From positions 1-64,000 of the forward strand of contig NZ_AQPH01000005.1 in the NCBI RefSeq assembly GCF_000442515.1: a DNA stretch of 64,000 nt, read 5' to 3'. This document shows, one piece after another, positions 1 to 64,000 of the stretch. Source of the DNA: Magnetospirillum fulvum MGU-K5. GTDB lineage: Bacteria > Pseudomonadota > Alphaproteobacteria > Rhodospirillales > Magnetospirillaceae. A program made the position numbers and the translations under genes. Position 1 is the first letter of the stretch. Every line of letters starts with the position of its first letter. Below the pieces are notes generated by a model, which was not told the DNA's origin, ran no database searches, and saw only the letters and a program-made list of their open reading frames with translations.

Positions 1-542
1 GGCCGGGCGAAGAACGTCCGTCCCGCCGCCAGCGGCCACAGCAGCGCGAAGATCAGCCCATAGGCATGGCGATACGACACCGTGGACAGGGTGTCGGCTC
101 CGGCCAAAGACTCGCCCCACAGCGCATTAAGCGCGGTCAGTTCGGCGTCCAACTGGGCGAGCGAACGGACCACCTCCTTCGCCTCGCCGGTCGAGCCCGA
201 GGTCTGAAGGCACAAACTGGCCCGGTCGGGCTCAAGCCCCCCGCTCCACGCGGCCGCGCCCGGTTCGAACGTGTCATCGATCCACTGGTCAATCCCGTCG
301 ATTGGGCCGGGATGGGACGGCACCACCACGCGCGCCCCGGCGCTCAAGGCTCCGAACAAACCGACGGCAAAGCGCCAGCCGTCGCGGCAGGTCAGTCCGA
401 CCCGGTGGGCGGTGGCTAAGTGGCGGGCGGTGCCGCCGATTTCGGCGCAAAAGCGCGACCAGGTCAAATCCTCGCCGTCGCGCCGGGCCACGACATGATC
501 GGGGGCGAACGCGGCGGCGTTCAGGCATTCGAGCCGGATCAC
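1..542 (-). CDS. AMP-dependent acyl/aryl ligase, C-terminus beyond window edge
   Basis: N-terminal 180 residues of an adenylate-forming ligase, cut by the left edge. The P-loop signature TSGSTGEAKEV lies near residue 125 and is followed by SYRHAYGL, as in ANL-superfamily substrate-activating domains. The start is a GTG (542-540) whose last bases form the TGA stop of the upstream COG4648 gene (GTGA), so translation is probably coupled. In aryl-polyene clusters such a ligase loads the aromatic starter (4-hydroxycinnamate or a similar acid) onto an ACP. That role is inferred from the neighbours: ACPs, acyltransferase and a ketosynthase-like protein. A fatty acyl-CoA/ACP ligase is the alternative. 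Confidence 0.8.
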   Translation of the reverse strand, partial: MIRLECLNAAAFAPDHVVARRDGEDLTWSRFCAEIGGTARHLATAHRVGLTCRDGWRFAVGLFGALSAGARVVVPSHPGPIDGIDQWIDDTFEPGAAAWSGGLEPDRASLCLQTSGSTGEAKEVVRSLAQLDAELTALNALWGESLAGADTLSTVSYRHAYGLIFALLWPLAAGRTFFAR

Positions 543-1120
543 CGTGCCGTCTCCCTGGCCCGGACCCGGCGGCGGATCAGATACTCAATCCCGAACAGAC
601 TGCCCATCAGCAGATAGGAGATCAGGCCGTTATAAAGCGTCCACAAATCGCGGTCGCCCATCGCCACGGTCAATGCGGAGACGCTGGCATTGCCCAGCAG
701 GAACAGGAACCACACCCAGGTGACCGTCCGCATATAGGCGCGCGCTGCGAGCGACGGCTCGGGCTCGGTCAGGCTGGCGAAGCGTTCCACCAGGGTCGGG
801 CCGCCGCGCAGCGACAGGCCGAACGCCGCCGCCATCCCCAGGCTCATCAGCACCGGATAGGCCAGCACGGCCAGGGCCGGGGCGATCAGGGCAAAGGCGG
901 CGGTGGCGATCAGGATCGCGGCCAGGGTCGGGACCAGGGCGGAAGCCAGCGCTCCGCCTCGGGTGACCGCCAGCCGTGCCCCCACCAGGGCGAGGGCGAG
1001 AACCGCCAGCACGGCAGAGGGCACCCGCCCCAGACTGACATAGACCAGTCCGGGATACAGAATGCCAAGTCCACCCAGCCCGAGGAGGAAAAGCGGCCGT
1101 CTATTCGGTGAGGAGGTCAT
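539..1120 (-). CDS. COG4648-type multi-pass membrane protein of aryl-polyene-like cluster
   Basis: Protein of 193 residues made almost wholly of hydrophobic helices: an N-terminal LFLLGLGGLGILYPGLVY segment, several central Ala/Leu-rich helices, and a C-terminal VWFLFLLGNASVSALTVAM region before a basic tail. Its position between ACP genes and an AMP ligase matches the conserved membrane protein (ApeG-like, COG4648) of aryl-polyene clusters, whose biochemical job is not established. I chose the ATG at 1120, which overlaps the preceding ACP gene by 20 bp. The stop overlaps the ligase start. Membrane nature is clear; family assignment rests on context plus general resemblance. Confidence 0.75.
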   Translation of the reverse strand: MTSSPNRRPLFLLGLGGLGILYPGLVYVSLGRVPSAVLAVLALALVGARLAVTRGGALASALVPTLAAILIATAAFALIAPALAVLAYPVLMSLGMAAAFGLSLRGGPTLVERFASLTEPEPSLAARAYMRTVTWVWFLFLLGNASVSALTVAMGDRDLWTLYNGLISYLLMGSLFGIEYLIRRRVRARETAR

Positions 1121-1346
1121 GGACGCGGTCAACCACGTCGGCAACGGTGCGGACCGTCTTGAACTGCTCGGGCTTGATCTTCTTGCCGGTCAGATCCTGG
1201 AGCCGGACCACCAGATCGACGGCGTCGATGCTGTCGAGGTCGAGTTCCTCGAACAATTTGGCGTCCAGGGTGATGCGTTCGGCGGGAACCTCGAACATCT
1301 CGACGAGATAGCCGGACAGGGTGGTGAAAATCTCTTCGCGGGTCAC
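1101..1346 (-). CDS. Acyl carrier protein (first of two)
   Basis: An 81-residue acyl carrier protein. The phosphopantetheine attachment site is the Ser in ELDLDSIDAVDL near residue 38, and the rest is a short acidic helical bundle. The start is GTG, overlapping the TGA of the other ACP gene (GTGA at 1343-1346). Two adjacent, dissimilar ACPs are typical of aryl-polyene clusters, where they carry the growing polyene and the starter unit. The two proteins share the DSIDA core but differ elsewhere, so they are probably functionally distinct rather than a recent duplication. Confidence 0.9.
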   Translation of the reverse strand: MTREEIFTTLSGYLVEMFEVPAERITLDAKLFEELDLDSIDAVDLVVRLQDLTGKKIKPEQFKTVRTVADVVDRVHDLLTE

Positions 1347-1612
1347 GAACGGGGTCCCTTTTGCTGCTGAATGAAGGCGGCCAGCGCGGAAATGCTGGCG
1401 AAGTGGCGTCTGACCTCGTCCGAGACGGTTTCGATCCGGATATCGTAGGTCTTGCGGATGGCGACGCCTAATTCCAGCGCGTCGATCGAATCGAGGCCCA
1501 GTCCTCCATCGCCAAACAAAGGTTCGTCCGAATCGATCTCCTCAGGAGACATATCCTCCAGATTGAGAGCCGAGACGATCAGCCGTTTCAGCTCCAGTTC
1601 CAATGCATCCAT
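1343..1612 (-). CDS. Acyl carrier protein (second of two)
   Basis: An 89-residue ACP with the pantetheine site GLGLDSIDALEL near residue 42 and a family-like N-terminus (MDALELELKRLIV). I prefer the ATG at 1612; ATGs at 1618 and 1642 are in frame. The gene starts 71 bp inside the 3' end of the acyltransferase gene, an unusually long overlap, and ends in a GTGA overlap with the next ACP. The protein should be a soluble carrier in the same lipid/polyene pathway as its neighbours. Confidence 0.88.
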   Translation of the reverse strand: MDALELELKRLIVSALNLEDMSPEEIDSDEPLFGDGGLGLDSIDALELGVAIRKTYDIRIETVSDEVRRHFASISALAAFIQQQKGPRS

Positions 1613-2378
1613 GACCATGCGATTCCGTATAGTACCCTTCAATGAATTCGACCAGCTTGCGCGCCGAAAGCGAGCGGTAGCGATAACCCAGGAAGTTGTG
1701 GATGTCTAGGTGATCGCCCACCTCCATTTTGAACTTGGATCGCGTTGACGGAACCTTCCACCACGGATTTCCCTTGTGGAGAATTGGCGGTTCGCAATTT
1801 ATTCTTATAAGTTGTAAATCAACCTCGGCATGTATTGCTATATTTGCAAACCCTCGATGCAATACGATTGGTTGACCCCGCACGGTTCGGGTGCCCTCGG
1901 GGAAGACGATCAGGTTGTTGCCCGCCTTCAGAGTCTCGATGCAGGTGCGCAGCAGCGCCTCGGGGTCCTGGTCGTTCCGGATATATCCCGCGCCCTCGAC
2001 GGTCAGGCGGAAGAACGGATTGCGCCACAGCCCGCCTTTGACGATGCATTGAACGTTGGGCACCGCCGCCATGATCATCACCACGTCCAACAGCGACGGA
2101 TGATTGGCGATCAGCATCGCGCCCCGTAGCAATTTCAATTGCTCGGTTCCGGTCATGTCGATGTCGGCGATGCGAAGGGCGTGGATCGCCCGGCAATAAA
2201 GCCGCAGGCTCCGATGCAGCACCGCTTGAATCCGCTTTTGCCGCAGACAGCGGTCGCGGGTGACCAGCGCGATCAGCGGAAACACGGTCAGCGCCAGTAA
2301 CGAACCGCCGATGCCGATCGCCGCCAGGAACAGGCCGGTGCCCAATGCGCGCCAAATCCGGTCCAGTCTATGCCGCAC
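1542..2378 (-). CDS. Lysophospholipid-type (PlsC-like) acyltransferase
   Basis: A 278-residue membrane-anchored acyltransferase. An N-terminal hydrophobic helix (about residues 12-40) is followed by the catalytic NHPSLLD (HX4D) motif near residue 92 and the FPEGTRT motif near residue 160. It probably transfers the completed acyl or polyene chain from an ACP to a glycerolipid-type acceptor in the inner membrane, as proposed for aryl-polyene acyltransferases. It overlaps the upstream ketosynthase-like gene by 11 bp and the downstream ACP gene by about 71 bp. Around 1790-1870 the codons become AT-rich, unlike the rest of the gene. Confidence 0.88.
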   Translation of the reverse strand: MRHRLDRIWRALGTGLFLAAIGIGGSLLALTVFPLIALVTRDRCLRQKRIQAVLHRSLRLYCRAIHALRIADIDMTGTEQLKLLRGAMLIANHPSLLDVVMIMAAVPNVQCIVKGGLWRNPFFRLTVEGAGYIRNDQDPEALLRTCIETLKAGNNLIVFPEGTRTVRGQPIVLHRGFANIAIHAEVDLQLIRINCEPPILHKGNPWWKVPSTRSKFKMEVGDHLDIHNFLGYRYRSLSARKLVEFIEGYYTESHGHGCIGTGAETADRLGSQSGGYVS

Positions 2379-3096
2379 GGCACCACGTCCAGGTCAGCCG
2401 TTCGCCGACGGCACGGGTTTCACTGCCGCCGCACTCAAGCAGGGCGGCGACGCGATGGGCCAGGGAGTCAGCCCCGGGTGGGTCGGACGGCGCCAGGCGA
2501 AGCGCGATTCGCTCGCCCGCGCCGGTATCGTTGTCCGGGGCCAGGAGCAGGGCCAGCGCCAGCGCGTCCTCGGCCCCGCCGCCGATTCCGTCATACGACT
2601 CGGGCAACGCCTCGTCGAAATGGAGCAGCAGCACCCGCTCGATCCCGTCGGCAAGACAGGTCGCCGCCTCAAGACAGCCATAGCCGAAAGACTCGTTCCC
2701 TGCCGCGACGGCGGTATGCCCGGCCCGGTTTCCGGCGGCAATCGACAGCAACCCGGCCAGAGCGTGATGAACCGACAGGCTGAAGGCGGCGGGCGACACC
2801 TCGCCGTTATCGACCAGACCGCTCAACAAGCCCAGGGTGCGGGAATATTCACCATGGCGTGACGACAGGACGATCCGGGGCTGGTCGGTCGTTTCGCGTC
2901 CACTCAGCAGGCACCACGCCGCCTCCAGCGCCTTGCGCCCGATCGGGGTGACGCGGCGGCGCAGCGATGACGGCAGGTCGGCCCCGGTTCCGGCCGTGCC
3001 GCCGCTGGCAAGATGGTCCCGTCCCGGCAGCCAGCCTGCCCAGGCTTCCAGCCGGAAGCCTGGCGCGTGCGATTCGGTCTGCGATGCGACCGTCAT
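2368..3096 (-). CDS. Beta-ketoacyl synthase-like protein (chain-length-factor type, PF13723-like)
   Basis: A 242-residue protein resembling the short ketosynthase-N-like proteins at the head of aryl-polyene operons. Visible features are a WAGWLPGRDHLASGG start, ALAGLLSIAAGNRAGHTAVA, and an acidic GGGAEDALALALLLAP region. I see no complete Cys-His-His triad, so it is probably a non-condensing partner or chain-length factor. The ATG at 3096 is preceded by GGAGGGAA; an upstream in-frame ATG at 3150 has no such site. It is the first gene of the leftward cluster and diverges from the protease promoter region. Confidence 0.78.
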   Translation of the reverse strand: MTVASQTESHAPGFRLEAWAGWLPGRDHLASGGTAGTGADLPSSLRRRVTPIGRKALEAAWCLLSGRETTDQPRIVLSSRHGEYSRTLGLLSGLVDNGEVSPAAFSLSVHHALAGLLSIAAGNRAGHTAVAAGNESFGYGCLEAATCLADGIERVLLLHFDEALPESYDGIGGGAEDALALALLLAPDNDTGAGERIALRLAPSDPPGADSLAHRVAALLECGGSETRAVGERLTWTWCRAA

Positions 3097-3210
3097 GATC
3101 TTCTGTTCCCTCCGCTCCCGGCCACGTCTCTCGGTTGTTGTCGGTGACACTAGCCATTATCCGCCCCGGGCGGCAACAGCCGTCATGAGGGCGGGATCCT
3201 TCCCCCCTAT

Positions 3211-3239
3211 TTGCATACACAGCCCTTTTTTTCTATGAT
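3211..3239 (+). promoter_or_regulatory. Sigma-70-type promoter of protease-TraT operon
   Basis: TTGCAT at 3211-3216 and TATGAT at 3234-3239 are separated by exactly 17 bp, close to the consensus. Transcription would begin near 3246, which rules out the upstream in-frame start at 3211 and supports the ATG at 3277 for the protease. Confidence 0.65.
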
Positions 3240-3276
3240 GCAATCCACTGCAATCGACGGATCGTACCGGCGGACG

Positions 3277-4818
3277 ATGACATCACCGATCACGCGCTTT
3301 GTCCGTCTGTGCCGTCTTCTTTTCGTCGCGGTGGCGCTTGTCGCTGCGGTGGGAGTGGAAAGAGCGGCGGCGTCTCCCGATTTACGCACCCTGGTCGAAG
3401 CCGCCCGCGCCGCCGGGGAAAACGCGCTCGATATCGAGCCGATCAGCCTGGTCCAGGCCACGTCGCGCCAGTTGCTGCGGGTCGAGGGCGATGTCGATTT
3501 TCCTCTTTCAGTCGGGATTGATCTGCCGCTCGACGCGCGCCCAAGCGAGATCGGCCCCGCTTTGACCGGGTCGGTCGCCGAGACCGGGCGCTATGTCGTT
3601 CTGTTCGACGTCGCCCTGGCCAAGGCATCGCGCAAGGTCCGCGATATCCAGGACCGCACCTCGCGCAAGGTTGTTTCGGTCGATCGGATTGACAATCCCG
3701 CCTATCTGCGGGCGGTCAAAAAATTCGATTCCAGTTCGACCCGGGTCGAGCGCGCCCCCGACAATCCCAAGGTGCTGATGCGCTATGAAGAGGCGCAGCG
3801 CAAGGTCGCAACGACGCCGCGCTATCTCGAACAGCCGGTCTATGGTCCCTATCAGTTCAAGGTCGCCGATGCCGAATGCGTCAAGACCCTGACCGTCAAG
3901 TATCATTTGGTCGATCGCATCGCCAACACCGTCATTTCCTCGGTGATCGATGTCGTCGAGACCGAGCGTTTTACCTTCGCCTATAACATCGACGCGTCTG
4001 ACCCCCTTCAGAGCGCCTATGCCAGCGACTTTTCGACCGAGCGGCAGGTCCGCGATTGGGAGCGCGCCCCGATTGTGATCCCGTTGTCCCAGGTGCTCGA
4101 CCACGCTTTGGCCAAAAGCGGGGCGGCGCGTCCGCTGGGTTCGCTCACCGCGTTTCTTGACGAGATCGGCCGCGAGCGGACCCGCGCCTCGCTCCGTGCC
4201 TATGCCGAACAATACGATTCGCGACCGCTCAACGATCCCCGCTTTGACAGCGTGGTCGTGATCTATACACCGACGGGGCAGGGCAGCGGCTTTTTCGTCC
4301 GCCCCAATATCGTGATGACCAACTGGCATGTGGTCGAAAACAATCCGATTGTCGAACTGCGCACCTATGACCGCCGTGAAACCTTCGGGCAGGTGATCGC
4401 CAAGGATGTCCGCCTCGACCTCGCCTTGGTCAAGGTCCAGGACCGGGGCCGGGTCGCGCCGTTCTTCCAGGGCAAGGGGCTGAACCCCGGCGACAGCGTC
4501 GATGCGATCGGCCATCCCAAGGGTCAGCGTTATTCGATCACGCGCGGCGTCGTCAGCGCGATCCGCAAGGCTCGGTCCGGCACCAACCCGACCCAGGCTG
4601 GCCCCGAGGTTCTGTATGTCCAGACCGACGCCGACATCAATTCCGGCAATTCCGGCGGGCCGCTGTTCCTGGGGGACAAGGTGGTGGGGGTCAACACCTT
4701 TGGGCTGATGCAGCGGATCGAGGGGGGCGAGGGGGCGGCCCCGCTGCCCGGACTGAATTTTGCCGTCCATTACGCCGAAGCCAAACGCTTCCTGGACGAA
4801 TCGATGAAGGGGGACTGA
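3277..4818 (+). CDS. Secreted trypsin-like serine protease with unknown N-terminal domain
   Basis: A 513-residue exported protein. The signal peptide is about residues 1-33, with a probable cleavage after ERAAA. Residues about 35-330 form a long N-terminal region I do not recognise. The C-terminal part is a trypsin-like domain: GSGFFVRPNIVMTNWHVVEN supplies the His, RLDLALVKV the Asp, and DINSGNSGGPLF the Ser. No PDZ domain follows, unlike DegP. The TGA lies 2 bp before the TraT-like gene, so the two form an operon. It probably works in the periplasm or at the envelope. Substrate and function of the N-terminal domain are unknown. Confidence 0.85.
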   Translation: MTSPITRFVRLCRLLFVAVALVAAVGVERAAASPDLRTLVEAARAAGENALDIEPISLVQATSRQLLRVEGDVDFPLSVGIDLPLDARPSEIGPALTGSVAETGRYVVLFDVALAKASRKVRDIQDRTSRKVVSVDRIDNPAYLRAVKKFDSSSTRVERAPDNPKVLMRYEEAQRKVATTPRYLEQPVYGPYQFKVADAECVKTLTVKYHLVDRIANTVISSVIDVVETERFTFAYNIDASDPLQSAYASDFSTERQVRDWERAPIVIPLSQVLDHALAKSGAARPLGSLTAFLDEIGRERTRASLRAYAEQYDSRPLNDPRFDSVVVIYTPTGQGSGFFVRPNIVMTNWHVVENNPIVELRTYDRRETFGQVIAKDVRLDLALVKVQDRGRVAPFFQGKGLNPGDSVDAIGHPKGQRYSITRGVVSAIRKARSGTNPTQAGPEVLYVQTDADINSGNSGGPLFLGDKVVGVNTFGLMQRIEGGEGAAPLPGLNFAVHYAEAKRFLDESMKGD

Positions 4819-4820
4819 CG

Positions 4821-5570
4821 ATGCGCTTCGACCGGCGACACTTCCTGGCCGTCGGGATGGCGGCATTGGCGACCGCCTGCCAGCGTCCCAACCAGGGCGA
4901 CATGGTGGTCGATTCGAAAACCGACCGGATGTACGGGATGCGTTCGGATAGCTCGATCTTCACCGATGCGACGATGTTCCCCAACCGGCGGCTGAAGCTG
5001 TCGTTGCGCAACATGTCGGGCGACCCGGTGTGGGATCTGGATTCGACCCGCGAGCGGATTCTTCAGGGTTATCTCGGCAAGGGATATGAACGGTCGGACG
5101 GCACCGATTTCGGCCTGAAGGTCGATCTCAACGTTGTGCGCAGTCAGCAATTCGACCGCGACATGATCGCTCAGTTCGGCTTTCTGGGCGCAACCGGCGG
5201 GGCCGCCGCCGGGGCCGGAGCGGGCGGGGCCTATAACGGGCCGGGTGGAATGGCCGGGGGCGCAGGCATTGGGCTGTCGGCTGGGGTGGCGCTCGGCACC
5301 CTGGCCGGATATTTCACCGTCGACAGCATCTATGTGGTCATCACCGAGGCGATTTTCGCCGTCCGCCGCAACGCCGCCAAGCCACGCCGGGTCGTCACCT
5401 TTGACGGTAGCCCGCGTGTCGAGGAATGGGAAGAGAGCGGCTATGGCTCGTTCCACCGGGTCCACCGCGTCACCATCGCCAATTACGGCGGCGGCCGGTT
5501 CGTCACCCAGGCCGAGATCGCGGGCGATATCCGCGACCGCCAGATTCGCTCGCTGATCAGCTTGATCTGA
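4821..5570 (+). CDS. TraT-like complement-resistance family lipoprotein
   Basis: A 249-residue predicted exported protein. Basic N-terminus MRFDRRHF, hydrophobic core, then ALATAC, a plausible lipobox with the acylated Cys near residue 20. The layout matches TraT: a KLSLRNMSGDPVWDL strand region, a GYLGKGYE segment, a Gly/Ala-rich amphipathic stretch (about residues 130-170), DSIYVVITEAIFAVR, and a C-terminal RQIRSLISLI helix. TraT proteins are outer-membrane lipoproteins for surface exclusion or serum resistance; a chromosomal copy next to a protease suggests an envelope role instead. The family is recognised from overall pattern. Confidence 0.72.
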   Translation: MRFDRRHFLAVGMAALATACQRPNQGDMVVDSKTDRMYGMRSDSSIFTDATMFPNRRLKLSLRNMSGDPVWDLDSTRERILQGYLGKGYERSDGTDFGLKVDLNVVRSQQFDRDMIAQFGFLGATGGAAAGAGAGGAYNGPGGMAGGAGIGLSAGVALGTLAGYFTVDSIYVVITEAIFAVRRNAAKPRRVVTFDGSPRVEEWEESGYGSFHRVHRVTIANYGGGRFVTQAEIAGDIRDRQIRSLISLI

Positions 5571-5660
5571 CCCTCTAATACCGGCGGCTCAATGAATTGA
5601 CCCGCCGCAATGGCGGCCAGATACCGGCCAACAGGTCAAAACAAAGGTTGGCCGGTATAA
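5571..5660. repeat. Palindromic intergenic repeat, copy A
   Basis: A GC-rich palindrome module with core CCGCCGCAATGGCGG (5602-5616) lies next to a perfect 12-bp inverted repeat: ATACCGGCCAAC at 5621-5632 and GTTGGCCGGTAT at 5647-5658, with a 14-nt loop. The same two modules recur at 21296-21345 (opposite orientation) and 57081-57173. This looks like a REP/MITE-like dispersed element. Confidence 0.7.
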
Positions 5661-5714
5661 AACGTTAAAGCCCCGCGCCAGGGTGTGGAGCGCGGGGCTT
5701 TTGACTTTAACGTT
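5661..5714 (+). terminator. Intrinsic terminator after TraT-like gene
   Basis: The arms AAAGCCCCGCGC and GCGCGGGGCTTT form a stable hairpin with a T-run on the plus strand. It is nested in an outer inverted repeat, AACGTTAAAG (5661-5670) and CTTTAACGTT (5705-5714). The symmetric A/T flanks could make it bidirectional. Confidence 0.7.
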
Positions 5715-6056
5715 CCGATTTTTTCAGCGGGGAGTTCACTCTCGCCAATCGACCGGAAGGGATGCCTGTTCGAGTCATGAACAGTCTGCCCCTGTCCGGA
5801 TTACCGCAGCATGGCGGCCGGATGATATTTTTGTAATGCAGGCGGTTTGTCGGCTTTCGCCAGCACGTTTATCGCCCGCGGCATAATCCGGGACGTTGGG
5901 CAGAAAGGCGCACCGACGCCCTCCGAATCCCTATGGTGCCGGATTCCCGGCTAGGGTCGGAGTGGCGTCCGTGGCGAAGCTTTAGCGGGGCAAAACAGTC
6001 ACGAAACAGCGACGAACGGCACCGCCAGACGGCGACACCGCGCGCTGTCGGGCCGT
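5715..6056. other. Intergenic region without recognisable gene
   Basis: About 340 bp between the terminator and rpsU. No open frame with convincing codon use or ribosome-binding site was found on either strand. It could hold the 3' UTR of rpsU. Confidence 0.5.
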
Positions 6057-6260
6057 TTAGAAACCTTCGCGTTCCAAACGCTTGCGTTCCAGCTTACGAG
6101 CACGACGCACGGCTTCGGCCTTTTCTCTGGCGCGGCGCTCGGACGGCTTCTCGTAATTGCGACGCAGCTTCATTTCACGGAAAACCCCTTCGCGCTGCAT
6201 CTTCTTCTTGAGCGCCTTAAGGGCCTGATCGACGTTGTTGTCACGAACGAGTACTTGCAC
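6057..6260 (-). CDS. rpsU: 30S ribosomal protein S21
   Basis: A 67-residue S21, a small basic protein of the 30S subunit involved in initiation. The typical start [20 protein letters not shown] is followed by an Arg/Lys-rich helical tail ([20 protein letters not shown]). The start is GTG at 6260: homologues begin exactly with this residue, and an AGGAG lies about 12 bp upstream. An upstream in-frame ATG at 6341 would add residues foreign to the family. The gene diverges from COQ9. Confidence 0.96.
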
Positions 6261-6372
6261 GTTTCGCCACCGCTCCTCTACGCTTGAAAAGCCACCCCAT
6301 CGCACGGCACAACTGCCGTCCGGGAAGGCGCTTGATATCACAGTGACGGTTGCTTGGGAAGGGGCTAGGGAT

Positions 6373-7041
6373 ATGCAAATCGATCCGAGCGCGAAACGCG
6401 ACGCTCTGGTGCTGGCGGCATTGCCTCATATTGCCTTCGATGGCTGGTCCGACGTGGCGTTGTCCGAGGCGGCGCGCGACCTCGATTACCCGCCGCGCGA
6501 GGCGTTGCGGCTGTTCCCCGGAGGTCCGGTCGAGGCGCTGGCTCATTTCGTCGCGCTGGCCGACAAAATGCTGATCGACGATTTCGCCCTTCAGGGTCCG
6601 CGCGGCGGCAAGCTTGATGAGCGGGTGTTCGTCGCGGTCAAGATGCGGCTGGACCGCTGGTCGGCTCATCGCGAGGCGATCCGCCGCGGCGTCTCGCTGC
6701 TGTCGTTGCCGCAAAATCTGCCGCTGGCGGCAAAGCTGGGTTGGGGCACCTCTGACGCGTTGTGGCGGGCGGTGGGGGATAAAAGCCAGGATCTCGCCTG
6801 GGCAACCAAGCGCGGGTCGCTGGCGGCGCTCTATTCCGCCACCTTGTTCTTCTGGCTGGACGATCAGTCGGAGGATTCGATCGAAAGCTGGGCGTTCCTG
6901 CGCCGCCGCCTGATCGATATGGGCAAGCTGCCGCGCCTGCGCCACCGGGTCGAAACGGTGGTGCGGCGGAGTTTGACCTCGTTCCAGCGCAAAAGTCCGT
7001 GGAACCGTAACCGGCTGCATCGCCGCGTTGCTGGGAAATAG
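6373..7041 (+). CDS. COQ9 family protein (ubiquinone biosynthesis)
   Basis: A 222-residue soluble protein of the COQ9 family, TetR-fold lipid-binding proteins that assist ubiquinone ring modification. It begins [20 protein letters not shown] and has a helix-turn-helix-like segment ([24 protein letters not shown]). The conserved C-terminal block contains [20 protein letters not shown], which ends in the family's WxFL-type helix, followed by a basic amphipathic tail. The ATG at 6373 fits homologues; further upstream the frame runs into the divergent rpsU promoter. The rpsU neighbour is common for COQ9 in alphaproteobacteria. Confidence 0.9.
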
Positions 7042-7059
7042 ACTGCTTCTCCGCTTCGT

Positions 7060-7088
7060 CCCGCCCCCTCCCATCGGGAGAGGGCGGG
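7060..7088. terminator. Bidirectional hairpin between convergent COQ9 and hydrogenase genes
   Basis: Arms at 7060-7072 and 7076-7088 pair at 12 of 13 positions around a 3-nt loop, in the 57-bp gap between two convergent stops. There is no strong U-tract, so the terminator role is inferred mainly from position. Confidence 0.45.
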
Positions 7089-7098
7089 CGAGGGGTCT

Positions 7099-8919
7099 TT
7101 AATACACCATCGTGCTCATGGTGATGTCTTCCCACACCTGCTTGACCGTCAGCGACATTTCAACCGCCCGCTCGGTGTAATAGGTGTGGAGCAGGTGGTG
7201 GGCCTTTTCAGAAAAGGGCCGTTCCAGGAAGTCGCGATAGAGCGCCTGGACCTGCGGGTTGTTGTGCGATTGACGGACAGCGGTGGCGCGGTCGATCGCA
7301 AACAGGGTCTCGCGCCGCTTCAGGGCAAAGGGCAGATAGGCCTTCTTCGAGCGCAGATTGCCGCCGCCATCGACGCAGCCGCCGGGGCAGGCCATGATCT
7401 CGATGAAGTCGAAATCGGCAGTACCTGCCCGAACCGCCTCGCACAATTCGCGGGTCGGGCGCAGGCCGTGGCACATCGCCACCTTGACCGTGCCGATCTT
7501 GCCGCCGACCTCGATGGTGGCGGTCCGCGCCCCGTCGAAGCCGCGCAACTGGGCCAGTTCGATCTGGGGCAATTCGCGGCCATTGGCGATCTGATACATC
7601 GTCCGCACCGCCGCTTCCATCACGCCGCCGGTGGTGCCGAAGATCGCTCCCGCGCCGGAATAGGCGCTCATATACGGATTGTCGAACACCGACGGTTCCT
7701 GGCTGCGCAGGTCGATGCCCTGACGCTTCAGCAGACGGGCGAACTCGCGGGTGGTCAGCACCACGTCGATCTCGGCGATGCCGTTTTCGCTCAGTTGCGG
7801 CCGGACCCGCTCGTCCTTCTTGGCGGTGCAGGGCATGATCGAGATCACCCGGATGCGCGCGGGATCGATCCCCATCCGTTCGGGCAGGTAGGTCTTGGCG
7901 ATCTTGCCTAAACATTGCTGCGGCGATTTGGTCGAGGACAGCAGCGGCAGCAGATCGGGATAGTGACGCTCGGCGAAATTGATCCAGGCCGGGCAGCACG
8001 AGGTGAAGGTCGGCCGCCGTTCCCCGGCGAGGCGGCTCAGCAATTCGGCACTTTCCTCCATCACCACCACGTCGGCGGCGAAGTTGGTGTCGAGCACGAT
8101 GTCGGCGCCCAGACGGCGCAGCGCGCCGATGATCCGGCCTTCGACATTGGTTCCGGCCGGCAGGCCGAATTCCTCGCCAAAGCCGACCCGCACCGCCGGA
8201 GCGAACTGGAAGACGGTGACGATCTCGGGATCGAACAGCAGGTCGAGCACCAAATCGGTTTCATCACGCTCGCCCAGCGCTCCGGTCGGACAGACCATCA
8301 CGCACTGGCCGCAGGTGACGCAGCTTGAGTCTTTCTGGCTGAGACCGTGATGCAGCCCGATCGACGAATCGTTTCCGGTGCCGGTGACCACCAGCGCATC
8401 GACGGTCTGGCCGTCGCGGCAGATCGTGACGCAGCGCTGACAGCGGATGCATTTGGTCATGTCGCGGATCATCGCCGGAGATGATTCGTCGATGCCGCGT
8501 CCCAGCGTCCGGGTCCGGTCGAAGAAGCGGTTGGTGTGCAGCCCGACATATTGGGCGATGTCCTGCAACTCGCAATTGCCGTGGCGGACGCAGGTGGCGC
8601 AATCCTGATTATGGTCGGCCAGCAGCAATTCGACCTGGAGCCGCTGTGCCTCGCGGACCCGGCGGGTGCGGGTGCGGATATTCATCCCCTCCTGCACCGG
8701 GGTGGTGCACGAGGCGACCAACTGAGCCGCCTCGCGGCCGGGCTGGTCGATTTCGACCATGCAGACCCGGCAGGTGGCGGGGGCGTGGTCGATGTCGTTC
8801 ATCTCGCACAGGGTCGGGATCGGCACGCCGTGGCGGCGGGCGCAGGCCAGAATGGTTTCCTGGGCCTCGGCAGTGACGGGGCGGCCGTCCAACGTGGCGG
8901 TGACGGTTTGGCTGGTCAT
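7099..8919 (-). CDS. [FeFe] hydrogenase, catalytic subunit (probable group A2)
   Basis: A 606-residue [FeFe] hydrogenase. In order: an N-terminal plant-type [2Fe-2S] domain (about 1-80); a His-ligated [4Fe-4S] site HNQDCATCVRHGNC (about 105-118); two [4Fe-4S] motifs, CIRCQRCVTIC and CVTCGQCVMVCPTGA (about 155-215); and the H-cluster domain with all three signatures TSCCPAW, MPCTAKKDE and IMACPGGCVDGGG. A small-subunit-like C-terminal tail closes it. The four H-cluster cysteines are intact, so it should be catalytic if maturases HydEFG exist elsewhere; none are in the window. The adjacent GltD-like fusion points to a glutamate-synthase-linked (A2) type. The enzyme is rare in alphaproteobacteria, and no signal peptide is seen. 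Confidence 0.93.
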   Translation of the reverse strand: MTSQTVTATLDGRPVTAEAQETILACARRHGVPIPTLCEMNDIDHAPATCRVCMVEIDQPGREAAQLVASCTTPVQEGMNIRTRTRRVREAQRLQVELLLADHNQDCATCVRHGNCELQDIAQYVGLHTNRFFDRTRTLGRGIDESSPAMIRDMTKCIRCQRCVTICRDGQTVDALVVTGTGNDSSIGLHHGLSQKDSSCVTCGQCVMVCPTGALGERDETDLVLDLLFDPEIVTVFQFAPAVRVGFGEEFGLPAGTNVEGRIIGALRRLGADIVLDTNFAADVVVMEESAELLSRLAGERRPTFTSCCPAWINFAERHYPDLLPLLSSTKSPQQCLGKIAKTYLPERMGIDPARIRVISIMPCTAKKDERVRPQLSENGIAEIDVVLTTREFARLLKRQGIDLRSQEPSVFDNPYMSAYSGAGAIFGTTGGVMEAAVRTMYQIANGRELPQIELAQLRGFDGARTATIEVGGKIGTVKVAMCHGLRPTRELCEAVRAGTADFDFIEIMACPGGCVDGGGNLRSKKAYLPFALKRRETLFAIDRATAVRQSHNNPQVQALYRDFLERPFSEKAHHLLHTYYTERAVEMSLTVKQVWEDITMSTMVY

Positions 8920-8920
8920 G

Positions 8921-10921
8921 TCAGGCCGCTCCTTCCGGGATGGGCTGTTCGGTAATCACCGAATAGATGCGGTAGCAGCGCATGCAGCGTCTGGCTTCCC
9001 GGTAGGCGTCGGCGTCGGAGATGGTGGTCTCGACCTCTTCGAACATGGTGCGGCGGACTTCGGGGTCGAGTTCGGGATGGTGGACCCGGTATTCGAGCCG
9101 CACCGGCAACTCGACGCAATCGGCGGCCAGCAATTTGTGTTCGTTCAAAATCTGGCGCATCCGCGAGCGCGGGAAGAAGCGGGTGTATCCCCGCTGGATA
9201 TAATCGTCGATGCTGCGCGCCGCCTTCAGTCCCGCTGCCATCGCATGGATCAGGGTCGAGGGGCCGGACACGCAATCGCCGCCCGCGAACACACCGGGGC
9301 GCGAGGTGGCCAGATCGGTGGGGGCCGCCTCGATACAACCCCAGCGGGTCATCGTGACGCCGTCGGTGGGACCGACGACGCCTTTGCGCACTTGCTGCCC
9401 GATCGCCGAAATCAGAACAGAGCATTCCATCCGCCGTTCCGATCCGGGGACCGGCTCGACATTGCGCCGCCCCTTGGCATCGATCTCGGTCTGGCGCATC
9501 GAGACGACGTCCAGACCGACGACGCGCCCGTTCTCGTGGATGATCTTCGCCGGATTGGTCAGGAAGTGGACGATCACCCCTTCGGCCTCGGCGGCCTCGA
9601 TTTCCTCGTGATCGGCGGGCATGTCCTCGCGGGTGCGGCGATAGAGCAGGTGGACCCGCTCGGCCCCCATCCGCAGGGCGGAGCGGACGCAATCCATCGC
9701 GACATTGCCGCCGCCGACCACCACGACATCGCCGCACAGACGGGTCAGACGGGTGCCCGCGATGTGGTCGTGCACCTTGAGCAGAAAGCCGATCCCGGTT
9801 TCATAGCCCAGCGCCGAGGAATCCTCGTCGGCGACGCCCATCGGCGTCCCCTGCTGACAGCCGAGCGACAGGAACACCGAGCGATAGCCCCGCTCGAACA
9901 GGGTGTCGATGGTGAAGTCCCGGCCCATCGCCTGGTTGAACAGGAACCGCCCGCCCAGCGCCAGGATGATGTCGGTTTCCGAGCGCAGCACGTCCTTGGG
10001 GAGGCGATAGCTGGGGATGCCGATTGCCGCCATGCCGCCCGGCTCAGCCATCGCTTCCAGGATATCGACGTGATAGCCGTGCAAAAGCAGGTGATAGGCA
10101 CAGGAAATCCCGGCCGGACCGCCGCCCACCACCGCCACCCGCATCTCGGGCGGATGGGATGAGGCGATCAGATCGCGCGAAAACCGCAGCGCGTTCGGTC
10201 CCTTCTGATGATCGGCGACATAGCGCTTCAGGATCTTGATGCCCACCGCCTCGTCGACGAGGTTGCGGCGACAGGCCATCTCGCAAAAGCGGACGCAGAC
10301 CCGGCCGCAGGTCGCGGCCATCGGGTATTTCTGCAAGATCACGCCCAGCGAATGTTCGGGCTTGCCGTCGCGGATGTAATCGATATAGCGCGGTACGTTG
10401 ATCTTCGACGGACAGGCCTCGATGCAGGGCGCGGTCATGTAATCCATGCCGTGCTGCACCGTTCGCGCCGCGCCCGAGGCGATCTCTGCTTCGATCACGT
10501 CGCGGAAATGGGTCAGCGCCGCCAACAGAGCGATCGGCGTCGTCCGCCCCAGCCCGCACAGCGAGGTCTCGGCCATCTGCCGCCCCAGCATCGCCACGGT
10601 GTCCAGGTCGAGCGGCGCCGATTCGCCCGCCGCCAGCGCCGCCAGCGATTCGCCGATCAGCGCGGTGCCCATCCGGCAGGGGGTGCATTTGCCGCAGGAT
10701 TGTTCCTCGGCCTTGGCCAACTGGCGGCGCAGCGCGTCGAGCAGACTGACGGTGCGGTCGAAGATCAGGAAGCCGCGATCGCCGAAAAAGGCGCGGATCG
10801 GATTACCCGGATTGAATTCGCCAAATCCGGCCAGGCTGGGGAACAAGGAGCTGGCATCTCCATCGCCGTTGCGATGGTCGATCACCGCGCCGTCCCAGAT
10901 TCCATAAACGATTGTCGCCAT
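8921..10921 (-). CDS. NuoF-tail/GltD-like fused flavoprotein oxidoreductase, hydrogenase partner
   Basis: A 666-residue electron-transfer partner for the hydrogenase. Residues about 50-160 match only the C-terminal [4Fe-4S] part of NuoF (SCGKCTPCR, later SLCGLGR); the FMN/NADH-binding half is absent. A GltD-like unit follows: CIEACPSKINV and CGRVCVRFCEMAC cysteine clusters, an FAD motif VAVVGGGPAGISCA (about 260), an NAD(P) motif VVVVGGGNVAMDC (about 400), and a late CMRC. It should shuttle electrons between NAD(P)H and the hydrogenase, directly or by bifurcation (inference). I chose the ATG at 10921 (MATIVYG), preceded by GGGGGA. One base separates its stop from the downstream gene's leader. 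Confidence 0.88.
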   Translation of the reverse strand: MATIVYGIWDGAVIDHRNGDGDASSLFPSLAGFGEFNPGNPIRAFFGDRGFLIFDRTVSLLDALRRQLAKAEEQSCGKCTPCRMGTALIGESLAALAAGESAPLDLDTVAMLGRQMAETSLCGLGRTTPIALLAALTHFRDVIEAEIASGAARTVQHGMDYMTAPCIEACPSKINVPRYIDYIRDGKPEHSLGVILQKYPMAATCGRVCVRFCEMACRRNLVDEAVGIKILKRYVADHQKGPNALRFSRDLIASSHPPEMRVAVVGGGPAGISCAYHLLLHGYHVDILEAMAEPGGMAAIGIPSYRLPKDVLRSETDIILALGGRFLFNQAMGRDFTIDTLFERGYRSVFLSLGCQQGTPMGVADEDSSALGYETGIGFLLKVHDHIAGTRLTRLCGDVVVVGGGNVAMDCVRSALRMGAERVHLLYRRTREDMPADHEEIEAAEAEGVIVHFLTNPAKIIHENGRVVGLDVVSMRQTEIDAKGRRNVEPVPGSERRMECSVLISAIGQQVRKGVVGPTDGVTMTRWGCIEAAPTDLATSRPGVFAGGDCVSGPSTLIHAMAAGLKAARSIDDYIQRGYTRFFPRSRMRQILNEHKLLAADCVELPVRLEYRVHHPELDPEVRRTMFEEVETTISDADAYREARRCMRCYRIYSVITEQPIPEGAA

Positions 10922-11067
10922 AAATCCCCCTTGGTCCCAGCCCATTATCCCCCCGGATACGGTACCAGGATTTCCTCTAATCATGGATCAGGGGCCGGGT
11001 TCTGTCCATCGGCGACGGGTGGGGGAGCGGCTGGCTCTCCTCCCCCCTCCTTCGGGTGGGAACCGGC

Positions 11068-12549
11068 TTAGCGGGCGAGGATGCTGGCAGCATCCTTGGT
11101 TTTGCCGACGGCGGATTCGATTTGCTGGATGCTGGCGCTGATCGTCGCGACCGTCCGGGAAATGGTATCGACCGAGCCCGCCGCATTCTGCATATTGCCG
11201 GACATGTCGCGGGTCACCGCGCTTTGCTCCTCGACCGCCGCCGCCGTCGCGGTGACATGATCGCGAACGGTTCCGATCGATTGGCGGATGACGCCGAGCG
11301 AGGACACCACATCGTTCGAGATTGCCTGAATCCCTTCGATTTCCGCGGAGATCTGCTCGGTGGCGCGGGCGGCTTGGTTCGCCAGATTCTTGACCTCTCC
11401 CGCCACGACGGCAAAGCCCTTGCCCGCATCGCCCGCGCGGGCGGATTCGATGGTGGCGTTCAGCGCCAACAGATTGATTTGCCCGGCGATGGTCTGAATC
11501 AGCCCGACGATCCCGCCCATCGCGACCGCAGCCGCCGACAGGCGCTGCGCCGAATCCCCGGCCGAGACCACCTGATCGAACGCGCCATCGGTCGCCGTCT
11601 GCGATTTGGTCATGCTCTGGGAAATCTCGGTGATCGAGGCGGCCATTTCCTCGGCGCTGGCGGCCATCAACTGGACGTTGCCGGAGGTTTCCATCGCGGC
11701 GGAACTGGCGGTCGCGGTTTCGGTCGTCGATTGGGTGACGGCCTGATCGATCTCGGCAAAATTGACATCGATCAGCGTTTTCAGTTGGCCGAGCAGGGCG
11801 ATTTGTTTGGTGATATCAGTGGCGAATTTCACCACTTTGACCGGCTTGCCATCGGCATTTAAAATCGGGTTGTACGAACCTTCGATCCAGACTTCGCGCC
11901 CCCCCTTGCCGATCCGGCGGTATTGGGCGGCCAGAAACTCACCCCGCTGCAACGTTTCCCAGAACACGCGGTACTCCTGGCTGGCGCGATAGGCGGGATC
12001 GACGAAGATTCCGTGATGCTTGCCGACGATTTCGGCAAGGTTATAGCCCATCGCTTTCAGGAAGTTGTCGTTGGCGGTCAGGATCGTCCCGTCCATCTTG
12101 AACTCGATCACCGCCTGGGATTTCATGATGGCATTGTACTTGCCGACAAGGTCGAGATAGTGCTCTTTTTCCTTGGTTACGTCGGTTGCGTATTTAACGA
12201 TTTTTGTCGGCGTGCCGTCCGGTTTCAGGATTGGATTGTAGGCGGCTTCGAGCCAGATCACGCGGCCATCTTTGGTGATGCGCTTGAATTGGCCCGACTG
12301 ATATTCACCGCGCCGTAATTTTTTCCAGAATTCAGTATAGTCGTTGCTGGCGCGATACGAATCGTCGACGAAAGCCCTGTGGTTTGTCGCAAGGGCCTCG
12401 GCAAGAGAATATCCCATCAGAGTGAGGAAATTCTCATTCGCCGAAATAACGTTTCCGTTCAAGTCGAACTCAACCCGAGCGTTCGATTTCTCCAGCGCCT
12501 GGATGATCGATTCGTTTTCGAGACTTTTCGCGTTCTTGAATGGAAACAT
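11068..12549 (-). CDS. Soluble methyl-accepting chemotaxis protein with two PAS domains
   Basis: A 493-residue chemoreceptor with no membrane helices. Two PAS domains (about 20-135 and 140-260) look like an internal duplication; both carry [21 protein letters not shown] or its counterpart, and YNPIL segments. The methyl-accepting signalling domain has the hairpin tip [20 protein letters not shown] near residue 365. This layout recalls Aer/BdlA-type redox or energy sensors, with heme or FAD possible ligands, though the binding residues cannot be fixed from sequence alone. No C-terminal CheR-binding pentapeptide is seen. It should signal to CheA/CheW in the cytoplasm. Confidence 0.92.
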
Positions 12550-12684
12550 ATTGTGCCCTCCTCGTGGGTGGCGACCCCATACAACGGTGTCTATGACCTT
12601 TGCTGATGCTATTCCTTTTGTTTAAAATCGGGAAGGCTGTTTAGAACGAATTTCAATCTGGTCGGGGTCAGGCCGAAATCGACT

Positions 12685-13515
12685 CTAGTGCCAGGGGCCC
12701 GAGCCTTGGACCATCTGAACGATCGTCAGCAAAATCTCGAACATGATGAGGAAGACGATGTACCACTCGACCTTCATGCTGCTGCGGGTCTGAATCAGGT
12801 CGAGCAGGGTTTCGGCGGTATCGGAGATTACCTCCAGCTTGCGGTCGAGCGCCCGGTTGCGGGCCGACAGGTCGTATTCGCGCTCAAGCCGGACGAACAG
12901 CCGTTCCAGTTCGGGTTTGACCCACAGCACTTCGGGGCTGTCCAGCAACTCGACGCGGCCGACCATCCGGTGCTCGGCCAGCAGGACCTCGCCAATCTGG
13001 GCCAAAAGATCGCGGGTGCGCAAATGGCGCAGGCTGCGCTTGCCCAGCGACGCGGCCAGCGGCTCGATACTGTCGAACACGCGGGCGATCCGGGTTTCGT
13101 AATGATCGAGCACCAGATCGCGCGCCATCATCTCGGCGACCAGTTGCAGCCGCTCGGGGCAGGAGTCGGCCAGCGAGATGATCCCGGTCTGGTCGACCCG
13201 GTCCTCGCCGCCGGGAACGATGACCAGATCGGTCGAGGCGCGTCCCTGGACCGGCATCGGTTCGGCCACCAGTTTGGCCAGCGAGGTGAGGAACACAGCC
13301 TCTTCCATCGGGTCGAGCCCGAACAGAACCGCGACGCCATAGCGGAACAGCACGGCAAAACCGTCTTTACCGGCACGGATGATCAGGGGGGCGGTGCCAA
13401 GCACCTGGCCTTCTTCGAGGCGGCGGGTATCGAGACGTTCGCCCAGCAACAGAACCTGGGCGGACAGCCGACCGGTTCCGCTGGAACCGGCGGTGTGGGG
13501 GATGTCGGAGGTCAT
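12685..13515 (-). CDS. RMD1/YagE (DUF155) family protein
   Basis: A 276-residue DUF155 protein. The N-terminal half is a beta-rich domain (GKDGFAVLFRYGVAVLFGL). The C-terminal half is helical with LERLFVRLEREYDLSARNRA and ends in a single membrane anchor (EWYIVFLIMFEILLTIVQMV). The family includes yeast Rmd1 and mitochondrial RMND1; the bacterial function is unknown, though membrane association is expected. The ATG at 13515 (MTSDIPHTAG) is preferred over one at 13545 because the extra residues look unlike protein. It stands alone, with STAS diverging from it. Confidence 0.85.
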   Translation of the reverse strand: MTSDIPHTAGSSGTGRLSAQVLLLGERLDTRRLEEGQVLGTAPLIIRAGKDGFAVLFRYGVAVLFGLDPMEEAVFLTSLAKLVAEPMPVQGRASTDLVIVPGGEDRVDQTGIISLADSCPERLQLVAEMMARDLVLDHYETRIARVFDSIEPLAASLGKRSLRHLRTRDLLAQIGEVLLAEHRMVGRVELLDSPEVLWVKPELERLFVRLEREYDLSARNRALDRKLEVISDTAETLLDLIQTRSSMKVEWYIVFLIMFEILLTIVQMVQGSGPWH

Positions 13516-13685
13516 GAAATCCGAATAACAGGAATGGGGAGGCAAACCATAACACGGCGGCGGAACAAACCGCGTGTTCCCTGCTCTCTGTCACCGAATT
13601 TTCATGGCCCCGGGATCGGTCGATGCCACTGGCGTTCGGTGAAGGCCAAAGATATAGTCCGCACGAGTGAGAGGGAGCATTCGTA

Positions 13686-13991
13686 ATGGACTACCGTTTT
13701 TCCGAACAGGGTGGCGTCACCCATGTCACGCTGACCGGTCAGTTGAATTTCGCGGCGAACGAAGACTTTCAGGCGATCGTCGAAAGAATCGCGAAAATTC
13801 GTGGGTCGAAGGTTGTCTTTGATCTCGCCAACCTGAGTCATATTGATTCGGTCGGTCTCGGCCTGCTCTATATCGCTCACGAGGAGCTGGCTGCGGTCGG
13901 TTCGAGTCTTTCGTTGCTGCACCCGCGCGACACTGTTTTGCGGATGCTGGAATTGACCGAAGCCAACGAAACCTTCGACATTATTCCCTGA
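13686..13991 (+). CDS. STAS-domain protein (anti-sigma factor antagonist-like)
   Basis: A 101-residue single STAS domain. The motif FDLANLSHIDSVGLGLLY carries the Ser (near residue 59) that is the phosphorylation site in SpoIIAA/RsbV-type antagonists. The ATG is preceded by AGAGGGAG. No kinase (RsbW-like) or phosphatase partner is adjacent, so the partner must be elsewhere. Likely role: partner-switching control of a sigma factor or of motility/biofilm output. A short promoter-sized gap separates it from the divergent DUF155 gene. Confidence 0.88.
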   Translation: MDYRFSEQGGVTHVTLTGQLNFAANEDFQAIVERIAKIRGSKVVFDLANLSHIDSVGLGLLYIAHEELAAVGSSLSLLHPRDTVLRMLELTEANETFDIIP

Positions 13992-14014
13992 TCGCGGCGG
14001 CCGAACGGCTCGGG

Positions 14015-16108
14015 TCAGAGCCGTCGGCCATAGCCGGGCGAGAACGCCACGGTCAGCCCCCACAGCGCGGCCAACTCTGCCGGTGAGCGGACGATATGAG
14101 TCGTCGCCTCGGCCGGCCGGTCTTCGATCACGATCTCGCCGTTTTCGATTGCGACACGGCGGGTCACCACCTCGTCAAATCCCCGATGCGTCCCGATGAA
14201 ATCGGCCCCGAAGCGGATTGCTTCGGCCTGGGCGCGGTCTTCCAGCCGGAACGGTGCCAGCATCTCGGCCGGTTCCGCCTCGCCCTGGCGGGGGACGAAA
14301 TGGGCCAGGGCCGAGCGATAGCGGTCGCGCGCCAGCAAATCCGAGCCAAACACATAAGAGCCGGGATCGCGCGCCCAGGCCACGCCGTCGATCTCGATCT
14401 CGACCGCTAATTGGTCGTTATGGGCGTGGCCGCCGCGTCCGTTCTGGCCGATCGGGCCACAGCGAACCGCGATCAGGGCGCGGGGACCACGCCACAGATA
14501 AAGGCCGAATTCGGTGAAGGCCAGCGGCTCCAGCCCCTCCAGCGCGGTGGGGTCGGGCGGCACGATCCGCACCACCTGTCCGGCCGGGCTGGCAAAGATC
14601 GGCCGGTCGGACAGCACGGGCAGCGGTGGCGCGGTCTCGGCGAAGCGGGTGCCTCCGGCCAACGCGGCGGTCAGAATGGTGGCGAATCCGGCCTGGGGCG
14701 GGACCGGCGCGGGCGGGTGATGCTCGAACAGGCCACGCCCGGCGGCGAACAGTTCGGCGGGACCGAGAACGCGCTCGACCGGCCCGTCGGAACCGGGATC
14801 GCACAGCGGCGCCGCCTTGAAGAAGCGGCCGGAATCGGTATCGCCGATCTGGATCATCAAGCCCGAGGGCAAGGTGGTCGCGGCGGCGAAGCGCAGCGCG
14901 GCGGCGAGGCGTCCCTGTGCCTCGGCCGACAGTGGGCGTCCCCGCCCGGCCAGCAGGGCGGCGGTGTAAACCGCCATCTCTGCCGACAGACGGTGATAGG
15001 CGATCGAGGCTTCGAAGCAGCCGCCATCGGCGGTGAACTGGCGCAGAATCTCGGCGTCGAGTTCGTCGGCGGCGTAGCCCAGCCAGCTTTTGCTCTCTTC
15101 TGCTTTGGGCAGATAGGCGGCGATGAAGGCCAGCCCGCACAGATCGGCCAGATAATGATTGGCGCGATAGGTTTCGTGCCATTCGAGGAAGCGGAAGACA
15201 AAGCGGCCATGGGCCAGGGCGGCGGCAGCCAGATCGGCATCGAAGGCGGGGCCGAACACGACCCCTTGCGCCCGGAACAGGTCCCAGCCGACCAGCAGGT
15301 TGGCGGCGCGGATCGCGACATCCATCGGACAGGACCAGTTCGGCCCCCAGCCCGGCGGGTTGGCTCCCAGGAAATCGAGCACCTGATGGCGGAATTCGGC
15401 GGCGATCCGCTCGGGCGGGGGAAAGCCGGGCGTGCCCCGCGAGGCCAGCGCATAGGCCTGGGCCAGCACCGGGGCGTGCTGGAAGCGGGCCAGTTCCCAC
15501 GGCAGCTTGATATCGGTTCCCGGTTGACCGCCGCCGACGGCGCGGCCCCAATCCCGGGTCGACCAGCGATAGCCCGAGCGGAAATCGACCATCCAGTCGA
15601 TCGGCCGCCAGTCGGGATCGACGATGCGGTCAAGCAGGGCGCGGGCGGAGGGGCGGGCCCCAGGCCGGTGGGCAGCGACGATCTCCTGACGCCAGTCGGG
15701 GGTCAAGGCCGGGCCGGGGCCGTACTGATGGCCATTGAAGCCGGGATAAGTCTCGCCATGGGCAAGCCGGACCCAGCCCGAACCGAGCAGATCGAAGCGA
15801 TGGGCCAGCCACAACGCGGTCAGCCCCCGGATCGTCTCGGCATTGGCGGCGGCGGCGCTGAAATCAACTGTGCCGAGGACGCGGGTCAATGGCCCGGCGG
15901 CCTGGGGATCGAGATAGGGATTGCCCCGCCCGTTGACCAGTTCCCGGACTGGCCGGGTCGCCGCTTTCCAGGCGAAAGACAGGCTTTTGGTCAGCACCAG
16001 ATGCGGCGGCATCGTCTTGGCGACCCGCAGCAGCAGGGCGGTTTGGCTGGGTGGCGTGGGCTCGGCGGGCGAGCCGGTGGAGGCGGCGGGAACCGGGGCT
16101 TTGCTCAT
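14015..16108 (-). CDS. Heparinase II/III family protein
   Basis: A 697-residue protein with the two-part heparinase II/III fold. An (alpha/alpha) toroid (about 130-420) contains GPNWSCPMDVAIRAANLLVGW and HETYRANHYLADLCGLAF. A beta-sandwich domain contains GRGGHAHNDQLAVEIEIDG, AWARDPGSYVF and YRSALAHFVP. The family degrades glycosaminoglycan-like or alginate-like polymers; proteins of this subgroup are often found in polysaccharide-export loci. No signal peptide is evident at the ATG (16108), so the export route is unclear. It stops opposite the STAS stop and follows DUF2023 by 12 bp, possibly co-transcribed. Confidence 0.85.
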   Translation of the reverse strand: MSKAPVPAASTGSPAEPTPPSQTALLLRVAKTMPPHLVLTKSLSFAWKAATRPVRELVNGRGNPYLDPQAAGPLTRVLGTVDFSAAAANAETIRGLTALWLAHRFDLLGSGWVRLAHGETYPGFNGHQYGPGPALTPDWRQEIVAAHRPGARPSARALLDRIVDPDWRPIDWMVDFRSGYRWSTRDWGRAVGGGQPGTDIKLPWELARFQHAPVLAQAYALASRGTPGFPPPERIAAEFRHQVLDFLGANPPGWGPNWSCPMDVAIRAANLLVGWDLFRAQGVVFGPAFDADLAAAALAHGRFVFRFLEWHETYRANHYLADLCGLAFIAAYLPKAEESKSWLGYAADELDAEILRQFTADGGCFEASIAYHRLSAEMAVYTAALLAGRGRPLSAEAQGRLAAALRFAAATTLPSGLMIQIGDTDSGRFFKAAPLCDPGSDGPVERVLGPAELFAAGRGLFEHHPPAPVPPQAGFATILTAALAGGTRFAETAPPLPVLSDRPIFASPAGQVVRIVPPDPTALEGLEPLAFTEFGLYLWRGPRALIAVRCGPIGQNGRGGHAHNDQLAVEIEIDGVAWARDPGSYVFGSDLLARDRYRSALAHFVPRQGEAEPAEMLAPFRLEDRAQAEAIRFGADFIGTHRGFDEVVTRRVAIENGEIVIEDRPAEATTHIVRSPAELAALWGLTVAFSPGYGRRL

Positions 16109-16119
16109 GATGGGCCGGA

Positions 16120-16500
16120 CTATACCCCGGCGGTTGCTCCCTGCCAATCCGCCCGCGATTCAGGCGGCGGGGCGAGTCCGTCATGGCGGCTGCGGCGGGT
16201 CAGGTAACGGTGGCACTGCCCCTCGCCGTCATAGCCGAGCAGAGTGCCCAGGATGAAATCCTCTTCCGGCGATAGGCGGTTGAGGGGGCAGGTGACGATC
16301 CGTCGTGCCGTTTCAACCCAGGGTTTGCGGCCAAAAAAGATGTTGGTCTTGGTCGGGCTGACGAAATGAAGGAAATGGTCGATTCCCTCGCGTTCGAGCC
16401 GGGCCGCACTCTGCGCAATCTCTGGTCCGCTTGCCGTCAGCATGAACAGCGCTCGCACCCCTTTGCGATATTCGTAGATCTGATTGATCAGCACTTTCAT
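16120..16500 (-). CDS. DUF2023 family protein
   Basis: A 126-residue protein beginning MKVLINQIYEYRKGVRALFM, which fits the DUF2023 pattern of iron-regulated bacteria. Other features are a central FVSPTKTNIFFGRKPWVE and a C-terminal LSPEEDFILGTLLGYDG. Function unknown. In other genomes the family sits near flavodoxin or iron genes; here the divergent neighbour is a ZIP metal transporter. I chose the ATG at 16500 because upstream residues in frame fall in the promoter. Its promoter carries an inverted repeat resembling an iron-responsive site. Confidence 0.75.
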   Translation of the reverse strand: MKVLINQIYEYRKGVRALFMLTASGPEIAQSAARLEREGIDHFLHFVSPTKTNIFFGRKPWVETARRIVTCPLNRLSPEEDFILGTLLGYDGEGQCHRYLTRRSRHDGLAPPPESRADWQGATAGV

Positions 16501-16534
16501 CCTCGACTCTCCCCCGGCTGGAGCGGATGATCGG

Positions 16535-16563
16535 ACCATAATGCGAATGAGAAAGAATCGCAA
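16535..16563 (-). promoter_or_regulatory. Promoter of DUF2023 gene overlapped by Fur-like palindrome
   Basis: On the minus strand, TTGCGA (16563-16558) and TATGGT (16540-16535) are 17 bp apart. A 21-bp imperfect palindrome, arms TGCGA (16542-16546) and TCGCA (16558-16562) with AATGAGAA inside, covers the spacer and the -35. Placement suits repression by Fur or a relative. The site is read by eye, not by a scoring matrix. Confidence 0.45.
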
Positions 16564-16647
16564 TAAGGGATCGATTTCCCTCTTCCGAGGCTGGCGTCGC
16601 GACACCACATCCACTAGTATAGATTTATTCTAAAAAGAGGGCGGCCC

Positions 16648-17592
16648 ATGACGCACGATCCGGTCATCGATCCCATCTCCCGTCCCGATGGCTGGGCGGT
16701 CACTGCCTGGGCCGAGGCTCGCCGTCGCCCTCTCCCGGCGTTGGGGCTTGGCGCGGCGTTGGCGGTGGTTGTGGTCCTGTTTGCCGCGGGCGGGATCGGC
16801 GCGCTCAAGCCCGAAAAAGCCGAGATGGTGCGGCTGGCCTGGCTGGGCGGTCTGGCCGGTTTTGCCGCAACGGCGCTGGGGGCCGGGGCAGGGGTGTCGC
16901 TGCGTAATCTGTCCACCCGGGCCGAAGACAGCCTGCTCGGCTTTGCCGCCGGGATGATGCTGGCGGCCAGTTCGTTCTCGCTGCTGCTGCCCGGTCTGGC
17001 GGCGGGGCGTGAAATCACCGGCAGCGGGCCGTTGGCGGCGTTGGTGGTGATCGTCGGGCTGGCGCTGGGAGTGGCCTTGATGCTGGGGCTCGACCGCTTC
17101 TTCCCCCACGAACACCCCCATAGCGGCCCGTGCGGTCCCGGATCGGCCCGGGTGTCGCGGGTATGGCTGTTCGTCCTGGCGATCACCTTGCACAATCTGC
17201 CCGAAGGCATGGCGATCGGCGTCAGCTTCTCTCAGGGGGATCTGTCGGTCGGCTTGCCGCTGACCACCGCGATCGCCTTGCAGGACATCCCCGAGGGGCT
17301 GGCGGTGGCGATCGCCTTGCGTGCCGCCGGGCTGAGCGTGGGGCGAGCGGCGGTTCTGGCCGCCGCCTCGGGGCTGATGGAGCCGTTGGGCTCGTTGCTC
17401 GGCGTTGGTCTGTCGAGCGGGTTTGCCCTGGCCTATCCGATCGGTCTCGGGTTGGCGGCGGGCGCGATGATCTTTGTCGTCTCGCACGAAGTGATCCCGG
17501 AAACCCACCGCAACGGCCACCAGACACCGGCGACGTTGGGGTTGATGGTCGGCTTCGCGGTGATGATGGGGCTGGATACCGCGCTGGGGTGA
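16648..17592 (+). CDS. ZIP family metal transporter
   Basis: A 314-residue inner-membrane transporter of about eight helices. The two signature helices are present: [11 protein letters not shown] (TM4) and [14 protein letters not shown] (TM5), with metal-binding His, Asn, Glu and Gln/Asp positions. A short cytoplasmic His-rich loop ([13 protein letters not shown]) lies before TM4. The family moves Zn, Fe or Mn inward; the shared intergenic region with DUF2023 and its Fur-like box favour iron. ATG at 16648 is preceded by AGAGGG. The first 25 residues are a soluble extension. Confidence 0.9.
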
Positions 17593-17668
17593 GCCGTTCG
17601 TTGCGGTGGATGTGAATATGGTGCTTGACGTGGGGCGGGGTGTTCGCTACACATTCCGCCTCCCCGGT

Positions 17669-17746
17669 GGCGGGTGTAGCTCAGTTGGTTAGAGCGCCAG
17701 GTTGTGGTCCTGGATGTCGTCGGTTCGAATCCGATCACTCGCCCCA
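17669..17746 (+). tRNA. tRNA-His (GTG)
   Basis: A complete cloverleaf with encoded CCA (17744-17746). The acceptor stem GCGGGTG pairs with CACTCGC, and the extra G at 17669 faces C73, the hallmark of tRNA-His. The anticodon loop TTGTGGT (17702-17708) gives anticodon GTG. D-loop AGCTCAGTTGGTTAGAGC and T-arm GTTCGAATC are canonical. Confidence 0.97.
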
Positions 17747-17829
17747 TTCCCCCCTTTTATCGAACAAAGCGTTCCTCGCCGCATCGGCAGGGGGCGGTTT
17801 CTGCTGAGTCCACCTCCAGAGAGACGTCT

Positions 17830-18162
17830 ATGACCAACTCTGACACCGTCACCATCCCGCGAGCCGAATATGAGGCGATGCAAGCCCGGATCGAGGATCT
17901 AGACGATATCCTTGCCGGTCATGCCGCGCGGACCGGGGCTACCTTGCCGCATGACTTCGCGATGCGGATCATTGATGGCGACCATCCCGTGCGGGTTTGG
18001 CGCGAGTATCGCGGCCTGAGCGCCGTGGCGCTGGCCGAGGCCGCCAAGGTGTCGAAGACCTATCTGAGCGAAATCGAGACCGGGAAAAAGCCGGGTTCGG
18101 TCGAGGCCTATAAGAGCCTGGCCGCCGCCCTGGCCGTTCCGGTCGATGCTCTGCTGGGGTAG
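17830..18162 (+). CDS. Xre-family HTH protein, antitoxin-like
   Basis: A 110-residue protein. The N-terminus TVTIPRAEYEAMQARIEDLDD resembles the dimerising part of many antitoxins. The C-terminal half is a Cro/C1 HTH: RVWREYRGLSAVALAEAAKV then SKTYLSEIETGKKPGSVE. It looks like the antitoxin of a RelE/HigB-type pair, but no toxin gene lies on either side; tRNA-His is upstream and SRP RNA downstream. It may be an orphan or a plain regulator. The ATG at 17830 follows AGAGAGACGTCT, a weak ribosome-binding site. Stable DNA-binding protein assumed. Confidence 0.82.
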   Translation: MTNSDTVTIPRAEYEAMQARIEDLDDILAGHAARTGATLPHDFAMRIIDGDHPVRVWREYRGLSAVALAEAAKVSKTYLSEIETGKKPGSVEAYKSLAAALAVPVDALLG

Positions 18163-18231
18163 GGAGCGTCCACGCCGTTCCAGCGTTTTTTGTGCTTGCC
18201 AGCCGGTCGCGGCGCCTGTAGATAAACGCCC

Positions 18232-18327
18232 GGGAGATCGGCGGCGGACGAATCTATCGCCAACCCGGTCAGGTCCGGAAGGAAGCAGCCGCAACGATTT
18301 CAGATTTGGGTCGTTGTCCGGTCTCCC
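18232..18327 (+). ncRNA. ffs: Signal recognition particle RNA (4.5S, small bacterial type)
   Basis: The conserved apical domain GGTCAGGTCCGGAAGGAAGC (about 18267-18286) with the GGAA tetraloop is unmistakable. The long hairpin is closed by GGGAGATCGG (from 18232) with CCGGTCTCCC (to 18327). Length is about 96 nt. It binds Ffh for co-translational membrane targeting. Its place just upstream of dnaX is a common alphaproteobacterial order. Ends may be off by a few bases. Confidence 0.93.
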
Positions 18328-18532
18328 ACCTCACTCCATCGCCACAGACATTGATGCCGGGTCCGCTTAAGGTCTGTCCCGGCCAGAATCGTATCGTCCT
18401 TTTGGGATGCGATCGGATGGTGTTGATATCCCTAGGTAGAACATCTCTAGCCCCGACCATCGGCAAGATTGTCGTGCGCTCTGGCGGCGCGCGGGACTTT
18501 GCTTCGGCGGCGGCGCGATATATTCTGCCGCG

Positions 18533-20323
18533 ATGACCGACAGCCCCGCCCCCGCTCCGTACCGCGTCTTGGCCCGCAAGTACCGGCCCACCGATTTTGC
18601 CGGATTGATCGGGCAGGAGGCGATGGTTCGCACCCTGTCCAATGCGATTCGCGGCGGCCGTCTCGCCCACGCCTTCGTTCTGACCGGTGTGCGCGGGGTG
18701 GGGAAGACCACCACCGCCCGCATCATCGCCCGCGCGCTGAATTGCATTGGCCCCGACGGCAAGGGCGGCCCGACGATCGAACCCTGCGGCGTCTGCGAGC
18801 ATTGCCGCGCCATCGCCGAGGATCGTCACGTCGATATCCTGGAGATGGACGCCGCCAGCCGCACCGGCATCGACGATATCCGCGAACTGACCAATCAGGT
18901 GCGCTATCGCCCGACCTCGGCGCGCTACAAGGTGTTCATTCTCGACGAAGTCCACATGCTGTCGGAAAAGGCGTGGAACGCGCTGCTGAAGACGCTTGAG
19001 GAACCGCCGGAACACATGAAGTTCGTGTTCTGCACCACCGAAATCCGCAAGGTGCCGGTGACGGTTCTGTCGCGCTGTCAGCGCTTTGACCTGCGCCGGG
19101 TCGAGATGGACGTTCTGTCGCGCCATTTCGCCGCGATCGCCGCCAAGGAAGAGGCCGAGATCGAGCCGGGTGCGCTGGCGATGATCGCGCGCGCCGCCGA
19201 TGGGTCTGTCCGCGACGGCCTGTCTCTGCTCGATCAGGCGATCAGCCATGGCGGCCGTCAGGTGTCCGAGGCCCAGGTCCGCGACATGCTGGGTCTGGCC
19301 GATCGCGCCCGCGTGTTCGACCTGCTCGACGCGGTGTTCAAGGGCGAGATCGCTCCGGCGCTTGATCTGATCGACCAGCAATACGCAGCCGGTGCCGATC
19401 CGGTGGTGGTGATCCAGGACATGCTGGAACTGGTCCACTGGCTGACCCGGCTGAAAGTGTCGCCCACCGCCGCCGATACCGCCGGTGTCTCGGAAACCGA
19501 GCGGGTGCGGGGCGCCGAAATGGCAGCCAAGCTGTCGCTGGCGGCGCTGACCCGCGCCTGGCAGATGTTGTTGAAGGGGCTGGCCGAGACCCGCTCCGCT
19601 CCCAGCCCGATCCAGGCCGCCGAAATGGCGGTGGTGCGGCTGGGCTTTGCCGCCGAATTGCCCAGCCCGGCCGAACTGGTCGAACAGCTTCGCTCGGGCG
19701 CGGTGACGTTGCCCGGCCCGCGTGGTCCCTCGGGCGGGGGCGGTGCCTCCTCTGGCGGGGGGCGGGTCGAGGCGATCGGCTCCCACATTCCGGCTCCGTC
19801 CGGTCCGGGCGGCGGTGCGGTGGCGCTGCGGGCCGAGCCGATTCCGCTTGAGCCTCCGGTGGCGTTGCCGCCGATGCCGACCAGCTTTGCCGAGGTGGTC
19901 GCGCTGTTTTCCGAGCGGCGCGAAGGCGTGCTGGCGGTCAGTCTGCGCACCCAGGTCAACCCGGTGTCGTTCGCGCCGGGGCGGATCGAATGGCGCCAGC
20001 AATCGAAGGCGCCATCCGATCTGGCACCCAAGGTGGCCCGGCTGTTGTCGGACTGGACCGGGCGGCGTTGGACGGTGACGCTGAACGCGACCGACCCGGC
20101 CGAACCGACCTTGGCCGAGCAGGAGGCCGGTGCCGAGTTGCGCCGCCGCGAAGACGCCGCTAATCATCCCCTGGTCAAGGCGGTGATGACCGCTTTTCCC
20201 GGAGCCACGATCGAGGCCGTGCGCGACCTTGACGAGGCCCCGGTGCCCGAAGCCGCGCCCGACGAGGGAGAAAACGAGGCCGGGCCCGATATCGAACTGT
20301 TTCCTGGAGAGGAAGATCTATGA
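18533..20323 (+). CDS. dnaX: DNA polymerase III subunits gamma/tau
   Basis: A 596-residue clamp-loader ATPase. N-terminal AAA+ module: LARKYRPTDFAGLIGQEAMV, Walker A GVRGVGKTTTA (about 52), a four-Cys zinc site (ALNC, CGVCEHC), Walker B LDEVHML, and sensor/arginine-finger segments TTEIRKVP and VLSRCQRF. A Gly/Pro-rich linker (about 400-430) leads to a tau-type C-terminal domain for the polymerase alpha contact. The tail is acidic. It loads the beta clamp at the fork and is co-transcribed with ybaB through an ATGA overlap. Confidence 0.96.
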   Translation: MTDSPAPAPYRVLARKYRPTDFAGLIGQEAMVRTLSNAIRGGRLAHAFVLTGVRGVGKTTTARIIARALNCIGPDGKGGPTIEPCGVCEHCRAIAEDRHVDILEMDAASRTGIDDIRELTNQVRYRPTSARYKVFILDEVHMLSEKAWNALLKTLEEPPEHMKFVFCTTEIRKVPVTVLSRCQRFDLRRVEMDVLSRHFAAIAAKEEAEIEPGALAMIARAADGSVRDGLSLLDQAISHGGRQVSEAQVRDMLGLADRARVFDLLDAVFKGEIAPALDLIDQQYAAGADPVVVIQDMLELVHWLTRLKVSPTAADTAGVSETERVRGAEMAAKLSLAALTRAWQMLLKGLAETRSAPSPIQAAEMAVVRLGFAAELPSPAELVEQLRSGAVTLPGPRGPSGGGGASSGGGRVEAIGSHIPAPSGPGGGAVALRAEPIPLEPPVALPPMPTSFAEVVALFSERREGVLAVSLRTQVNPVSFAPGRIEWRQQSKAPSDLAPKVARLLSDWTGRRWTVTLNATDPAEPTLAEQEAGAELRRREDAANHPLVKAVMTAFPGATIEAVRDLDEAPVPEAAPDEGENEAGPDIELFPGEEDL

Positions 20324-20643
20324 AGAACCTGGGTAATCTGATGAAGCAGGCCACGCAGATGCAGGCCAAGATGGGCGAGATGCAGCTGAAGCTGGCCGAG
20401 ACCGAGGTCGAGGGCGCGTCTGGGGCCGGGATGGTCCGCATCACCATCAGCGGCAAGTACGACCTGCGCAAGGTTTCGATCGATCCCTCTCTGGTCAAGG
20501 CCGAGGACGTGTCGGTGCTGGAAGACCTGATCGTCGCCGCCTATGCCGATGCCAAGAGCAAGGCCGAGGCGGTGATGCAGGAAGAGATGGAGAAGATCAC
20601 CGGCGGCATGGGGCTGCCCGGCGGTCTGAAGCTGCCGTTCTGA
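20320..20643 (+). CDS. YbaB/EbfC family nucleoid-associated protein
   Basis: A 107-residue YbaB-type protein: a helical [20 protein letters not shown] start, a beta core with [20 protein letters not shown], and a C-terminal helix rich in Lys/Glu. Members form dimers that bind DNA nonspecifically. It starts inside the dnaX stop (ATGA), and recR follows 61 bp after its stop, the standard dnaX-ybaB-recR arrangement. No unusual feature. Confidence 0.95.
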
Positions 20644-20704
20644 GCCCGCTGGCCGGACGTTCCGCGGGGCGGGGTCCGGCCGTCCCGGTTCGGGTTTGAC
20701 CCAG

Positions 20705-21298
20705 ATGGTCGGACCCGAAATCGAGCGGCTGATCCAGTTGCTGGCGCGGTTGCCCGGCCTCGGGCCCCGCTCGGCCCGGCGCGCCGCGCTGAAGCTGCTG
20801 GAGCGGCGCGAGACCTTGATGGAGCCGCTGGCCCGCGCGATGACCGACGCGGCGGCCCGGGTCGGCCCCTGCCGTCTGTGCGGCAATTTCGATACTGTCG
20901 ATCCCTGTGCGATCTGCGCCGATCCCCGCCGCGATCCCGCTTTGCTGTGTGTGGTCGAGGATGTCGCCGCGCTGTGGGCGATGGAACGGACCGGCAGCTT
21001 TCGCGGCCGTTATCTTGTCCTGGGTGGGCTGCTATCGGCGCTGGACGGGGTCGGGCCGGAGGATCTGGGCATCGCCCGGCTGATCGAGCGCGCCGCCGCT
21101 CCCGATCTGGCCGAAGTAATTCTGGCGCTACCCGCCACCGTCGAAGGGCAGACCACCGCCCATTATCTGGCCGAGCGTCTGGCCGGGGGGCGGGCCACCG
21201 TGTCCGGTCTGGCCCAGGGGGTGCCGATCGGCGGCGATCTCGACCACCTGGATGACGGCACCATCACCGCTGCGCTGCGGGCGCGCCGCAAAGTATGA
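20705..21298 (+). CDS. recR: Recombination mediator protein RecR
   Basis: A 197-residue RecR, which with RecO/RecF loads RecA at single-stranded gaps. It has an HhH region ([20 protein letters not shown]), a C4 zinc finger ([16 protein letters not shown]), a Toprim domain ([18 protein letters not shown] to YLVLGG), and a C-terminal Walker-like [16 protein letters not shown]. The ATG at 20705 (MVGPEIERL) matches the usual start; a TTG nine bases earlier is in frame. The neighbouring dnaX and ybaB support the assignment. Confidence 0.96.
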
Positions 21299-21345
21299 CA
21301 CCGGCCAACCTGGCCGGTATCAGGCGGCTATTGCGGCGGCGGCTC
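21296..21345. repeat. Palindromic intergenic repeat, copy B
   Basis: The inverted repeat ACCGGCCA and TGGCCGGT with short loop (21300-21318), followed by ATTGCGGCGGCGGC, is the reverse complement of the module order in copy A (5602-5658), with a shortened loop. It begins right at the recR stop and may double as its 3' hairpin. Confidence 0.65.
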
Positions 21346-21561
21346 AAGGTCGAGGGGCAAGGCAACCGGCACACCTAGAGCGCGCGCATGTCCCCGTTGT
21401 CGTTCGCGATACGCAAGGACGCGACATTTCCGCAGCGTGCGGCCAGCTGTGATTGCGAGATGTAAAGGGACTGAGAGTCGACAAGCATTCCGCGCAAAGG
21501 AAGACCGCTTAACGAAATCGGGCAAGCACAGGAAGCGCACGCTGAAGTCAAGGAGCTGATC
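21346..21561. other. Intergenic region before kinase gene
   Basis: About 215 bp with no convincing gene. Base composition drops relative to recR toward the AT-richer kinase gene, suggesting the edge of an acquired segment. Confidence 0.4.
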
Positions 21562-22125
21562 ATGCTCGAATGCAAAGGAGAAGTCCTCATCTTGACCGGG
21601 CCACCGGGGTCCGGAAAGACGACGGTCGCGGCAGCACTTGCTCAGATGGCGGGGTCGGCGAAGGTCCATCTCCACTCCGACGACTTCTGGCATTTCATTA
21701 AGAACGGCGCCATCGCGCCCTACCTGCCAGAATCCGACGCTCAGAACCGGGTGGTGATGGATGCGCTTTCCCGAGCCGCGTCCTCCTATGCCGAGGGTGG
21801 GTATTTCGTCATTCTCGACGGGATCATCGGGCCATGGTTCCTGCCGGCGTTCGAAAGTCTGACGGTTCCCGTCCACTACATAGTTCTTCGCCCGCCGTTA
21901 CGCGTGGCCATCGACCGCTGCCAGCGGCGGGGCGCCGATACGCTAACCGATCCACAGGCAATTACCGCACTGCATCAACAGTTCAAAAATCTCGAAACGT
22001 TGGAAGCACACGTTTTGACAATTGAAGAAAGCGATAGACCCGATCACTTGATCAATAAGATTTTATCAATGGTCCTGAGTCGTAATTACATTCTGCAATC
22101 GAACCGGTCTATTAATAGGCTGTAA
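21562..22125 (+). CDS. P-loop AAA-type kinase (phosphotransferase/zeta-toxin-like fold)
   Basis: A 187-residue nucleotide-binding protein. Walker A is LILTGPPGSGKTTVAAALAQ (residues about 9-28). HSDDFWHFIKNG, an SDD-type acidic site, and a lid segment RPPLRVAIDRCQRRG follow, a layout shared by small kinases such as chloramphenicol phosphotransferase, gluconate kinase and zeta toxins. The substrate cannot be told. The ATG has AAGGAG placed 7 bp upstream. The 3' half is clearly less GC-rich than its neighbours, and the gene stands alone between recR and the pqi operon, so recent transfer is likely. Confidence 0.75.
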   Translation: MLECKGEVLILTGPPGSGKTTVAAALAQMAGSAKVHLHSDDFWHFIKNGAIAPYLPESDAQNRVVMDALSRAASSYAEGGYFVILDGIIGPWFLPAFESLTVPVHYIVLRPPLRVAIDRCQRRGADTLTDPQAITALHQQFKNLETLEAHVLTIEESDRPDHLINKILSMVLSRNYILQSNRSINRL

Positions 22126-22391
22126 TTCATATATCTAGAATCAATTCATATTTATACTATGTCCTGACATTTGAATGAGGCGCACTTCGTTCATCCGCAC
22201 TGCCTCCTCTCAGGACCGCTCTATTCTCGGAACAAAAGTTCCTCTCAGTGTCCGGTTGGTCTGACTGAGACCCCCAGGCGCCCGATCCGCGCAAGGCTGC
22301 CCGGTTGGTGGCGGGGGCAGACAGACTTGGCCCGGAAATGGTAGCGTCGGGCTGTGTTCTCGCCTCCTGACCAGCGACGAAGCGGACCAAC
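22126..22391. other. AT-rich intergenic region upstream of pqi operon
   Basis: A 266-bp gap. The first 60 bp are strongly AT-rich (stretches such as TTCATATATC and ATTTATACTA). No gene seen. It must contain the promoter of the pqiA-like operon. Confidence 0.45.
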
Positions 22392-23003
22392 ATGACGGAA
22401 GAGCTGAGCGCCTGCCCCGAGTGCGACGCCCTGTACCGGAAACGGCGGCTGAATCGGGGGGAAACGGCGCGCTGCCCGCGCTGCGGTGCCCGGCTGTACG
22501 GGCGGGCCCGGCTGGGTCCCGATCAGATGCTGGGGCTGGTGACCGGGGCGCTGCTGACCTTCATCATCGCCAACGCTTATCCGATCGTCGTGATGCAGGT
22601 GCAAGGCGTCAGCAACAGCGCCACCCTGTCCGGCAGTATCCTGACCCTGTGGTCCGAGGGGCGGCGGCTGATGGCGGTGCTGGTGTTCGCCACCACCCAA
22701 TTGTTTCCGCTGCTTGATCTGGTGGCGATGACGGCGCTGTTGTCGGTGGCGGTACGGACGCGGCGCGGCGGTGTCCGCCGTCCGGGCTGGTTCGCGCCGC
22801 TGCTGCGCTTTTTGCAATCGATGCGACCGTGGGGAATGACCGAAGTGTTCATGCTGGGAGTCCTGGTCGCTCTGGTCAAGCTGTCGAACATGGCTCATGT
22901 CCTGCCGGGGGTGGCGCTATGGGCCTTCGGTGCCCTGACGATCATGCTGGCGGCGATTTTGTCGTTTGATCTGCGCTCGCTGTGGGACGAGGCCGAATCG
23001 TGA
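22392..23003 (+). CDS. PqiA-domain inner-membrane protein, first half-size copy
   Basis: A 203-residue protein with one PqiA unit: a zinc ribbon (CPECDALY and CPRCGARLYG) followed by four hydrophobic helices, including LLTFIIANAYPIVVMQVQG and MTEVFMLGVLVALVKLSNM. E. coli PqiA and LetA have two such units in one polypeptide; here they are two genes. The protein should sit in the inner membrane and work with the MCE protein PqiB in lipid transport across the periplasm. Its stop overlaps the next gene's GTG (GTGA at 23000-23003). Confidence 0.9.
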   Translation: MTEELSACPECDALYRKRRLNRGETARCPRCGARLYGRARLGPDQMLGLVTGALLTFIIANAYPIVVMQVQGVSNSATLSGSILTLWSEGRRLMAVLVFATTQLFPLLDLVAMTALLSVAVRTRRGGVRRPGWFAPLLRFLQSMRPWGMTEVFMLGVLVALVKLSNMAHVLPGVALWAFGALTIMLAAILSFDLRSLWDEAES

Positions 23004-23635
23004 GCCAGTCGCTCCCCGTTGCCACCGCTGACCGGGCCGGTCTGGTCGCCTGCGAGCATTGCGGCACGCTGTCGCCGCGTCACTCCGGACCGATGACCTG
23101 CCCGCGTTGCGGCGCGGTTTTGCATCGGCGCAAGCCCGATAGCCTCAACCGGACCTGGGCCTTGCTGGTCGCGGCGATGATCTTGTATCTGCCCGCCAAT
23201 TTGCTGCCGGTGATGGTGACGACCTCGCTGTTCCATAAAACCCACGACACCATCATCAGCGGCGTGGTCTATTTCTGGAATACGGGATCGGTTGGGCTGG
23301 CGGTGCTGATCTTCAGCTTTAGCATCCTGATTCCGATGCTGAAGATGGGGGCACTTGGTTTTCTGGTGATTTCGGTGCGTCATGGCTCGGCCCGCACCCG
23401 CCGCCAGCGGATGGTGCTGTTTCGCATCGTCGAATTCGTCGGCCGCTGGTCGATGCTGGATGTGTTTGTGGTCGCCTTGATGGCCGGTCTGGTTCGTTTC
23501 CACTCGCTGGCGATGGTCGAGGCCGGTCCGGCCGCCGCCGCCTTCGGCGCGGTGGTGGTGCTGACGATGTTGGCGTCCTTTAGCTTTGATTCCCGCCTGA
23601 TCTGGGACAATGACGAGAAATGCGATGAGCGATGA
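23000..23635 (+). CDS. PqiA-domain inner-membrane protein, second half-size copy
   Basis: A 211-residue second PqiA unit: zinc ribbon CEHCGTLS and CPRCGAVLHRR, then helices including LVAAMILYLPANLLPVMV, the conserved membrane-entry motif, and a C-terminal MLASFSFDSRLIWD. The GTG at 23000 lies in the stop of the first copy, so equal expression is likely and the two probably form a heterodimer equivalent to full-length PqiA. It overlaps the MCE gene downstream by 11 bp. Confidence 0.9.
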   Translation: MSQSLPVATADRAGLVACEHCGTLSPRHSGPMTCPRCGAVLHRRKPDSLNRTWALLVAAMILYLPANLLPVMVTTSLFHKTHDTIISGVVYFWNTGSVGLAVLIFSFSILIPMLKMGALGFLVISVRHGSARTRRQRMVLFRIVEFVGRWSMLDVFVVALMAGLVRFHSLAMVEAGPAAAAFGAVVVLTMLASFSFDSRLIWDNDEKCDER

Positions 23636-25250
23636 TCTGGTGCAGCCGATCCCCGAACCGGTGGTGCGCCCGCCAAGGCGCTGGGTCCCGTCGATGGTCT
23701 GGCTGGTGCCGCTGCTGGCGGCGCTGATCGGGGCGTCGCTGGTGTTTCAGGCGCTGTGGGAAAAGGGGCCGACGATCACCGTCAGCTTCGCCACCGCCGA
23801 GGGGATCGAACCCGGCAAGACTAAGGTCAAGTTCAAGGCGGTCGATATCGGCGAGGTCGCCGCGCTGCATCTGGCCCCGGATCGGTCGCAGGTGCTGGTG
23901 ACGATCAATCTGGTCAAGGAGGCGAGCAAGTTCGCCGTCGCCGACAGCCGCTTCTGGGTGGTGCGGCCGCGTCTGGCCGGAAGCGGCGTCTCGGGGTTGG
24001 AGACGTTGCTGTCGGGCTCGTATATCGGCGTCGATGCGGGCTATTCGGAAGAAAAGCGCGACAATTTCGTCGGCCTGGAAAGTCCCCCGGTGGTCTCGTC
24101 CGAGGTGCCGGGCCGCCGCTTCGTGCTGAATGCCGAGGATATCGGATCGCTTGATGTCGGCTCCCCGGTGTTTTTCCGCCGCATCCCGGTCGGCCATATC
24201 GAGCAGACCGCATTGGCTCCGGACGGGCGCAGCCTGACGCTCAGGATTTTCGTCAAGGCCCCCTATGACCATTTTGTCACCACCAGCGCCCGCTTCTGGC
24301 ACGCCAGCGGGATCGATCTCAAGATCGACGCGGGTGGGGTCAAGGTCGATACCCAATCGCTGGCTTCGATCCTGATGGGCGGCATTGCCTTCGAGACGCC
24401 GAGCGGGATCGCCGAGGTCGAACCGGCCCCGGATGGAGCAGAATTCCCCTTGGCCGCCGACCATGCCGAGGCGCTGAAAAATCCCGAAGGCAACGCCTTT
24501 ACCGTGCTGCTGCGCTTCCATCAGACCGTGCGCGGCCTGACCGTCGGCGCGCCGGTCGATTTCCGGGGTGTCGAGATGGGGCGGGTCCGCTCGATCGACC
24601 TCACCTACGACAAGCAGACCGGCGATTTTTCCCCGGTGGTGATGGTCGATGTTTTCCCCGAACGGCTGGCGATCGGCGAGCATGTCCGGGGCAGCAAGGA
24701 TTCCGCCGCTGCCCGGGTCAAGGGCATCGCCGATCTGGTGCGCCGTGGCTTGCGCGCCCAGTTGCGGACCGGCAGTCTGTTGACCGGGCAATTGTTCGTC
24801 GCCCTTGATTTCTTCCCCGAAGCGCCGCCAGTGCGGTTCGATACCTCCGCCGATCCGATGGAACTGCCCACCGTCGCCAGCGATCTTCAGGAATTGTATC
24901 AGCAGGTCCAGAGCATCCTGCGCAAGCTCGATAAGATCCCGTTCGACACGCTGGGACAGGACACCCACAAGGTGATGGTCGGCCTCGATGCCAGCCTGAA
25001 GAGCCTTGATGCGGTGCTGCGCCAGACCGACCGCGACGTGTTGCCCGAAGTCCGCAACAGCCTGAAAGAGATGCGCCAGACGGTCGAATCGCTTCAGGCC
25101 CAGGCGGCGGCGGATTCTCCGTTGCAACAGGACACCAGACAGGCGCTGCAAGGTCTGGCCGAGGCGGCCCGCTCGCTGAAGGCGCTGACCGACACGTTGG
25201 TCCGTCAGCCGGAATCCCTGCTGCGCGGCAAGAAGGACAACGACAGATGA
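23625..25250 (+). CDS. pqiB: PqiB-like protein with three MCE domains
   Basis: A 541-residue periplasmic protein anchored by one N-terminal helix (WVPSMVWLVPLLAALIGASL). Three MCE domains follow (about 45-140, 165-225 and 285-390), each with a GxxVxFxGVxxG-type entry such as GTKVKFKAVDIGEV-like, GSPVFFRRIPVGHI and GAPVDFRGVEMGRV. A long C-terminal helix region (about 415-540) would form the needle-like tunnel of PqiB. It carries lipids between membranes. The ATG at 23625 overlaps the preceding gene. The downstream pqiC-like gene overlaps by ATGA. Confidence 0.92.
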   Translation: MSDDLVQPIPEPVVRPPRRWVPSMVWLVPLLAALIGASLVFQALWEKGPTITVSFATAEGIEPGKTKVKFKAVDIGEVAALHLAPDRSQVLVTINLVKEASKFAVADSRFWVVRPRLAGSGVSGLETLLSGSYIGVDAGYSEEKRDNFVGLESPPVVSSEVPGRRFVLNAEDIGSLDVGSPVFFRRIPVGHIEQTALAPDGRSLTLRIFVKAPYDHFVTTSARFWHASGIDLKIDAGGVKVDTQSLASILMGGIAFETPSGIAEVEPAPDGAEFPLAADHAEALKNPEGNAFTVLLRFHQTVRGLTVGAPVDFRGVEMGRVRSIDLTYDKQTGDFSPVVMVDVFPERLAIGEHVRGSKDSAAARVKGIADLVRRGLRAQLRTGSLLTGQLFVALDFFPEAPPVRFDTSADPMELPTVASDLQELYQQVQSILRKLDKIPFDTLGQDTHKVMVGLDASLKSLDAVLRQTDRDVLPEVRNSLKEMRQTVESLQAQAAADSPLQQDTRQALQGLAEAARSLKALTDTLVRQPESLLRGKKDNDR

Positions 25251-25885
25251 GACACATCTTTCTTACCGCCGTCGCTGTCGCGGGGCTGCTGGGTCTGGCC
25301 GGGTGCGGGTCGTCGCCGCCGCCGCGCTATCACGCTCTGTCGGGTGGGGCCAATTCGGTCGAGTCCGCCGGAGTGGGGAGTGCGGCGATGCTGGTCGAGT
25401 TGTTGCCGCCCGCGCTGCCCGAGCGGCTGAATCGCCAGGATCTGGTGCTGGGCGGGGCCGAGGGACGGCCGGTCGAGGTCCGCGAAGGCGACCGCTGGGC
25501 CGCGCCGCTGGCCGACGAGATGCGCCAGATCGTCGCCGACGCGCTGTGGCGTCGTCTCCGCGCCGCCGACACCTATCGCGCCCCGGTGGCGCTCGCGGCC
25601 AGCCCGTTGCCGCAATATCGTCTGGCGCTCCGGATCGAACGGTTCGACGCGATCCCCGGCCGTCAGGCCTTGGTCGAAGGATCGTGGACCGTCCGCCGCC
25701 TGCCCCAGGGCGGACCGGCGGTTTGCCGCGCCGGGTTCGTCGTGCCGCTGCCCGGCACCAGCCCCGACGAGGCCGTTGCCGCTTTGGCCGACGGCGCGAC
25801 CCGGCTGGGCTGGACCGTCGCCGCCAGCCTGGATCGGTTGCATCGCGGCGAGGCCGATCCGTGCGGGTCCGCCGAGGGACGCTAA
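25247..25885 (+). CDS. pqiC: PqiC-like lipoprotein (ABC-type transport auxiliary, DUF330)
   Basis: A 212-residue lipoprotein: signal peptide with lipobox LGLAGC (Cys near residue 20), then YHAL, VELLPPALPERLNRQDLVLG and a PqiC-type beta core containing WAAPLADEMRQIVADAL and YRLALRIERFDAIPG. It anchors in the outer membrane and docks the PqiB needle. The start overlaps the pqiB stop (ATGA), and the operon ends four bases before the convergent EamA stop. Confidence 0.88.
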   Translation: MRHIFLTAVAVAGLLGLAGCGSSPPPRYHALSGGANSVESAGVGSAAMLVELLPPALPERLNRQDLVLGGAEGRPVEVREGDRWAAPLADEMRQIVADALWRRLRAADTYRAPVALAASPLPQYRLALRIERFDAIPGRQALVEGSWTVRRLPQGGPAVCRAGFVVPLPGTSPDEAVAALADGATRLGWTVAASLDRLHRGEADPCGSAEGR

Positions 25886-25889
25886 GGGC

Positions 25890-26753
25890 CTAACGAACCC
25901 GCGCGGGGGATCGTGTCACAACGGCCAGTCCCAGTCCCAGCGCGATCAGGGCAGCTCCGGCGAAATCCTCGGGCCGAAGCGGGGTGGCGAACGCCAGATG
26001 GGCCAGCGCCACCCCGAACACCGGGTTCAGCAGGTGGAACGAGGCGGCGGTTCCGGCCCCATGGGCGCGGATCAGCGCCAGCCACAGCGCCATGCCGCCG
26101 ATGGTGACGACCAGCGCCAGATGCAGAATCGCCAGCACCACCGGCGGAGAGACCGGCCCGATCGGTGCTCCCAGCAGCCACGCTACCGGGAGCAGGGCGA
26201 CACCGCCGGTCAGGGTTTGCCAGAAATTGAGCTGAAACACCGGCAGACCAACCGCCTTGTCGCGAAACAGCACGGTTCCGACCGCGAAGGCGAGGGTTCC
26301 GGCTCCGGCCAGGGCCAGCCCCAGCGGGTCGGGGCGGGTGGCTCCGGCAATTCCGGTCATCACCGCAACGCCGCAGATGCCGCAGGCGATGCCGACGATC
26401 CGGCGCGGGGCGAGGCGTTCCTGTCCCAATGCGACGGCCAGCAGCGTGGTCAGGAAGGGGGCGCAACTGACGACCACCACGACGATCTCGGGCCGCAGGC
26501 GTTGCAGGGCGGAAAAGGTCAGGCCGAGATAAAGGGCGTTGTTGAGCAGGCCCAGCATTGCCCCGACCCGCAGGGCGCGGCGATCAATCCGCCGCCACGG
26601 GCAAAACGGGGCCATCAATGCGGCGGCAAGGCCAAAGCGGATGACCAGCAGGGTATAGGGATCGAGGGTGACCAGCGCGATCTTGCCCGCGACAAAGGCG
26701 GAACTCCAGATCAGGCTGAACAGCGCCACCAGGGCCATCAGGGGAGGAATCAT
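25890..26753 (-). CDS. EamA/DMT family transporter
   Basis: A 287-residue inner-membrane permease with ten predicted helices in two EamA repeats; the first starts ALFSLIWSSAFVAGKIAL and the second AGTLAFAVGTVLFRDKAV. Substrate unknown; relatives export amino acids or metabolites. The start at 26753 is fixed by AGGAGG 7 bp upstream, while an in-frame ATG at 26789 lacks one. It is divergent from a LysR regulator gene, a typical efflux/regulator pair, and an inverted repeat lies just before its ribosome-binding site. Confidence 0.9.
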   Translation of the reverse strand: MIPPLMALVALFSLIWSSAFVAGKIALVTLDPYTLLVIRFGLAAALMAPFCPWRRIDRRALRVGAMLGLLNNALYLGLTFSALQRLRPEIVVVVVSCAPFLTTLLAVALGQERLAPRRIVGIACGICGVAVMTGIAGATRPDPLGLALAGAGTLAFAVGTVLFRDKAVGLPVFQLNFWQTLTGGVALLPVAWLLGAPIGPVSPPVVLAILHLALVVTIGGMALWLALIRAHGAGTAASFHLLNPVFGVALAHLAFATPLRPEDFAGAALIALGLGLAVVTRSPARVR

Positions 26754-26766
26754 CGGGGGGCCTCCT

Positions 26767-26789
26767 ATGGTCAGTTCCTCCCTGACCAT
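26767..26789. promoter_or_regulatory. Candidate operator between eamA-type and lysR-type genes
   Basis: A perfect 8-bp inverted repeat, ATGGTCAG at 26767-26774 and CTGACCAT at 26782-26789, with a 7-bp spacer. It sits within the divergent intergenic region directly upstream of the transporter ribosome-binding site, where a LysR regulator could bind. Confidence 0.45.
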
Positions 26790-26863
26790 CGCAGCGGCGC
26801 ATTCTCTTGAAAAATTAATAATGAGTCTGAATAAATAAGAGAAACCGATTAGGAGCGGGCCAG

Positions 26864-27757
26864 ATGGACGTTTCGTTGCCGCTTGGGCCTGGAGACCGCC
26901 GCATCACCCTCGACCAGTTACGCGCCTTTGTCGCCGTGGCGGAAGAGGGCGGCTTTCACGCTGCGGGCGCGCATCTGGGGCGGACCCAATCGGCGGTGAC
27001 CCAAAGCGTCAAGGCGCTGGAGGATTCCCTGGAGTCCCGTCTGCTCGATCGCCGTCGCGGCCATGTCGTCGGGCTGACTGTCGCGGGCCAGCGCTTTCTC
27101 CCCCATGCCCGCGAAATTCTCGCCCGGTTGAGTGAAGCGGTCGTGGCCCTGACCCGGCCCGATCTGCGCGGGCGGATCGCGCTGGGGGTACCTGACGATT
27201 TCCCCATCACCGACCTGCATGGGGCGATATCGCGCTGTCTTGACTTGAACCCCTGCCTGCGGATCGAGGTGACCTCCGCCCTGTCGGCGCAGATCGGGGC
27301 GATGGCGCGGGCGGGTGACCTCGATATCGCGATCTTTAACCGGATCGAAGGGCAAGGGGACGACGCGGCCGAGGTGTTGCGGACCGAGCCTTTGTGCTGG
27401 GTCGGGCGTGAGCGGGGGCATCTTGCCACCGCCGAACCGCTGCCGCTGTGCGTCTTTCCCGAGGGATGCCCCTATCGGGTGGCCGGGATCGAGGCCTTGC
27501 AAACAATGGGGGCAACGGCCCGCTTCGCCTATGTCAGCGCATCCTATGACAATGTCCGCGCCGCGATTTCGGCCGGGCTGGGTCTTGGTCTCCTCCCGGC
27601 GGGGGCGATCGGTGCGGATCAGGTCCGGCTGGGCGCGGCCGAAGGGTTTCCACCGCTGCCCCGCATTCAGTTGGTGATGGCGGTGCGGGGACAGGGGATG
27701 TTGTTTTCCGCCTTTGCCGATTTTCTTCGTGCCGCGCCGGGATTGGTGCGGGTCTGA
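26864..27757 (+). CDS. LysR family transcriptional regulator
   Basis: A 297-residue LysR protein: winged HTH at about 15-75 (TLDQLRAFVAVAEEGGFHAA, then GRTQSAVTQSVKALEDSL), followed by a substrate-binding domain beginning GRIALGVPDDF. The ATG at 26864 follows AGGAG by 8 bp. It is divergent from the EamA transporter gene and probably controls it in response to the exported metabolite. An AT-rich stretch upstream (26807-26840) includes TTGAAA, a possible -35 element. Confidence 0.92.
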   Translation: MDVSLPLGPGDRRITLDQLRAFVAVAEEGGFHAAGAHLGRTQSAVTQSVKALEDSLESRLLDRRRGHVVGLTVAGQRFLPHAREILARLSEAVVALTRPDLRGRIALGVPDDFPITDLHGAISRCLDLNPCLRIEVTSALSAQIGAMARAGDLDIAIFNRIEGQGDDAAEVLRTEPLCWVGRERGHLATAEPLPLCVFPEGCPYRVAGIEALQTMGATARFAYVSASYDNVRAAISAGLGLGLLPAGAIGADQVRLGAAEGFPPLPRIQLVMAVRGQGMLFSAFADFLRAAPGLVRV

Positions 27758-27766
27758 TCGCCCGTC

Positions 27767-28708
27767 TCAGTGCCCGGCAATCGCCAGGGCACCCCGGGTG
27801 GTGCGCTTGACCCGGTACATCGCGTCGTCGGCGGCCTTCATCAGGCTGTCCAATCCGTCGCCATGGCGGGGATAGAGGGCGATGCCCAGGCTGGCCCCGA
27901 TGCTGACCTCGCCTGCGGGCAAGGTGAACGGGCGCTCCATCGCGGCGACGATCCGGGCGGCGATCTGGTGCGCCAGACTAACCGAGACCTTTTCGGCCAG
28001 AACAACGAATTCGTCGCCGCCGATGCGGCCGATCGTGTCGGTGGCACGGACGCAGGCGTGCAGGCGGTGCGCCACTTCCTTCAGCACGAAATCCCCGGCT
28101 TCGTGGCCGAAGGTGTCGTTGACCGGCTTGAAGCGGTCGAGATCGACGAACAGGATCGCAAATTCGCTCTGGTCGCGCCGGGCCCGGGCCAACGCCTCTT
28201 CGACCAGATCGCGGAAACTGCGCAAAGTCCGCAGCCCGGTCAGGGAATCGTGGTTGGCCAGACGGCGGATTTCTTCTTCCGCTTCCTTCAGCGCGGTGAT
28301 GTCGACGAAGGCGAACAGCAGCAAATCCTCGCCCCGGATCGGAATCTCCGACAGCGAGGCCAGCCCCCACACCAGCCGCCCATCGGGGCGACGCAGCCGT
28401 AATTCGAAATTGCGCACCTCGCCCTGTTCGATGAAGGTGACCAGCAGCCGTTCGCGGTCGTCGTGATCGACAAAAAGCTCGCGCCAGCCGTGGCCCAGGA
28501 TTCCCGCCCCTTCAAAGCCCAGCACATCATTGAAAAAGCGGTTTGAAAACAGCACGCGGCCATCCTCGACCGCGACAATTAGAATCCCGGCCGGGACGGT
28601 TTCGTTGAAGGCGCGCAGCCGCTCGTCGGTCAGCAGCAGCGATTCAAAGGACGGGTCGGACTCTGCAATCAGGGCGGGAACCTCGTTGATGCCGGGACCG
28701 GCATTCAT
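27767..28708 (-). CDS. PAS-GGDEF diguanylate cyclase
   Basis: A 313-residue cytoplasmic protein. One PAS domain (about 30-150: FNETVPAGILIVAVEDGRVL, then a PAC segment) leads to a complete GGDEF domain (about 155-313). The active-site loop is GGDEF (near residue 236), and an RATD inhibitory site lies five residues before it. It should synthesise c-di-GMP from GTP and be feedback-inhibited. It is translationally coupled to the preceding gene (ATGA), which encodes a degenerate GGDEF protein; the two probably work together. Confidence 0.92.
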   Translation of the reverse strand: MNAGPGINEVPALIAESDPSFESLLLTDERLRAFNETVPAGILIVAVEDGRVLFSNRFFNDVLGFEGAGILGHGWRELFVDHDDRERLLVTFIEQGEVRNFELRLRRPDGRLVWGLASLSEIPIRGEDLLLFAFVDITALKEAEEEIRRLANHDSLTGLRTLRSFRDLVEEALARARRDQSEFAILFVDLDRFKPVNDTFGHEAGDFVLKEVAHRLHACVRATDTIGRIGGDEFVVLAEKVSVSLAHQIAARIVAAMERPFTLPAGEVSIGASLGIALYPRHGDGLDSLMKAADDAMYRVKRTTRGALAIAGH

Positions 28709-29259
28709 CGCGGCATCCTCGCCCCGGCTGGGATCAATGGGCGGGGCGGGTGCGCCACCTTGGTCCGGTTGCGGCCCTCACGCTTGGCGCGGAACAGCGC
28801 CTCGCCCGCCCGTTCCAGCGCGGCGGCGGGTGTCTCGCCATGCAGGCCGACGGCGTCGGCGACGCCGATGCTGACCGAAAGCGGATCTGAGGGAAGCTCC
28901 GGCTTTACCCCAAGTCCGGCCAGCGTGGCGCGCAGGGTTTCGGCCAGACGAAGCGCATCGCGCAGTCCGGTCGCGTTCAGCAGCGCGGCGAATTTATCGC
29001 TGCCCAGCCGTGCCGCGGGCGTTCCCGGCGGCAACAGGCCGACGATCGTCCGCGCCACCCGAATCAGGGCCTGATGCGCGGTTTCGTCACCCCGATCCTC
29101 GATCAGGGCGCGGTAATGATCGATGTCGAGCACCAGCAGGCAGGACGGCTCCAGCCGGTCGCGGCCACGCCCGATCGCGGCGCGGATGTCGGCGAACAAG
29201 GCCCCGGCCCGCGCCGGATCCTCGTCAAGCAGCGCCAGACTGGTTGCGACAGCCGTCAT
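28705..29259 (-). CDS. Degenerate GGDEF-domain protein
   Basis: A 184-residue stand-alone GGDEF-fold protein. The signature is GSDKF instead of GGDEF, with no RxxD site before it, so cyclase activity is unlikely. Other fold marks remain: LLVLDIDHYRALIEDRGD, LSVSIGVADA and ALFRAKREGRNR. It may act as a c-di-GMP or GTP sensor, or as a regulatory dimer partner for the active cyclase encoded next. The start is taken as ATG 29259 (MTAVATSL); an in-frame start at 29277 also exists. The stop overlaps the cyclase start. Confidence 0.82.
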   Translation of the reverse strand: MTAVATSLALLDEDPARAGALFADIRAAIGRGRDRLEPSCLLVLDIDHYRALIEDRGDETAHQALIRVARTIVGLLPPGTPAARLGSDKFAALLNATGLRDALRLAETLRATLAGLGVKPELPSDPLSVSIGVADAVGLHGETPAAALERAGEALFRAKREGRNRTKVAHPPRPLIPAGARMPR

Positions 29260-29430
29260 TTTCCCCTCCCTGACCACACCGGGCGACGCCGTGTCCCTTG
29301 GGTCGCCTATAAGTTTACTTAAATAGTAGATTTATAGAAAAATTGCCAGACCTTTCCGCGGGTGCTGGACTTTTGTGGGTATTCGGAGAAAGATTTCGGC
29401 CCCCTTGGTTCTCGTCCGGATTTCGAACCG

Positions 29431-30204
29431 ATGCGCACGATGTGGATAGATCTCGCGGTGGGCCGTCAGTTTGCCGTCTTGTCCAGCGATCGGTCCGATG
29501 GTCCCGTTGCCGTGCTGGTGCATGGGGCCGGGTCCGATCATCGCGTTTGGGAGTATCAGGGCGCGGGACTGGCCCGGCTGGGGTGGCGGGTGCTGGCGGT
29601 CGATCTGCCCGGCCATGGACGTTCGGACGGCCGGGCCGCCGAGACGATACCGGCTGTTGCCGACGGTCTGGCCGCATTGCTGGCGGCGGTGGAACTCCCG
29701 CCGGGGCTGGTCGTCGGTCATTCAATGGGGGCGCTGGCCGCGCTTGATCTCGCCGCGCGCTATCCCGACCGGCTGACCGGCCTCGCTCTGGTCGGGGTGG
29801 CGGCGCGGATGCCGGTTCATCCCGCGTTGCTGGCTGCTGCCCGCGACGATCTGCCTCGCGCCGCCGCGATGATCGCAGGGTGGGGGCATGCCGCCGAGGC
29901 AAGCGGGGACGGTGCGGCGGAGAGGAAGGTCGAGGCGACTCGCCAACTGCTGGAACAGTCGGCGCCCGGGGTGCTGGCGGCGGGACTGACCGCCTGCGAC
30001 GGTTATGACGGAGGCGCGGCGGCAGCACGGATCGCGGTGCCGACCCGGTTGATTCTTGGCGATGCCGACAAAATGAGTCCAGCCAAAGCCGGACTCGCCC
30101 TCGCGTCCCAGATATCCGGGGCGCGAGTGTCGCTTATTCACGGTGCGGGGCACATGTTGATGGCCGAACGACCCGATGCGGTTCTCGAAATCCTCTCGGA
30201 TTAA
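29431..30204 (+). CDS. Alpha/beta-fold hydrolase
   Basis: A 257-residue hydrolase. Oxyanion region VLVHGAGSDHRVWE, nucleophile elbow VVGHSMGALAA (Ser near residue 91), late Asp in LILGDADKMSP, and His in HGAGHMLMAE complete the triad. It is cytoplasmic, with no signal peptide. Substrate unknown; the sequence fits esterase, lactonase or C-C hydrolase members. The start is uncertain: ATG at 29431 or 29440, or GTG at 29362. Its stop overlaps by 4 bp the stop of the small convergent gene at 30201-30521. Confidence 0.82.
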   Translation: MRTMWIDLAVGRQFAVLSSDRSDGPVAVLVHGAGSDHRVWEYQGAGLARLGWRVLAVDLPGHGRSDGRAAETIPAVADGLAALLAAVELPPGLVVGHSMGALAALDLAARYPDRLTGLALVGVAARMPVHPALLAAARDDLPRAAAMIAGWGHAAEASGDGAAERKVEATRQLLEQSAPGVLAAGLTACDGYDGGAAAARIAVPTRLILGDADKMSPAKAGLALASQISGARVSLIHGAGHMLMAERPDAVLEILSD

Positions 30205-30521
30205 GCGAAGAGGTCGACCTGAGCGCCCCGTTGCGTCAGGTCCTTGGTCTTATCCGAATTGGTCGATTGTGCGGTTGATCCCACCGCATCGGCGGTTTGG
30301 GTCCCCGACGTCGCGGCGCGGGCCTGCGCCGTGACACTGGTCGCGCTGGTCGATGCGGTTTGCGAGGTCGTATTGGTTGCGCCGACGGAGTCGGAACTCT
30401 TCTGTGGCTTCGATCCGCTTCTTGCGGACTGAACGTCGGTGGTGCTGTAGCACAGGAACCCATTGACCATAATGGGATAGCTGGTCGAAGATGTTGTGGC
30501 AGCCAAGGCTGAGACGGACAT
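30201..30521 (-). CDS. Small Ser/Thr-rich hypothetical protein
   Basis: A 106-residue protein I do not recognise. Residues 1-30 have ordinary composition (SYPIMVNGFLCYSTTDVQSA); from about 33 on it is low complexity, rich in Ser, Thr, Ala and Gln, ending DLTQRGAQVDLFA. The ATG has a strong GAGGAGG site 5-6 bp upstream, which supports real translation. No signal peptide or membrane helix. It lies convergent with the hydrolase gene and divergent from minC. It could be a flexible secreted or surface protein, but nothing shows this. Confidence 0.6.
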   Translation of the reverse strand: MSVSALAATTSSTSYPIMVNGFLCYSTTDVQSARSGSKPQKSSDSVGATNTTSQTASTSATSVTAQARAATSGTQTADAVGSTAQSTNSDKTKDLTQRGAQVDLFA

Positions 30522-30698
30522 TCGATCCTCCTCAATCCACTCTCTTCACAATTAAGTATAATCCACTATAGCTCCTTTTTTGCGAGAATACCAGGATAGC
30601 AGGCCGAAAAACCGCCGCCGCTATCGGTCGCGCCACACCTGATTCTTGACCTCGCCGTTTCCGTGCGGCATGGTCCCGCTTCAGGGTAAGGATAAATC

Positions 30699-31424
30699 AT
30701 GGGCATCGACGAACAGGGTGTGCGGCCAATAACCAGCATCACCGAAGACGCTGCGCCGTTTCAATTGCGCGCCGCGTCCTTGACGCTGTTGACATTGAAG
30801 GTGGTCAATCCGGCCGATCCCGAATTTTTCCCACGCCTGGCGACAATGCTGTCGCTGGCACCGGGATTCTATCGGAACGCGCCGATCGTGCTGGATCTGT
30901 CCGCGACCGGGCTGCGCCCGCCGTGCGATCTGGTCGAATTCTGTGCCCGGATCAAGGAGATGGGGATTATCCCGGTGGGGATTCAGCGCGCCAACGCCGC
31001 GTGGGAGCGCGCGGCGGCGCTGGCTGGCTTGCCGCCGTTCCCGACCGGGCGCGCCACCGATGCCCAGCCGGTCGCCAAGGAACCGTCCAAGGCCGCCAGC
31101 GGAACCCGCATCTTGTCCGAGCCGGTGCGCTCGGGCCAGCAGGTCTATGCCCACAAAGGCGACCTGATCGTCCTGGGGGCGGTCAGCCATGGCGCTGAAT
31201 TGCTGGCCGATGGGCATATTCATGTTTATGGTCCTCTGCGGGGCCGCGCCCTGGCAGGGATGAGCGGTGATAAATCCGCTCGCATTTTCTGCCGCGCTCT
31301 CGATGCCGAACTGGTGTCAGTGGCCGGTCTCTATATGGTCAGCGAGCAATTGGATCCGGCTTTGCACGGCAAGCCCGCCCAGATTTGTGTCGATGGCGAG
31401 GCCCTGGTTCAGCAGGCCCTTTAA
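30699..31424 (+). CDS. minC: Septum site-determining protein MinC
   Basis: A 241-residue MinC, the FtsZ-polymerisation inhibitor of the Min system. An N-terminal domain (about 20-110: FQLRAASLTLLTLKVV, VLDLSA) is joined by a short linker to the C-terminal beta-helix domain (about 135-241). The latter carries VRSGQQVYAHKGDLIVLGAV and GHIHVYGPLRGRALAG, the classic MinC pattern that binds MinD. The ATG is preceded by AAGGA. It is first in a minC-minD-minE operon; minD follows after 25 bp. Confidence 0.95.
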   Translation: MGIDEQGVRPITSITEDAAPFQLRAASLTLLTLKVVNPADPEFFPRLATMLSLAPGFYRNAPIVLDLSATGLRPPCDLVEFCARIKEMGIIPVGIQRANAAWERAAALAGLPPFPTGRATDAQPVAKEPSKAASGTRILSEPVRSGQQVYAHKGDLIVLGAVSHGAELLADGHIHVYGPLRGRALAGMSGDKSARIFCRALDAELVSVAGLYMVSEQLDPALHGKPAQICVDGEALVQQAL

Positions 31425-31449
31425 TTGCATTTTGAATAGGGGAAAATCG

Positions 31450-32262
31450 TTGGCAAAAGTCATCGTCGTCACCTCAGGCAAGGGCGGAGTCGGTAAGACG
31501 ACCTCTTCGGCGGCGTTGTCTGCCGGTCTTGCCCTGCGCGGCTTTAAAACCGCCGTTATCGATTTCGACGTTGGTCTGCGCAACCTCGACCTCATCATGG
31601 GCTGCGAGCGCCGGGTGGTGTACGATTTCATCAACGTCATCAATGGCGACGCCAAGCTGCATCAGGCCCTGATCAAGGACAAGCGGCTGGAAAATCTGTT
31701 CGTGCTGCCGACGTCGCAGACCCGCGACAAGGACGCCCTGACCCAGGACGGAGTCGAACGGGTGATCGGCGAACTGCGCCAGGATTTCGATTACATCATT
31801 TGCGACAGCCCGGCCGGAATCGAACGCGGCGCGTTTCTCGCGATGTATTTCGCTGACGAAGCGATCGTGGTGTCGAACCCCGAAGTCTCCTCGGTTCGCG
31901 ATGCCGACCGGATGATCGGCCTCTTGACCAGCAAGTCGCGCCGGGCCGAGCAGGGCGAGCAGGTGACTCAGAATCTGCTGTTGACCCGCTACGATGTCGA
32001 ACGGGTCGAAAAGGGCGAGATGCTGAAGGTCGAGGACGTGCAGGACATCCTGGCGGTGCCGCTGCTGGGGATCATCCCGGAATGCCCGTCGGTGCTCCAG
32101 GCCTCGAATATCGGTACCCCGGTGATTCTTGACGAGAAGTCGTTGGCCGGTCGCGCCTATGCCGAGGCGGTCAGCCGCCTGCTTGGCGACGATCTGCCGA
32201 TCACGGTGCCCCGCGGCTCCAAGCGCGGTCTGATCGACCGTTTGCTGAGGAGGAGCGCATGA
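31450..32262 (+). CDS. minD: Septum site-determining protein MinD
   Basis: A 270-residue membrane-cycling ATPase. Deviant Walker A TSGKGGVGKTTSS begins at residue 8; Walker A' VIDFDVGLRNLDL and Walker B DYIICDSPAGIE follow. The C-terminal amphipathic targeting helix is KRGLIDRLLRR. The start is TTG at 31450 (residues LAKVIVVTSGKGG), with AGGGGA about 8 bp upstream; an earlier in-frame ATG would run back into minC. It recruits MinC to the membrane and is displaced by MinE. Confidence 0.95.
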   Translation: MAKVIVVTSGKGGVGKTTSSAALSAGLALRGFKTAVIDFDVGLRNLDLIMGCERRVVYDFINVINGDAKLHQALIKDKRLENLFVLPTSQTRDKDALTQDGVERVIGELRQDFDYIICDSPAGIERGAFLAMYFADEAIVVSNPEVSSVRDADRMIGLLTSKSRRAEQGEQVTQNLLLTRYDVERVEKGEMLKVEDVQDILAVPLLGIIPECPSVLQASNIGTPVILDEKSLAGRAYAEAVSRLLGDDLPITVPRGSKRGLIDRLLRRSA

Positions 32263-32525
32263 GCGTCCTCGGCATTTTCAGCCGTCGGCCGAAGAAAACC
32301 GCCGAAGCCGCCCGCGAACGGTTGCAGATTCTGCTGGCTCACGAACGCGCCGGTCTGTCCGGTGCCGACTTCCTGCCTCAGCTCCAGCGCGAGCTGATCG
32401 AAGTCATCCGCAAATATGTCTCGGTCGATGAGGACCGGGTCCAGGTCAAGCTGGAACGCGAACAGCATCTGTCGGTGCTGGAGGTCAATATCGAGCTGCC
32501 CGCTCCATCCGAGCGCAAGGCCTGA
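32259..32525 (+). CDS. minE: Cell division topological specificity factor MinE
   Basis: An 88-residue MinE. The N-terminal membrane-binding and anti-MinCD part (MSVLGIFSRRPKKTAEAARE, then RLQILLAHERAG) is followed by the dimerising topological-specificity domain (LIEVIRKYVSVDEDRVQVKL, then LSVLEVNIELP). It begins inside the minD stop (ATGA) and closes the operon; a terminator follows 36 bp later. It stimulates MinD ATPase and creates pole-to-pole oscillation. Confidence 0.95.
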   Translation: MSVLGIFSRRPKKTAEAARERLQILLAHERAGLSGADFLPQLQRELIEVIRKYVSVDEDRVQVKLEREQHLSVLEVNIELPAPSERKA

Positions 32526-32560
32526 TCCCTCCCGTCTGCACCGGTGATATCGACGCACGA

Positions 32561-32595
32561 AAAAGCCCCGCCGGGAAACCGGCAGGGGCTTTTTT
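32561..32595 (+). terminator. Intrinsic terminator of minCDE
   Basis: AAAAGCCCC and CCGG arms pair with CCGG and GGGGCTTTT around a GAAA loop, followed by TTTTT. The symmetric A/T flanks would also allow function on the other strand. Confidence 0.85.
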
Positions 32596-32821
32596 GTGTC
32601 CGGTCGCGGGCAAAGCCTTATTCCAACAGCGGCGCTGACCGGAAGGAAGAGTGCCCCGTCGTGCCACCGCTGTCTCGGCCATCTCCCGGCGCTGGGTTGG
32701 CCGGGTTATTTTTCCGAGAGCCTCGCACAGCAATTCACTCTGCATGCTGAGCTCGGCGAACATCTTCTTCAGCCGAATCTTCTCGTTCGCTAGACCGAGA
32801 AGATTCTACGTCCATATCCCC
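32596..32821. other. Non-coding stretch with 11-bp inverted repeat
   Basis: No gene found. A perfect inverted repeat, GAATCTTCTCG at 32775-32785 and CGAGAAGATTC at 32796-32806, has a 10-nt loop and no T-run. It marks the left side of the accessory remnant that follows. Confidence 0.5.
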
Positions 32822-33051
32822 TTATTTCCGGGGGGCTGAGCTATGGGAAGAATATTCGTCGACGGTCACCGCCAGGGTGACATCGCATCCGCCCGTAACG
32901 CAACGTCGTTACTGCCCTGAAGCTTCGACTCGGCCGCAGTGACGTCGCCTCCGGCCGTCACCGTCAGGTCGAGCCCGGCTGCAATCAGGGCGGCGTGGTA
33001 GGAGACCGATGATATCATGGTCGCCGGATCGCCTATGAATGCCTCATGGAG
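32822..33051 (-). pseudogene. Frameshifted fragment of a hemagglutinin-repeat (FhaB/CdiA-type) protein
   Basis: Read on the minus strand from 33051, the frame gives AALIAAGLDLTVTAGGDVTA, then AESKLQGSNDVALRA, and stops at 32866-32868. A shift of one base near 32890 continues the same repeat as GCDVTLAVTVDEYSSHSSA and ends at a TAA (32822-32824). The ladder of DLTVTAGGDVT, NDVALRA and CDVTLA units is the hemagglutinin beta-helix repeat pattern. No start codon or ribosome-binding site is present. It is a decayed piece of a large exoprotein such as those of two-partner secretion or contact-dependent inhibition. Confidence 0.65.
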
Positions 33052-33489
33052 TCAATTCAATGGACGGCTATTATAACTCGGAGGCAAATCGAGAAAGTGG
33101 AGCAAATTGGGAAGGTTCTTTTTTATGGATTTCCAACGTCCTGTGTCAAATACATCAATGATCAATTCGTCCGAATAACATCGGAAAATGATATAATCGG
33201 AACGAATGATGTATGGGCCTGTCTTGTGGGAAGTAATGCTTCTCCCCCAGATTCCCTGTTCTGATTCAATGAGGGTGGATAGACGGCGATATACGACATC
33301 ACTGCCTGTAATAATTCTGTCAGATAAAATCTGTCCATCCTGAGAATAGGTCTCAAGGTGCATTTTCTCTGGCAATCCTCTAAGCGGAATCCCTTTTTGG
33401 CGTCCTATCGCCATGAACGACGTTAATGTTAGTGCGGCTATTAAAGAGATAATCATAAATTGATAGCAGCGCATATTCGAGCTTTGCAT
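33052..33489 (-). CDS. Hypothetical AT-rich membrane-anchored protein, possible orphan immunity-type gene
   Basis: A 145-residue protein not recognised. The N-terminus has a hydrophobic helix (YQFMIISLIAALTLTSFMAI, residues 10-29), so it is probably inner-membrane anchored or secreted. The rest is mixed alpha/beta (GPYIIRSDYIIFRCYSDELI). Codon use is far more AT-rich than the genome. It lies between two fragments of hemagglutinin-type protein, where CDI immunity or toxin remnants are often found; that role is inference only. It overlaps the upstream small reading frame by 110 bp in another frame, so one of the two may be false. Confidence 0.45.
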   Translation of the reverse strand: MQSSNMRCYQFMIISLIAALTLTSFMAIGRQKGIPLRGLPEKMHLETYSQDGQILSDRIITGSDVVYRRLSTLIESEQGIWGRSITSHKTGPYIIRSDYIIFRCYSDELIIDVFDTGRWKSIKKNLPNLLHFLDLPPSYNSRPLN

Positions 33490-33580
33490 CCCGTTCTTCC
33501 GCGCGAGCGCGTAGGATTTCGGCTTTTATCTTATCGAACTCGGACGCGGTGAAGCTAACTCGCAAAGGGTGTACTCTCAT
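33380..33580 (-). CDS. Small hypothetical protein overlapping hemagglutinin-type remnant
   Basis: A 66-residue reading frame: MRVHPLRVSFTASEFDKIKA, then a charged helix ILRARAEERDAKLEYALL. The start lies inside the 3' end of a hemagglutinin-like fragment (stop at 33555-33557), the gene order seen for cdiA and cdiI, but it overlaps the 145-residue frame by 110 bp. Function unknown, possibly not expressed. Confidence 0.3.
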   Translation of the reverse strand: MRVHPLRVSFTASEFDKIKAEILRARAEERDAKLEYALLSIYDYLFNSRTNINVVHGDRTPKRDSA

Positions 33581-33683
33581 GCGTCATGTGATTAAAGAGA
33601 TACCCCGTTCCAGCGGTATGTGCCCCCTGTCCGGCATCTCCGCCAGCCAGGGCTGAGGCTGTACCGCTCACGGCCCCTTGGGC
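33555..33683 (-). pseudogene. C-terminal fragment of a hemagglutinin/CDI-type exoprotein
   Basis: Between two in-frame stops the minus strand reads AQGAVSGTASALAGGDAGQG, then AHTAGTGYLFNHMTHESTP. The small-residue pattern GAVSGTASxLxGG....A.TAGxGYLFN matches the region before the variable C-termini of FHA/CdiA-like polymorphic toxins. It is only 42 residues long with no start, so it is a remnant. Confidence 0.5.
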
Positions 33684-33741
33684 CTAACCAAACAGCATGA
33701 GTTTCACTCAAAGAGCCGTTTGGTATTTGGGCGGCGGGCAC

Positions 33742-33776
33742 GAAAAACCCCCGCTTCCGGGGGGAAAAGCGGGGGC
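33742..33776 (-). terminator. Intrinsic terminator downstream of gyrB (minus strand)
   Basis: On the minus strand CCCCCGCTT pairs with AAGCGGGGG and is followed by TTTTT. It lies 330 bp after the gyrB stop and may end that transcript or isolate the remnant genes beyond. Confidence 0.7.
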
Positions 33777-34107
33777 TGTTTCGAGCCGTTGGACGCGGGG
33801 TGGGGCGCGTCCTGGACTGTGTGATTTGTGCCACCTGGGGGGCAAGGGCACATATCAGAGGCGGGGAGTTCAAAGCCGCCGGATAGGTCGAGAAAGAGGT
33901 CGTTTTCTGCTGTCAGGTGACCGTATGACCGAACATCATGGTTAGATCATCGCAGAGCCAGGATTACCGCATCATTTCGACAAGGTGAGGCTTTTGTAAT
34001 GTTGGCGAAGACGTGCGATTTTTTCGCTGACATTTTCCGCCGGAGCGGCACCCCATCACTTCTCCTTTTAAGGGAGAAGGATGAGGTGCTCTTGTCACGG
34101 CGTTCGC
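33777..34107. other. Intergenic region between terminator and gyrB
   Basis: About 330 bp without a gene. A short hairpin, CTTCTCC with GGAGAAG (about 34062-34081), lies close to the gyrB stop. Confidence 0.5.
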
Positions 34108-36579
<2,472 letters not shown>

Positions 36580-37764
36580 TTACACTCCGTTGCCCGGATG
36601 GACGGACGCCTCCGTCACCCGGAAAAACTGGGCCCGGTCGCCAAATCCGCCGAACAGCGGGGCGTCGGTGCCAGTCATCCAGCTCTGCGCCCCCAGGGCG
36701 CAAAGTTCGTCGAACAAAGCGGCGCGCCGGATTTCATCCAGATGCGCCACCACTTCGTCGAGCAGCAGCAGGGGAACCCTGCCGCCGGTTTCCGATTGTA
36801 CCCGGCATTGCGCCAGAACAATCGACACCAGAACCGCCTTTTGCTCGCCGGTCGAACAGCGTCCGGCGTCGATGTCGCGGGCGGCGTGGCGGACCAGAAG
36901 GTCGCTGCGGTGCGGCCCGATGGTCGTGGTTCCCGCCGCCTGATCGCGCGGCCGCGCCGTCTTCAGCGCCGCCCGTAATCTGTCTTCGGCCTCGGGCGCG
37001 GATAATCCCGCGGCCAGCCAGTCCTCGACCTCGCCGCTGACCGCCAGCCGCGCCGCCGGAAACGGCCCCAAACCCTGGCGGCAAGCCCGGTCGAGGGTCG
37101 CCGCCGTCGTCAGCCGGGCGCTCGCGACGGCGATACCGTGGCGGGCCATCCCGTCTTCCAGCGCCGCCAGCCAGGACGGGTCGGGTCGGGGACCGCCCTC
37201 GCGCGCGGTGCGGAGCAGGCGGGCGCGTTCGCGCATCGCATGCTCATAAGCCCCGGCCTGGGCGGCGTGGCCCGGCATCACCCCGAAGGCCAAGCGGTCG
37301 AGGAAGCGGCGACGGCCACCGGCCCCCTCGGAAAACAGCCGGTCCATCGCCGGAGTCAGCCACAGCGCCGCAACACTTTCGGCCAGATCGGCGGCGCGGG
37401 CCGCGCGTCCGTCGATCCGCACCACCCTTCGTTCACTTCCCGCCTCGCGCCCGGTGCCGATTTCGACCGGACCGCCAGGGCCGCTTTCGACTTGGGCGGC
37501 GATCGCCCACGGCGCACCCGAAGGCGTGCCGATCCGGGCGATATCGGCCAGACCGGCCCGGCGCAGTCCCCGACCGGGGACCAGAAAAGACAGCGCCTCC
37601 AACAGATTGGTCTTTCCGGCACCGTTGGGGCCGGTCAGGACCACCGGGCGGGAATCGACCTCAAGCCGCAACTGGCTGTAGCAGCGGAAGTCGGACAGAG
37701 ACAGCCGCCGTACCGCCAGCCGACCGGGTGACCCCGTGGGCATGATCGTCTTGGCGTCGGTCAC
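36580..37764 (-). CDS. recF: DNA replication and repair protein RecF
   Basis: A 394-residue SMC-like ATPase. Walker A LTGPNGAGKTNLLEALSFL (about 43-61), signature CSTGEQKAVLVSIVLAQCRV (near 310), Walker B VPLLLLDEVVAHLDE. The N-terminal LSLSDFRCYSQLRLEV is typical. With RecO and RecR (recR lies at 20705 in this window) it targets RecA to gaps. The ATG overlaps the dnaN stop (ATGA), so dnaN and recF are co-translated. Confidence 0.95.
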   Translation of the reverse strand: MTDAKTIMPTGSPGRLAVRRLSLSDFRCYSQLRLEVDSRPVVLTGPNGAGKTNLLEALSFLVPGRGLRRAGLADIARIGTPSGAPWAIAAQVESGPGGPVEIGTGREAGSERRVVRIDGRAARAADLAESVAALWLTPAMDRLFSEGAGGRRRFLDRLAFGVMPGHAAQAGAYEHAMRERARLLRTAREGGPRPDPSWLAALEDGMARHGIAVASARLTTAATLDRACRQGLGPFPAARLAVSGEVEDWLAAGLSAPEAEDRLRAALKTARPRDQAAGTTTIGPHRSDLLVRHAARDIDAGRCSTGEQKAVLVSIVLAQCRVQSETGGRVPLLLLDEVVAHLDEIRRAALFDELCALGAQSWMTGTDAPLFGGFGDRAQFFRVTEASVHPGNGV

Positions 37765-38879
37765 ACCCTCATCGGCATCAGGACATAGATTGCGCTGCTG
37801 TCGGCGACTTCGCGCACCACGGTGGGCGAAGCGGCATCGGCCATCGCGAACCGGGCGGTTTCGCCTTCGACCTGGGCCAGGATGTCGAGCAGATAGCGCG
37901 AGTTAAAGCCGATTTCGAGCGGGGTCGAGTCGTAATTGGCCTCGATTTCCTCGACCGCGCTGCCGCTTTCCGGGCTGGAGGCCGACAAAGTCGCGGTGCC
38001 CCGTTCGATGCTGAGCTTGATCGCCCGGGATTTCTCGGTCGAAATCGCCGAAACGCGGTCAACCGCCTGGGCGAAGCTCTTGCAATCGACGTCGAGAACC
38101 TTGTCATTGTCCGTCGGAATCACCCGCTCGTAATCCGGGAAGGTTCCATCGATCAGCTTCGAGGTCAGCTCGGCGTCGGAGAAGGCGAATTTCAGCTTGG
38201 TTTCGGACAGCGAGACGGTGATCTCGCCATCGGTCTCTTCGATCAACTTGCGGATCTCGGCGACGGTCTTGCGCGGGATGATAACCCCCGGCATTCCCGC
38301 CGCGCCGTCGGGCAGAGTCACCTCGGCCCGGGCCAGACGGTGGCCGTCGGTCGCCACGGCCCGCAGCATCGCCCCGTCCGCCCCGGCGGCGGCGTGGAAA
38401 TAGATGCCGTTCAGGTAATAGCGGGTTTCCTCGGTCGAAATCGCAAAACGGGTGCGGTCGATCAGCGCCTTCAGTTCAGCCGAGGTCAGGGTGAAGCTGA
38501 AGGGAAATTCGCCGCCCGACAGCACCGGGAAATCCTCGACCGGCAGACAGGCGAGCGAGAATTTCGACCGGCCCGAACGCAAGGTCATCTGGCCGTCATC
38601 GGGCTTGAACTCGATCTCGACCTGGCTGCCCTCGGGCAGTTTGCGGACGATGTCATAGAACGTATGCGCCGGGGCTGTGGTCGCACCGGGCTGGCTGACG
38701 TCGGCCGGAACTGTCTCGGCGATGTCGAGATCCATGTCGGTGGCGTTCAGCGACAATCGCCCCGAGCGGCCTTCCAGCTTGACGTTCGACAGGATCGGAA
38801 TTGTGGTGCGGCGCTCGACCACGCTTTGCACATGGGCCAGCGACTTCAACAGAGCCGCGCGCTCTATGGTCAGTTTCAT
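37761..38879 (-). CDS. dnaN: DNA polymerase III subunit beta (sliding clamp)
   Basis: A 372-residue clamp of three repeated domains. Start MKLTIERAALLKSLAHVQSV with ERRTTIPILSNVKLE; domain 2 with FAISTEETRYYLNGIYFHA; the C-terminal end YVLMPMRV matches the clamp family. The ATG at 38879 agrees with homologues. dnaA is not next to it in this window: the upstream neighbour is a small unknown gene. A 15-bp perfect palindrome lies in the promoter zone. Confidence 0.97.
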   Translation of the reverse strand: MKLTIERAALLKSLAHVQSVVERRTTIPILSNVKLEGRSGRLSLNATDMDLDIAETVPADVSQPGATTAPAHTFYDIVRKLPEGSQVEIEFKPDDGQMTLRSGRSKFSLACLPVEDFPVLSGGEFPFSFTLTSAELKALIDRTRFAISTEETRYYLNGIYFHAAAGADGAMLRAVATDGHRLARAEVTLPDGAAGMPGVIIPRKTVAEIRKLIEETDGEITVSLSETKLKFAFSDAELTSKLIDGTFPDYERVIPTDNDKVLDVDCKSFAQAVDRVSAISTEKSRAIKLSIERGTATLSASSPESGSAVEEIEANYDSTPLEIGFNSRYLLDILAQVEGETARFAMADAASPTVVREVADSSAIYVLMPMRV

Positions 38880-38943
38880 GATGCTTTGCCGACACCCCAA
38901 AAGTGATGCAAACCTGCCCCCCTCTGACAGGGGCGGGCAGTAT

Positions 38944-38958
38944 ATCACAGGCTGTGAT
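38944..38958. promoter_or_regulatory. 15-bp palindrome in dnaN promoter region
   Basis: ATCACAG and CTGTGAT form a perfect 7-1-7 inverted repeat 65-79 bp upstream of the dnaN ATG. TATACT, a plausible -10, begins at its end on the minus strand. A regulator-binding site is likely; the protein is unknown. Confidence 0.4.
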
Positions 38959-38972
38959 GTCCAAAAGCCTTT

Positions 38973-39164
38973 TCAGGCCTGTCCGGGGGGCGCGGTCTTG
39001 ACCGGGGCGGGGGCTGCCGCCGTCTCACCGCGCAAGGCGCGAGTCAGGGCCATTCCGGCGGCAAACGCGGCGGAAAGATAGGGGCCGCGCCCGTTGGGGG
39101 CGGGGTCTTCGCTCGCCAGGGCAAGCGCTTCGTGAATCTCGCGCAGTTCCGCCGGTCCCAACAT
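38973..39164 (-). CDS. Small hypothetical protein upstream of dnaN
   Basis: A 63-residue frame: MLGPAELREIHEALALASED, a Gly/Ala-rich middle (AAFAAGMALTRALRG) and a Pro/Ala tail. GCGGAG lies about 10 bp before the ATG. Codon use fits the genome. I cannot place it in a family; it may be a small DNA-replication-associated or unrelated protein, or a chance frame. Confidence 0.45.
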   Translation of the reverse strand: MLGPAELREIHEALALASEDPAPNGRGPYLSAAFAAGMALTRALRGETAAAPAPVKTAPPGQA

Positions 39165-39180
39165 CGAAAGGCCGCTCCGC

Positions 39181-39436
39181 TTGATTGTGGGCGGTGCTTA
39201 CTCTGCGCCAACCGATGCGGGAAGGCGACAGCTTTTTGTGCGCTGCACTAAAGGACGATTTTTAAGGGAGAGGGGTGGGGAGGGAAACTCAACCGCACCA
39301 AGAACCGCTTTGGGAAACGGAGCAGGGGCGCGGATGTTGCCCTCCGCGCCGCCATACCCGAATCAATCGCCCGAACGGCTTCGGGGGTCCCGAAGCCGCA
39401 ACGAAGCGTCCATCAATCCCCAGATGGGGTGATGGA
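39181..39436. other. Intergenic region between small gene and cold-shock gene
   Basis: About 255 bp with no gene. TTGATT at the left may belong to a promoter. A GGGAGAGGGG stretch near 39270 resembles other intergenic purine runs of this genome. Confidence 0.4.
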
Positions 39437-40057
39437 TTAGATCAACGCCACCGAGTCAGCCTGCGGCCCCTTGAGGCCCAGGGTGGTGGTGACGCGGACG
39501 CGCTGCCCCGATTCCAGGGTCGCAATGCCCGAGCGCTCCAGCGCCTTGGCATGAACGAACACGTCCTTCCCGCCTTCATCGACCGCGACGAAGCCAAAGC
39601 CCTTCTCGGCGGAGAAGAACTTGACGACGCCTTCGACCGTCTGAGTCGGTCCGCGCTCTTCGCGACGGGGGCCGCCGGCGCTCGCCCGCGGGGTCTCGGT
39701 CGCGGTCGAGGAATCGACCTCGTGCACGAACACCACCTGGGGGCCACGCTGGCCGGCACCCAGGTCGCACACCAGGGTGGCACCCTCGGCCACCTGGCTG
39801 AGACCGGCCCGTTCCAGCGCGGAAATGTGCAGGAAGGCATCCGGCGAGCCGTCCGAGGGGGCGACAAAGCCAAAACCCTTGGACGCGTTGAACCATTTCA
39901 CCGTGGCGGTGACGTTGGCCTGATTGACCAACTGACGGTCGAAGGAGCTGGGCCCGACTGCGCGAGGCGTGCGCGGCTCGTATGCCGGCTCGCCAAAGTC
40001 GTCCCGCCGCCCCCGATCCCTGGAGCGGCTGCCATGATTATCTCGGTTCCATGCCAT
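39437..40057 (-). CDS. Protein with two cold-shock domains
   Basis: A 206-residue nucleic-acid-binding protein. After a basic, disordered N-terminus (MAWNRDNHGSRSRDRGRRDD) come two CSDs, at about 48-115 (VKWFNASKGFGFV, AFLHISAL) and 140-206 (VKFFSAEKGFGFV, VFVHAKALERSG), each with RNP1 and RNP2. Double-CSD proteins occur in alphaproteobacteria (CspD-like) and act as RNA chaperones or stress regulators. The ATG at 40057 gives the expected length; the region before it (40058-40193) could be a long 5' UTR with thermosensor-type control. Confidence 0.92.
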   Translation of the reverse strand: MAWNRDNHGSRSRDRGRRDDFGEPAYEPRTPRAVGPSSFDRQLVNQANVTATVKWFNASKGFGFVAPSDGSPDAFLHISALERAGLSQVAEGATLVCDLGAGQRGPQVVFVHEVDSSTATETPRASAGGPRREERGPTQTVEGVVKFFSAEKGFGFVAVDEGGKDVFVHAKALERSGIATLESGQRVRVTTTLGLKGPQADSVALI

Positions 40058-40193
40058 TGTGTCGTTCTCGTCGTAAGCTACACAAGTCCTCCGCACCCAT
40101 GCGGAGGCATTCCGCCCGGATTGTCGCGCCCAGGTCAGCCTGATCAAATATAATTACCTGAAGAAAGCCTCGTCGCCTAGGGGATTACGGCGC

Positions 40194-40907
40194 TCAAATC
40201 GACCCTGAACCAAGTTTTTTCCCTGGTAAAAACCCCTGTTTTAGGATCAAGCCCCGATGCAGCCAGAGGCATAAGCCGCTGACCAGCAGCCCGGAAACCA
40301 GCACATCCGACAGAAAATGGCCGCCTTGCGCGATTCTCGCCAGCCCAACCAACGATCCAAAAAGCAGCGCGGCCGCTACCGATAGCTGCCGGTGGCGTTG
40401 TGGTGCCAACAGGGCGAACGCGACCATCCAGAAGCCCAATGCGGCATGTCCGGACGGGAACGAGCAATTATCGTCGCACTGGACCGAGGGGACGAACGGC
40501 GGGACATAGGTATTGGGGCCGGAGAATTCGGCGATGGTCGAGGGACGGGGACGGCCCCAATGGTCCTTGAGGACGACATTGACCACCAACCCCGGTCCCA
40601 ACGCCAGACTGGCCAGCAGATAGAGTGCGACCCGCGGCCCTACGCCGAACAGAGTTTGCCGCCGCAGCGCCGCGATCAGCCCCAGAATCGCGACCAGGGC
40701 CGCCAGAGCGAACAGGATGATCGGCAGGGTTTTGCGGACGAAATCGCCGAGCGGAGCGATACGGAAGGGGAAGAAATGGCGTTCCGCGTCAAAAAAGGCG
40801 CGGGTCAGGCCGATTTCGATCTCGGGAAACAGCATCACCACCAGCAGCAGCGCCAGGGGAAGTCCCCAGACGGCAAGCCGCACTCCCCACCTCAAACGGT
40901 CACCCAT
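40194..40907 (-). CDS. PAP2-family membrane phosphatase
   Basis: A 237-residue integral membrane protein with about six helices. The three phosphatase motifs are intact: KDHWGRPRP (C1), SFPSGHA (C2) and RIAQGGHFLSDV (C3). It should remove phosphate from a lipid such as lipid A, phosphatidylglycerophosphate or undecaprenyl pyrophosphate on the periplasmic side. The gene starts 2 bp after the lptG stop, so LPS-related activity (LpxE/LpxF-like) is attractive but inferred. Confidence 0.9.
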   Translation of the reverse strand: MGDRLRWGVRLAVWGLPLALLLVVMLFPEIEIGLTRAFFDAERHFFPFRIAPLGDFVRKTLPIILFALAALVAILGLIAALRRQTLFGVGPRVALYLLASLALGPGLVVNVVLKDHWGRPRPSTIAEFSGPNTYVPPFVPSVQCDDNCSFPSGHAALGFWMVAFALLAPQRHRQLSVAAALLFGSLVGLARIAQGGHFLSDVLVSGLLVSGLCLWLHRGLILKQGFLPGKKLGSGSI

Positions 40908-40909
40908 GC

Positions 40910-42013
40910 CTAACCGTCCTCAAGGTGAAACAGCCCGGCCATGCCGACCAGCCCGGCAAAGATCGCGGGCGACCACGCAGCCAGGAATTGCGGCAGCGTC
41001 GCCGACAGCCCCAGGGCATAGACGACGCGCGAGAAGAAATAGACGGCAAATCCGGTGGCGACGCCGCCGCCGACCCGCGCCGTCAATCCGCCCGAGCGCA
41101 GGTTGGGGTTGAGCGAGAACAACGCGGCCATCAGCACCATGCCGCCGTACAGCGGGGGCGAGGCCAGCAGCGAGTTGAAATACAGCCGGTGCTTGTTGGC
41201 GGTGAAGCCTGCCCGTTCGAAGAAATGGATGAAGCCGGGCAATTCCCAGAACGACAGGGTTTCTGGCGAGGCGAAATTGTCGTGGATGCGTTCCAGGGTC
41301 AATTGGGTGGGAATCCGCATCGTTTCGACAAAGACCGAGGGGCGTCCCCCCTCCATCACCCAGGCGTTGCGGACCTCGAAGGCGCCATCGACCAGATTGG
41401 CGCTTTCGGCGCTGATCCGGCGCGAGAAATGGTCCGGCCGGTCATAGAGGAAGAACTGGGCGTCGCGCATCAGCAGGGTCAGCCCCTCCTGACGGACATC
41501 GAGCGAATGGACCACCAATTCGCCCTCGTCATGCGGCTCGCGCAGCCACAGCCCGACCTCGGACAGGTCGAACGCGCTTTTGTTGCCGCGCAGCATCTCG
41601 TCCTGCATCCGGTCATAGCGGTCGAACATCGCTGCCGCCAGCGGATTGAAGATTGTGATCTCGATCGCGCCGAACAGCACCACCACCCCCAGCACCGGGG
41701 CGATGAACTGCCACACCGACACGCCAGCCGAGCGGGCCACCACCAGTTCGTGCGAGCGGGTCAGCCGCCAGAAACAGATCATCGACCCGATCATGATCGC
41801 GAAGGGAAGGATGGTGTGAAGCATCTGCGGCAGCTTCAGCACCGCCATCAGCATGATCGTTCCCATCCCGAGATCGGGCCGCCCGGCGGCACGGCGGATC
41901 AGTTCGATCACGTCGAACAGCAGAATCATCCCCAGAATCACCGCCAGCACGGCAGCGAAGGAGACAATGAAATGTCGCGCGATATAGGCGCTTAACAGGG
42001 GGGACAGGCGCAT
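40910..42013 (-). CDS. lptG: LPS export ABC transporter permease LptG
   Basis: A 367-residue YjgP/YjgQ-family permease. Six helices in two groups: N-terminal YIARHFIVSFAAVLAVILGM and two more helices, a large periplasmic jellyroll domain (about 135-265), and three C-terminal helices. The pattern of the first helices fits LptG rather than LptF. With LptB and LptF it extracts LPS from the inner membrane. lptF is not adjacent. The PAP2 gene follows after 2 bp. Confidence 0.88.
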   Translation of the reverse strand: MRLSPLLSAYIARHFIVSFAAVLAVILGMILLFDVIELIRRAAGRPDLGMGTIMLMAVLKLPQMLHTILPFAIMIGSMICFWRLTRSHELVVARSAGVSVWQFIAPVLGVVVLFGAIEITIFNPLAAAMFDRYDRMQDEMLRGNKSAFDLSEVGLWLREPHDEGELVVHSLDVRQEGLTLLMRDAQFFLYDRPDHFSRRISAESANLVDGAFEVRNAWVMEGGRPSVFVETMRIPTQLTLERIHDNFASPETLSFWELPGFIHFFERAGFTANKHRLYFNSLLASPPLYGGMVLMAALFSLNPNLRSGGLTARVGGGVATGFAVYFFSRVVYALGLSATLPQFLAAWSPAIFAGLVGMAGLFHLEDG

Positions 42014-42119
42014 GATATCCGGTTCCGCAACGGCTCGGGCGTGACAGCGGATCTCGACCGCCTCTCACAGCACAGAATGCACACGATCGTCCGCCTGGAT
42101 TCAAGCCTTGTGAATGAAA

Positions 42120-44030
42120 TCACTCCCGGCCCTCCAGCCAGGCCTGGAACATCAGGACGTGCCACAATTCAGTCTGCCAGGATTTGGCGCCCGAACGGTG
42201 CTCGCGCCAGCATTGCGCCACCAGCGGCGCGTTCAGCCAGCCCTGACGCGACAGTCGGGTCTCGGACAGCATGTCGTCGGCCCAGGGGCGCAGCCGCCCG
42301 TTCAGCCATTTGCCCACCGGCACCTCGAACCCCATCTTGGGGCGATCGACCAGGGCGCGGGGGACATGGCGGAACAAAACGTCGCGCAACACCGCCTTTC
42401 CGGTGCCGCCATCGATCTTGAAATCGGGCGGCAGGCTCCAGGCGAAATCGGCAATGTCGGAGCCGAGGAAGGGCAAGCGCGCTTCCAGTGACGCGGCCAT
42501 CGTCGTCCGGTCGGTTTTGACGCACAGATCGTCGGCGAGATAGAGGCCGACATCGAGCAGCATCACCGCCAGCGCCGGATCGGCCAGCGGCGCCGCTTCG
42601 CCGAACGGCTCCAGCGTCTGCGCCAGCGGCACCGGGGACGGCATCCCCCGCCAGCGGGTGTAATGCAGCGAGAGCAGTTCAGCCAGACTGCCCGCATTGA
42701 ACGTTTCGGCGGCACGGCCGAGACGATAGCCGGGATGGCTGCGGCGGCGGCGGAAGGCGGCTCCGATCCGGGCCAGCCCTTCGGCCGGACCGGCCAGCAT
42801 CCGCGCCCCTGTCGCCAATCCCCGTCGCACCGGGGCCGGAATCCGCGACAGCCGGGTCCAGTCGGCGGGCAGCGAGCGATAGATGCCATAGCCGCCGAAC
42901 AATTCGTCGGCGCCATCGCCCGACAGCGCCACCGTTACCCGCTTGCGGGTCAGCCGGGACAGCAAGGCGGTGGGCAGCGCCGCCGGGTCGGCGAACGGCT
43001 CGTCGAACAAGCGGGGCAGATCGGGCACCATCGTCAGCGCCTCGTCCTCGCCGATCCGCAGCTCGGTGTGAATGGTGCCAAGATGGTCGGCGACGGCGCG
43101 GGCATGGGCGCTTTCGTCGAGACCGGCCTGATCGAAGCCGACGGTGAAGGAATGGATCGGGCGATCGCTGAGGCGACTCATCAACGCCGCCGTCAGCGAC
43201 GAATCGATCCCACCCGACAGGAACACTCCCACCGGCACATCGGCCTGCATCCGCAGCGCGACCGAACGGCGCAGCAAATCGTCAAGCTGAGCCACCGCGT
43301 CGGCGCGGCTGCCGGTAAAGCGTCCGGCCATCTCGGCGGCGCGCTCGGCGGCCGACCAATAGCGGGTGGTGGTGGCGGTGCCGTCGGAAGTGACGGTCAT
43401 CAAGGTGCCGGGCTCCAGCTTGCGCGCCCGGCGATGGATCGTGTGGGGGGCGGGAATCCAGCCCATCCGCAGGTACAGGGCCAGGGCGTCGCGGTCGATC
43501 GCTCCGTTCCAGGCGGGATGAACCGCCAGCGCCCGCAATTCCGAGCCGAACAGCATCACCCCGTCGGACAAGGCCCAATAAAGCGGCTTTTCGCCGAAGC
43601 GGTCGCGGCCCAGGGTCAGTCGTCGCTCGGTCCGGTCCCACACCGCGAAGGCGAACATGCCGTCGAAGCGGCGGACCGCCTGTTCCGGCCCCCACGCCGC
43701 GATGGCTTCCAGCAGAACCTCGGTGTCGGAGCGGCCGCGCCAGCGCACCCCGTCGCCCAGTCGCGTCCTCAATTCGGCGTGGTTATAAATCTCGCCATTG
43801 AAGACCACCACCCAGCGGCCGTCGTGCGACACCATCGGCTGGTGCCCCTGCGGCGACAGATCAAGGATCGACAGGCGGCGAAAGCCGAACGCCAGCCCAG
43901 CTTCCTCGTCGCTCCAGGTTCCGTTATCGTCGGGGCCGCGATGGATCAGGGTCGCGGCCATCGCTGACGCCGTGGCGGCGGGCTGGGGTGTCCGGGCGGA
44001 CAGGTCGAAAAAACCGGCGAAACCGCACAT
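42120..44030 (-). CDS. asnB: Asparagine synthase (glutamine-hydrolysing)
   Basis: A 636-residue AsnB-type enzyme. Class II glutaminase domain with the catalytic Cys at residue 2 (MCGFAGFF), RGPDDNGTW and VFNGEIYNHAEL. The synthetase domain has the PP-loop FLSGGIDSSLTAAL (about 262) and LSGDGADELFGGYGIY. Such family members often amidate surface polysaccharide or peptide precursors in clusters; this one lies between lptG and a TPR-methyltransferase, so a glycan-modifying use is possible. A housekeeping asparagine synthetase is the simplest reading. Confidence 0.93.
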   Translation of the reverse strand: MCGFAGFFDLSARTPQPAATASAMAATLIHRGPDDNGTWSDEEAGLAFGFRRLSILDLSPQGHQPMVSHDGRWVVVFNGEIYNHAELRTRLGDGVRWRGRSDTEVLLEAIAAWGPEQAVRRFDGMFAFAVWDRTERRLTLGRDRFGEKPLYWALSDGVMLFGSELRALAVHPAWNGAIDRDALALYLRMGWIPAPHTIHRRARKLEPGTLMTVTSDGTATTTRYWSAAERAAEMAGRFTGSRADAVAQLDDLLRRSVALRMQADVPVGVFLSGGIDSSLTAALMSRLSDRPIHSFTVGFDQAGLDESAHARAVADHLGTIHTELRIGEDEALTMVPDLPRLFDEPFADPAALPTALLSRLTRKRVTVALSGDGADELFGGYGIYRSLPADWTRLSRIPAPVRRGLATGARMLAGPAEGLARIGAAFRRRRSHPGYRLGRAAETFNAGSLAELLSLHYTRWRGMPSPVPLAQTLEPFGEAAPLADPALAVMLLDVGLYLADDLCVKTDRTTMAASLEARLPFLGSDIADFAWSLPPDFKIDGGTGKAVLRDVLFRHVPRALVDRPKMGFEVPVGKWLNGRLRPWADDMLSETRLSRQGWLNAPLVAQCWREHRSGAKSWQTELWHVLMFQAWLEGRE

Positions 44031-44097
44031 CGGAGGAATCCATCAGGGGAGGTGAGGGGCGCAAGGTAGCGACGGTGGCCCGGTACGACCAGAGAAT

Positions 44098-45723
44098 TTA
44101 GGTCCGGAGTCGCAGGGCCGCCACCCATCCGGGCACATCGGCCCCGGCTTCGCGGCGGCTGACCGCCGGTTCAAGCAGCGCCACCGCGAATCCGGCGGCT
44201 GCGGCCTGCGCCTCGATATAGGCGGCGCTATGGGCATAGCGATTGCCGTTCCCCAAGCGATAATCGGCCTCGTCACAGCGTTCCAGGGTACAGGCGAACA
44301 TTCCGCCCGGCTTCAACGCCAGCGCCGCCGCCGTCAGCAGCGGGGCCAGATTGCCGAAATAAACCAGCACGTCGGCGGCCACCACCACATCATAGCAGCC
44401 CGGCCGCGCCGACAGCCCGGCGATCAGTTCGCCGACTTCCAGCCGGTCGTACAGCCCCCGGCGTTCGGCCCGTTCGATCATCGCGGGCGAGATGTCCAAC
44501 CCATCCAGCCATGCCGCCAGCGGCCGCAGTACCGGGGCGGCAAGGCCGGTGCCGCATCCGGCATCCAGCACCGCCAGCCCGTTGTGGCGGTCCAGCACCC
44601 GGGACAGGACCTCGCCCATCTGCTCGGGGCCGCAATAGCCCAGCCCATCGACCAGGGCGGAATCGAAATGGTTGGCGTAATCGTCGAACAATTGGCGGAC
44701 ATAGGCATCGGGTGCCCGTTCGGGCGGGGCGGCGGCCCCGACCTGGGCCAGCCCCAACGCCGCTCCGATCCGGTCAGAGGGGTCAAGCCGCAGACAGAGG
44801 CCGTAATGCTCGGCCGCTCGCTCGGTCTGCCCCAATACCCGGCAGCTTTCGGCCAGACACCAATGGCCCTGAACCAAATCCGGGCGAATCGCCACCACCC
44901 GCTCGAATGCTGCCGCCGCGCCCTCCTGACGGCCCTGCGCGGCGCGGATCAGCCCCAGTTCCAGCCAGCCGCCACTTTCCTGCGCCGCCAGCCGGGTGGC
45001 ACGCTCGGCCTCGGCGCGGGCGTCGTCCAGTCGGTTCAACCGCCGCAGCGCCCCGGCCAAGGCGGCGGCGGTCGCGGCATGGTTGGGGCGCAACTCGGCG
45101 GCCCCACTCAGGATCGTCAGTGCCGCATGCAGGTGGCCGCAGGCGACCAGCACCAGCCCATAATTATAAAGCGCCGTCGCCCAGTTCGGCCGCAATTCGA
45201 GGGCACGGACCAGGAAACCGGCGGCTTCCTCCGACTGGCCGTTTTCGTGCAGCAGCGAGCCGAGACAGCATAGCGCCACGGCATGACGGGGGTTGGCGGC
45301 AATGGCGCGGCGACAGTGATCGATCGCGGCGTCGCGCTGCCCGCTTTGTCCCAGCAATTCGCCCAGCCGGGCATGAGCCTCGGCATGGGTGGGCGCCATC
45401 TCCAGCACCGTCCGATATTGGAGAATCGCCGCGTCGCGCTGGCCCTGCGCTTCCAGCGTCTGACCCAGGGCCAGACGCGGCACCGGCTGACGGGGATCGG
45501 CGGCCACCGCCCGCGATAAATGATCGACCGCCTTGCGGCCCAACCCCTGTTGCTGGGCAATCAAACCAAGAAGGTAATGCGCCCCGCCGAAATCGGGTCG
45601 CCGCGCGGCAAGCCGTCGCCCCAGACGCTGAGCTTCGGCAAGGTCGCCGTCTTCCCAGGCCTGCATCGCAACGGCGAATTCCTCGCCAATGGTCGTTACC
45701 GATGGGTCGCTGCCGGTCTTCAT
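44098..45723 (-). CDS. TPR-repeat/SAM-dependent methyltransferase fusion
   Basis: A 541-residue protein. About nine tetratricopeptide repeats fill residues 15-310. A class I methyltransferase domain follows (about 330-541), with the SAM motif VLDAGCGTGLAAPVL and motif LKPGGMFACTLE. TPR-methyltransferase fusions occur in alphaproteobacteria near polysaccharide genes and may modify protein or glycan targets bound by the TPRs. Substrate unknown. It is transcribed with asnB, 67 bp away. Confidence 0.9.
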   Translation of the reverse strand: MKTGSDPSVTTIGEEFAVAMQAWEDGDLAEAQRLGRRLAARRPDFGGAHYLLGLIAQQQGLGRKAVDHLSRAVAADPRQPVPRLALGQTLEAQGQRDAAILQYRTVLEMAPTHAEAHARLGELLGQSGQRDAAIDHCRRAIAANPRHAVALCCLGSLLHENGQSEEAAGFLVRALELRPNWATALYNYGLVLVACGHLHAALTILSGAAELRPNHAATAAALAGALRRLNRLDDARAEAERATRLAAQESGGWLELGLIRAAQGRQEGAAAAFERVVAIRPDLVQGHWCLAESCRVLGQTERAAEHYGLCLRLDPSDRIGAALGLAQVGAAAPPERAPDAYVRQLFDDYANHFDSALVDGLGYCGPEQMGEVLSRVLDRHNGLAVLDAGCGTGLAAPVLRPLAAWLDGLDISPAMIERAERRGLYDRLEVGELIAGLSARPGCYDVVVAADVLVYFGNLAPLLTAAALALKPGGMFACTLERCDEADYRLGNGNRYAHSAAYIEAQAAAAGFAVALLEPAVSRREAGADVPGWVAALRLRT

Positions 45724-45848
45724 TCTATCCTGTCCAATAAGATGGAAATAATATCCGGGTTTTACCCGACTGTCACGAATAGCCGTAGGATCGCTCAGGA
45801 TTTATTGCGTTGCCTCGACTACTAAGTATCCAATCCCCTTAAATTACA

Positions 45849-46040
45849 CTCGCATGGGGTGCGCGGGCGCGGCGGGATCCGTCGCTTTCGCTCGTTATGC
45901 GCCCCTCATTCGCCGGGCGCTCATTCCATTCGCTTGGCTTTCGCTCGCATGGGCTCGCGGGCGCTCAATGCGCCAGTCGCTTTCGCTCGTTATGTGCCCC
46001 TCATTCGCCGGGTGCTCATTCCAGTCGCTTGCGCTCCATC
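45849..46040. repeat. Tandem duplication of a 95-bp intergenic unit
   Basis: The segments at 45849-45943 and 45944-46038 are imperfect copies with a period of 95 bp; CGCTTTCGCTCGTTATG and CCCCTCATTCGCCGGG recur at the same offset. The unit is also internally repetitive (GCTTTCGCTCG, CGCTTGCGCTC). There is no coding frame. It fills most of the gap between two divergent genes. Confidence 0.8.
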
Positions 46041-46109
46041 CAGGGTGTTGACGGCACAGGTGGGCGTGCCATCCTGACGGCCCGATGCCGTATGAAGGAG
46101 ATCCGAGCC

Positions 46110-47096
46110 TTGACCACCGAAGCGGGCTGTCGCCAGGCGGGCAGTATCTGGGCCGGACACCGGCTGCGCACCGCCCGTCTGGTGCTGCGTCTTCCCACTC
46201 CCGCCGATGCCGCCAGCCTGCCGCCGCTGCTGGACGATTGGGAGGTGGTGCGGCTGACGGCGCGGATTCCCCATCCTTACGGTGTGGACGATGCCGCCGC
46301 CTTTATCGCCGAGCAGGAACAGCGTCGCCAAAGCGGGCAGGGAGTGGCGTTGTTGCTGGAACGGACGATCGACGGCGTGGTGATCGGCTGTGTCGGGTTC
46401 GGCCTTGATGCCGAGGGAAACCCCGAACTGGGCTATTGGCTTGGTCGTGCCTATTGGGGCCAGGGCTATATCGTCGAGGCGGTGCGCCGTTTGATCCGTC
46501 ATCTGTTCGAGACGTTGGGCTATGCCTCGGTGTGGGCGCAGGTTCACCCCGACAATGCGGCGTCAAAGCGGGTGCTGGCAAAGCTCGGCTTTTCTTTGGA
46601 CGGCTGTGTGACGTGCACGCTGCCCGCGCGGGGCGAAAGCGTGGTGTCGCCGCGCTTTGCGCTTACCCGGACGGATTGGGCCGCTGCCCATGCCGCGCGG
46701 CCCCATCTGCTGGTGGTGGCGGCGGCGTTGGTCGATGGCGACGGGCGGGTGCTGATGACGACGCGGCCGCCCGGTAAAACGATGGCCGGGCTGTGGGAAT
46801 TCCCCGGTGGCAAGGTCGCGCCGGGCGAGACACCGGAACAGGCGCTGGTGCGCGAGCTGGAGGAGGAACTGGGGCTTGACGTCACCGAGAGCTGCCTGGC
46901 TCCGGTCGGCTTTGCCTCGCACGATTACGACACCTTTCACCTGTTGATGCCGCTCTATGTGGTGCGGGTGTGGCAGGGCACGCCGACCCCGCGCGAAGGC
47001 CAGTCTTTGCGCTGGGTCCGTGCCGCCCGGCTGGCCGATTTGCCGATGCCGCCTGCCGATATCCCGCTGGTGGCGGTCCTGCGGGAATGGGTATGA
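46110..47096 (+). CDS. GNAT acetyltransferase-Nudix (MutT-type) fusion
   Basis: A two-domain protein of 328 residues. The GNAT domain (about 8-175: LGYWLGRAYWGQGYIVEAV, DNAASKRVLAKLGF) resembles RimJ/RimL-type acetyltransferases. The Nudix domain (about 195-328) has a full box, GGKVAPGETPEQALVRELEE then ELGL, and WEFPGG, fitting an 8-oxo-dGTP pyrophosphatase. TTG at 46110 is favoured by AAGGAG 9 bp upstream; ATG at 46092 is possible but has no ribosome-binding site. Such fusions are known in alphaproteobacteria. Nucleotide-pool cleaning plus an unidentified acetylation. Confidence 0.9.
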   Translation: MTTEAGCRQAGSIWAGHRLRTARLVLRLPTPADAASLPPLLDDWEVVRLTARIPHPYGVDDAAAFIAEQEQRRQSGQGVALLLERTIDGVVIGCVGFGLDAEGNPELGYWLGRAYWGQGYIVEAVRRLIRHLFETLGYASVWAQVHPDNAASKRVLAKLGFSLDGCVTCTLPARGESVVSPRFALTRTDWAAAHAARPHLLVVAAALVDGDGRVLMTTRPPGKTMAGLWEFPGGKVAPGETPEQALVRELEEELGLDVTESCLAPVGFASHDYDTFHLLMPLYVVRVWQGTPTPREGQSLRWVRAARLADLPMPPADIPLVAVLREWV

Positions 47097-47124
47097 TGGC
47101 CCCAGCCACCAACGGGAGGACGCG

Positions 47125-47862
47125 ATGACCGACGCGGCGATTTTGGTGATCGGCAATGAGATTTTGTCGGGGCGTACCCGCGACGCCAACATCCAGTTCC
47201 TGGCCACCGAATTGGGGGCGCTGGGGATTCCGTTGGCCGAAGTCCGCGTCGTCCGCGACGATACCGCCGACATCGTTGCCGGTCTCGACGCATTGCGCGC
47301 CCGCTACAGCTATGTTTTTACCAGCGGCGGGATCGGGCCGACTCACGACGACATCACCTCCGCCGCCGTCGCCGCCGCCTTTGGCGTCGAACTGGTGCGC
47401 GATCCCGAGGCGGTGCGCCGCCTCGCCTTGCGCCATCGCGGCGATGATCTCAACGCCGCCCGGCTCAAGATGGCCGATATCCCCGCCGGAGCCAGCCTGA
47501 TCGATAATCCGATCAGTCAAGCGCCTGGATTTCGCATCGGCAACGTATTTGTTCTAGCCGGGGTGCCAAGCGTCCTTCAGGCGATGTTCGCCTCGTTGAA
47601 GCCCGCTCTGGCCGCCGGGGCGCCGCTGCAATCGCGCTCGGTGACGATGGCGGCGCGCGAGGGCGATCTGGCCGAGCAACTGGCGGCGATCCAGTCCCGT
47701 CATCCCGAGGTCGAGATCGGTAGCTATCCGACCTTTGCCGAGGGCGGTCCCCGCGTGTCGATCGTCGCGCGCGGGTCCCAGGTCGGGGTGCTGGATCAGG
47801 TCGAAGGCGAGGTCCGCGCCCTGGCGGCGCATCTGGGCGCGGTGGTCATCGCGGCCGATTGA
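47125..47862 (+). CDS. MoaB/CinA-N domain protein (competence/damage-inducible-like, COG1058)
   Basis: A 245-residue protein with the molybdopterin-binding fold: AAILVIGNEILSGRTRDAN at the start, and TSGGIGPTHDDITSAAVAAA. No C-terminal PncC deamidase domain, so it is a stand-alone CinA-N type (nicotinamide-mononucleotide-related ADP-ribose pyrophosphatase activity in some members). The ATG at 47125 follows GGGAGGA. It lies 28 bp after the GNAT-Nudix gene, probably in one transcript of nucleotide-recycling genes. Confidence 0.88.
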   Translation: MTDAAILVIGNEILSGRTRDANIQFLATELGALGIPLAEVRVVRDDTADIVAGLDALRARYSYVFTSGGIGPTHDDITSAAVAAAFGVELVRDPEAVRRLALRHRGDDLNAARLKMADIPAGASLIDNPISQAPGFRIGNVFVLAGVPSVLQAMFASLKPALAAGAPLQSRSVTMAAREGDLAEQLAAIQSRHPEVEIGSYPTFAEGGPRVSIVARGSQVGVLDQVEGEVRALAAHLGAVVIAAD

Positions 47863-47975
47863 TACCGGCAGGCTTTTCCATGCTGCCCGGCACTTTTTGC
47901 CTCTCCGCCCATGGTGGGGCGTGTGGCTAAAGGCGAAATTAAATAAAAACAACGCGATCGATGGTCTCGGGTGAT

Positions 47976-47990
47976 TGGCCCGGCTCTTGC
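47976..47990 (+). promoter_or_regulatory. Sigma-54 promoter of fliK-flgD-flgE
   Basis: TGGCCC at 47976-47981, five bases, then TTGC at 47987-47990. The GG and GC dinucleotides are 10 bp apart as RpoN requires. It lies 40 bp upstream of the fliK ATG. Flagellar hook genes are commonly sigma-54 dependent in this group. Confidence 0.7.
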
Positions 47991-48030
47991 GATATGGGGA
48001 GGGCGACCAACCCAGTGCGGGGACGAGACC

Positions 48031-49797
48031 ATGACCGTGCAATCGATCGACAAACGGACGGCGGCTGATAGCTCGACGACCTCGACGGCCCAGGACCGGC
48101 AGGGTTCGGCCGCGACGTCCGATGATGCGTTTGTCGCTTTGCTGCGGCAGGCGTCGCAGCGGTTCGGCTCTCAGCAATCGTCGTCGGCGATGTCGGCGAA
48201 TTCGGTGCTGGCCGATCACTTCAACGCGGTACGTGCCGATTCCAAGGACGATTCGCAACGGTCGAGCCGCGACAGCGACACGTCCGACCGTAACTCTGCC
48301 CGCAACGATAAAAGCACGGCCAAGGCTGACCGCTCGTCGCGGCAGGATCAGGCCACGGCGAACGCCTCGCGCCCCGATCGTGCCGCCAAGGCCGACCGGA
48401 ACGACGATGCCCCGGCCGATGCCGCCCCGGCACGTGTCGCCACCGATAAAGCTGCGGACGATAGCCCCCGTGCCACCGCCAAGGCCGACGCCGGGGACAC
48501 CAAAGCCGCCGCCACCGATCAGGCTCAGGCCGACGCCACCACCGTTGCCCCGCCGCCCGAAGCTCCGGCCGCTCCGGCTGCTCCGGTGGCTGCCCCGGTG
48601 CAGGCTCAGACGGAAATGGTGCCTGACACCACCGCCGCCGCCAAGGTCGGGACCGCAGAGGCCGGGCAGGCCCATCCCGATCAGATCGCCCAGACTGCCG
48701 GTTCCGCCGCGACCCCGCGCGACCAGCAGAAATCAGCCGGTGCGGCCCAGACTCAGGCGGCCAACGACGATGCCGCCTCGCTGGTTGCCGATCTGACTGC
48801 TCAGTCCAGTGCGACCCAGACCGCCGCTGCCGCCTCGGCCAATGCCAAGACCGCCCGTTCCGACGCCGCCCGCGATCAGGCCAACGATCTGGCGGCGCGG
48901 TTGGCCGATACCGGTGCCGCGATCCAGGTCAAGGTTCAGACCAGCGGCAGCACCGATGCGGCCGCTCCGGTGGTTGCCGCCGCCGAGACCGTCGCCCAGC
49001 CCGAAACGTCATCGCTGACCGGCCAGGGCAATCCCCAGGCGGGTTCCGGCCAGGGCGGACAAGACCCCAACGCCCGCTTCGGAGCGCAGCCCCAAACTGC
49101 TGATGCGGTGTCGCTGGCTCCGGTGGCTCCTGCCGAAGGCGAAGCCGCTCCGGCCCAGGCCGCGAAACAGCCCGCCGACGCCTTTGCCGCGATCCTGGCG
49201 GCCCAGAGCCAAGCCTCAGGCGCGACCGAGGCTGCCGCCCCCGAAACCCGTCCTGTCGCCGGCCTGACCGGCCTGACCGGAATGCAGGGGGCCGAAAAGG
49301 CCGCCCCGACCCAGACGGCGCAGGCGTTGCGGGCGCCCCGCGTGCCGATGCCCGCCCAGGTGCTGGACCAGATCAACGTTCAGATCGACAAGGCGGTCAA
49401 GGAAGGCTCGGACACTGTCAAGATTCAGTTGCGGCCGCTCGACCTCGGCCGGATCGAGATCAAGCTCGACGTCGGTACCGACGGCAAAGTGGCGGCGACC
49501 GTCACCGCCGACAAGCCCGAGACCCTGGCGATGTTGCAAAAGGATTCTCGTGGGCTGGAAAAGGCGCTGGAAGATGCTGGCCTCAAGCCCGACAGCTCGG
49601 CCACCAGTTTCAACCTGCGCGGCGGCGAACAGCAGCAACAGCAGCAGGCCGCCGACCGCAATGGCGACCAGGGCCGCTCGGCCCGCAATCGGGGCCGTGA
49701 GTTCGGGGCCGATGACGAGTTGCTGGCCGCCAACCAAATTCAGGCAAGCGTGACGCGGGCCGCCAGCGGACGCTCCGGCGTCGACATCTCGGTTTAG
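48031..49797 (+). CDS. fliK: Flagellar hook-length control protein FliK
   Basis: A 588-residue protein. Residues 1-440 are low complexity, rich in Ala, Asp, Gln and Thr, as in FliK molecular rulers. The C-terminal Flg_hook domain (about 450-540) has IQLRPLDLGRIEIKLDV and VTADKPETLAMLQKDSRGLE, the substrate-switch part. A Gln-rich run (about 530-540) and a Gly/Arg tail follow. Secreted through the flagellar export gate during hook growth. ATG 48031 is 13 bp before the FlgD leader's counterpart arrangement; flgD follows its stop by 13 bp. Confidence 0.9.
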   Translation: MTVQSIDKRTAADSSTTSTAQDRQGSAATSDDAFVALLRQASQRFGSQQSSSAMSANSVLADHFNAVRADSKDDSQRSSRDSDTSDRNSARNDKSTAKADRSSRQDQATANASRPDRAAKADRNDDAPADAAPARVATDKAADDSPRATAKADAGDTKAAATDQAQADATTVAPPPEAPAAPAAPVAAPVQAQTEMVPDTTAAAKVGTAEAGQAHPDQIAQTAGSAATPRDQQKSAGAAQTQAANDDAASLVADLTAQSSATQTAAAASANAKTARSDAARDQANDLAARLADTGAAIQVKVQTSGSTDAAAPVVAAAETVAQPETSSLTGQGNPQAGSGQGGQDPNARFGAQPQTADAVSLAPVAPAEGEAAPAQAAKQPADAFAAILAAQSQASGATEAAAPETRPVAGLTGLTGMQGAEKAAPTQTAQALRAPRVPMPAQVLDQINVQIDKAVKEGSDTVKIQLRPLDLGRIEIKLDVGTDGKVAATVTADKPETLAMLQKDSRGLEKALEDAGLKPDSSATSFNLRGGEQQQQQQAADRNGDQGRSARNRGREFGADDELLAANQIQASVTRAASGRSGVDISV

Positions 49798-49810
49798 GGA
49801 GTAGCCCGTC

Positions 49811-50623
49811 ATGGCCGTTGACGCAACCTCTGCTGCCGCCTCCTCCTCGGGGTCGACACCCTCCACCAAAAGCGACGCCGGTCGGACCTCGCTGACGTCG
49901 AACTTCAACACCTTCCTGACGATGCTGACGACCCAGTTGAAGCACCAGGACCCGTTGTCGCCGATGGACTCGACCCAGTTCACCAGCCAGTTGGTGCAGT
50001 ATGCGGGCGTCGAACAGCAGATCAATACCAACAGCAATCTGGAAAAGCTGCTGACCTTCCAGCAGAACACCCAGACGGCGCAGTCGGTCAGTTATCTGGG
50101 TGAGTCGGTCGAGATGGCGGGCGATCAACTGCCGGTGCAGAGCCACTCGGGAACCTTCTCCTATACCCTGCCGGTGGCCGCCAATTCCTGCGACATCCAG
50201 ATCAAGGACTCGGCCGGTACCGTGGTCTACAAGACCACCGGCGACATGACCGTCGGTCGCCACGACCTGGCCTGGAACGGCGTCGACAGCAGCGGCAAGA
50301 CCCTGGATGACGGCATCTATACCGTCAGTGTCATCGCCAAGGATAAGGACGGCAAGAGCATCACCCCGACGATGACCACCTTCGGGCAGGTCACCAAGGT
50401 CACCAATGACGCGACCAATGGAACCGTTCTGGAAATGGGCGCGGGCAGCAAGGGGGCCAAGGTGAGCGTGCCGGTGGGCAAGGTTCTGGGCGTCAATGCC
50501 GATAATACGTTGGTCAATGCGCAGCTTACCGCCGCCCAGGCCCAGTATCAGGCCTCGGCCGCGGTCTACAAGGCCATCCAGGAAATGAATAAGCCCAAGA
50601 CCGATACGCCTGCTACCCCGTAA
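49811..50623 (+). CDS. flgD: Flagellar hook assembly protein FlgD
   Basis: A 270-residue hook cap. The conserved N-terminal part contains FLTMLTTQLKHQDPLSPMDS and TQFTSQLVQYAGVEQQI; an Ig/tudor-like core holds DLAWNGVDSSGKTLDDGIY. It caps the growing hook and lets FlgE subunits polymerise. Encoded between fliK and flgE, 13 and 15 bp from its neighbours. Confidence 0.95.
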   Translation: MAVDATSAAASSSGSTPSTKSDAGRTSLTSNFNTFLTMLTTQLKHQDPLSPMDSTQFTSQLVQYAGVEQQINTNSNLEKLLTFQQNTQTAQSVSYLGESVEMAGDQLPVQSHSGTFSYTLPVAANSCDIQIKDSAGTVVYKTTGDMTVGRHDLAWNGVDSSGKTLDDGIYTVSVIAKDKDGKSITPTMTTFGQVTKVTNDATNGTVLEMGAGSKGAKVSVPVGKVLGVNADNTLVNAQLTAAQAQYQASAAVYKAIQEMNKPKTDTPATP

Positions 50624-50638
50624 TGTGAGGAGGAAGTC

Positions 50639-53215
50639 ATGAGTTTGTATGGCGCGCTGTACTCAGGTGTCTCGGGCCTCTCCTCGCAATCGAGTGCGAT
50701 GGGTGCGATTTCCGATAACATCTCGAACGTCAACACGATCGGCTATAAGGGAACCAAGGTCAATTTCCAGACCCTGGTCACCAACAATGCCGGTCTGACC
50801 GAATATTCGCCGGGCGGCGTGATGTCGAAGCCGCGAGCCGGGATCGACAATCAGGGCCTGTTGCAGGCGTCTTCAAGCACCACCGATCTCGCCCTGGCGG
50901 GTAACGGTATGTTCGTCGTCAATACCGATCCTGATCCGGCCACCTCGGGCAATGGCAGCTTCCAGTACACCCGCGCCGGATCGTTCAAGGTCGATAAGCA
51001 GGGCTTTCTGCAAAACGTGTCGGGCTATTACCTCCAGGGCTGGCCGCTGACCCCCACCGACAACAGCGCCGAAGCCCGTCCGGCCGAGACTCAGATCGAC
51101 GGCCTGACCTATATGAAGGCCTATAAGGACCAGAACGGGACCTTCCACTACATCAATCAGAACATCGTCAACTCGACGGAACTGAAGTCGCTGAACCTGA
51201 AGACGATCGGCGGCACCGCCGATCCGACCACCCAAATCAAGCTCGGCCTCAACCTTCCGGCCGCCGACGCGGTGTTCAATCCGGCGGTGACCGGGTCGGG
51301 CGGGTTGCGTCAGACCAACACCCAGATTTATGACTCGCTGGGATCGACCCACAATCTGATCTTCAACTGGTCGAAGACCAACGCCAACCAGTGGGACATC
51401 CAGAACAACAGCAATTACTTCAACGTCAAGCAGGCCCTGACCGATACCACCGCGTCTCCCGACGTGATGGCGAAGTTCCAGATCGCCGGTCAATCCGACG
51501 GCAGCACCAAGACGGTGATCGACAGCTCTGTCGCTGGTCATGGTTCGGCGTTTTTCGCCAAATCGGGGGTCATCGCCTTTGCGACGGCGGGCGACGCCAG
51601 CCTGTTGCCCAAGGGAACGACGTTTACCGTCACCAACTCGCCGGATTCCGGCAATCTCGGGAACTTCCTGGTTGGCACCGGGGCGACCGCCTCGACGGCT
51701 TTGACCGCCGGAGCGCCGGCGGGCGGCACCTTGACCGTTGCCGCCAACGGCGCGACCAACACCTATTCGTCGGTCACCTATGGTGCGGGTAGCGCCACCT
51801 TCGGCGGTGCCAACATCCCCAGCCTGTCGGCTGGCGATATTATCCAGATCACCGACTCGGCGGGCACCACCGGCTTTTATCAGGTCGGCGCCGCCTACGT
51901 TACTGGCGCGGCGACCGTGCCGCTGACGCCGTGCAGCTATATCGGCATCAACACCGCGCCGTATCAGGTTCAGCGCGGAATCACCCCGCCGGAAGGCTCC
52001 GCCTCGCTCGATCTGCTCGATCCGACGGGCACCGGGGTCTATGCCTCGCAGGCGCGGATGGACTTCATCGCCAGCAGCCGCAGCGACATCGAAGCGATGG
52101 ACGGCAAGACCTTCACCATTTCCGTCAATGGCCAGTCCCTGACGATCGAGTTCGACACCAACAATACCAACAGCCTGTACAACCGGGGAACCGGGGCAGG
52201 GTCGAGCAACATCATCATCGATCTGTCGAACAAGACGGCGGTCACCAGCGGTGCCGACGTGTCCAGACTGGTGGCGGCGGCTCTTAACAATGCCAGCAAC
52301 TGGGATGCGGCGACCAACCTGAACCTGCCTGTGGCCGGAACCGTGGTCCCGATCGGGACCGACCGCCCGCTGTTCCGTGGCAACGGGGCGACGCTCGAAA
52401 TCGTCCAGCAGCCGTCGGTCGGGGTCGATTATAAATTCAATCTGGCCGGTCTGGATGTCGGGTCGCCTGCCAGCACCAACAAGTTCAATGCCTGCACCCA
52501 GACCCAGACCCACGAATGGACGTCGTCGATCCCGCCGGTCGATAAGACCTCGGGCATGTTCACCCTGCACGGCATCACCGCGACCACCAGCCCGGCGGTC
52601 GTCTTCAATGGCGATGGCACCCCGCAGAAGATCATGAACACCGGCAGTGCGTCCGGTGCGGCCGGTCAGATCGCGCCGAAGCCGAAAATTTCGATCTCTT
52701 GGGCCAACGGTGCCCAGAGCATGACGACGGTTCCGAACGGCACCAGCGCCAACCACCAGATTTCGCTGTTCCTGGGCAATACCTCGGTCGGCGATGGTCT
52801 GACTCAGTTGGGCGACAAGTACACCACCGCCTTCAGCACCGCCGACGGGGCCAAGTTCGGCAATTTCACCGGTGTTTCGGTCGGGGCAGATGGTGTGGTG
52901 ACGGCGTTGTTTGACAACGGTGTCCGCCGTCCGGTGTTCCAGATCCCCGTTGCCACCTTTACCAATCCCAACGGGTTGGAAGCAAAAAGTGGCAATTCCT
53001 GGATCGAGACCAACACCTCGGGATCTTACACCCTGCGCACGGCTCAAGAAGCGGGCGCGGCGGCGGTGACCGCCTCGTCGCTGGAATCCTCGACCGTCGA
53101 TATCGGGACCGAGTTCACGACGATGATCGTCACCCAGCGCGCTTATTCGGCGGCGGCGAAGATCATCACCACCGCCGACCAGATGCTCGACGAATTGATC
53201 CAGATCAAGCGTTAG
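50639..53215 (+). CDS. flgE: Flagellar hook protein FlgE, extra long
   Basis: An 858-residue hook protein, about twice the enterobacterial length. N-terminal D0 helix YGALYSGVSGLSSQSSAMG with AISDNISNVNTIGYKG. C-terminal D0 has ESSTVDIGTEFTTMIVTQRA and IITTADQMLDELIQIKR. The middle is a large insertion of beta-rich, Ser/Thr/Ala-rich sequence expected to be exposed on the hook surface. GAGGAG precedes the ATG by about 6 bp. The stop overlaps the opposing receiver gene by 4 bp. Confidence 0.95.
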   Translation: MSLYGALYSGVSGLSSQSSAMGAISDNISNVNTIGYKGTKVNFQTLVTNNAGLTEYSPGGVMSKPRAGIDNQGLLQASSSTTDLALAGNGMFVVNTDPDPATSGNGSFQYTRAGSFKVDKQGFLQNVSGYYLQGWPLTPTDNSAEARPAETQIDGLTYMKAYKDQNGTFHYINQNIVNSTELKSLNLKTIGGTADPTTQIKLGLNLPAADAVFNPAVTGSGGLRQTNTQIYDSLGSTHNLIFNWSKTNANQWDIQNNSNYFNVKQALTDTTASPDVMAKFQIAGQSDGSTKTVIDSSVAGHGSAFFAKSGVIAFATAGDASLLPKGTTFTVTNSPDSGNLGNFLVGTGATASTALTAGAPAGGTLTVAANGATNTYSSVTYGAGSATFGGANIPSLSAGDIIQITDSAGTTGFYQVGAAYVTGAATVPLTPCSYIGINTAPYQVQRGITPPEGSASLDLLDPTGTGVYASQARMDFIASSRSDIEAMDGKTFTISVNGQSLTIEFDTNNTNSLYNRGTGAGSSNIIIDLSNKTAVTSGADVSRLVAAALNNASNWDAATNLNLPVAGTVVPIGTDRPLFRGNGATLEIVQQPSVGVDYKFNLAGLDVGSPASTNKFNACTQTQTHEWTSSIPPVDKTSGMFTLHGITATTSPAVVFNGDGTPQKIMNTGSASGAAGQIAPKPKISISWANGAQSMTTVPNGTSANHQISLFLGNTSVGDGLTQLGDKYTTAFSTADGAKFGNFTGVSVGADGVVTALFDNGVRRPVFQIPVATFTNPNGLEAKSGNSWIETNTSGSYTLRTAQEAGAAAVTASSLESSTVDIGTEFTTMIVTQRAYSAAAKIITTADQMLDELIQIKR

Positions 53216-54240
53216 GGCAAACGATCCGACGAAACCGGCGCGCCGGGGAGAGCCTTCTCCCCGGCGCGTTTCTTTTCCAGAATGGCGCGGATGTGCCCCA
53301 ACTCGCGTCCCATCCGCCGGATGTCGTGGAGCAGGGTCTCCATCACCAGGATCACCAACTCGGGGGTCTTGCCCAACTGGGTACGCAGCGCCGCCATCGG
53401 GATCACCAGACAGATGGTGTCGGCGATGGCCCGGGCGGCGGCCATTCGCGGTTCGCCGTCGATCAGCGCCATTTCGCCGAACACACCGTTCGGCCCGATC
53501 CGGCCCAGTTCGACCTCGTGCTCTTCGACTTGTTTGAAGATCGAAACCGTGCCGCTTTCGACGACATAGGCGACGTCGCCCGGTTCTCCCTCGGTGAAAA
53601 TCATCTCGCCCGCGGCGAAGCTGCGGCGTCCGTTGCGGTCGGGGGTGGGCGCGGCGGGACGGCGTGATTCCGTCGACGGCGTGCTCAGCATCCGGACCGG
53701 CCCCCCGGCGGGTTGGACCAGTGGGGCTGGCCGGGGCAGGGGAGGCGCAACCCGGCGTTCAACCCCACCGGGCGGCGGCAGAGATAGGGAGCGCCGATCG
53801 GGACCGATGAAATCGGCGCTTTGGACGAAGGGGCGGGGATTAACCAGGGCATTGCGCACCCGGCGGAACAGCGATTCGGTCGAAAGCGGTTTGACCAGGA
53901 ATTCGGTGACGCCGGAATTGATCGCGTCCAGCACCATCTCGCGCGAGGATTCGGTCGAGATGATGATCACGGCCAGATCGGTGCAGCCGACGCTGTCGCC
54001 GCTGCGTAAGCGGCGGGTGAAGTCGATCCCGCTCATCGGGCTGAGATCGTGGGCGACGATCACCAGATGGACGGTTTCGCGCCCCAGCAGATCAAGAGCG
54101 GCAGCGCCGTCGCCAGCTTCATGGATCGTGCGCAGGCCAAAGGAATGCAGCGCCGTCTTGACGAAAGAGCGGGCATAACGATTGTCGTCGATCACCAGCG
54201 CGACGATCGGGCCCAGATCGACGTCGATATCGATGTCCAA
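53212..54240 (-). CDS. Degenerate receiver-cyclic nucleotide-binding domain protein
   Basis: A 342-residue protein. The N-terminal receiver domain (about 8-130) keeps VIDDNRYARSF and LVKPLS, but its phosphoacceptor Asp, expected after LVIV, is Ala (LVIVAHDLSPMSG). A Pro-rich linker (about 150-215) leads to a cNMP-binding/CRP-type effector domain (about 220-320: GEMIFTEGEPGDVAYVVESG, FGEMALIDGEPRMAAA). No HTH follows. The start is TTG at 54240, supported by GGAGG nine bases upstream. It may sense cAMP/cGMP or act as an adaptor for flagellar or c-di-GMP output. Confidence 0.82.
   Translation of the reverse strand: MDIDIDVDLGPIVALVIDDNRYARSFVKTALHSFGLRTIHEAGDGAAALDLLGRETVHLVIVAHDLSPMSGIDFTRRLRSGDSVGCTDLAVIIISTESSREMVLDAINSGVTEFLVKPLSTESLFRRVRNALVNPRPFVQSADFIGPDRRSLSLPPPGGVERRVAPPLPRPAPLVQPAGGPVRMLSTPSTESRRPAAPTPDRNGRRSFAAGEMIFTEGEPGDVAYVVESGTVSIFKQVEEHEVELGRIGPNGVFGEMALIDGEPRMAAARAIADTICLVIPMAALRTQLGKTPELVILVMETLLHDIRRMGRELGHIRAILEKKRAGEKALPGAPVSSDRLP
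53239..53277 (+). terminator. Terminator of flagellar operon within the opposing gene's 3' end
   Basis: CGCGCCGGGGAG (53239-53250) pairs with CTCCCCGGCGCG (53257-53268), 12 bp perfect, followed by TTTCTTTT. It lies inside the last codons of the minus-strand receiver gene. Confidence 0.8.
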
Positions 54241-54403
54241 AAAGCGGGTCCTCCGACCTTGGAGCGGATGGTAGGTCAGCGTACCTCCGCTACCTTTCCG
54301 TGCCAAGGCCCGAAAAAGTCGGGGGGTTAGCGGGGCGGCAAGGTTGCCCGAGCGATGCCGGGGCGGATATGAATGCCTCCACAGAAAACAGGAGAGCCCG
54401 GTC

Positions 54404-55228
54404 ATGGACGACGTTTCCCGCTTGCCGATCGGTATTTTCGATTCCGGGGTCGGCGGTTTGACCGTGCTAAAGGCGGTGCGCGAGCGTCTGCCCGACGAAT
54501 CGTTGATCTATCTGGGCGATACCGCCCGGCTGCCCTATGGCACCAAAAGCGCCCAGACCGTCGCCGCCTATGCGCTGGAGGCGTCGCGGCGGCTGGTTTC
54601 GTTTGGGATCAAACTGTTGCTGGTGGCCGATAACACCTCGTCGGCCCACGCGCTTGATGCGTTGCGGGCCGAATTCCCCGGTCTGCCGGTGATCGGGGTG
54701 GTCGAGCCGGGCGCCGCCGCCGCCGCTGCCGCCTCGGCGCGGGGACGGATCGTCGTTGCCGCGACTGAAAGTACCATCCAGGCCGGAATCTATCCCCGCG
54801 CCATTCTCCATTCCCGCCCCAACGCGTTGGTGACGGCGCTGCCCTGTCCGCTGTTTGTCCCGATGGTCGAAGAAGGGCTGACCGACGGGCCGATTGCCGA
54901 GCAGATCGCCCGCCATTATCTCGACCCACTGTTTACCGGCCCCGACGCCGCCGATTGCCTGCTGTCGGGCTGCACCCATTTCCCGGCGCTGGCCGGGCTG
55001 TTCAGCCGTCTGCTCGGACCCGAGGTCGCGGTGGTCGATTCCGCCTCGACCACCGCGATGGTGGTCGAGGATTTGCTGGCGCTCCGGCGGCTGGCCAACC
55101 ATTCCGGCCGCCCCGGCACGATCCGCACCCTGGTCACCGACGCTCCGGAACGCTTCGCCCGGGTGTCGCGGGTGTTCGTGCCGTGGGAAATCGATCCCGC
55201 CGAGGTCGAGACAATCGACCTCGTTTAG
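54404..55228 (+). CDS. murI: Glutamate racemase homologue with altered first catalytic cysteine
   Basis: A 274-residue MurI-family protein. IGIFDSGVGGLTVL keeps the catalytic Asp, LPYGTKS follows, and LSGCTHFPAL retains the second Cys and His. But the first cysteine motif, normally ACNTAS, reads ADNTSS: Cys is replaced by Asp. MurI makes D-glutamate for peptidoglycan using two cysteines as acid/base, so activity is uncertain; a second MurI could exist elsewhere. The ATG at 54404 follows GGAG by nine bases. The stop overlaps convergent metF by 4 bp. Confidence 0.85.
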   Translation: MDDVSRLPIGIFDSGVGGLTVLKAVRERLPDESLIYLGDTARLPYGTKSAQTVAAYALEASRRLVSFGIKLLLVADNTSSAHALDALRAEFPGLPVIGVVEPGAAAAAAASARGRIVVAATESTIQAGIYPRAILHSRPNALVTALPCPLFVPMVEEGLTDGPIAEQIARHYLDPLFTGPDAADCLLSGCTHFPALAGLFSRLLGPEVAVVDSASTTAMVVEDLLALRRLANHSGRPGTIRTLVTDAPERFARVSRVFVPWEIDPAEVETIDLV

Positions 55229-56121
55229 GCCGTCTTCGGCCGCGCGCCTAGAACGTGGCAGATCGCATAGACCAGATCGGCGCGGTTCAGGGTGTAGAAG
55301 TGGAACAGATCGACGCCTGCGGCCGACAGGATGCGGCATTGCTGGGCGGCGACGGTGGCGGCGACAAGACGGCGGGTTTCAGGATCGTCGTCAAGACCGG
55401 CGAACAGATCGGCCAGCCAGTCCGGCACTCCGGCTCCGCAGGCGGCGGAGAAGCGTTGCACCTGGGCGAAATTGGTTACCGGCAGGATGCCGGGGGCAAC
55501 CGGAACGGTGATCCCGGCGGCGGCACAGCGGTCGCGGAAGCGCAGGAACACGGCGGGGTCGAAGAAATACTGGCTGATGGCGCGGGTCGCCCCGGCATCA
55601 ATCTTGCGCTTCAGGTTCTCGATGTCGAAATCGGCCGAGGGCGCATCGGGGTGGGTCTCGGGATAGGCGGCGACCGAAATCTCGAAATCGGCGATCCGCT
55701 TCAGCCCGGCGACCATATCGACGGCATAGGCATAGCCCTGGGGATGCGGTTGATAGGGCTGTCCATCGGGCATGTCGCCGCGCAAGGCGACGATATGGCG
55801 GATGCCCTCGTCCCAATAGCGCCTGGCGATATCATCGACCTCGCCCCGTGAATGGCCGACGCAGGTCAGGTGCGCGGCGGGCTTCAGACTGGTTTCGTGG
55901 GCAATGCGCGAGACGATCTCGTGGGTGCGGTCGCGGGTGCCGCCCCCGGCACCATAGGTGACCGAGACGAATTCGGGCGACAACGGCTCCAGCCGCTGCA
56001 CCGCTTCCCACAGCGAGTCCAGCATCTTGTCGGTCTTGGGCGGAAAGAACTCGAACGAAACGCTGACCGGACGGTGCGCGGCGTTGGCGATCGGCAGTTC
56101 GACAGAGGATACGGGATTCAC
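55225..56121 (-). CDS. metF: Methylenetetrahydrofolate reductase
   Basis: A 298-residue MetF, the FAD-dependent TIM-barrel enzyme reducing 5,10-methylene-THF for methionine synthesis. SFEFFPPKTDKMLDSLW, VSVTYGAGGGTRDRT, HLTCVGHSR, ALRGDMPDGQ and the FFDPAVFLRFRDRC region match the family. GTG at 56121 is supported by GAGGAG 7 bp upstream; the upstream frame is not protein-like. The start lies in the stop of the ArsR-methyltransferase gene (GTGA), so that regulator and metF are translated together. Confidence 0.96.
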   Translation of the reverse strand: MNPVSSVELPIANAAHRPVSVSFEFFPPKTDKMLDSLWEAVQRLEPLSPEFVSVTYGAGGGTRDRTHEIVSRIAHETSLKPAAHLTCVGHSRGEVDDIARRYWDEGIRHIVALRGDMPDGQPYQPHPQGYAYAVDMVAGLKRIADFEISVAAYPETHPDAPSADFDIENLKRKIDAGATRAISQYFFDPAVFLRFRDRCAAAGITVPVAPGILPVTNFAQVQRFSAACGAGVPDWLADLFAGLDDDPETRRLVAATVAAQQCRILSAAGVDLFHFYTLNRADLVYAICHVLGARPKTA

Positions 56122-57062
56122 GCGGAGACTCCTCGATGGTGTTTGCCAGCGGTCCAGACCATCACCGTCAGCGACTGTCCGGGAAGGCGAGTGATCGGGC
56201 CGGGTTCCAGTCCGGCGGCGGCGAACCACCCCGCGACCTCGGCGTCGGAAAAGCCAAGCCGACGGTGGGCATGGCGGTCGCGCAGAACTTCCAGTTCGTG
56301 CGGGGCGAAATCGACGATCACCATCAATCCGCCGGGGGCGAGGATACGGGCGGCCTCGGCCACGACGCGGGCCGGTTCGGCGGCGTAATGCAGCACCTGA
56401 TGGATGGTGACGGCGTCGGCGGACAGATCGGGCAGCGGAAGCTGGGTGATGTCGCCCTGGCGCACCATGCAATGGCTGAGACCGGCGCGGTCGAGATTGG
56501 CGCGGGCCACCGCCAGCATCTCGCGCGAGAGGTCGATGCCGACGGCATGATCAACCCGCGTGGCGAACAATTCCAGCACCCGTCCGGTGCCGGTGCCGAG
56601 ATCGACCAGCTCATGGGGGCGGCGGTCGCCGAAGGCGGCCAGCAGTGCTGCCTCGACCTCGGCCTCATCGACATGGAGCGAGCGCATCCGGTCCCAGCGC
56701 AAGGCGTTGGCGCTGAAATAGCTTTGCGCCTTTTCCGCCCGGGCGGCACGGGTTTCGGACAGACGCTGGCGATCGAGCGCCAGGATGGGATCGTCGGGGG
56801 GGAGCAGGTCAAGCAGATGATGGGCCAGCGCCGCGCCGACGCCGCGCGCCGCCAGCCGGTGGAACACCCAGGCCCCTTCGGGGAAGCGGTCGACCAGACC
56901 GGCATCGCACATCAGTTTCAGGTGGCGCGATACCCGCGGCTGGCTCTGGCCGAGAATGCGGGTCAGCTCGGTGACGGTGAGGTCGCCTTCGGCCAGGACG
57001 TGCAGCAACCGCAGCCGGGTCGGTTCGGCAGCGGCGCGCAATCCGGTCAGCAACGTATCCAC
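56118..57062 (-). CDS. ArsR-type HTH/SAM-methyltransferase fusion regulator
   Basis: A 314-residue protein. N-terminal ArsR winged HTH (about 1-85: LLHVLAEGDLTVTELTRILG, QPRVSRHLKLMCDAGLVD). The rest is a class I methyltransferase (about 105-305) with LVDLGTGTGRVLELFA and LAPGGLMVIVDF. Placed directly before metF with GTGA coupling, it may link S-adenosylmethionine levels to methionine synthesis; this is inference. The start at 57062 (MDTLLTGL) gives a complete HTH. Confidence 0.9.
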   Translation of the reverse strand: MDTLLTGLRAAAEPTRLRLLHVLAEGDLTVTELTRILGQSQPRVSRHLKLMCDAGLVDRFPEGAWVFHRLAARGVGAALAHHLLDLLPPDDPILALDRQRLSETRAARAEKAQSYFSANALRWDRMRSLHVDEAEVEAALLAAFGDRRPHELVDLGTGTGRVLELFATRVDHAVGIDLSREMLAVARANLDRAGLSHCMVRQGDITQLPLPDLSADAVTIHQVLHYAAEPARVVAEAARILAPGGLMVIVDFAPHELEVLRDRHAHRRLGFSDAEVAGWFAAAGLEPGPITRLPGQSLTVMVWTAGKHHRGVSA

Positions 57063-57080
57063 CCCTCCGCCCCCTCATTC

Positions 57081-57173
57081 ATACCAACCGGCCAAAGACT
57101 TGGCCGGTTGTATTGTCCCTCGGCCCAAGTGTGCGCATCCGCGCCCTTGGCCGCCGCCGCAATGGCGGCTCCT
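57081..57173. repeat. Palindromic intergenic repeat, copy C
   Basis: An 11-bp perfect inverted repeat, CAACCGGCCAA (57085-57095) and TTGGCCGGTTG (57100-57110), with a 4-nt loop; then about 40 bp later the second module GCCGCCGCCGCAATGGCGGC (57150-57169). Same two modules as copies A and B. The gap up to 57250 is AT-rich and has no gene. Confidence 0.68.
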
Positions 57174-57250
57174 AGAAACATATAAACATATCTTTATACG
57201 ATGAGGGCGGGTTCGTCCAGGCTTATACCATGTCCCGGGGGGTGTTCCGG

Positions 57251-59281
57251 TTATGACAGCGCGGCAACCGGACGGGCCAGGACCGGGCGGGCGGCGAAGG
57301 CGGGGGGATCAGAGGCGCGCAGCAGCGGTTCGAACTCGGCAACCGGCAGCGGGCGCGAGAAAAAGAAGCCCTGGGCGACGGTGCAATCCGACTCGCGCAG
57401 GAAGCGTAGCTGGGCCTCGGTCTCGACCCCTTCGGCGACCAGCCCCAGCCCCAGCGCATTGGCCATCGCGATGATCGCCCGGACGATCTCGGCTCCGTCC
57501 TTGCCCTGGTCGATATCGGCGACAAAGGCGCGGTCGATCTTCAAGGTGCGGATCGGCAGGCGGCGCAGATAGGCCAGGTTGGAATAGCCGCTGCCGAAAT
57601 CGTCGATGGCGATGCCAAAGCCATGATCGCGCAGTCGCCACAACAGCGCGATGGCCAGATCGGGGTCGCGCATCACCGTCGATTCGGTGACTTCGATCTC
57701 GATCAAAGCGGGGGGAAGCCCGGCCTCTTCGACCAGGGCGATGATCCGGTCAATATCGCGTTCACGCTGGAAATGGCGCGGCGACAGATTGACCGCGACC
57801 GGAATGTCTCCGAATCCTTGCTGCCGCCATGACAACACCTGAGCGCAGGCGCGGCGCATCACCCATTCGCCGACGGCAACGATCAGGTCGCTTTCCTCGG
57901 CCTGAGGGATGAAATCGCCGGGGGGAATGATCCCTTCGCCGGGACGACGCCAGCGGACCAGCGCCTCGGCGCCGACAATCGCGCCGCTGCGTGTATCGAC
58001 CTTGGGCTGGTAATAAAGTTCAAGCTGGTCCTGGGCGATGGCGTGGCGCAGCGCCACCGCGATATCAAGCCGCCGTAGCGCCCGGTTGTTCATCGCCTGA
58101 TCGAAGAAGTGGAAGGTGTTGCGGCCGCGTCCCTTCGCCTCGAACAGCGCCATGTCGGCGTTCTTGATGAGGGTGGTGACGTCGCGTCCGTCCTGGGGAT
58201 AGAGGCTGATTCCGATCGACACCCCGATCCGGATCAAGGTGGTGTTGAGCGCGACCGGAACGCCCACCGCCTCGATCAGCTTTTCGGCGACGCTGGCGGC
58301 CTCGCCGGGCGAGGAAATCGTTTCCAGCACCAGAACGAACTCGTCGCCGCCCCACCGGGCCACGGTGTCCATCCCGCGCACCGTCGCGGCGATCCGCTCG
58401 GCCACCGTGTTCAGCAGGCGGTCGCCTTGCTTGTGCCCCAGCGTGTCATTGATGACCTTGAAATTGTCGATATCGGCGAACAGCACCGCGATCTGGCGCT
58501 GGTGGCGCTCGGCGACGGCGATGGCGTGGCCCAGCCGGTCTTCGAGCAATTGGCGGTTGGGCAGGTTGGTCAGCGGATCGTGATAGGCGAGATGATGGAT
58601 ATCGCGATTGTGCTGGTCGATCTCGGCCAGCAACTGGTTATAGGCGCCGACCACTTCGCCCAGTTCGTCGCGGGCCTGCCACACCAGCGGCTCGCGAGTC
58701 TGGGTCGAGGCGTTGCGGAACAGCGAATCGCGCAGACGGCTGAGCGGCCGGGCGACGATCAGCCGCACCGCGATCAGGGTGGCGCCCCCCAGCAGCAGGA
58801 AGCTGCCGATCAGCACCAACAGGCCCCCGGCGCGCTGGCTGTGGATTTCGTCCTGAACCAGCCCATCATGAAAGGACACCTCCAGCCGCCCGACGGCGAT
58901 GTCACCGGCCGGGCTTTTCTGGACCAGCGCCATCGTCTTGTGCAGGGCGGTGGTACCCTCCGGCTCGGCGCGATGGCCGCGCACGATGGCCATCACGATG
59001 TCGTCGGCATTGACCAGCCGGGCTTCCAGCAATTCCGGCACGTCGGCCGTTGCGGCGAACAGCCGCTCGACCGTCGAATCGTCGAACTCCCACAACGGCT
59101 TGACCAGCGCCGCCGCCAGGGTGATCGTGAAATTATCCAGCCGCAATTGCAGCGCGGCCATTCGCCCCCGCTCGTCGATCCGTTCAAAGGCGAGGAACAT
59201 CGCCACGGTGCCGATCAGCATGCCGGGCAGGACGATCAGCAGCAATTTGGACCCGATACCGCGGGGGAAGGCGATGGTCAC
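57251..59281 (-). CDS. Membrane GGDEF-EAL protein with HAMP domain
   Basis: A 676-residue inner-membrane c-di-GMP enzyme. Two helices (about 13-33 and 175-197) flank a periplasmic sensor domain; a HAMP-like segment follows. GGDEF has the intact WGGDEF (about 345) and an RGMD I-site. EAL keeps EALVRW, NLSPRHF, IEVTEST, IDDFGSGYSNL, KIDRAF and AEGVET, so both cyclase and phosphodiesterase look competent. GTG at 59281 follows GGAG by 8 bp. It is preceded by the PhnD-type protein gene, the probable periplasmic ligand-binding partner. Confidence 0.92.
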   Translation of the reverse strand: MTIAFPRGIGSKLLLIVLPGMLIGTVAMFLAFERIDERGRMAALQLRLDNFTITLAAALVKPLWEFDDSTVERLFAATADVPELLEARLVNADDIVMAIVRGHRAEPEGTTALHKTMALVQKSPAGDIAVGRLEVSFHDGLVQDEIHSQRAGGLLVLIGSFLLLGGATLIAVRLIVARPLSRLRDSLFRNASTQTREPLVWQARDELGEVVGAYNQLLAEIDQHNRDIHHLAYHDPLTNLPNRQLLEDRLGHAIAVAERHQRQIAVLFADIDNFKVINDTLGHKQGDRLLNTVAERIAATVRGMDTVARWGGDEFVLVLETISSPGEAASVAEKLIEAVGVPVALNTTLIRIGVSIGISLYPQDGRDVTTLIKNADMALFEAKGRGRNTFHFFDQAMNNRALRRLDIAVALRHAIAQDQLELYYQPKVDTRSGAIVGAEALVRWRRPGEGIIPPGDFIPQAEESDLIVAVGEWVMRRACAQVLSWRQQGFGDIPVAVNLSPRHFQRERDIDRIIALVEEAGLPPALIEIEVTESTVMRDPDLAIALLWRLRDHGFGIAIDDFGSGYSNLAYLRRLPIRTLKIDRAFVADIDQGKDGAEIVRAIIAMANALGLGLVAEGVETEAQLRFLRESDCTVAQGFFFSRPLPVAEFEPLLRASDPPAFAARPVLARPVAALS

Positions 59282-59294
59282 CGGCGCTTCTCCA

Positions 59295-60335
59295 TTATTC
59301 GGCTCGAACGGCGTTGAGGTCGGTGGCGATGTCGGGATGGCGGTCGAGGTCGGCGAGGCGACGGTTGATCTCGGCCAGCCGGGACATGCGGTGCGCCGCC
59401 GTGCCGGGGGCTTTTTCATGCTCCAGCCGCCAGCGGCTTTCGAGCAGATCAAGCCGCCGCACCGGCACCAGATGGCGGTTGTCGGTGGCGGCAAATCCGC
59501 CCAGTTCCAGCCGGTCCAGCATCGTCCGTTCCGCCGCCAGTTCCTCGCCGGATTTGCCCGGAGCGGTGTGGCCGACATGAAGGAAAAAGTCCCGGATTGC
59601 GATTTTGTCGGACTCGGGCAGATCCTTGCGCCAGATCAGCGGGTTGGCCGGAATGGGCGGCGAGCGCCACACTTCGCGGACGCGTTGGGTGAGATCGGGT
59701 TGGGTGGTGGCGGCATGGTCGAGAATCTCGCTCGACACCGTTGCGGCATCCAGCCGTCCGGCCGCGACGCCTGCGATATTGTCGGGGTGGTTGCCCGGCA
59801 CCACACGGCGGAACAGATCGCGGGGGTCAAGCCCACGGGTACGGAACAGGTAATAGCTGGGCACCACGGTCCCCGAGGTCGAGTTGGGATCGCCGATCCC
59901 CAGCGTCAGCGACGCGGCCGATGCGATCACCGCCTCGGCGCTGTCAAACGGCGCGGTCCGCGCCACGATCAGCAGGGAATGGTAATAGCCGAGTCCGCTT
60001 GGCCCGGTCTGGGCGGCGAACACCTCGGCTCCGGCTTTATCGACCGCTTCGATCGCCGATTTATTGCCGAAATAGCCGATCTTGTCGCGGCCGCTGCGGA
60101 TACCCCAGATCGCCCCGGCATAATCCGGATACCAATGGACGGCGACCGGGACGCCCAGCCGCCGACCCAGCCGGTCGAGCAGGGGTTGCCACGCCGCCTC
60201 GGTTTCGGCCTGGGGCCGGGACGACAGCAGGGCAAAGCCGACCGGCTCGACCGCCTCCGCCGGAAAGCCGCACAGCAAGACGGCCAGCGCGCAGACGATC
60301 CGCCGACCCAGGGTTCGAACGAGGGCCACCATCAC
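59295..60335 (-). CDS. PhnD-family periplasmic substrate-binding protein
   Basis: A 346-residue exported protein. Signal peptide (RRIVCALAVLLCGFPAEAVE), then a PhnD-type type 2 binding fold: VAVHWYPDYAGAIWGIRSGR, IGYFGNKSAIEAV, DPNSTSGTVVPSYYLF and VVPGNHPDNIAGVAAGRLDAA. Typical PhnD proteins bind phosphonates or phosphite for an ABC importer, but no transporter genes are here. The gene is wedged between two c-di-GMP genes, overlapping the first by ATGA and 13 bp before the second, so it probably delivers a periplasmic signal to the GGDEF-EAL protein. Confidence 0.9.
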   Translation of the reverse strand: MMVALVRTLGRRIVCALAVLLCGFPAEAVEPVGFALLSSRPQAETEAAWQPLLDRLGRRLGVPVAVHWYPDYAGAIWGIRSGRDKIGYFGNKSAIEAVDKAGAEVFAAQTGPSGLGYYHSLLIVARTAPFDSAEAVIASAASLTLGIGDPNSTSGTVVPSYYLFRTRGLDPRDLFRRVVPGNHPDNIAGVAAGRLDAATVSSEILDHAATTQPDLTQRVREVWRSPPIPANPLIWRKDLPESDKIAIRDFFLHVGHTAPGKSGEELAAERTMLDRLELGGFAATDNRHLVPVRRLDLLESRWRLEHEKAPGTAAHRMSRLAEINRRLADLDRHPDIATDLNAVRAE

Positions 60336-62071
60336 GCCGGTTCCACCACGGCATGATGGGTCAAAATCACCGAGACCAGCTTGTCCGGCGCACTCTTCGC
60401 CGCCTTTTTATGCTGGGCGATCGCCGCCGAAATTTCATCGGTGCTGACGGTGCGGCTGCCCGGCGGCAGCACCACCAGCACCGCACTGGCCGACAGCAGC
60501 GGAAAACGCTTGGTATGACCGTCGCGGTCCTGGGCGACGATGCAGCGGGCGGTGCGGGCCTCGTGATCGTAAAAGCTTTCGGCGTCCGAGGCGAAGCGGG
60601 CGATCAAGTCGCCGATCGCCTCGAAGGCTTCGGCCTCGTCGGCCCCTTGCAGCGCGATGAAGAAATCGTCGCCGCCGATATGGCCGACGAACCAGCGGCC
60701 CGCCACCGCCGTCTTGCGGCACAATTCGGCGAACAGCAAGATGGCGCGGTCGCCCTGGCGAAAGCCGTAGGTGTCGTTGAACGGCTTGAAATTATCGAAA
60801 TCGATATAGGCCAGCACCGCGCCCTCGCCCGAGGCGGTGCAATCGGCGACATATTCCTCGATCACCACATTACCGGGCAGCTTGGTCAGCGGGTTTTCGT
60901 CGCGGGCGCGGGCCAGCGTCTTTTCATGCATCGCCCGGATCAGGGAGCGGGCGGTCAGAAAGCCGTGATAGATCATGTGCTCGGTGATCAAAATCCCCTC
61001 GGCATCCTCGATCGCGGCATAGATCGCCAGCATCTGGTCGAGCGGGGTTGAAATGTCGGCAATCGGGCAGCGCACCACGAAATCCTGCAACTTGCGCCCC
61101 AACGCCTTGTTGGCGATCAGATCCTTGCCGAACGCGGAATAGGCATAGTTCTTGAGATCGCTTTCGCGCACGATCCCCAGCGGTCGCCCGGCGCGATCGA
61201 CCACCGGGACATAGCTGGTGTTATGGTCGCGGGCAAAGCGGTCGAACATGTCGCGGATCGGGGCGTCGTTGATGATCGCCGGGATCTGGTCCATCTGCTG
61301 CGACACCCAGCGCTGGTCGATCTGACGCCGCCTGCGGTCCTGTTGCGCCAGCCCGTCCAGCCGCGCGTAATGGCCCGAAAGCCGGGCGGGATCAGTCTCG
61401 GGCGGGGCGATGTAAAAGCCCTGGACCAGATCAAGGCCCAGTTCGCGGCAGACGGTCAGTTCGCGCCCGGTCTCGATCCCGACCGCGATCACCTCGATTC
61501 CCAGGGTGTGGGCCATCCCGATCAATTGGGCCAGCACCACGCGCTTGCGCGCCTCGGATTCGATGCCGCGAATGAGGGCGCGGTCGATCTTGATGAAATC
61601 GGGATCGCACCCGATCAGCAGATTGAACGAATCCGCCGAGCCGCCAAAACGATCGACCGCGACCATTCCGCCCTGGCGGCGCATCTTGGCGGGGGGATAA
61701 AGGCTGGGACCGCCGCCATCGGGCAGGCCGGAAATCTCGGTGACGATATGGGCGAAACCGGGCTGGAGCAGGGTCCGGGTCGCCTCCATAATCGCGTCAA
61801 GGTCGGGCGCGGCGCGGGGATCGAGGTTGAGGAACAGCGCCGCCCCGGTCAGCACCGGAGAGAGGCTGGCGCGTTCGGCGACCAGGGCGCGGATCGCGAC
61901 TTCCAACTCGGTCAGATGGCCCGCCGCCGCTGCCGCGGACAACAAGTCCTCGGCCGAGCCGACGCCATGCCGTTCCCATCCGCGCACCAGCACTTCGTGC
62001 CCAAAGCACTGACCCGAGTGAATATTGACGATCGCCTGAAACGCGACGTCGAGATCGGAAAAGGTGACCAT
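60332..62071 (-). CDS. Degenerate EAL-CBS-GGDEF protein
   Basis: A 579-residue cytoplasmic protein: EAL domain (about 5-235), CBS pair (about 255-390), GGDEF domain (about 405-570). Catalytic marks are altered. The EAL site has EVL in place of EAL, VDRFG in place of DDFG, and AVGIET in place of AEGVET; the cyclase site reads GGDDF. It likely binds c-di-GMP or acts as a scaffold, with CBS domains sensing adenosyl nucleotides. First gene of the operon with PhnD and GGDEF-EAL; its stop overlaps the PhnD start (ATGA). Confidence 0.88.
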   Translation of the reverse strand: MVTFSDLDVAFQAIVNIHSGQCFGHEVLVRGWERHGVGSAEDLLSAAAAAGHLTELEVAIRALVAERASLSPVLTGAALFLNLDPRAAPDLDAIMEATRTLLQPGFAHIVTEISGLPDGGGPSLYPPAKMRRQGGMVAVDRFGGSADSFNLLIGCDPDFIKIDRALIRGIESEARKRVVLAQLIGMAHTLGIEVIAVGIETGRELTVCRELGLDLVQGFYIAPPETDPARLSGHYARLDGLAQQDRRRRQIDQRWVSQQMDQIPAIINDAPIRDMFDRFARDHNTSYVPVVDRAGRPLGIVRESDLKNYAYSAFGKDLIANKALGRKLQDFVVRCPIADISTPLDQMLAIYAAIEDAEGILITEHMIYHGFLTARSLIRAMHEKTLARARDENPLTKLPGNVVIEEYVADCTASGEGAVLAYIDFDNFKPFNDTYGFRQGDRAILLFAELCRKTAVAGRWFVGHIGGDDFFIALQGADEAEAFEAIGDLIARFASDAESFYDHEARTARCIVAQDRDGHTKRFPLLSASAVLVVLPPGSRTVSTDEISAAIAQHKKAAKSAPDKLVSVILTHHAVVEPA

Positions 62072-62277
62072 CTGCCAAGCAATCAGCCGTCCGCCGGAAG
62101 GGCCCGCCGGACCCGGCGCGAAAAGATGCCCGGTCCGTCCGGTCAGGCGGACGGCATTATAGCGGTCTCGTCACCAGATGACACTGCAACCGATGTGGGT
62201 AACAAATGAATCACATCTGATGCAAATCGTTGATTTTAATTAAAATTATTCCCATGAAAGGCGGGTGTCGGGTCGGC
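62072..62277. other. Intergenic region between LOG-type gene and c-di-GMP operon
   Basis: About 206 bp. An AT-rich segment (62215-62255, with TTGATTTTAATTAAAATT) is a likely promoter for the leftward c-di-GMP operon. No gene seen. Confidence 0.5.
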
Positions 62278-62865
62278 TTATCGCTTGCCGACCTCGTGAT
62301 CCCAGATTGTTTCAGGCGCTTCGAATCCGCCCATCGCGCTCAACAGACCGACCGGGTCGGCTTCGACCGCGACCATCGTCCGATGACGGGCGCGCATGAA
62401 TCCCTCGGCGGCGACATGGTCGAGAAACACCTGGAGATGGGTGTAATAGCCCTCGACATCGAGAAAGCCGAGCGGCTTGGCGTGGATGCCGATCTGGCTC
62501 CAGGTCCAGACTTCGAACAACTCGTCCAGGGTGCCGATCCCGCCCGGCATTGCGATGAAGCCGTCTGACAACTCGGCCATCAGTGCCTTGCGCGCATGCA
62601 TCGAATCGACGACGTGGAGTTCGGTCAGACCGGTATGGGCGACTTCGCGGGTCACCATCGAATCCGGGATCACCCCGATCGCCCGGCCCCCGGCGGCGAG
62701 CACTTCATCGGCGATCACCCCCATCAGCCCGACATTGCCACCGCCATAGACCAACTCCAGTTCCCGGTCCACCAGCAGGCGGCCCAGCGCCCGTGCCGCC
62801 TCGGTATAAGCCGGACGGGCACCGAAGCTGGAACCGCAGAACACACAGACCCGCCGCATCCTCAT
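62278..62865 (-). CDS. LOG family protein (TIGR00730-type)
   Basis: A 195-residue Rossmann-like protein with GGGNVGLMG and the signature PGGIGTLDE, typical of LOG/lysine-decarboxylase-like phosphoribohydrolases that release bases from nucleoside monophosphates. Starts [15 protein letters not shown]. The ATG at 62865 overlaps the thiE stop (ATGA). The C-terminus is ordinary. Confidence 0.92.
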
Positions 62866-63497
62866 TTCTCCGTCAGAATCCGGTTGAAGGCGGCGACCGC
62901 CGCCGCCGGGCCTTCGGGGTGGTTCCACACCCCACCCGAGACCGCCAGGAAGTCGGTTCCGGCTTTGACCAGCGGGCGGCAATTCTCGACGGTGATGCCG
63001 CCGATCGCGACGCAGGGGACGGTGAACAATTCGCTCCACCAATACAGCAGATCGACATCGGCCCGCGTCGGCGCGTCCTTGGTCTCGGTCGGGAAGAAGG
63101 CGCCGAACGCGACGTAATCGGCCCCGGCTTCGCCCGCTTCCATCGCCAGATGGCGGGAATCGTGACAGGTGACGCCGATGATCCCGTCCGGCCCGATCGC
63201 TTCGCGCGCCTGGGCATAGGGCATGTCGCCCTGGCCGATATGAACGCCGTCGCAGCCGGTTTCAAAGGCGAGATCGGGGCGGTCGTTGAGCAGGACGGCG
63301 ACGCCGCGCCGCTGGGCGGGCGGGCGCAGGACATCGACCAGCCGGGCCAGGGAATCGTCGTCCAGACCCTTGGCGCGGATTTGCAGACAGGCGACATCAC
63401 CGGCATCCAGCGCCTGTTCCAGGGTGTTGACCCATTGCTTCGGGGCTTCGATGACCGGGGGGGTGATCAGATAGAGACGGCTGTTGCGGGGAGAAAT
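62862..63497 (-). CDS. thiE: Thiamine-phosphate synthase
   Basis: A ThiE homologue, a TIM-barrel enzyme joining the pyrimidine and thiazole phosphates. [52 protein letters not shown] and VAIGGI are all present. The start is unclear: no ATG, GTG or TTG lies near the expected N-terminus. I give the ATT at 63497, with GAGG six bases upstream, as the best-fitting length (211 residues); alternatives are GTG 63608 or TTG 63614, which would add about 38 residues of unusual composition. Overlaps the LOG gene. Confidence 0.85.
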
Positions 63498-63688
63498 GGC
63501 GGACCTCGTGGGGAATCGGGAGGGGGAGAAACAAGTAGAAGCACGGATGGCGGCGTCGTGGCAACCCGCCGCCCTGAAAGGATCACAATTCGTCCCTTTT
63601 GTTGCCACACGCAAGAGCGACAGTCTTCCTCACCGAACGGCCGATACGGTCTTCGGATCGAAACACCAAAGACGAAGGACTTGCCGTC

Positions 63689-64000
63689 ATGAATGCCACC
63701 CGTTTCGTCGCCGCCGCCTTCATCGCCGCCTCCCTGCTGCCGGTTGCGGCGATGGCAGAGACGAAGGCCGTCCCCCCGGCCGCCGATGCCCCGGCGATGG
63801 CGCCGTCCGGCAAGGCCGATGCCGCGAAGTCCGACCATGCGACCAAGGAAAAGGGCAAGGTCGAGGCGGCCAAGGACGAGCATGACAAGGCCAAGGCCCA
63901 CAAGACCGACAAGAAGGGCCACGAGGCCGAGAAGAAAGGGCATGAAGGCGATAAGGCGACCGACGCCAAGTCTCAGCCGAAGGCCGAGACCCCGGCGGCG
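63689..64000 (+). CDS. Secreted Lys/Ala/His-rich protein, partial
   Basis: The first 104 residues of a protein running off the right edge. Signal peptide FVAAAFIAASLLPVAAMAE, cleavage after AMA. The mature part is low complexity with repeated Ala, Lys, Asp, His and Glu (KAKAHKTDKKGHEAEKKGHE), probably disordered and possibly metal-binding through His. AAGGA lies 10 bp before the ATG. Not recognised as a family; codon use fits the genome. It diverges from thiE. Confidence 0.7.
   Translation, partial: MNATRFVAAAFIAASLLPVAAMAETKAVPPAADAPAMAPSGKADAAKSDHATKEKGKVEAAKDEHDKAKAHKTDKKGHEAEKKGHEGDKATDAKSQPKAETPAA

Follow-up and report, generated by a model that had tools for sequence, protein, structure and literature searches.

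A two-gene [FeFe] hydrogenase locus of Magnetospirillum fulvum that pairs HydA with a NuoF-tail-GltD flavoprotein, a predicted NADP(H):H2 oxidoreductase

The window, a stretch of 64,000 nucleotides from Magnetospirillum fulvum MGU-K5, carries on its minus strand two adjacent genes that together encode a putative hydrogenase. Upstream lies a partner flavoprotein of 666 aa (8921..10921), which domain searches, alignment and a structure model identify as a truncated NuoF tail plus a full GltD-like protein. A 1-base gap separates its stop codon from the start of HydA, an M3-type [FeFe] hydrogenase catalytic subunit of 606 aa (7099..8919; domains, motifs and models); the gene downstream of HydA is COQ9-like and lies on the opposite strand. 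An in-frame ATG is also present for the partner at 10984; homology with the 15 other compared members of its clade begins at 10921, and all 15 start with ATG or GTG at the equivalent place. Because the pair is conserved in these 15 other genomes, it is not a chance reading. Upstream of the 16 units, 300 bases contained no FNR, NifA, sigma-54, PpsR, Fur or RirA-like motif (expected numbers ≤0.5).

HydA, likewise read on the minus strand, has the Pfam domains of a modular enzyme: a [2Fe-2S] domain (Fer2_4, 8665..8910), a NuoG-type His/Cys [4Fe-4S] region (NADH-G 4Fe-4S, PF10588, 8527..8643), a [4Fe-4S] dicluster region (Fer4 families, 8275..8472), the large-subunit domain and a C-terminal small-subunit domain (Fe_hyd_SSU, PF02256, 7168..7323). 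The H-cluster motifs were checked alongside the 16 N-terminal Fe-S ligands, and the set is complete: L1 is TSCCPAW (residues 306-312, 7984..8004), L2 is MPCTAKKDE (residues 362-370, 7810..7836), and the L3 core is MACPGGC (residues 509-515, 7375..7395). The group A model TIGR02512 scored 500 bits, above its cut-off of 406. On the evidence of the L1-L3 motifs and this score HydA is a group A [FeFe] hydrogenase of catalytic type, as the sequence-only reading had it; the NuoG-like non-catalytic paralog that this reading named as the alternative is ruled out, every H-cluster motif being there.

The same reading described the partner as the C-terminal cluster part of NuoF joined to a full GltD-like flavoprotein, and the domain evidence agrees. 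The NuoF model matches the partner over positions 309-410 of 410 only, the last quarter, and is followed by Fer4_20 and Pyr_redox_2. On the minus strand, the NuoF C-terminal [4Fe-4S] region (Pfam PF10589 and alignment, 10487..10735) carries SCGKCTPCR and the CGLG cysteine. The GltD Fer4_20 domain (Pfam and alignment, 10202..10450) keeps six cysteines (C-x3-CP and CGRVC-x3-C-x3-C), and its canonical first CxxC pair is absent. Pyr_redox_2 (9230..10144; Pfam, alignment and structure model), the region that binds FAD and NADP(H), has the motifs GGGPAG, GGGNVAMDC and YRR. The YRR motif, which has a role in binding the 2'-phosphate of NADPH, is kept in 16/16 clade members in the alignment. The structure model of the partner (pLDDT 88.1) came closest to the transhydrogenases Nfn-ABC and Stn in their GltD-type halves (Z 47-50), and matched NfnI at Z 40; the VIA-align list held no NuoF-type rows for the tail, though it barely tests that part. 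The NADP-type GltD signature, read from the YRR motif, favors NADPH over NADH as the likely nucleotide, which narrows the earlier proposal of an NAD(P)H:H2 enzyme.

A tblastn search of the whole window with the genome's own NuoE-NuoF fusion (E up to 1e-3) recovered neither NuoE nor the NAD/FMN half of NuoF; the sole match, NuoF residues 510-611, lies inside the partner, and the claim that both are missing stands. A gap in the draft assembly is ruled out as the cause, since the structure is the same in the 15 other clade members, where the pair keeps its NuoF tail and the flanks examined gave no further NuoE or NuoF match (E≤1e-10).

We propose that the pair is probably a soluble NADP(H):H2 oxidoreductase that does not bifurcate electrons; the retained NuoF cluster would wire the GltD flavin to HydA. 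NADP(H) would bind to the GltD-like half and exchange a hydride with its FAD. Single electrons would then pass from the FAD-proximal [4Fe-4S] cluster of Fer4_20 to the NuoF-tail [4Fe-4S] cluster, the counterpart of N3 of complex I and of cluster B2 of HydABC, and onward through HydA's own [2Fe-2S] and [4Fe-4S] clusters to the H-cluster. In HydABC, B2 is described as part of the core path that connects FMN with the H-cluster (PMC9499530). The NuoF tail would have been kept because it would give HydA both a docking surface and a wire. The incomplete ligand set of one GltD Fer4 cluster counts against this path; StnC is reported likewise to keep 5/8 ligands (PMC7483475). Also on the negative side, none of the promoter motifs sought upstream turned up to back a particular physiology.

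The ferredoxin clusters are gone together with NuoE and the NAD/FMN half of NuoF, so neither NAD coupling nor bifurcation is expected. An enzyme using NADH instead of NADPH appears very unlikely: HydA does score 718.5 bits against the NADH-dependent group A6 model (NCBIfam NF040763), and the dimeric HydAB of Syntrophus is described as NADH-dependent (PMC7311640), but that score falls under the cut-off of 765, which the genome's other HydA (HydA2) passes at 791.7 bits, and the missing NAD-binding half and the invariant YRR motif both speak for NADP(H). A bifurcating or confurcating enzyme, whose GltD FAD would split NADPH electrons between H2 and ferredoxin as is thought for the NfnB-type FAD, is somewhat less improbable but still unlikely. 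The GltD half does look like its FAD/NADP counterparts in Nfn-ABC and Stn, complexes that bifurcate; against this, a second flavin half, the HydB C-terminal cluster domain and NuoE were all not found, and the Fer4_20 domain is without its canonical CxxC pair. The B3/B4 domain, said to occur in all characterized bifurcating enzymes (PMC9499530), is absent from the window's pair.

The unit had been filed under group A2, the glutamate-synthase-linked [FeFe] hydrogenases, whose role HydDB gives as undetermined. That assignment is not supported. The HydDB rule for A2 asks for an immediately downstream protein with a GltA/GltD-type domain and no NuoF, and the unit falls outside it because its partner is upstream and holds the NuoF C-terminus together with GltD. 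Groups A3/HydABC have a NuoF flavin subunit and NuoE, and only the short NuoF stretch matched here. By HydDB's published rule, then, the sequence places the unit in neither A2 nor A3. HydABC shares the HydA architecture and has the NuoF-tail cluster as B2 on its core path, but it also has the FMN half, HydC (NuoE) and the B3/B4 domain (PMC9499530), all lacking in the window's pair. The Stn and Nfn-ABC complexes resemble the partner in their GltD-type half; as described, they fuse GltD to a NuoG-like protein, with NuoE- and full NuoF-like subunits and no hydrogenase part (PMC7483475), an arrangement that the window's pair does not have.

Closer counterparts exist. Clostridial two-gene loci are defined by a partner of ~610-670 aa with equal domain order directly before HydA, a description that the window's pair fits. 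In the clostridial loci L195-L198, a NuoF-tail-GltD protein of 610-622 aa immediately precedes HydA, and as in the window no NuoE or NuoF flavin half was matched in the stretches examined. Their HydA is ~40% identical to the window's and forms a separate clade, and their partner differs in its N-terminus and in having DCAIG rather than CGLG around the fourth tail cysteine. We infer, from its description, that this is the type of Cthe_3004: in Clostridium thermocellum, Cthe_3003/3004 is reported as a HydA beside a GltD-like subunit and proposed as an NADPH dimer, and hydrogenase activity with NADPH is given as 5-10 times that with ferredoxin or NADH (PMC3492117). Since this clostridial counterpart exists, the architecture is not unique. 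By description, HndD1 of Pelobacter carbinolicus (Pcar_2502) is also similar: it adjoins Pcar_2503, described as SfrB-like, and this NADPH subunit is proposed to be the partner that oxidizes NADPH (PMC3543383). Loci that encode NuoE, a full NuoF-GltD fusion and HydA (T2; e.g., L046, L049, L050, L055 and L058) likewise have NuoF tail and GltD in that order in one protein, then HydA, but retain NuoE and the NuoF flavin half, so that the fusion is ~1000-1070 aa.

The two-gene unit (T1) forms a coherent clade of 16 compared genomes, with four more found later. One set of loci examined comprised the best 80 of at least 569 relatives. It is separate from T2 in both the HydA and the GltD trees. The HydA tree had 35 rows, including 17 hand-picked HydAs of T2-type loci, most of which start at the tblastn match rather than the true start; the first GltD tree used 23 of the 39 extracted T2 proteins, and a later one used 18 of those 23 plus two new, with 13 of the 16 T1 rows (three near-copies were left out). 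The window's clade and the clostridial form each stood as its own clade at 100/100, and a single clade was not rejected in the GltD tree (p-AU 0.20). Genes in the loci were called by a simple codon-usage script, a script likewise set where HydA and partner begin in relatives (writing M for the first residue), and flank lengths differ; L033 has just 921 bases after hydA.

The host genome encodes the [FeFe] hydrogenase maturases. HydE, HydF and HydG, whose absence would have refuted the sequence-only reading, all exceeded their profile cut-offs on one contig (C67), beside a second [FeFe] hydrogenase of the NuoE-NuoF type, and the H-cluster of the two-gene enzyme would be made by the HydEFG of that operon. 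The description of the host as a respiratory alphaproteobacterium was incomplete: two photosynthetic reaction-center genes are present, and the host, a purple phototroph, belongs to the Phaeospirillum lineage. In such a phototroph the enzyme would probably take up H2 to yield NADPH, and would act as an overflow valve when it releases H2. Table 1 of PMC4967309 lists for Phaeospirillum molischianum a second M3 hydrogenase, CCG40656, alongside CCG42367, HoxS CCG42368 and HydEFG; going by that listing, CCG40656 is probably the ortholog of the window's HydA. The main text of PMC4967309 makes no mention of GltD or glutamate synthase.

The unit occurs in 5/297 genomes of the host's order, and this patchiness, with the shape of the tree, suggests lateral movement. 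To that extent the earlier proposal of lateral acquisition stands; the unit's GC (0.65) and GC3 (0.83-0.84) equal those of the window, and on composition a recent foreign origin is ruled out.

The least expected finding concerns not the window but relatives that keep an intact HydA site and lack HydE and HydG. In one maturase-bearing relative (G212) the pair is clustered with hydE, hydG, aspA and hydF. By contrast, 7/16 clade genomes are without HydE, HydF and HydG, and four further Rhodovulum carriers are without HydE and HydG (G314, G316, G317 and G319, searched for these two), giving 11 carriers without HydE and HydG, 7 of them also shown to be without HydF. Assembly gaps are ruled out as the cause: in two Rhodovulum carriers the contig with the unit makes up 4.14 of ~4.5 Mb and 3.73 of ~3.8 Mb of the genome, and HydG was found in 0/16 genomes of the genus. 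The HydAs of all 11 carriers keep their H-cluster cysteines; of 11 active-site residues tested, 10 are unchanged throughout and the eleventh is Ser or Thr.

Given these relatives, intact motifs are no proof of a functioning H-cluster. They raise the prospect that HydA is no H2 enzyme in vivo and acts as an Fe-S electron relay or an NADPH-linked reductase with retained cysteines, a role also hinted at by a somewhat higher HydA dN/dS in the maturase-less carriers (0.08-0.23 vs 0.08-0.10). For the window's HydA this seems decidedly unlikely: its genome has the maturases, and even in all 11 maturase-less HydAs, 61 of the 64 H-domain positions that do not vary among 28 other HydAs are unchanged, with departure from near-invariant positions about equal to that of maturase-bearing alphaproteobacterial relatives (0.156 vs 0.147). 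We keep the NADP(H):H2 oxidoreductase as the preferred reading for the window.

For the maturase-less carriers themselves, the sequences leave two readings: either the H-cluster would be built by a novel route, or HydA does something else. That the clade's hydrogenase works without HydE, HydF and HydG in Rhodovulum, Blastochloris and other alphaproteobacteria is a speculative idea to which we give a small chance; in it, a complete H-cluster site kept without these proteins would imply either a new maturation route or uptake of the diiron part or a precursor from outside. A candidate accessory for such a route is an SsuA/PqqT-like ABC importer directly after hydA, present in 8/11 maturase-less and 1/9 maturase-bearing loci (flanks of differing length). 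It matched sulfonate families weakly, below cut-off, and the nearest solved relatives of its protein model were a Parabacteroides ABC transporter protein, PqqT and SsuA.

The clade offers a minimal two-protein relative of the A2 enzymes with a readable electron path. Because both redox ends lie inside two genes, nucleotide preference and bifurcation are directly testable. With a NuoF tail on a partner that lies upstream, such enzymes can be misfiled by the HydDB neighbor rule. If the maturase-free reading were true, the window's own HydEFG-bearing genome would be the conventional end of a series. An older remark in the literature, that [FeFe] hydrogenase genes occur without maturases in a few species, becomes a defined set open to testing. 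Its members are related phototrophs that share one hydrogenase, some with HydEFG and some without, and several are named type strains.

The unit consists of two genes on the minus strand: the partner flavoprotein (8921-10921; 666 aa) is transcribed first and HydA (7099-8919; 606 aa) second, with 1 base between the partner stop and the HydA start. HydA carries [2Fe-2S], His/Cys [4Fe-4S], 4Fe-4S dicluster, H-cluster and small-subunit domains; it passed the TIGR02512 model (500 bits) and missed the NADH-dependent A6 model (718.5 bits, below 765). Among solved structures, HydA is closest in sequence to two HydA1 subunits (7q4v, 8a6t) and to the Iron hydrogenase 1 entries. In the partner, the NuoF match spans model positions 309-410 of 410 only, followed by Fer4_20 and an FAD/NAD(P) oxidoreductase domain. 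Searching the window by tblastn with the genome's own NuoE-NuoF fusion gave a sole match, NuoF residues 510-611, within the partner, which bears out the sequence-only reading that NuoE and the flavin-NADH half are missing. The assignment to group A2 in that reading is not supported, as the HydDB rule, in the accessible part of that source, calls for a GltA/GltD-type protein downstream and no NuoF (the role of the group being listed as undetermined); the unit fits neither A2 nor A3 by these rules. A PAS and methyl-accepting chemotaxis gene (11068-12549) lies immediately upstream on that strand, also found in G180 and absent in G209, two genomes of the same genus; it could serve redox or energy taxis.

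The window opens a contig of 93,945 bases in a 178-contig genome of 3.77 Mb, which carries two photosynthetic reaction-centre genes. Of the records with a name among the best 80 of 569 relatives, Magnetospirillum fulvum DSM 13234 comes closest (its partner protein is 94% identical), and the host therefore belongs to the Phaeospirillum lineage, with P. molischianum as the putative species. Another contig, C67, holds a second [FeFe] hydrogenase locus (L005, 7249-16333) encoding HydA2 (motif TSCSPGW), a NuoE-NuoF fusion, HydE, HydF, an aspartate ammonia-lyase-like protein and HydG. A genome without hydEFG had been named as grounds for rejecting the hydrogenase; since all three are encoded here, that objection falls. 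An IS3-type transposase, recognized by eye, adjoins this locus (L005, 5761-6847). For P. molischianum, Table 1 in the accessible part of PMC4967309 gives two M3 hydrogenases, one with NuoEF-type HoxS, plus the maturases HydE, HydF and HydG; the main text mentions neither GltD nor glutamate synthase.

HydA relatives (E<=1e-90) were present in 7 of 297 genomes of the order; five carry the unit (G000, the window's own, and G180, G209, G212 and G053), and two have another type only. Scanning genome contigs with the partner alignment, using the best 80 of 569 relatives, gave at least 12 full-length partner relatives (L031-L042, 52-94% identity; L031 is G180 again) from Rhodovulum, Blastochloris and other alphaproteobacteria, and also from Desulfovibrionales, Desulfobulbaceae and Krumholzibacteriia. 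These and the order-scan carriers make up T1, 16 genomes forming a single clade in both the HydA tree (100/100) and the GltD trees (100/100). The pair is intact in 16/16, and the available flanks of all 16 loci contain no additional NuoE or NuoF at E<=1e-10. Reaction-centre genes occur in 8/16, so T1 is half phototrophic, not purely phototrophic. Within one genus, the unit's neighbours in G209 (L022) differ from those in the window and G180 (L021); therefore, the unit moved or was inserted separately. Remoter relatives (T2) have a whole NuoF fused to GltD (mostly ~1000-1070 aa) with NuoE, then HydA or a NuoG-like protein. NuoE with a single-chain full NuoF-GltD and HydA was seen at L046, L050, L055, L058, L061, L064, L199 and similar loci (Kiritimatiellota, Lentisphaerota, Spirochaetota, Bacteroidota, Clostridia), a type that seems to place an NADH site and an NADPH site on one hydrogenase. 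In G243, a phototroph of the same family whose sole HydG match is below cut-off, a HydA-like protein (L026, 9070-10626) lies, by eye, beside Fe-S and [NiFe]-hydrogenase genes.

Over residues 146-661, the partner model (pLDDT 88.1) aligns with transhydrogenase chains: Z is 47-50 for Nfn-ABC and Stn, and 40 for NfnI. The GltD half has the YRR motif in 16/16 T1 partners, and Fer4_20 is without the canonical first CxxC pair, again in 16/16; StnC keeps 5 of 8 ligands, according to the accessible part of PMC7483475. Compared with HydABC, T1 retains the NuoF-tail cluster B2, but lacks the FMN half and the B3/B4 domain of characterised bifurcating enzymes. We infer a non-bifurcating path in which electrons would pass from NADPH to FAD, a [4Fe-4S] cluster, the NuoF-tail [4Fe-4S] cluster and HydA. 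Thermodynamic reasoning from the redox potentials would favor the direction H2 to NADPH.

Partner-like matches (E<=1e-85) occurred in 74 of 391 Clostridia genomes. In four of these (G487, G387, G604, G572), the match begins near residue 70, in a frame of just 616-634 aa, and all four are NuoF-tail-GltD proteins with HydA directly after; the truncated form may have a common or a separate origin in T1 and Clostridia (one clade not rejected in the GltD tree, p-AU 0.20). By description, in the accessible parts of the sources, the arrangement fits the HydA/GltD-like pair of C. thermocellum (PMC3492117) and resembles a Pelobacter pair (PMC3543383). The former source reports NADPH-dependent hydrogenase activity 5-10 fold above ferredoxin- and NADH-dependent activity. 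With hydG and ech deleted, C. thermocellum H2 was no longer detectable, and in the accessible text the authors read the hydG deletion as ending all [FeFe] hydrogenase activity (PMC4355364).

HydE, HydF and HydG are above cut-off in 8/16 T1 genomes; G304 has HydE and HydF, but of HydG just a fragment, in a frame of 160 aa. None of the three is above cut-off in the remaining seven (G053, G299, G300, G301, G302, G303, G305). In these seven, HydG had zero matches at E<=0.001, HydE two weak matches in G299 only (best 28.7 bits, cut-off 254.6), and HydF GTPase-domain matches only, of a kind found in 14/14 control genomes. Across Rhodovulum, the genus of G302, the unit's HydA occurs in 7/16 genomes and HydG in 0/16; HydE was also absent from the four newly found carriers, two of which have HydA on contigs 4.14 and 3.73 Mb long. 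Mapped on the HydA tree, maturase absence needs three changes. The accessible parts of earlier papers describe similar cases: a few species with [FeFe] hydrogenases but without the three maturases (ProPhylo), a heliobacterial genome with hydA and missing hydEFG, and R. rubrum, likewise with hydA and no hydEFG (PMC4967309).

The 11 maturase-less HydAs (seven from T1 genomes lacking all three maturases, four from Rhodovulum genomes lacking HydE and HydG) all retain the cysteines of the three H-cluster motifs. Ten of 11 tested active-site positions, whose roles we take to be those in CpI, are kept in every one; S329 is the position that varies, with Thr in two maturase-less HydAs and in two maturase-bearing relatives. 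The family's sole Ser-for-Cys (TSCSP) belongs to a Krumholzibacteriia member that has maturases. Comparison with 28 other HydAs, some from T2 hosts that may or may not have maturases, gave 64 invariant H-domain positions. All 11 maturase-less HydAs match these at 61 positions, and the substitutions at the other three are T306S (in 3), G338S (in 7) and T389S (in 1). Among 139 near-invariant positions in the same 28, 13 are altered in at least one maturase-less HydA, including T365 to I or V in nine; I is also found there in the solved 8a6t enzyme. HydA dN/dS was 0.08-0.23 (24 maturase-less pairs) versus 0.08-0.10 (4 maturase-bearing pairs), and H-domain values were 0.11-0.30 versus 0.06-0.09. 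The partner showed the same relaxation (0.19-0.35 in 6 maturase-less pairs versus 0.06-0.15 in 4 maturase-bearing). The higher dN/dS without maturases speaks weakly against an untouched enzyme, because the lineages compared also differ in other respects.

An SsuA/NMT1/PqqT-like ABC importer directly follows hydA at 9/20 family loci (L024, L037, L038, L040, L042, L159-L162): 8/11 maturase-less versus 1/9 maturase-bearing, in few independent lineages. It is absent after hydA in the Blastochloris clade and from the window locus.

The matches listed in our literature search (titles and abstract openings, few subscription papers) described neither the alphaproteobacterial unit together with its GltD partner nor its maturase-less members. 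The unit is a variant of a kind already known yet poorly defined, and the variant itself is new. What makes it interesting is how little wiring it needs and, to a greater degree, a puzzle posed by the whole family: [FeFe] hydrogenases that are intact where maturases are missing.
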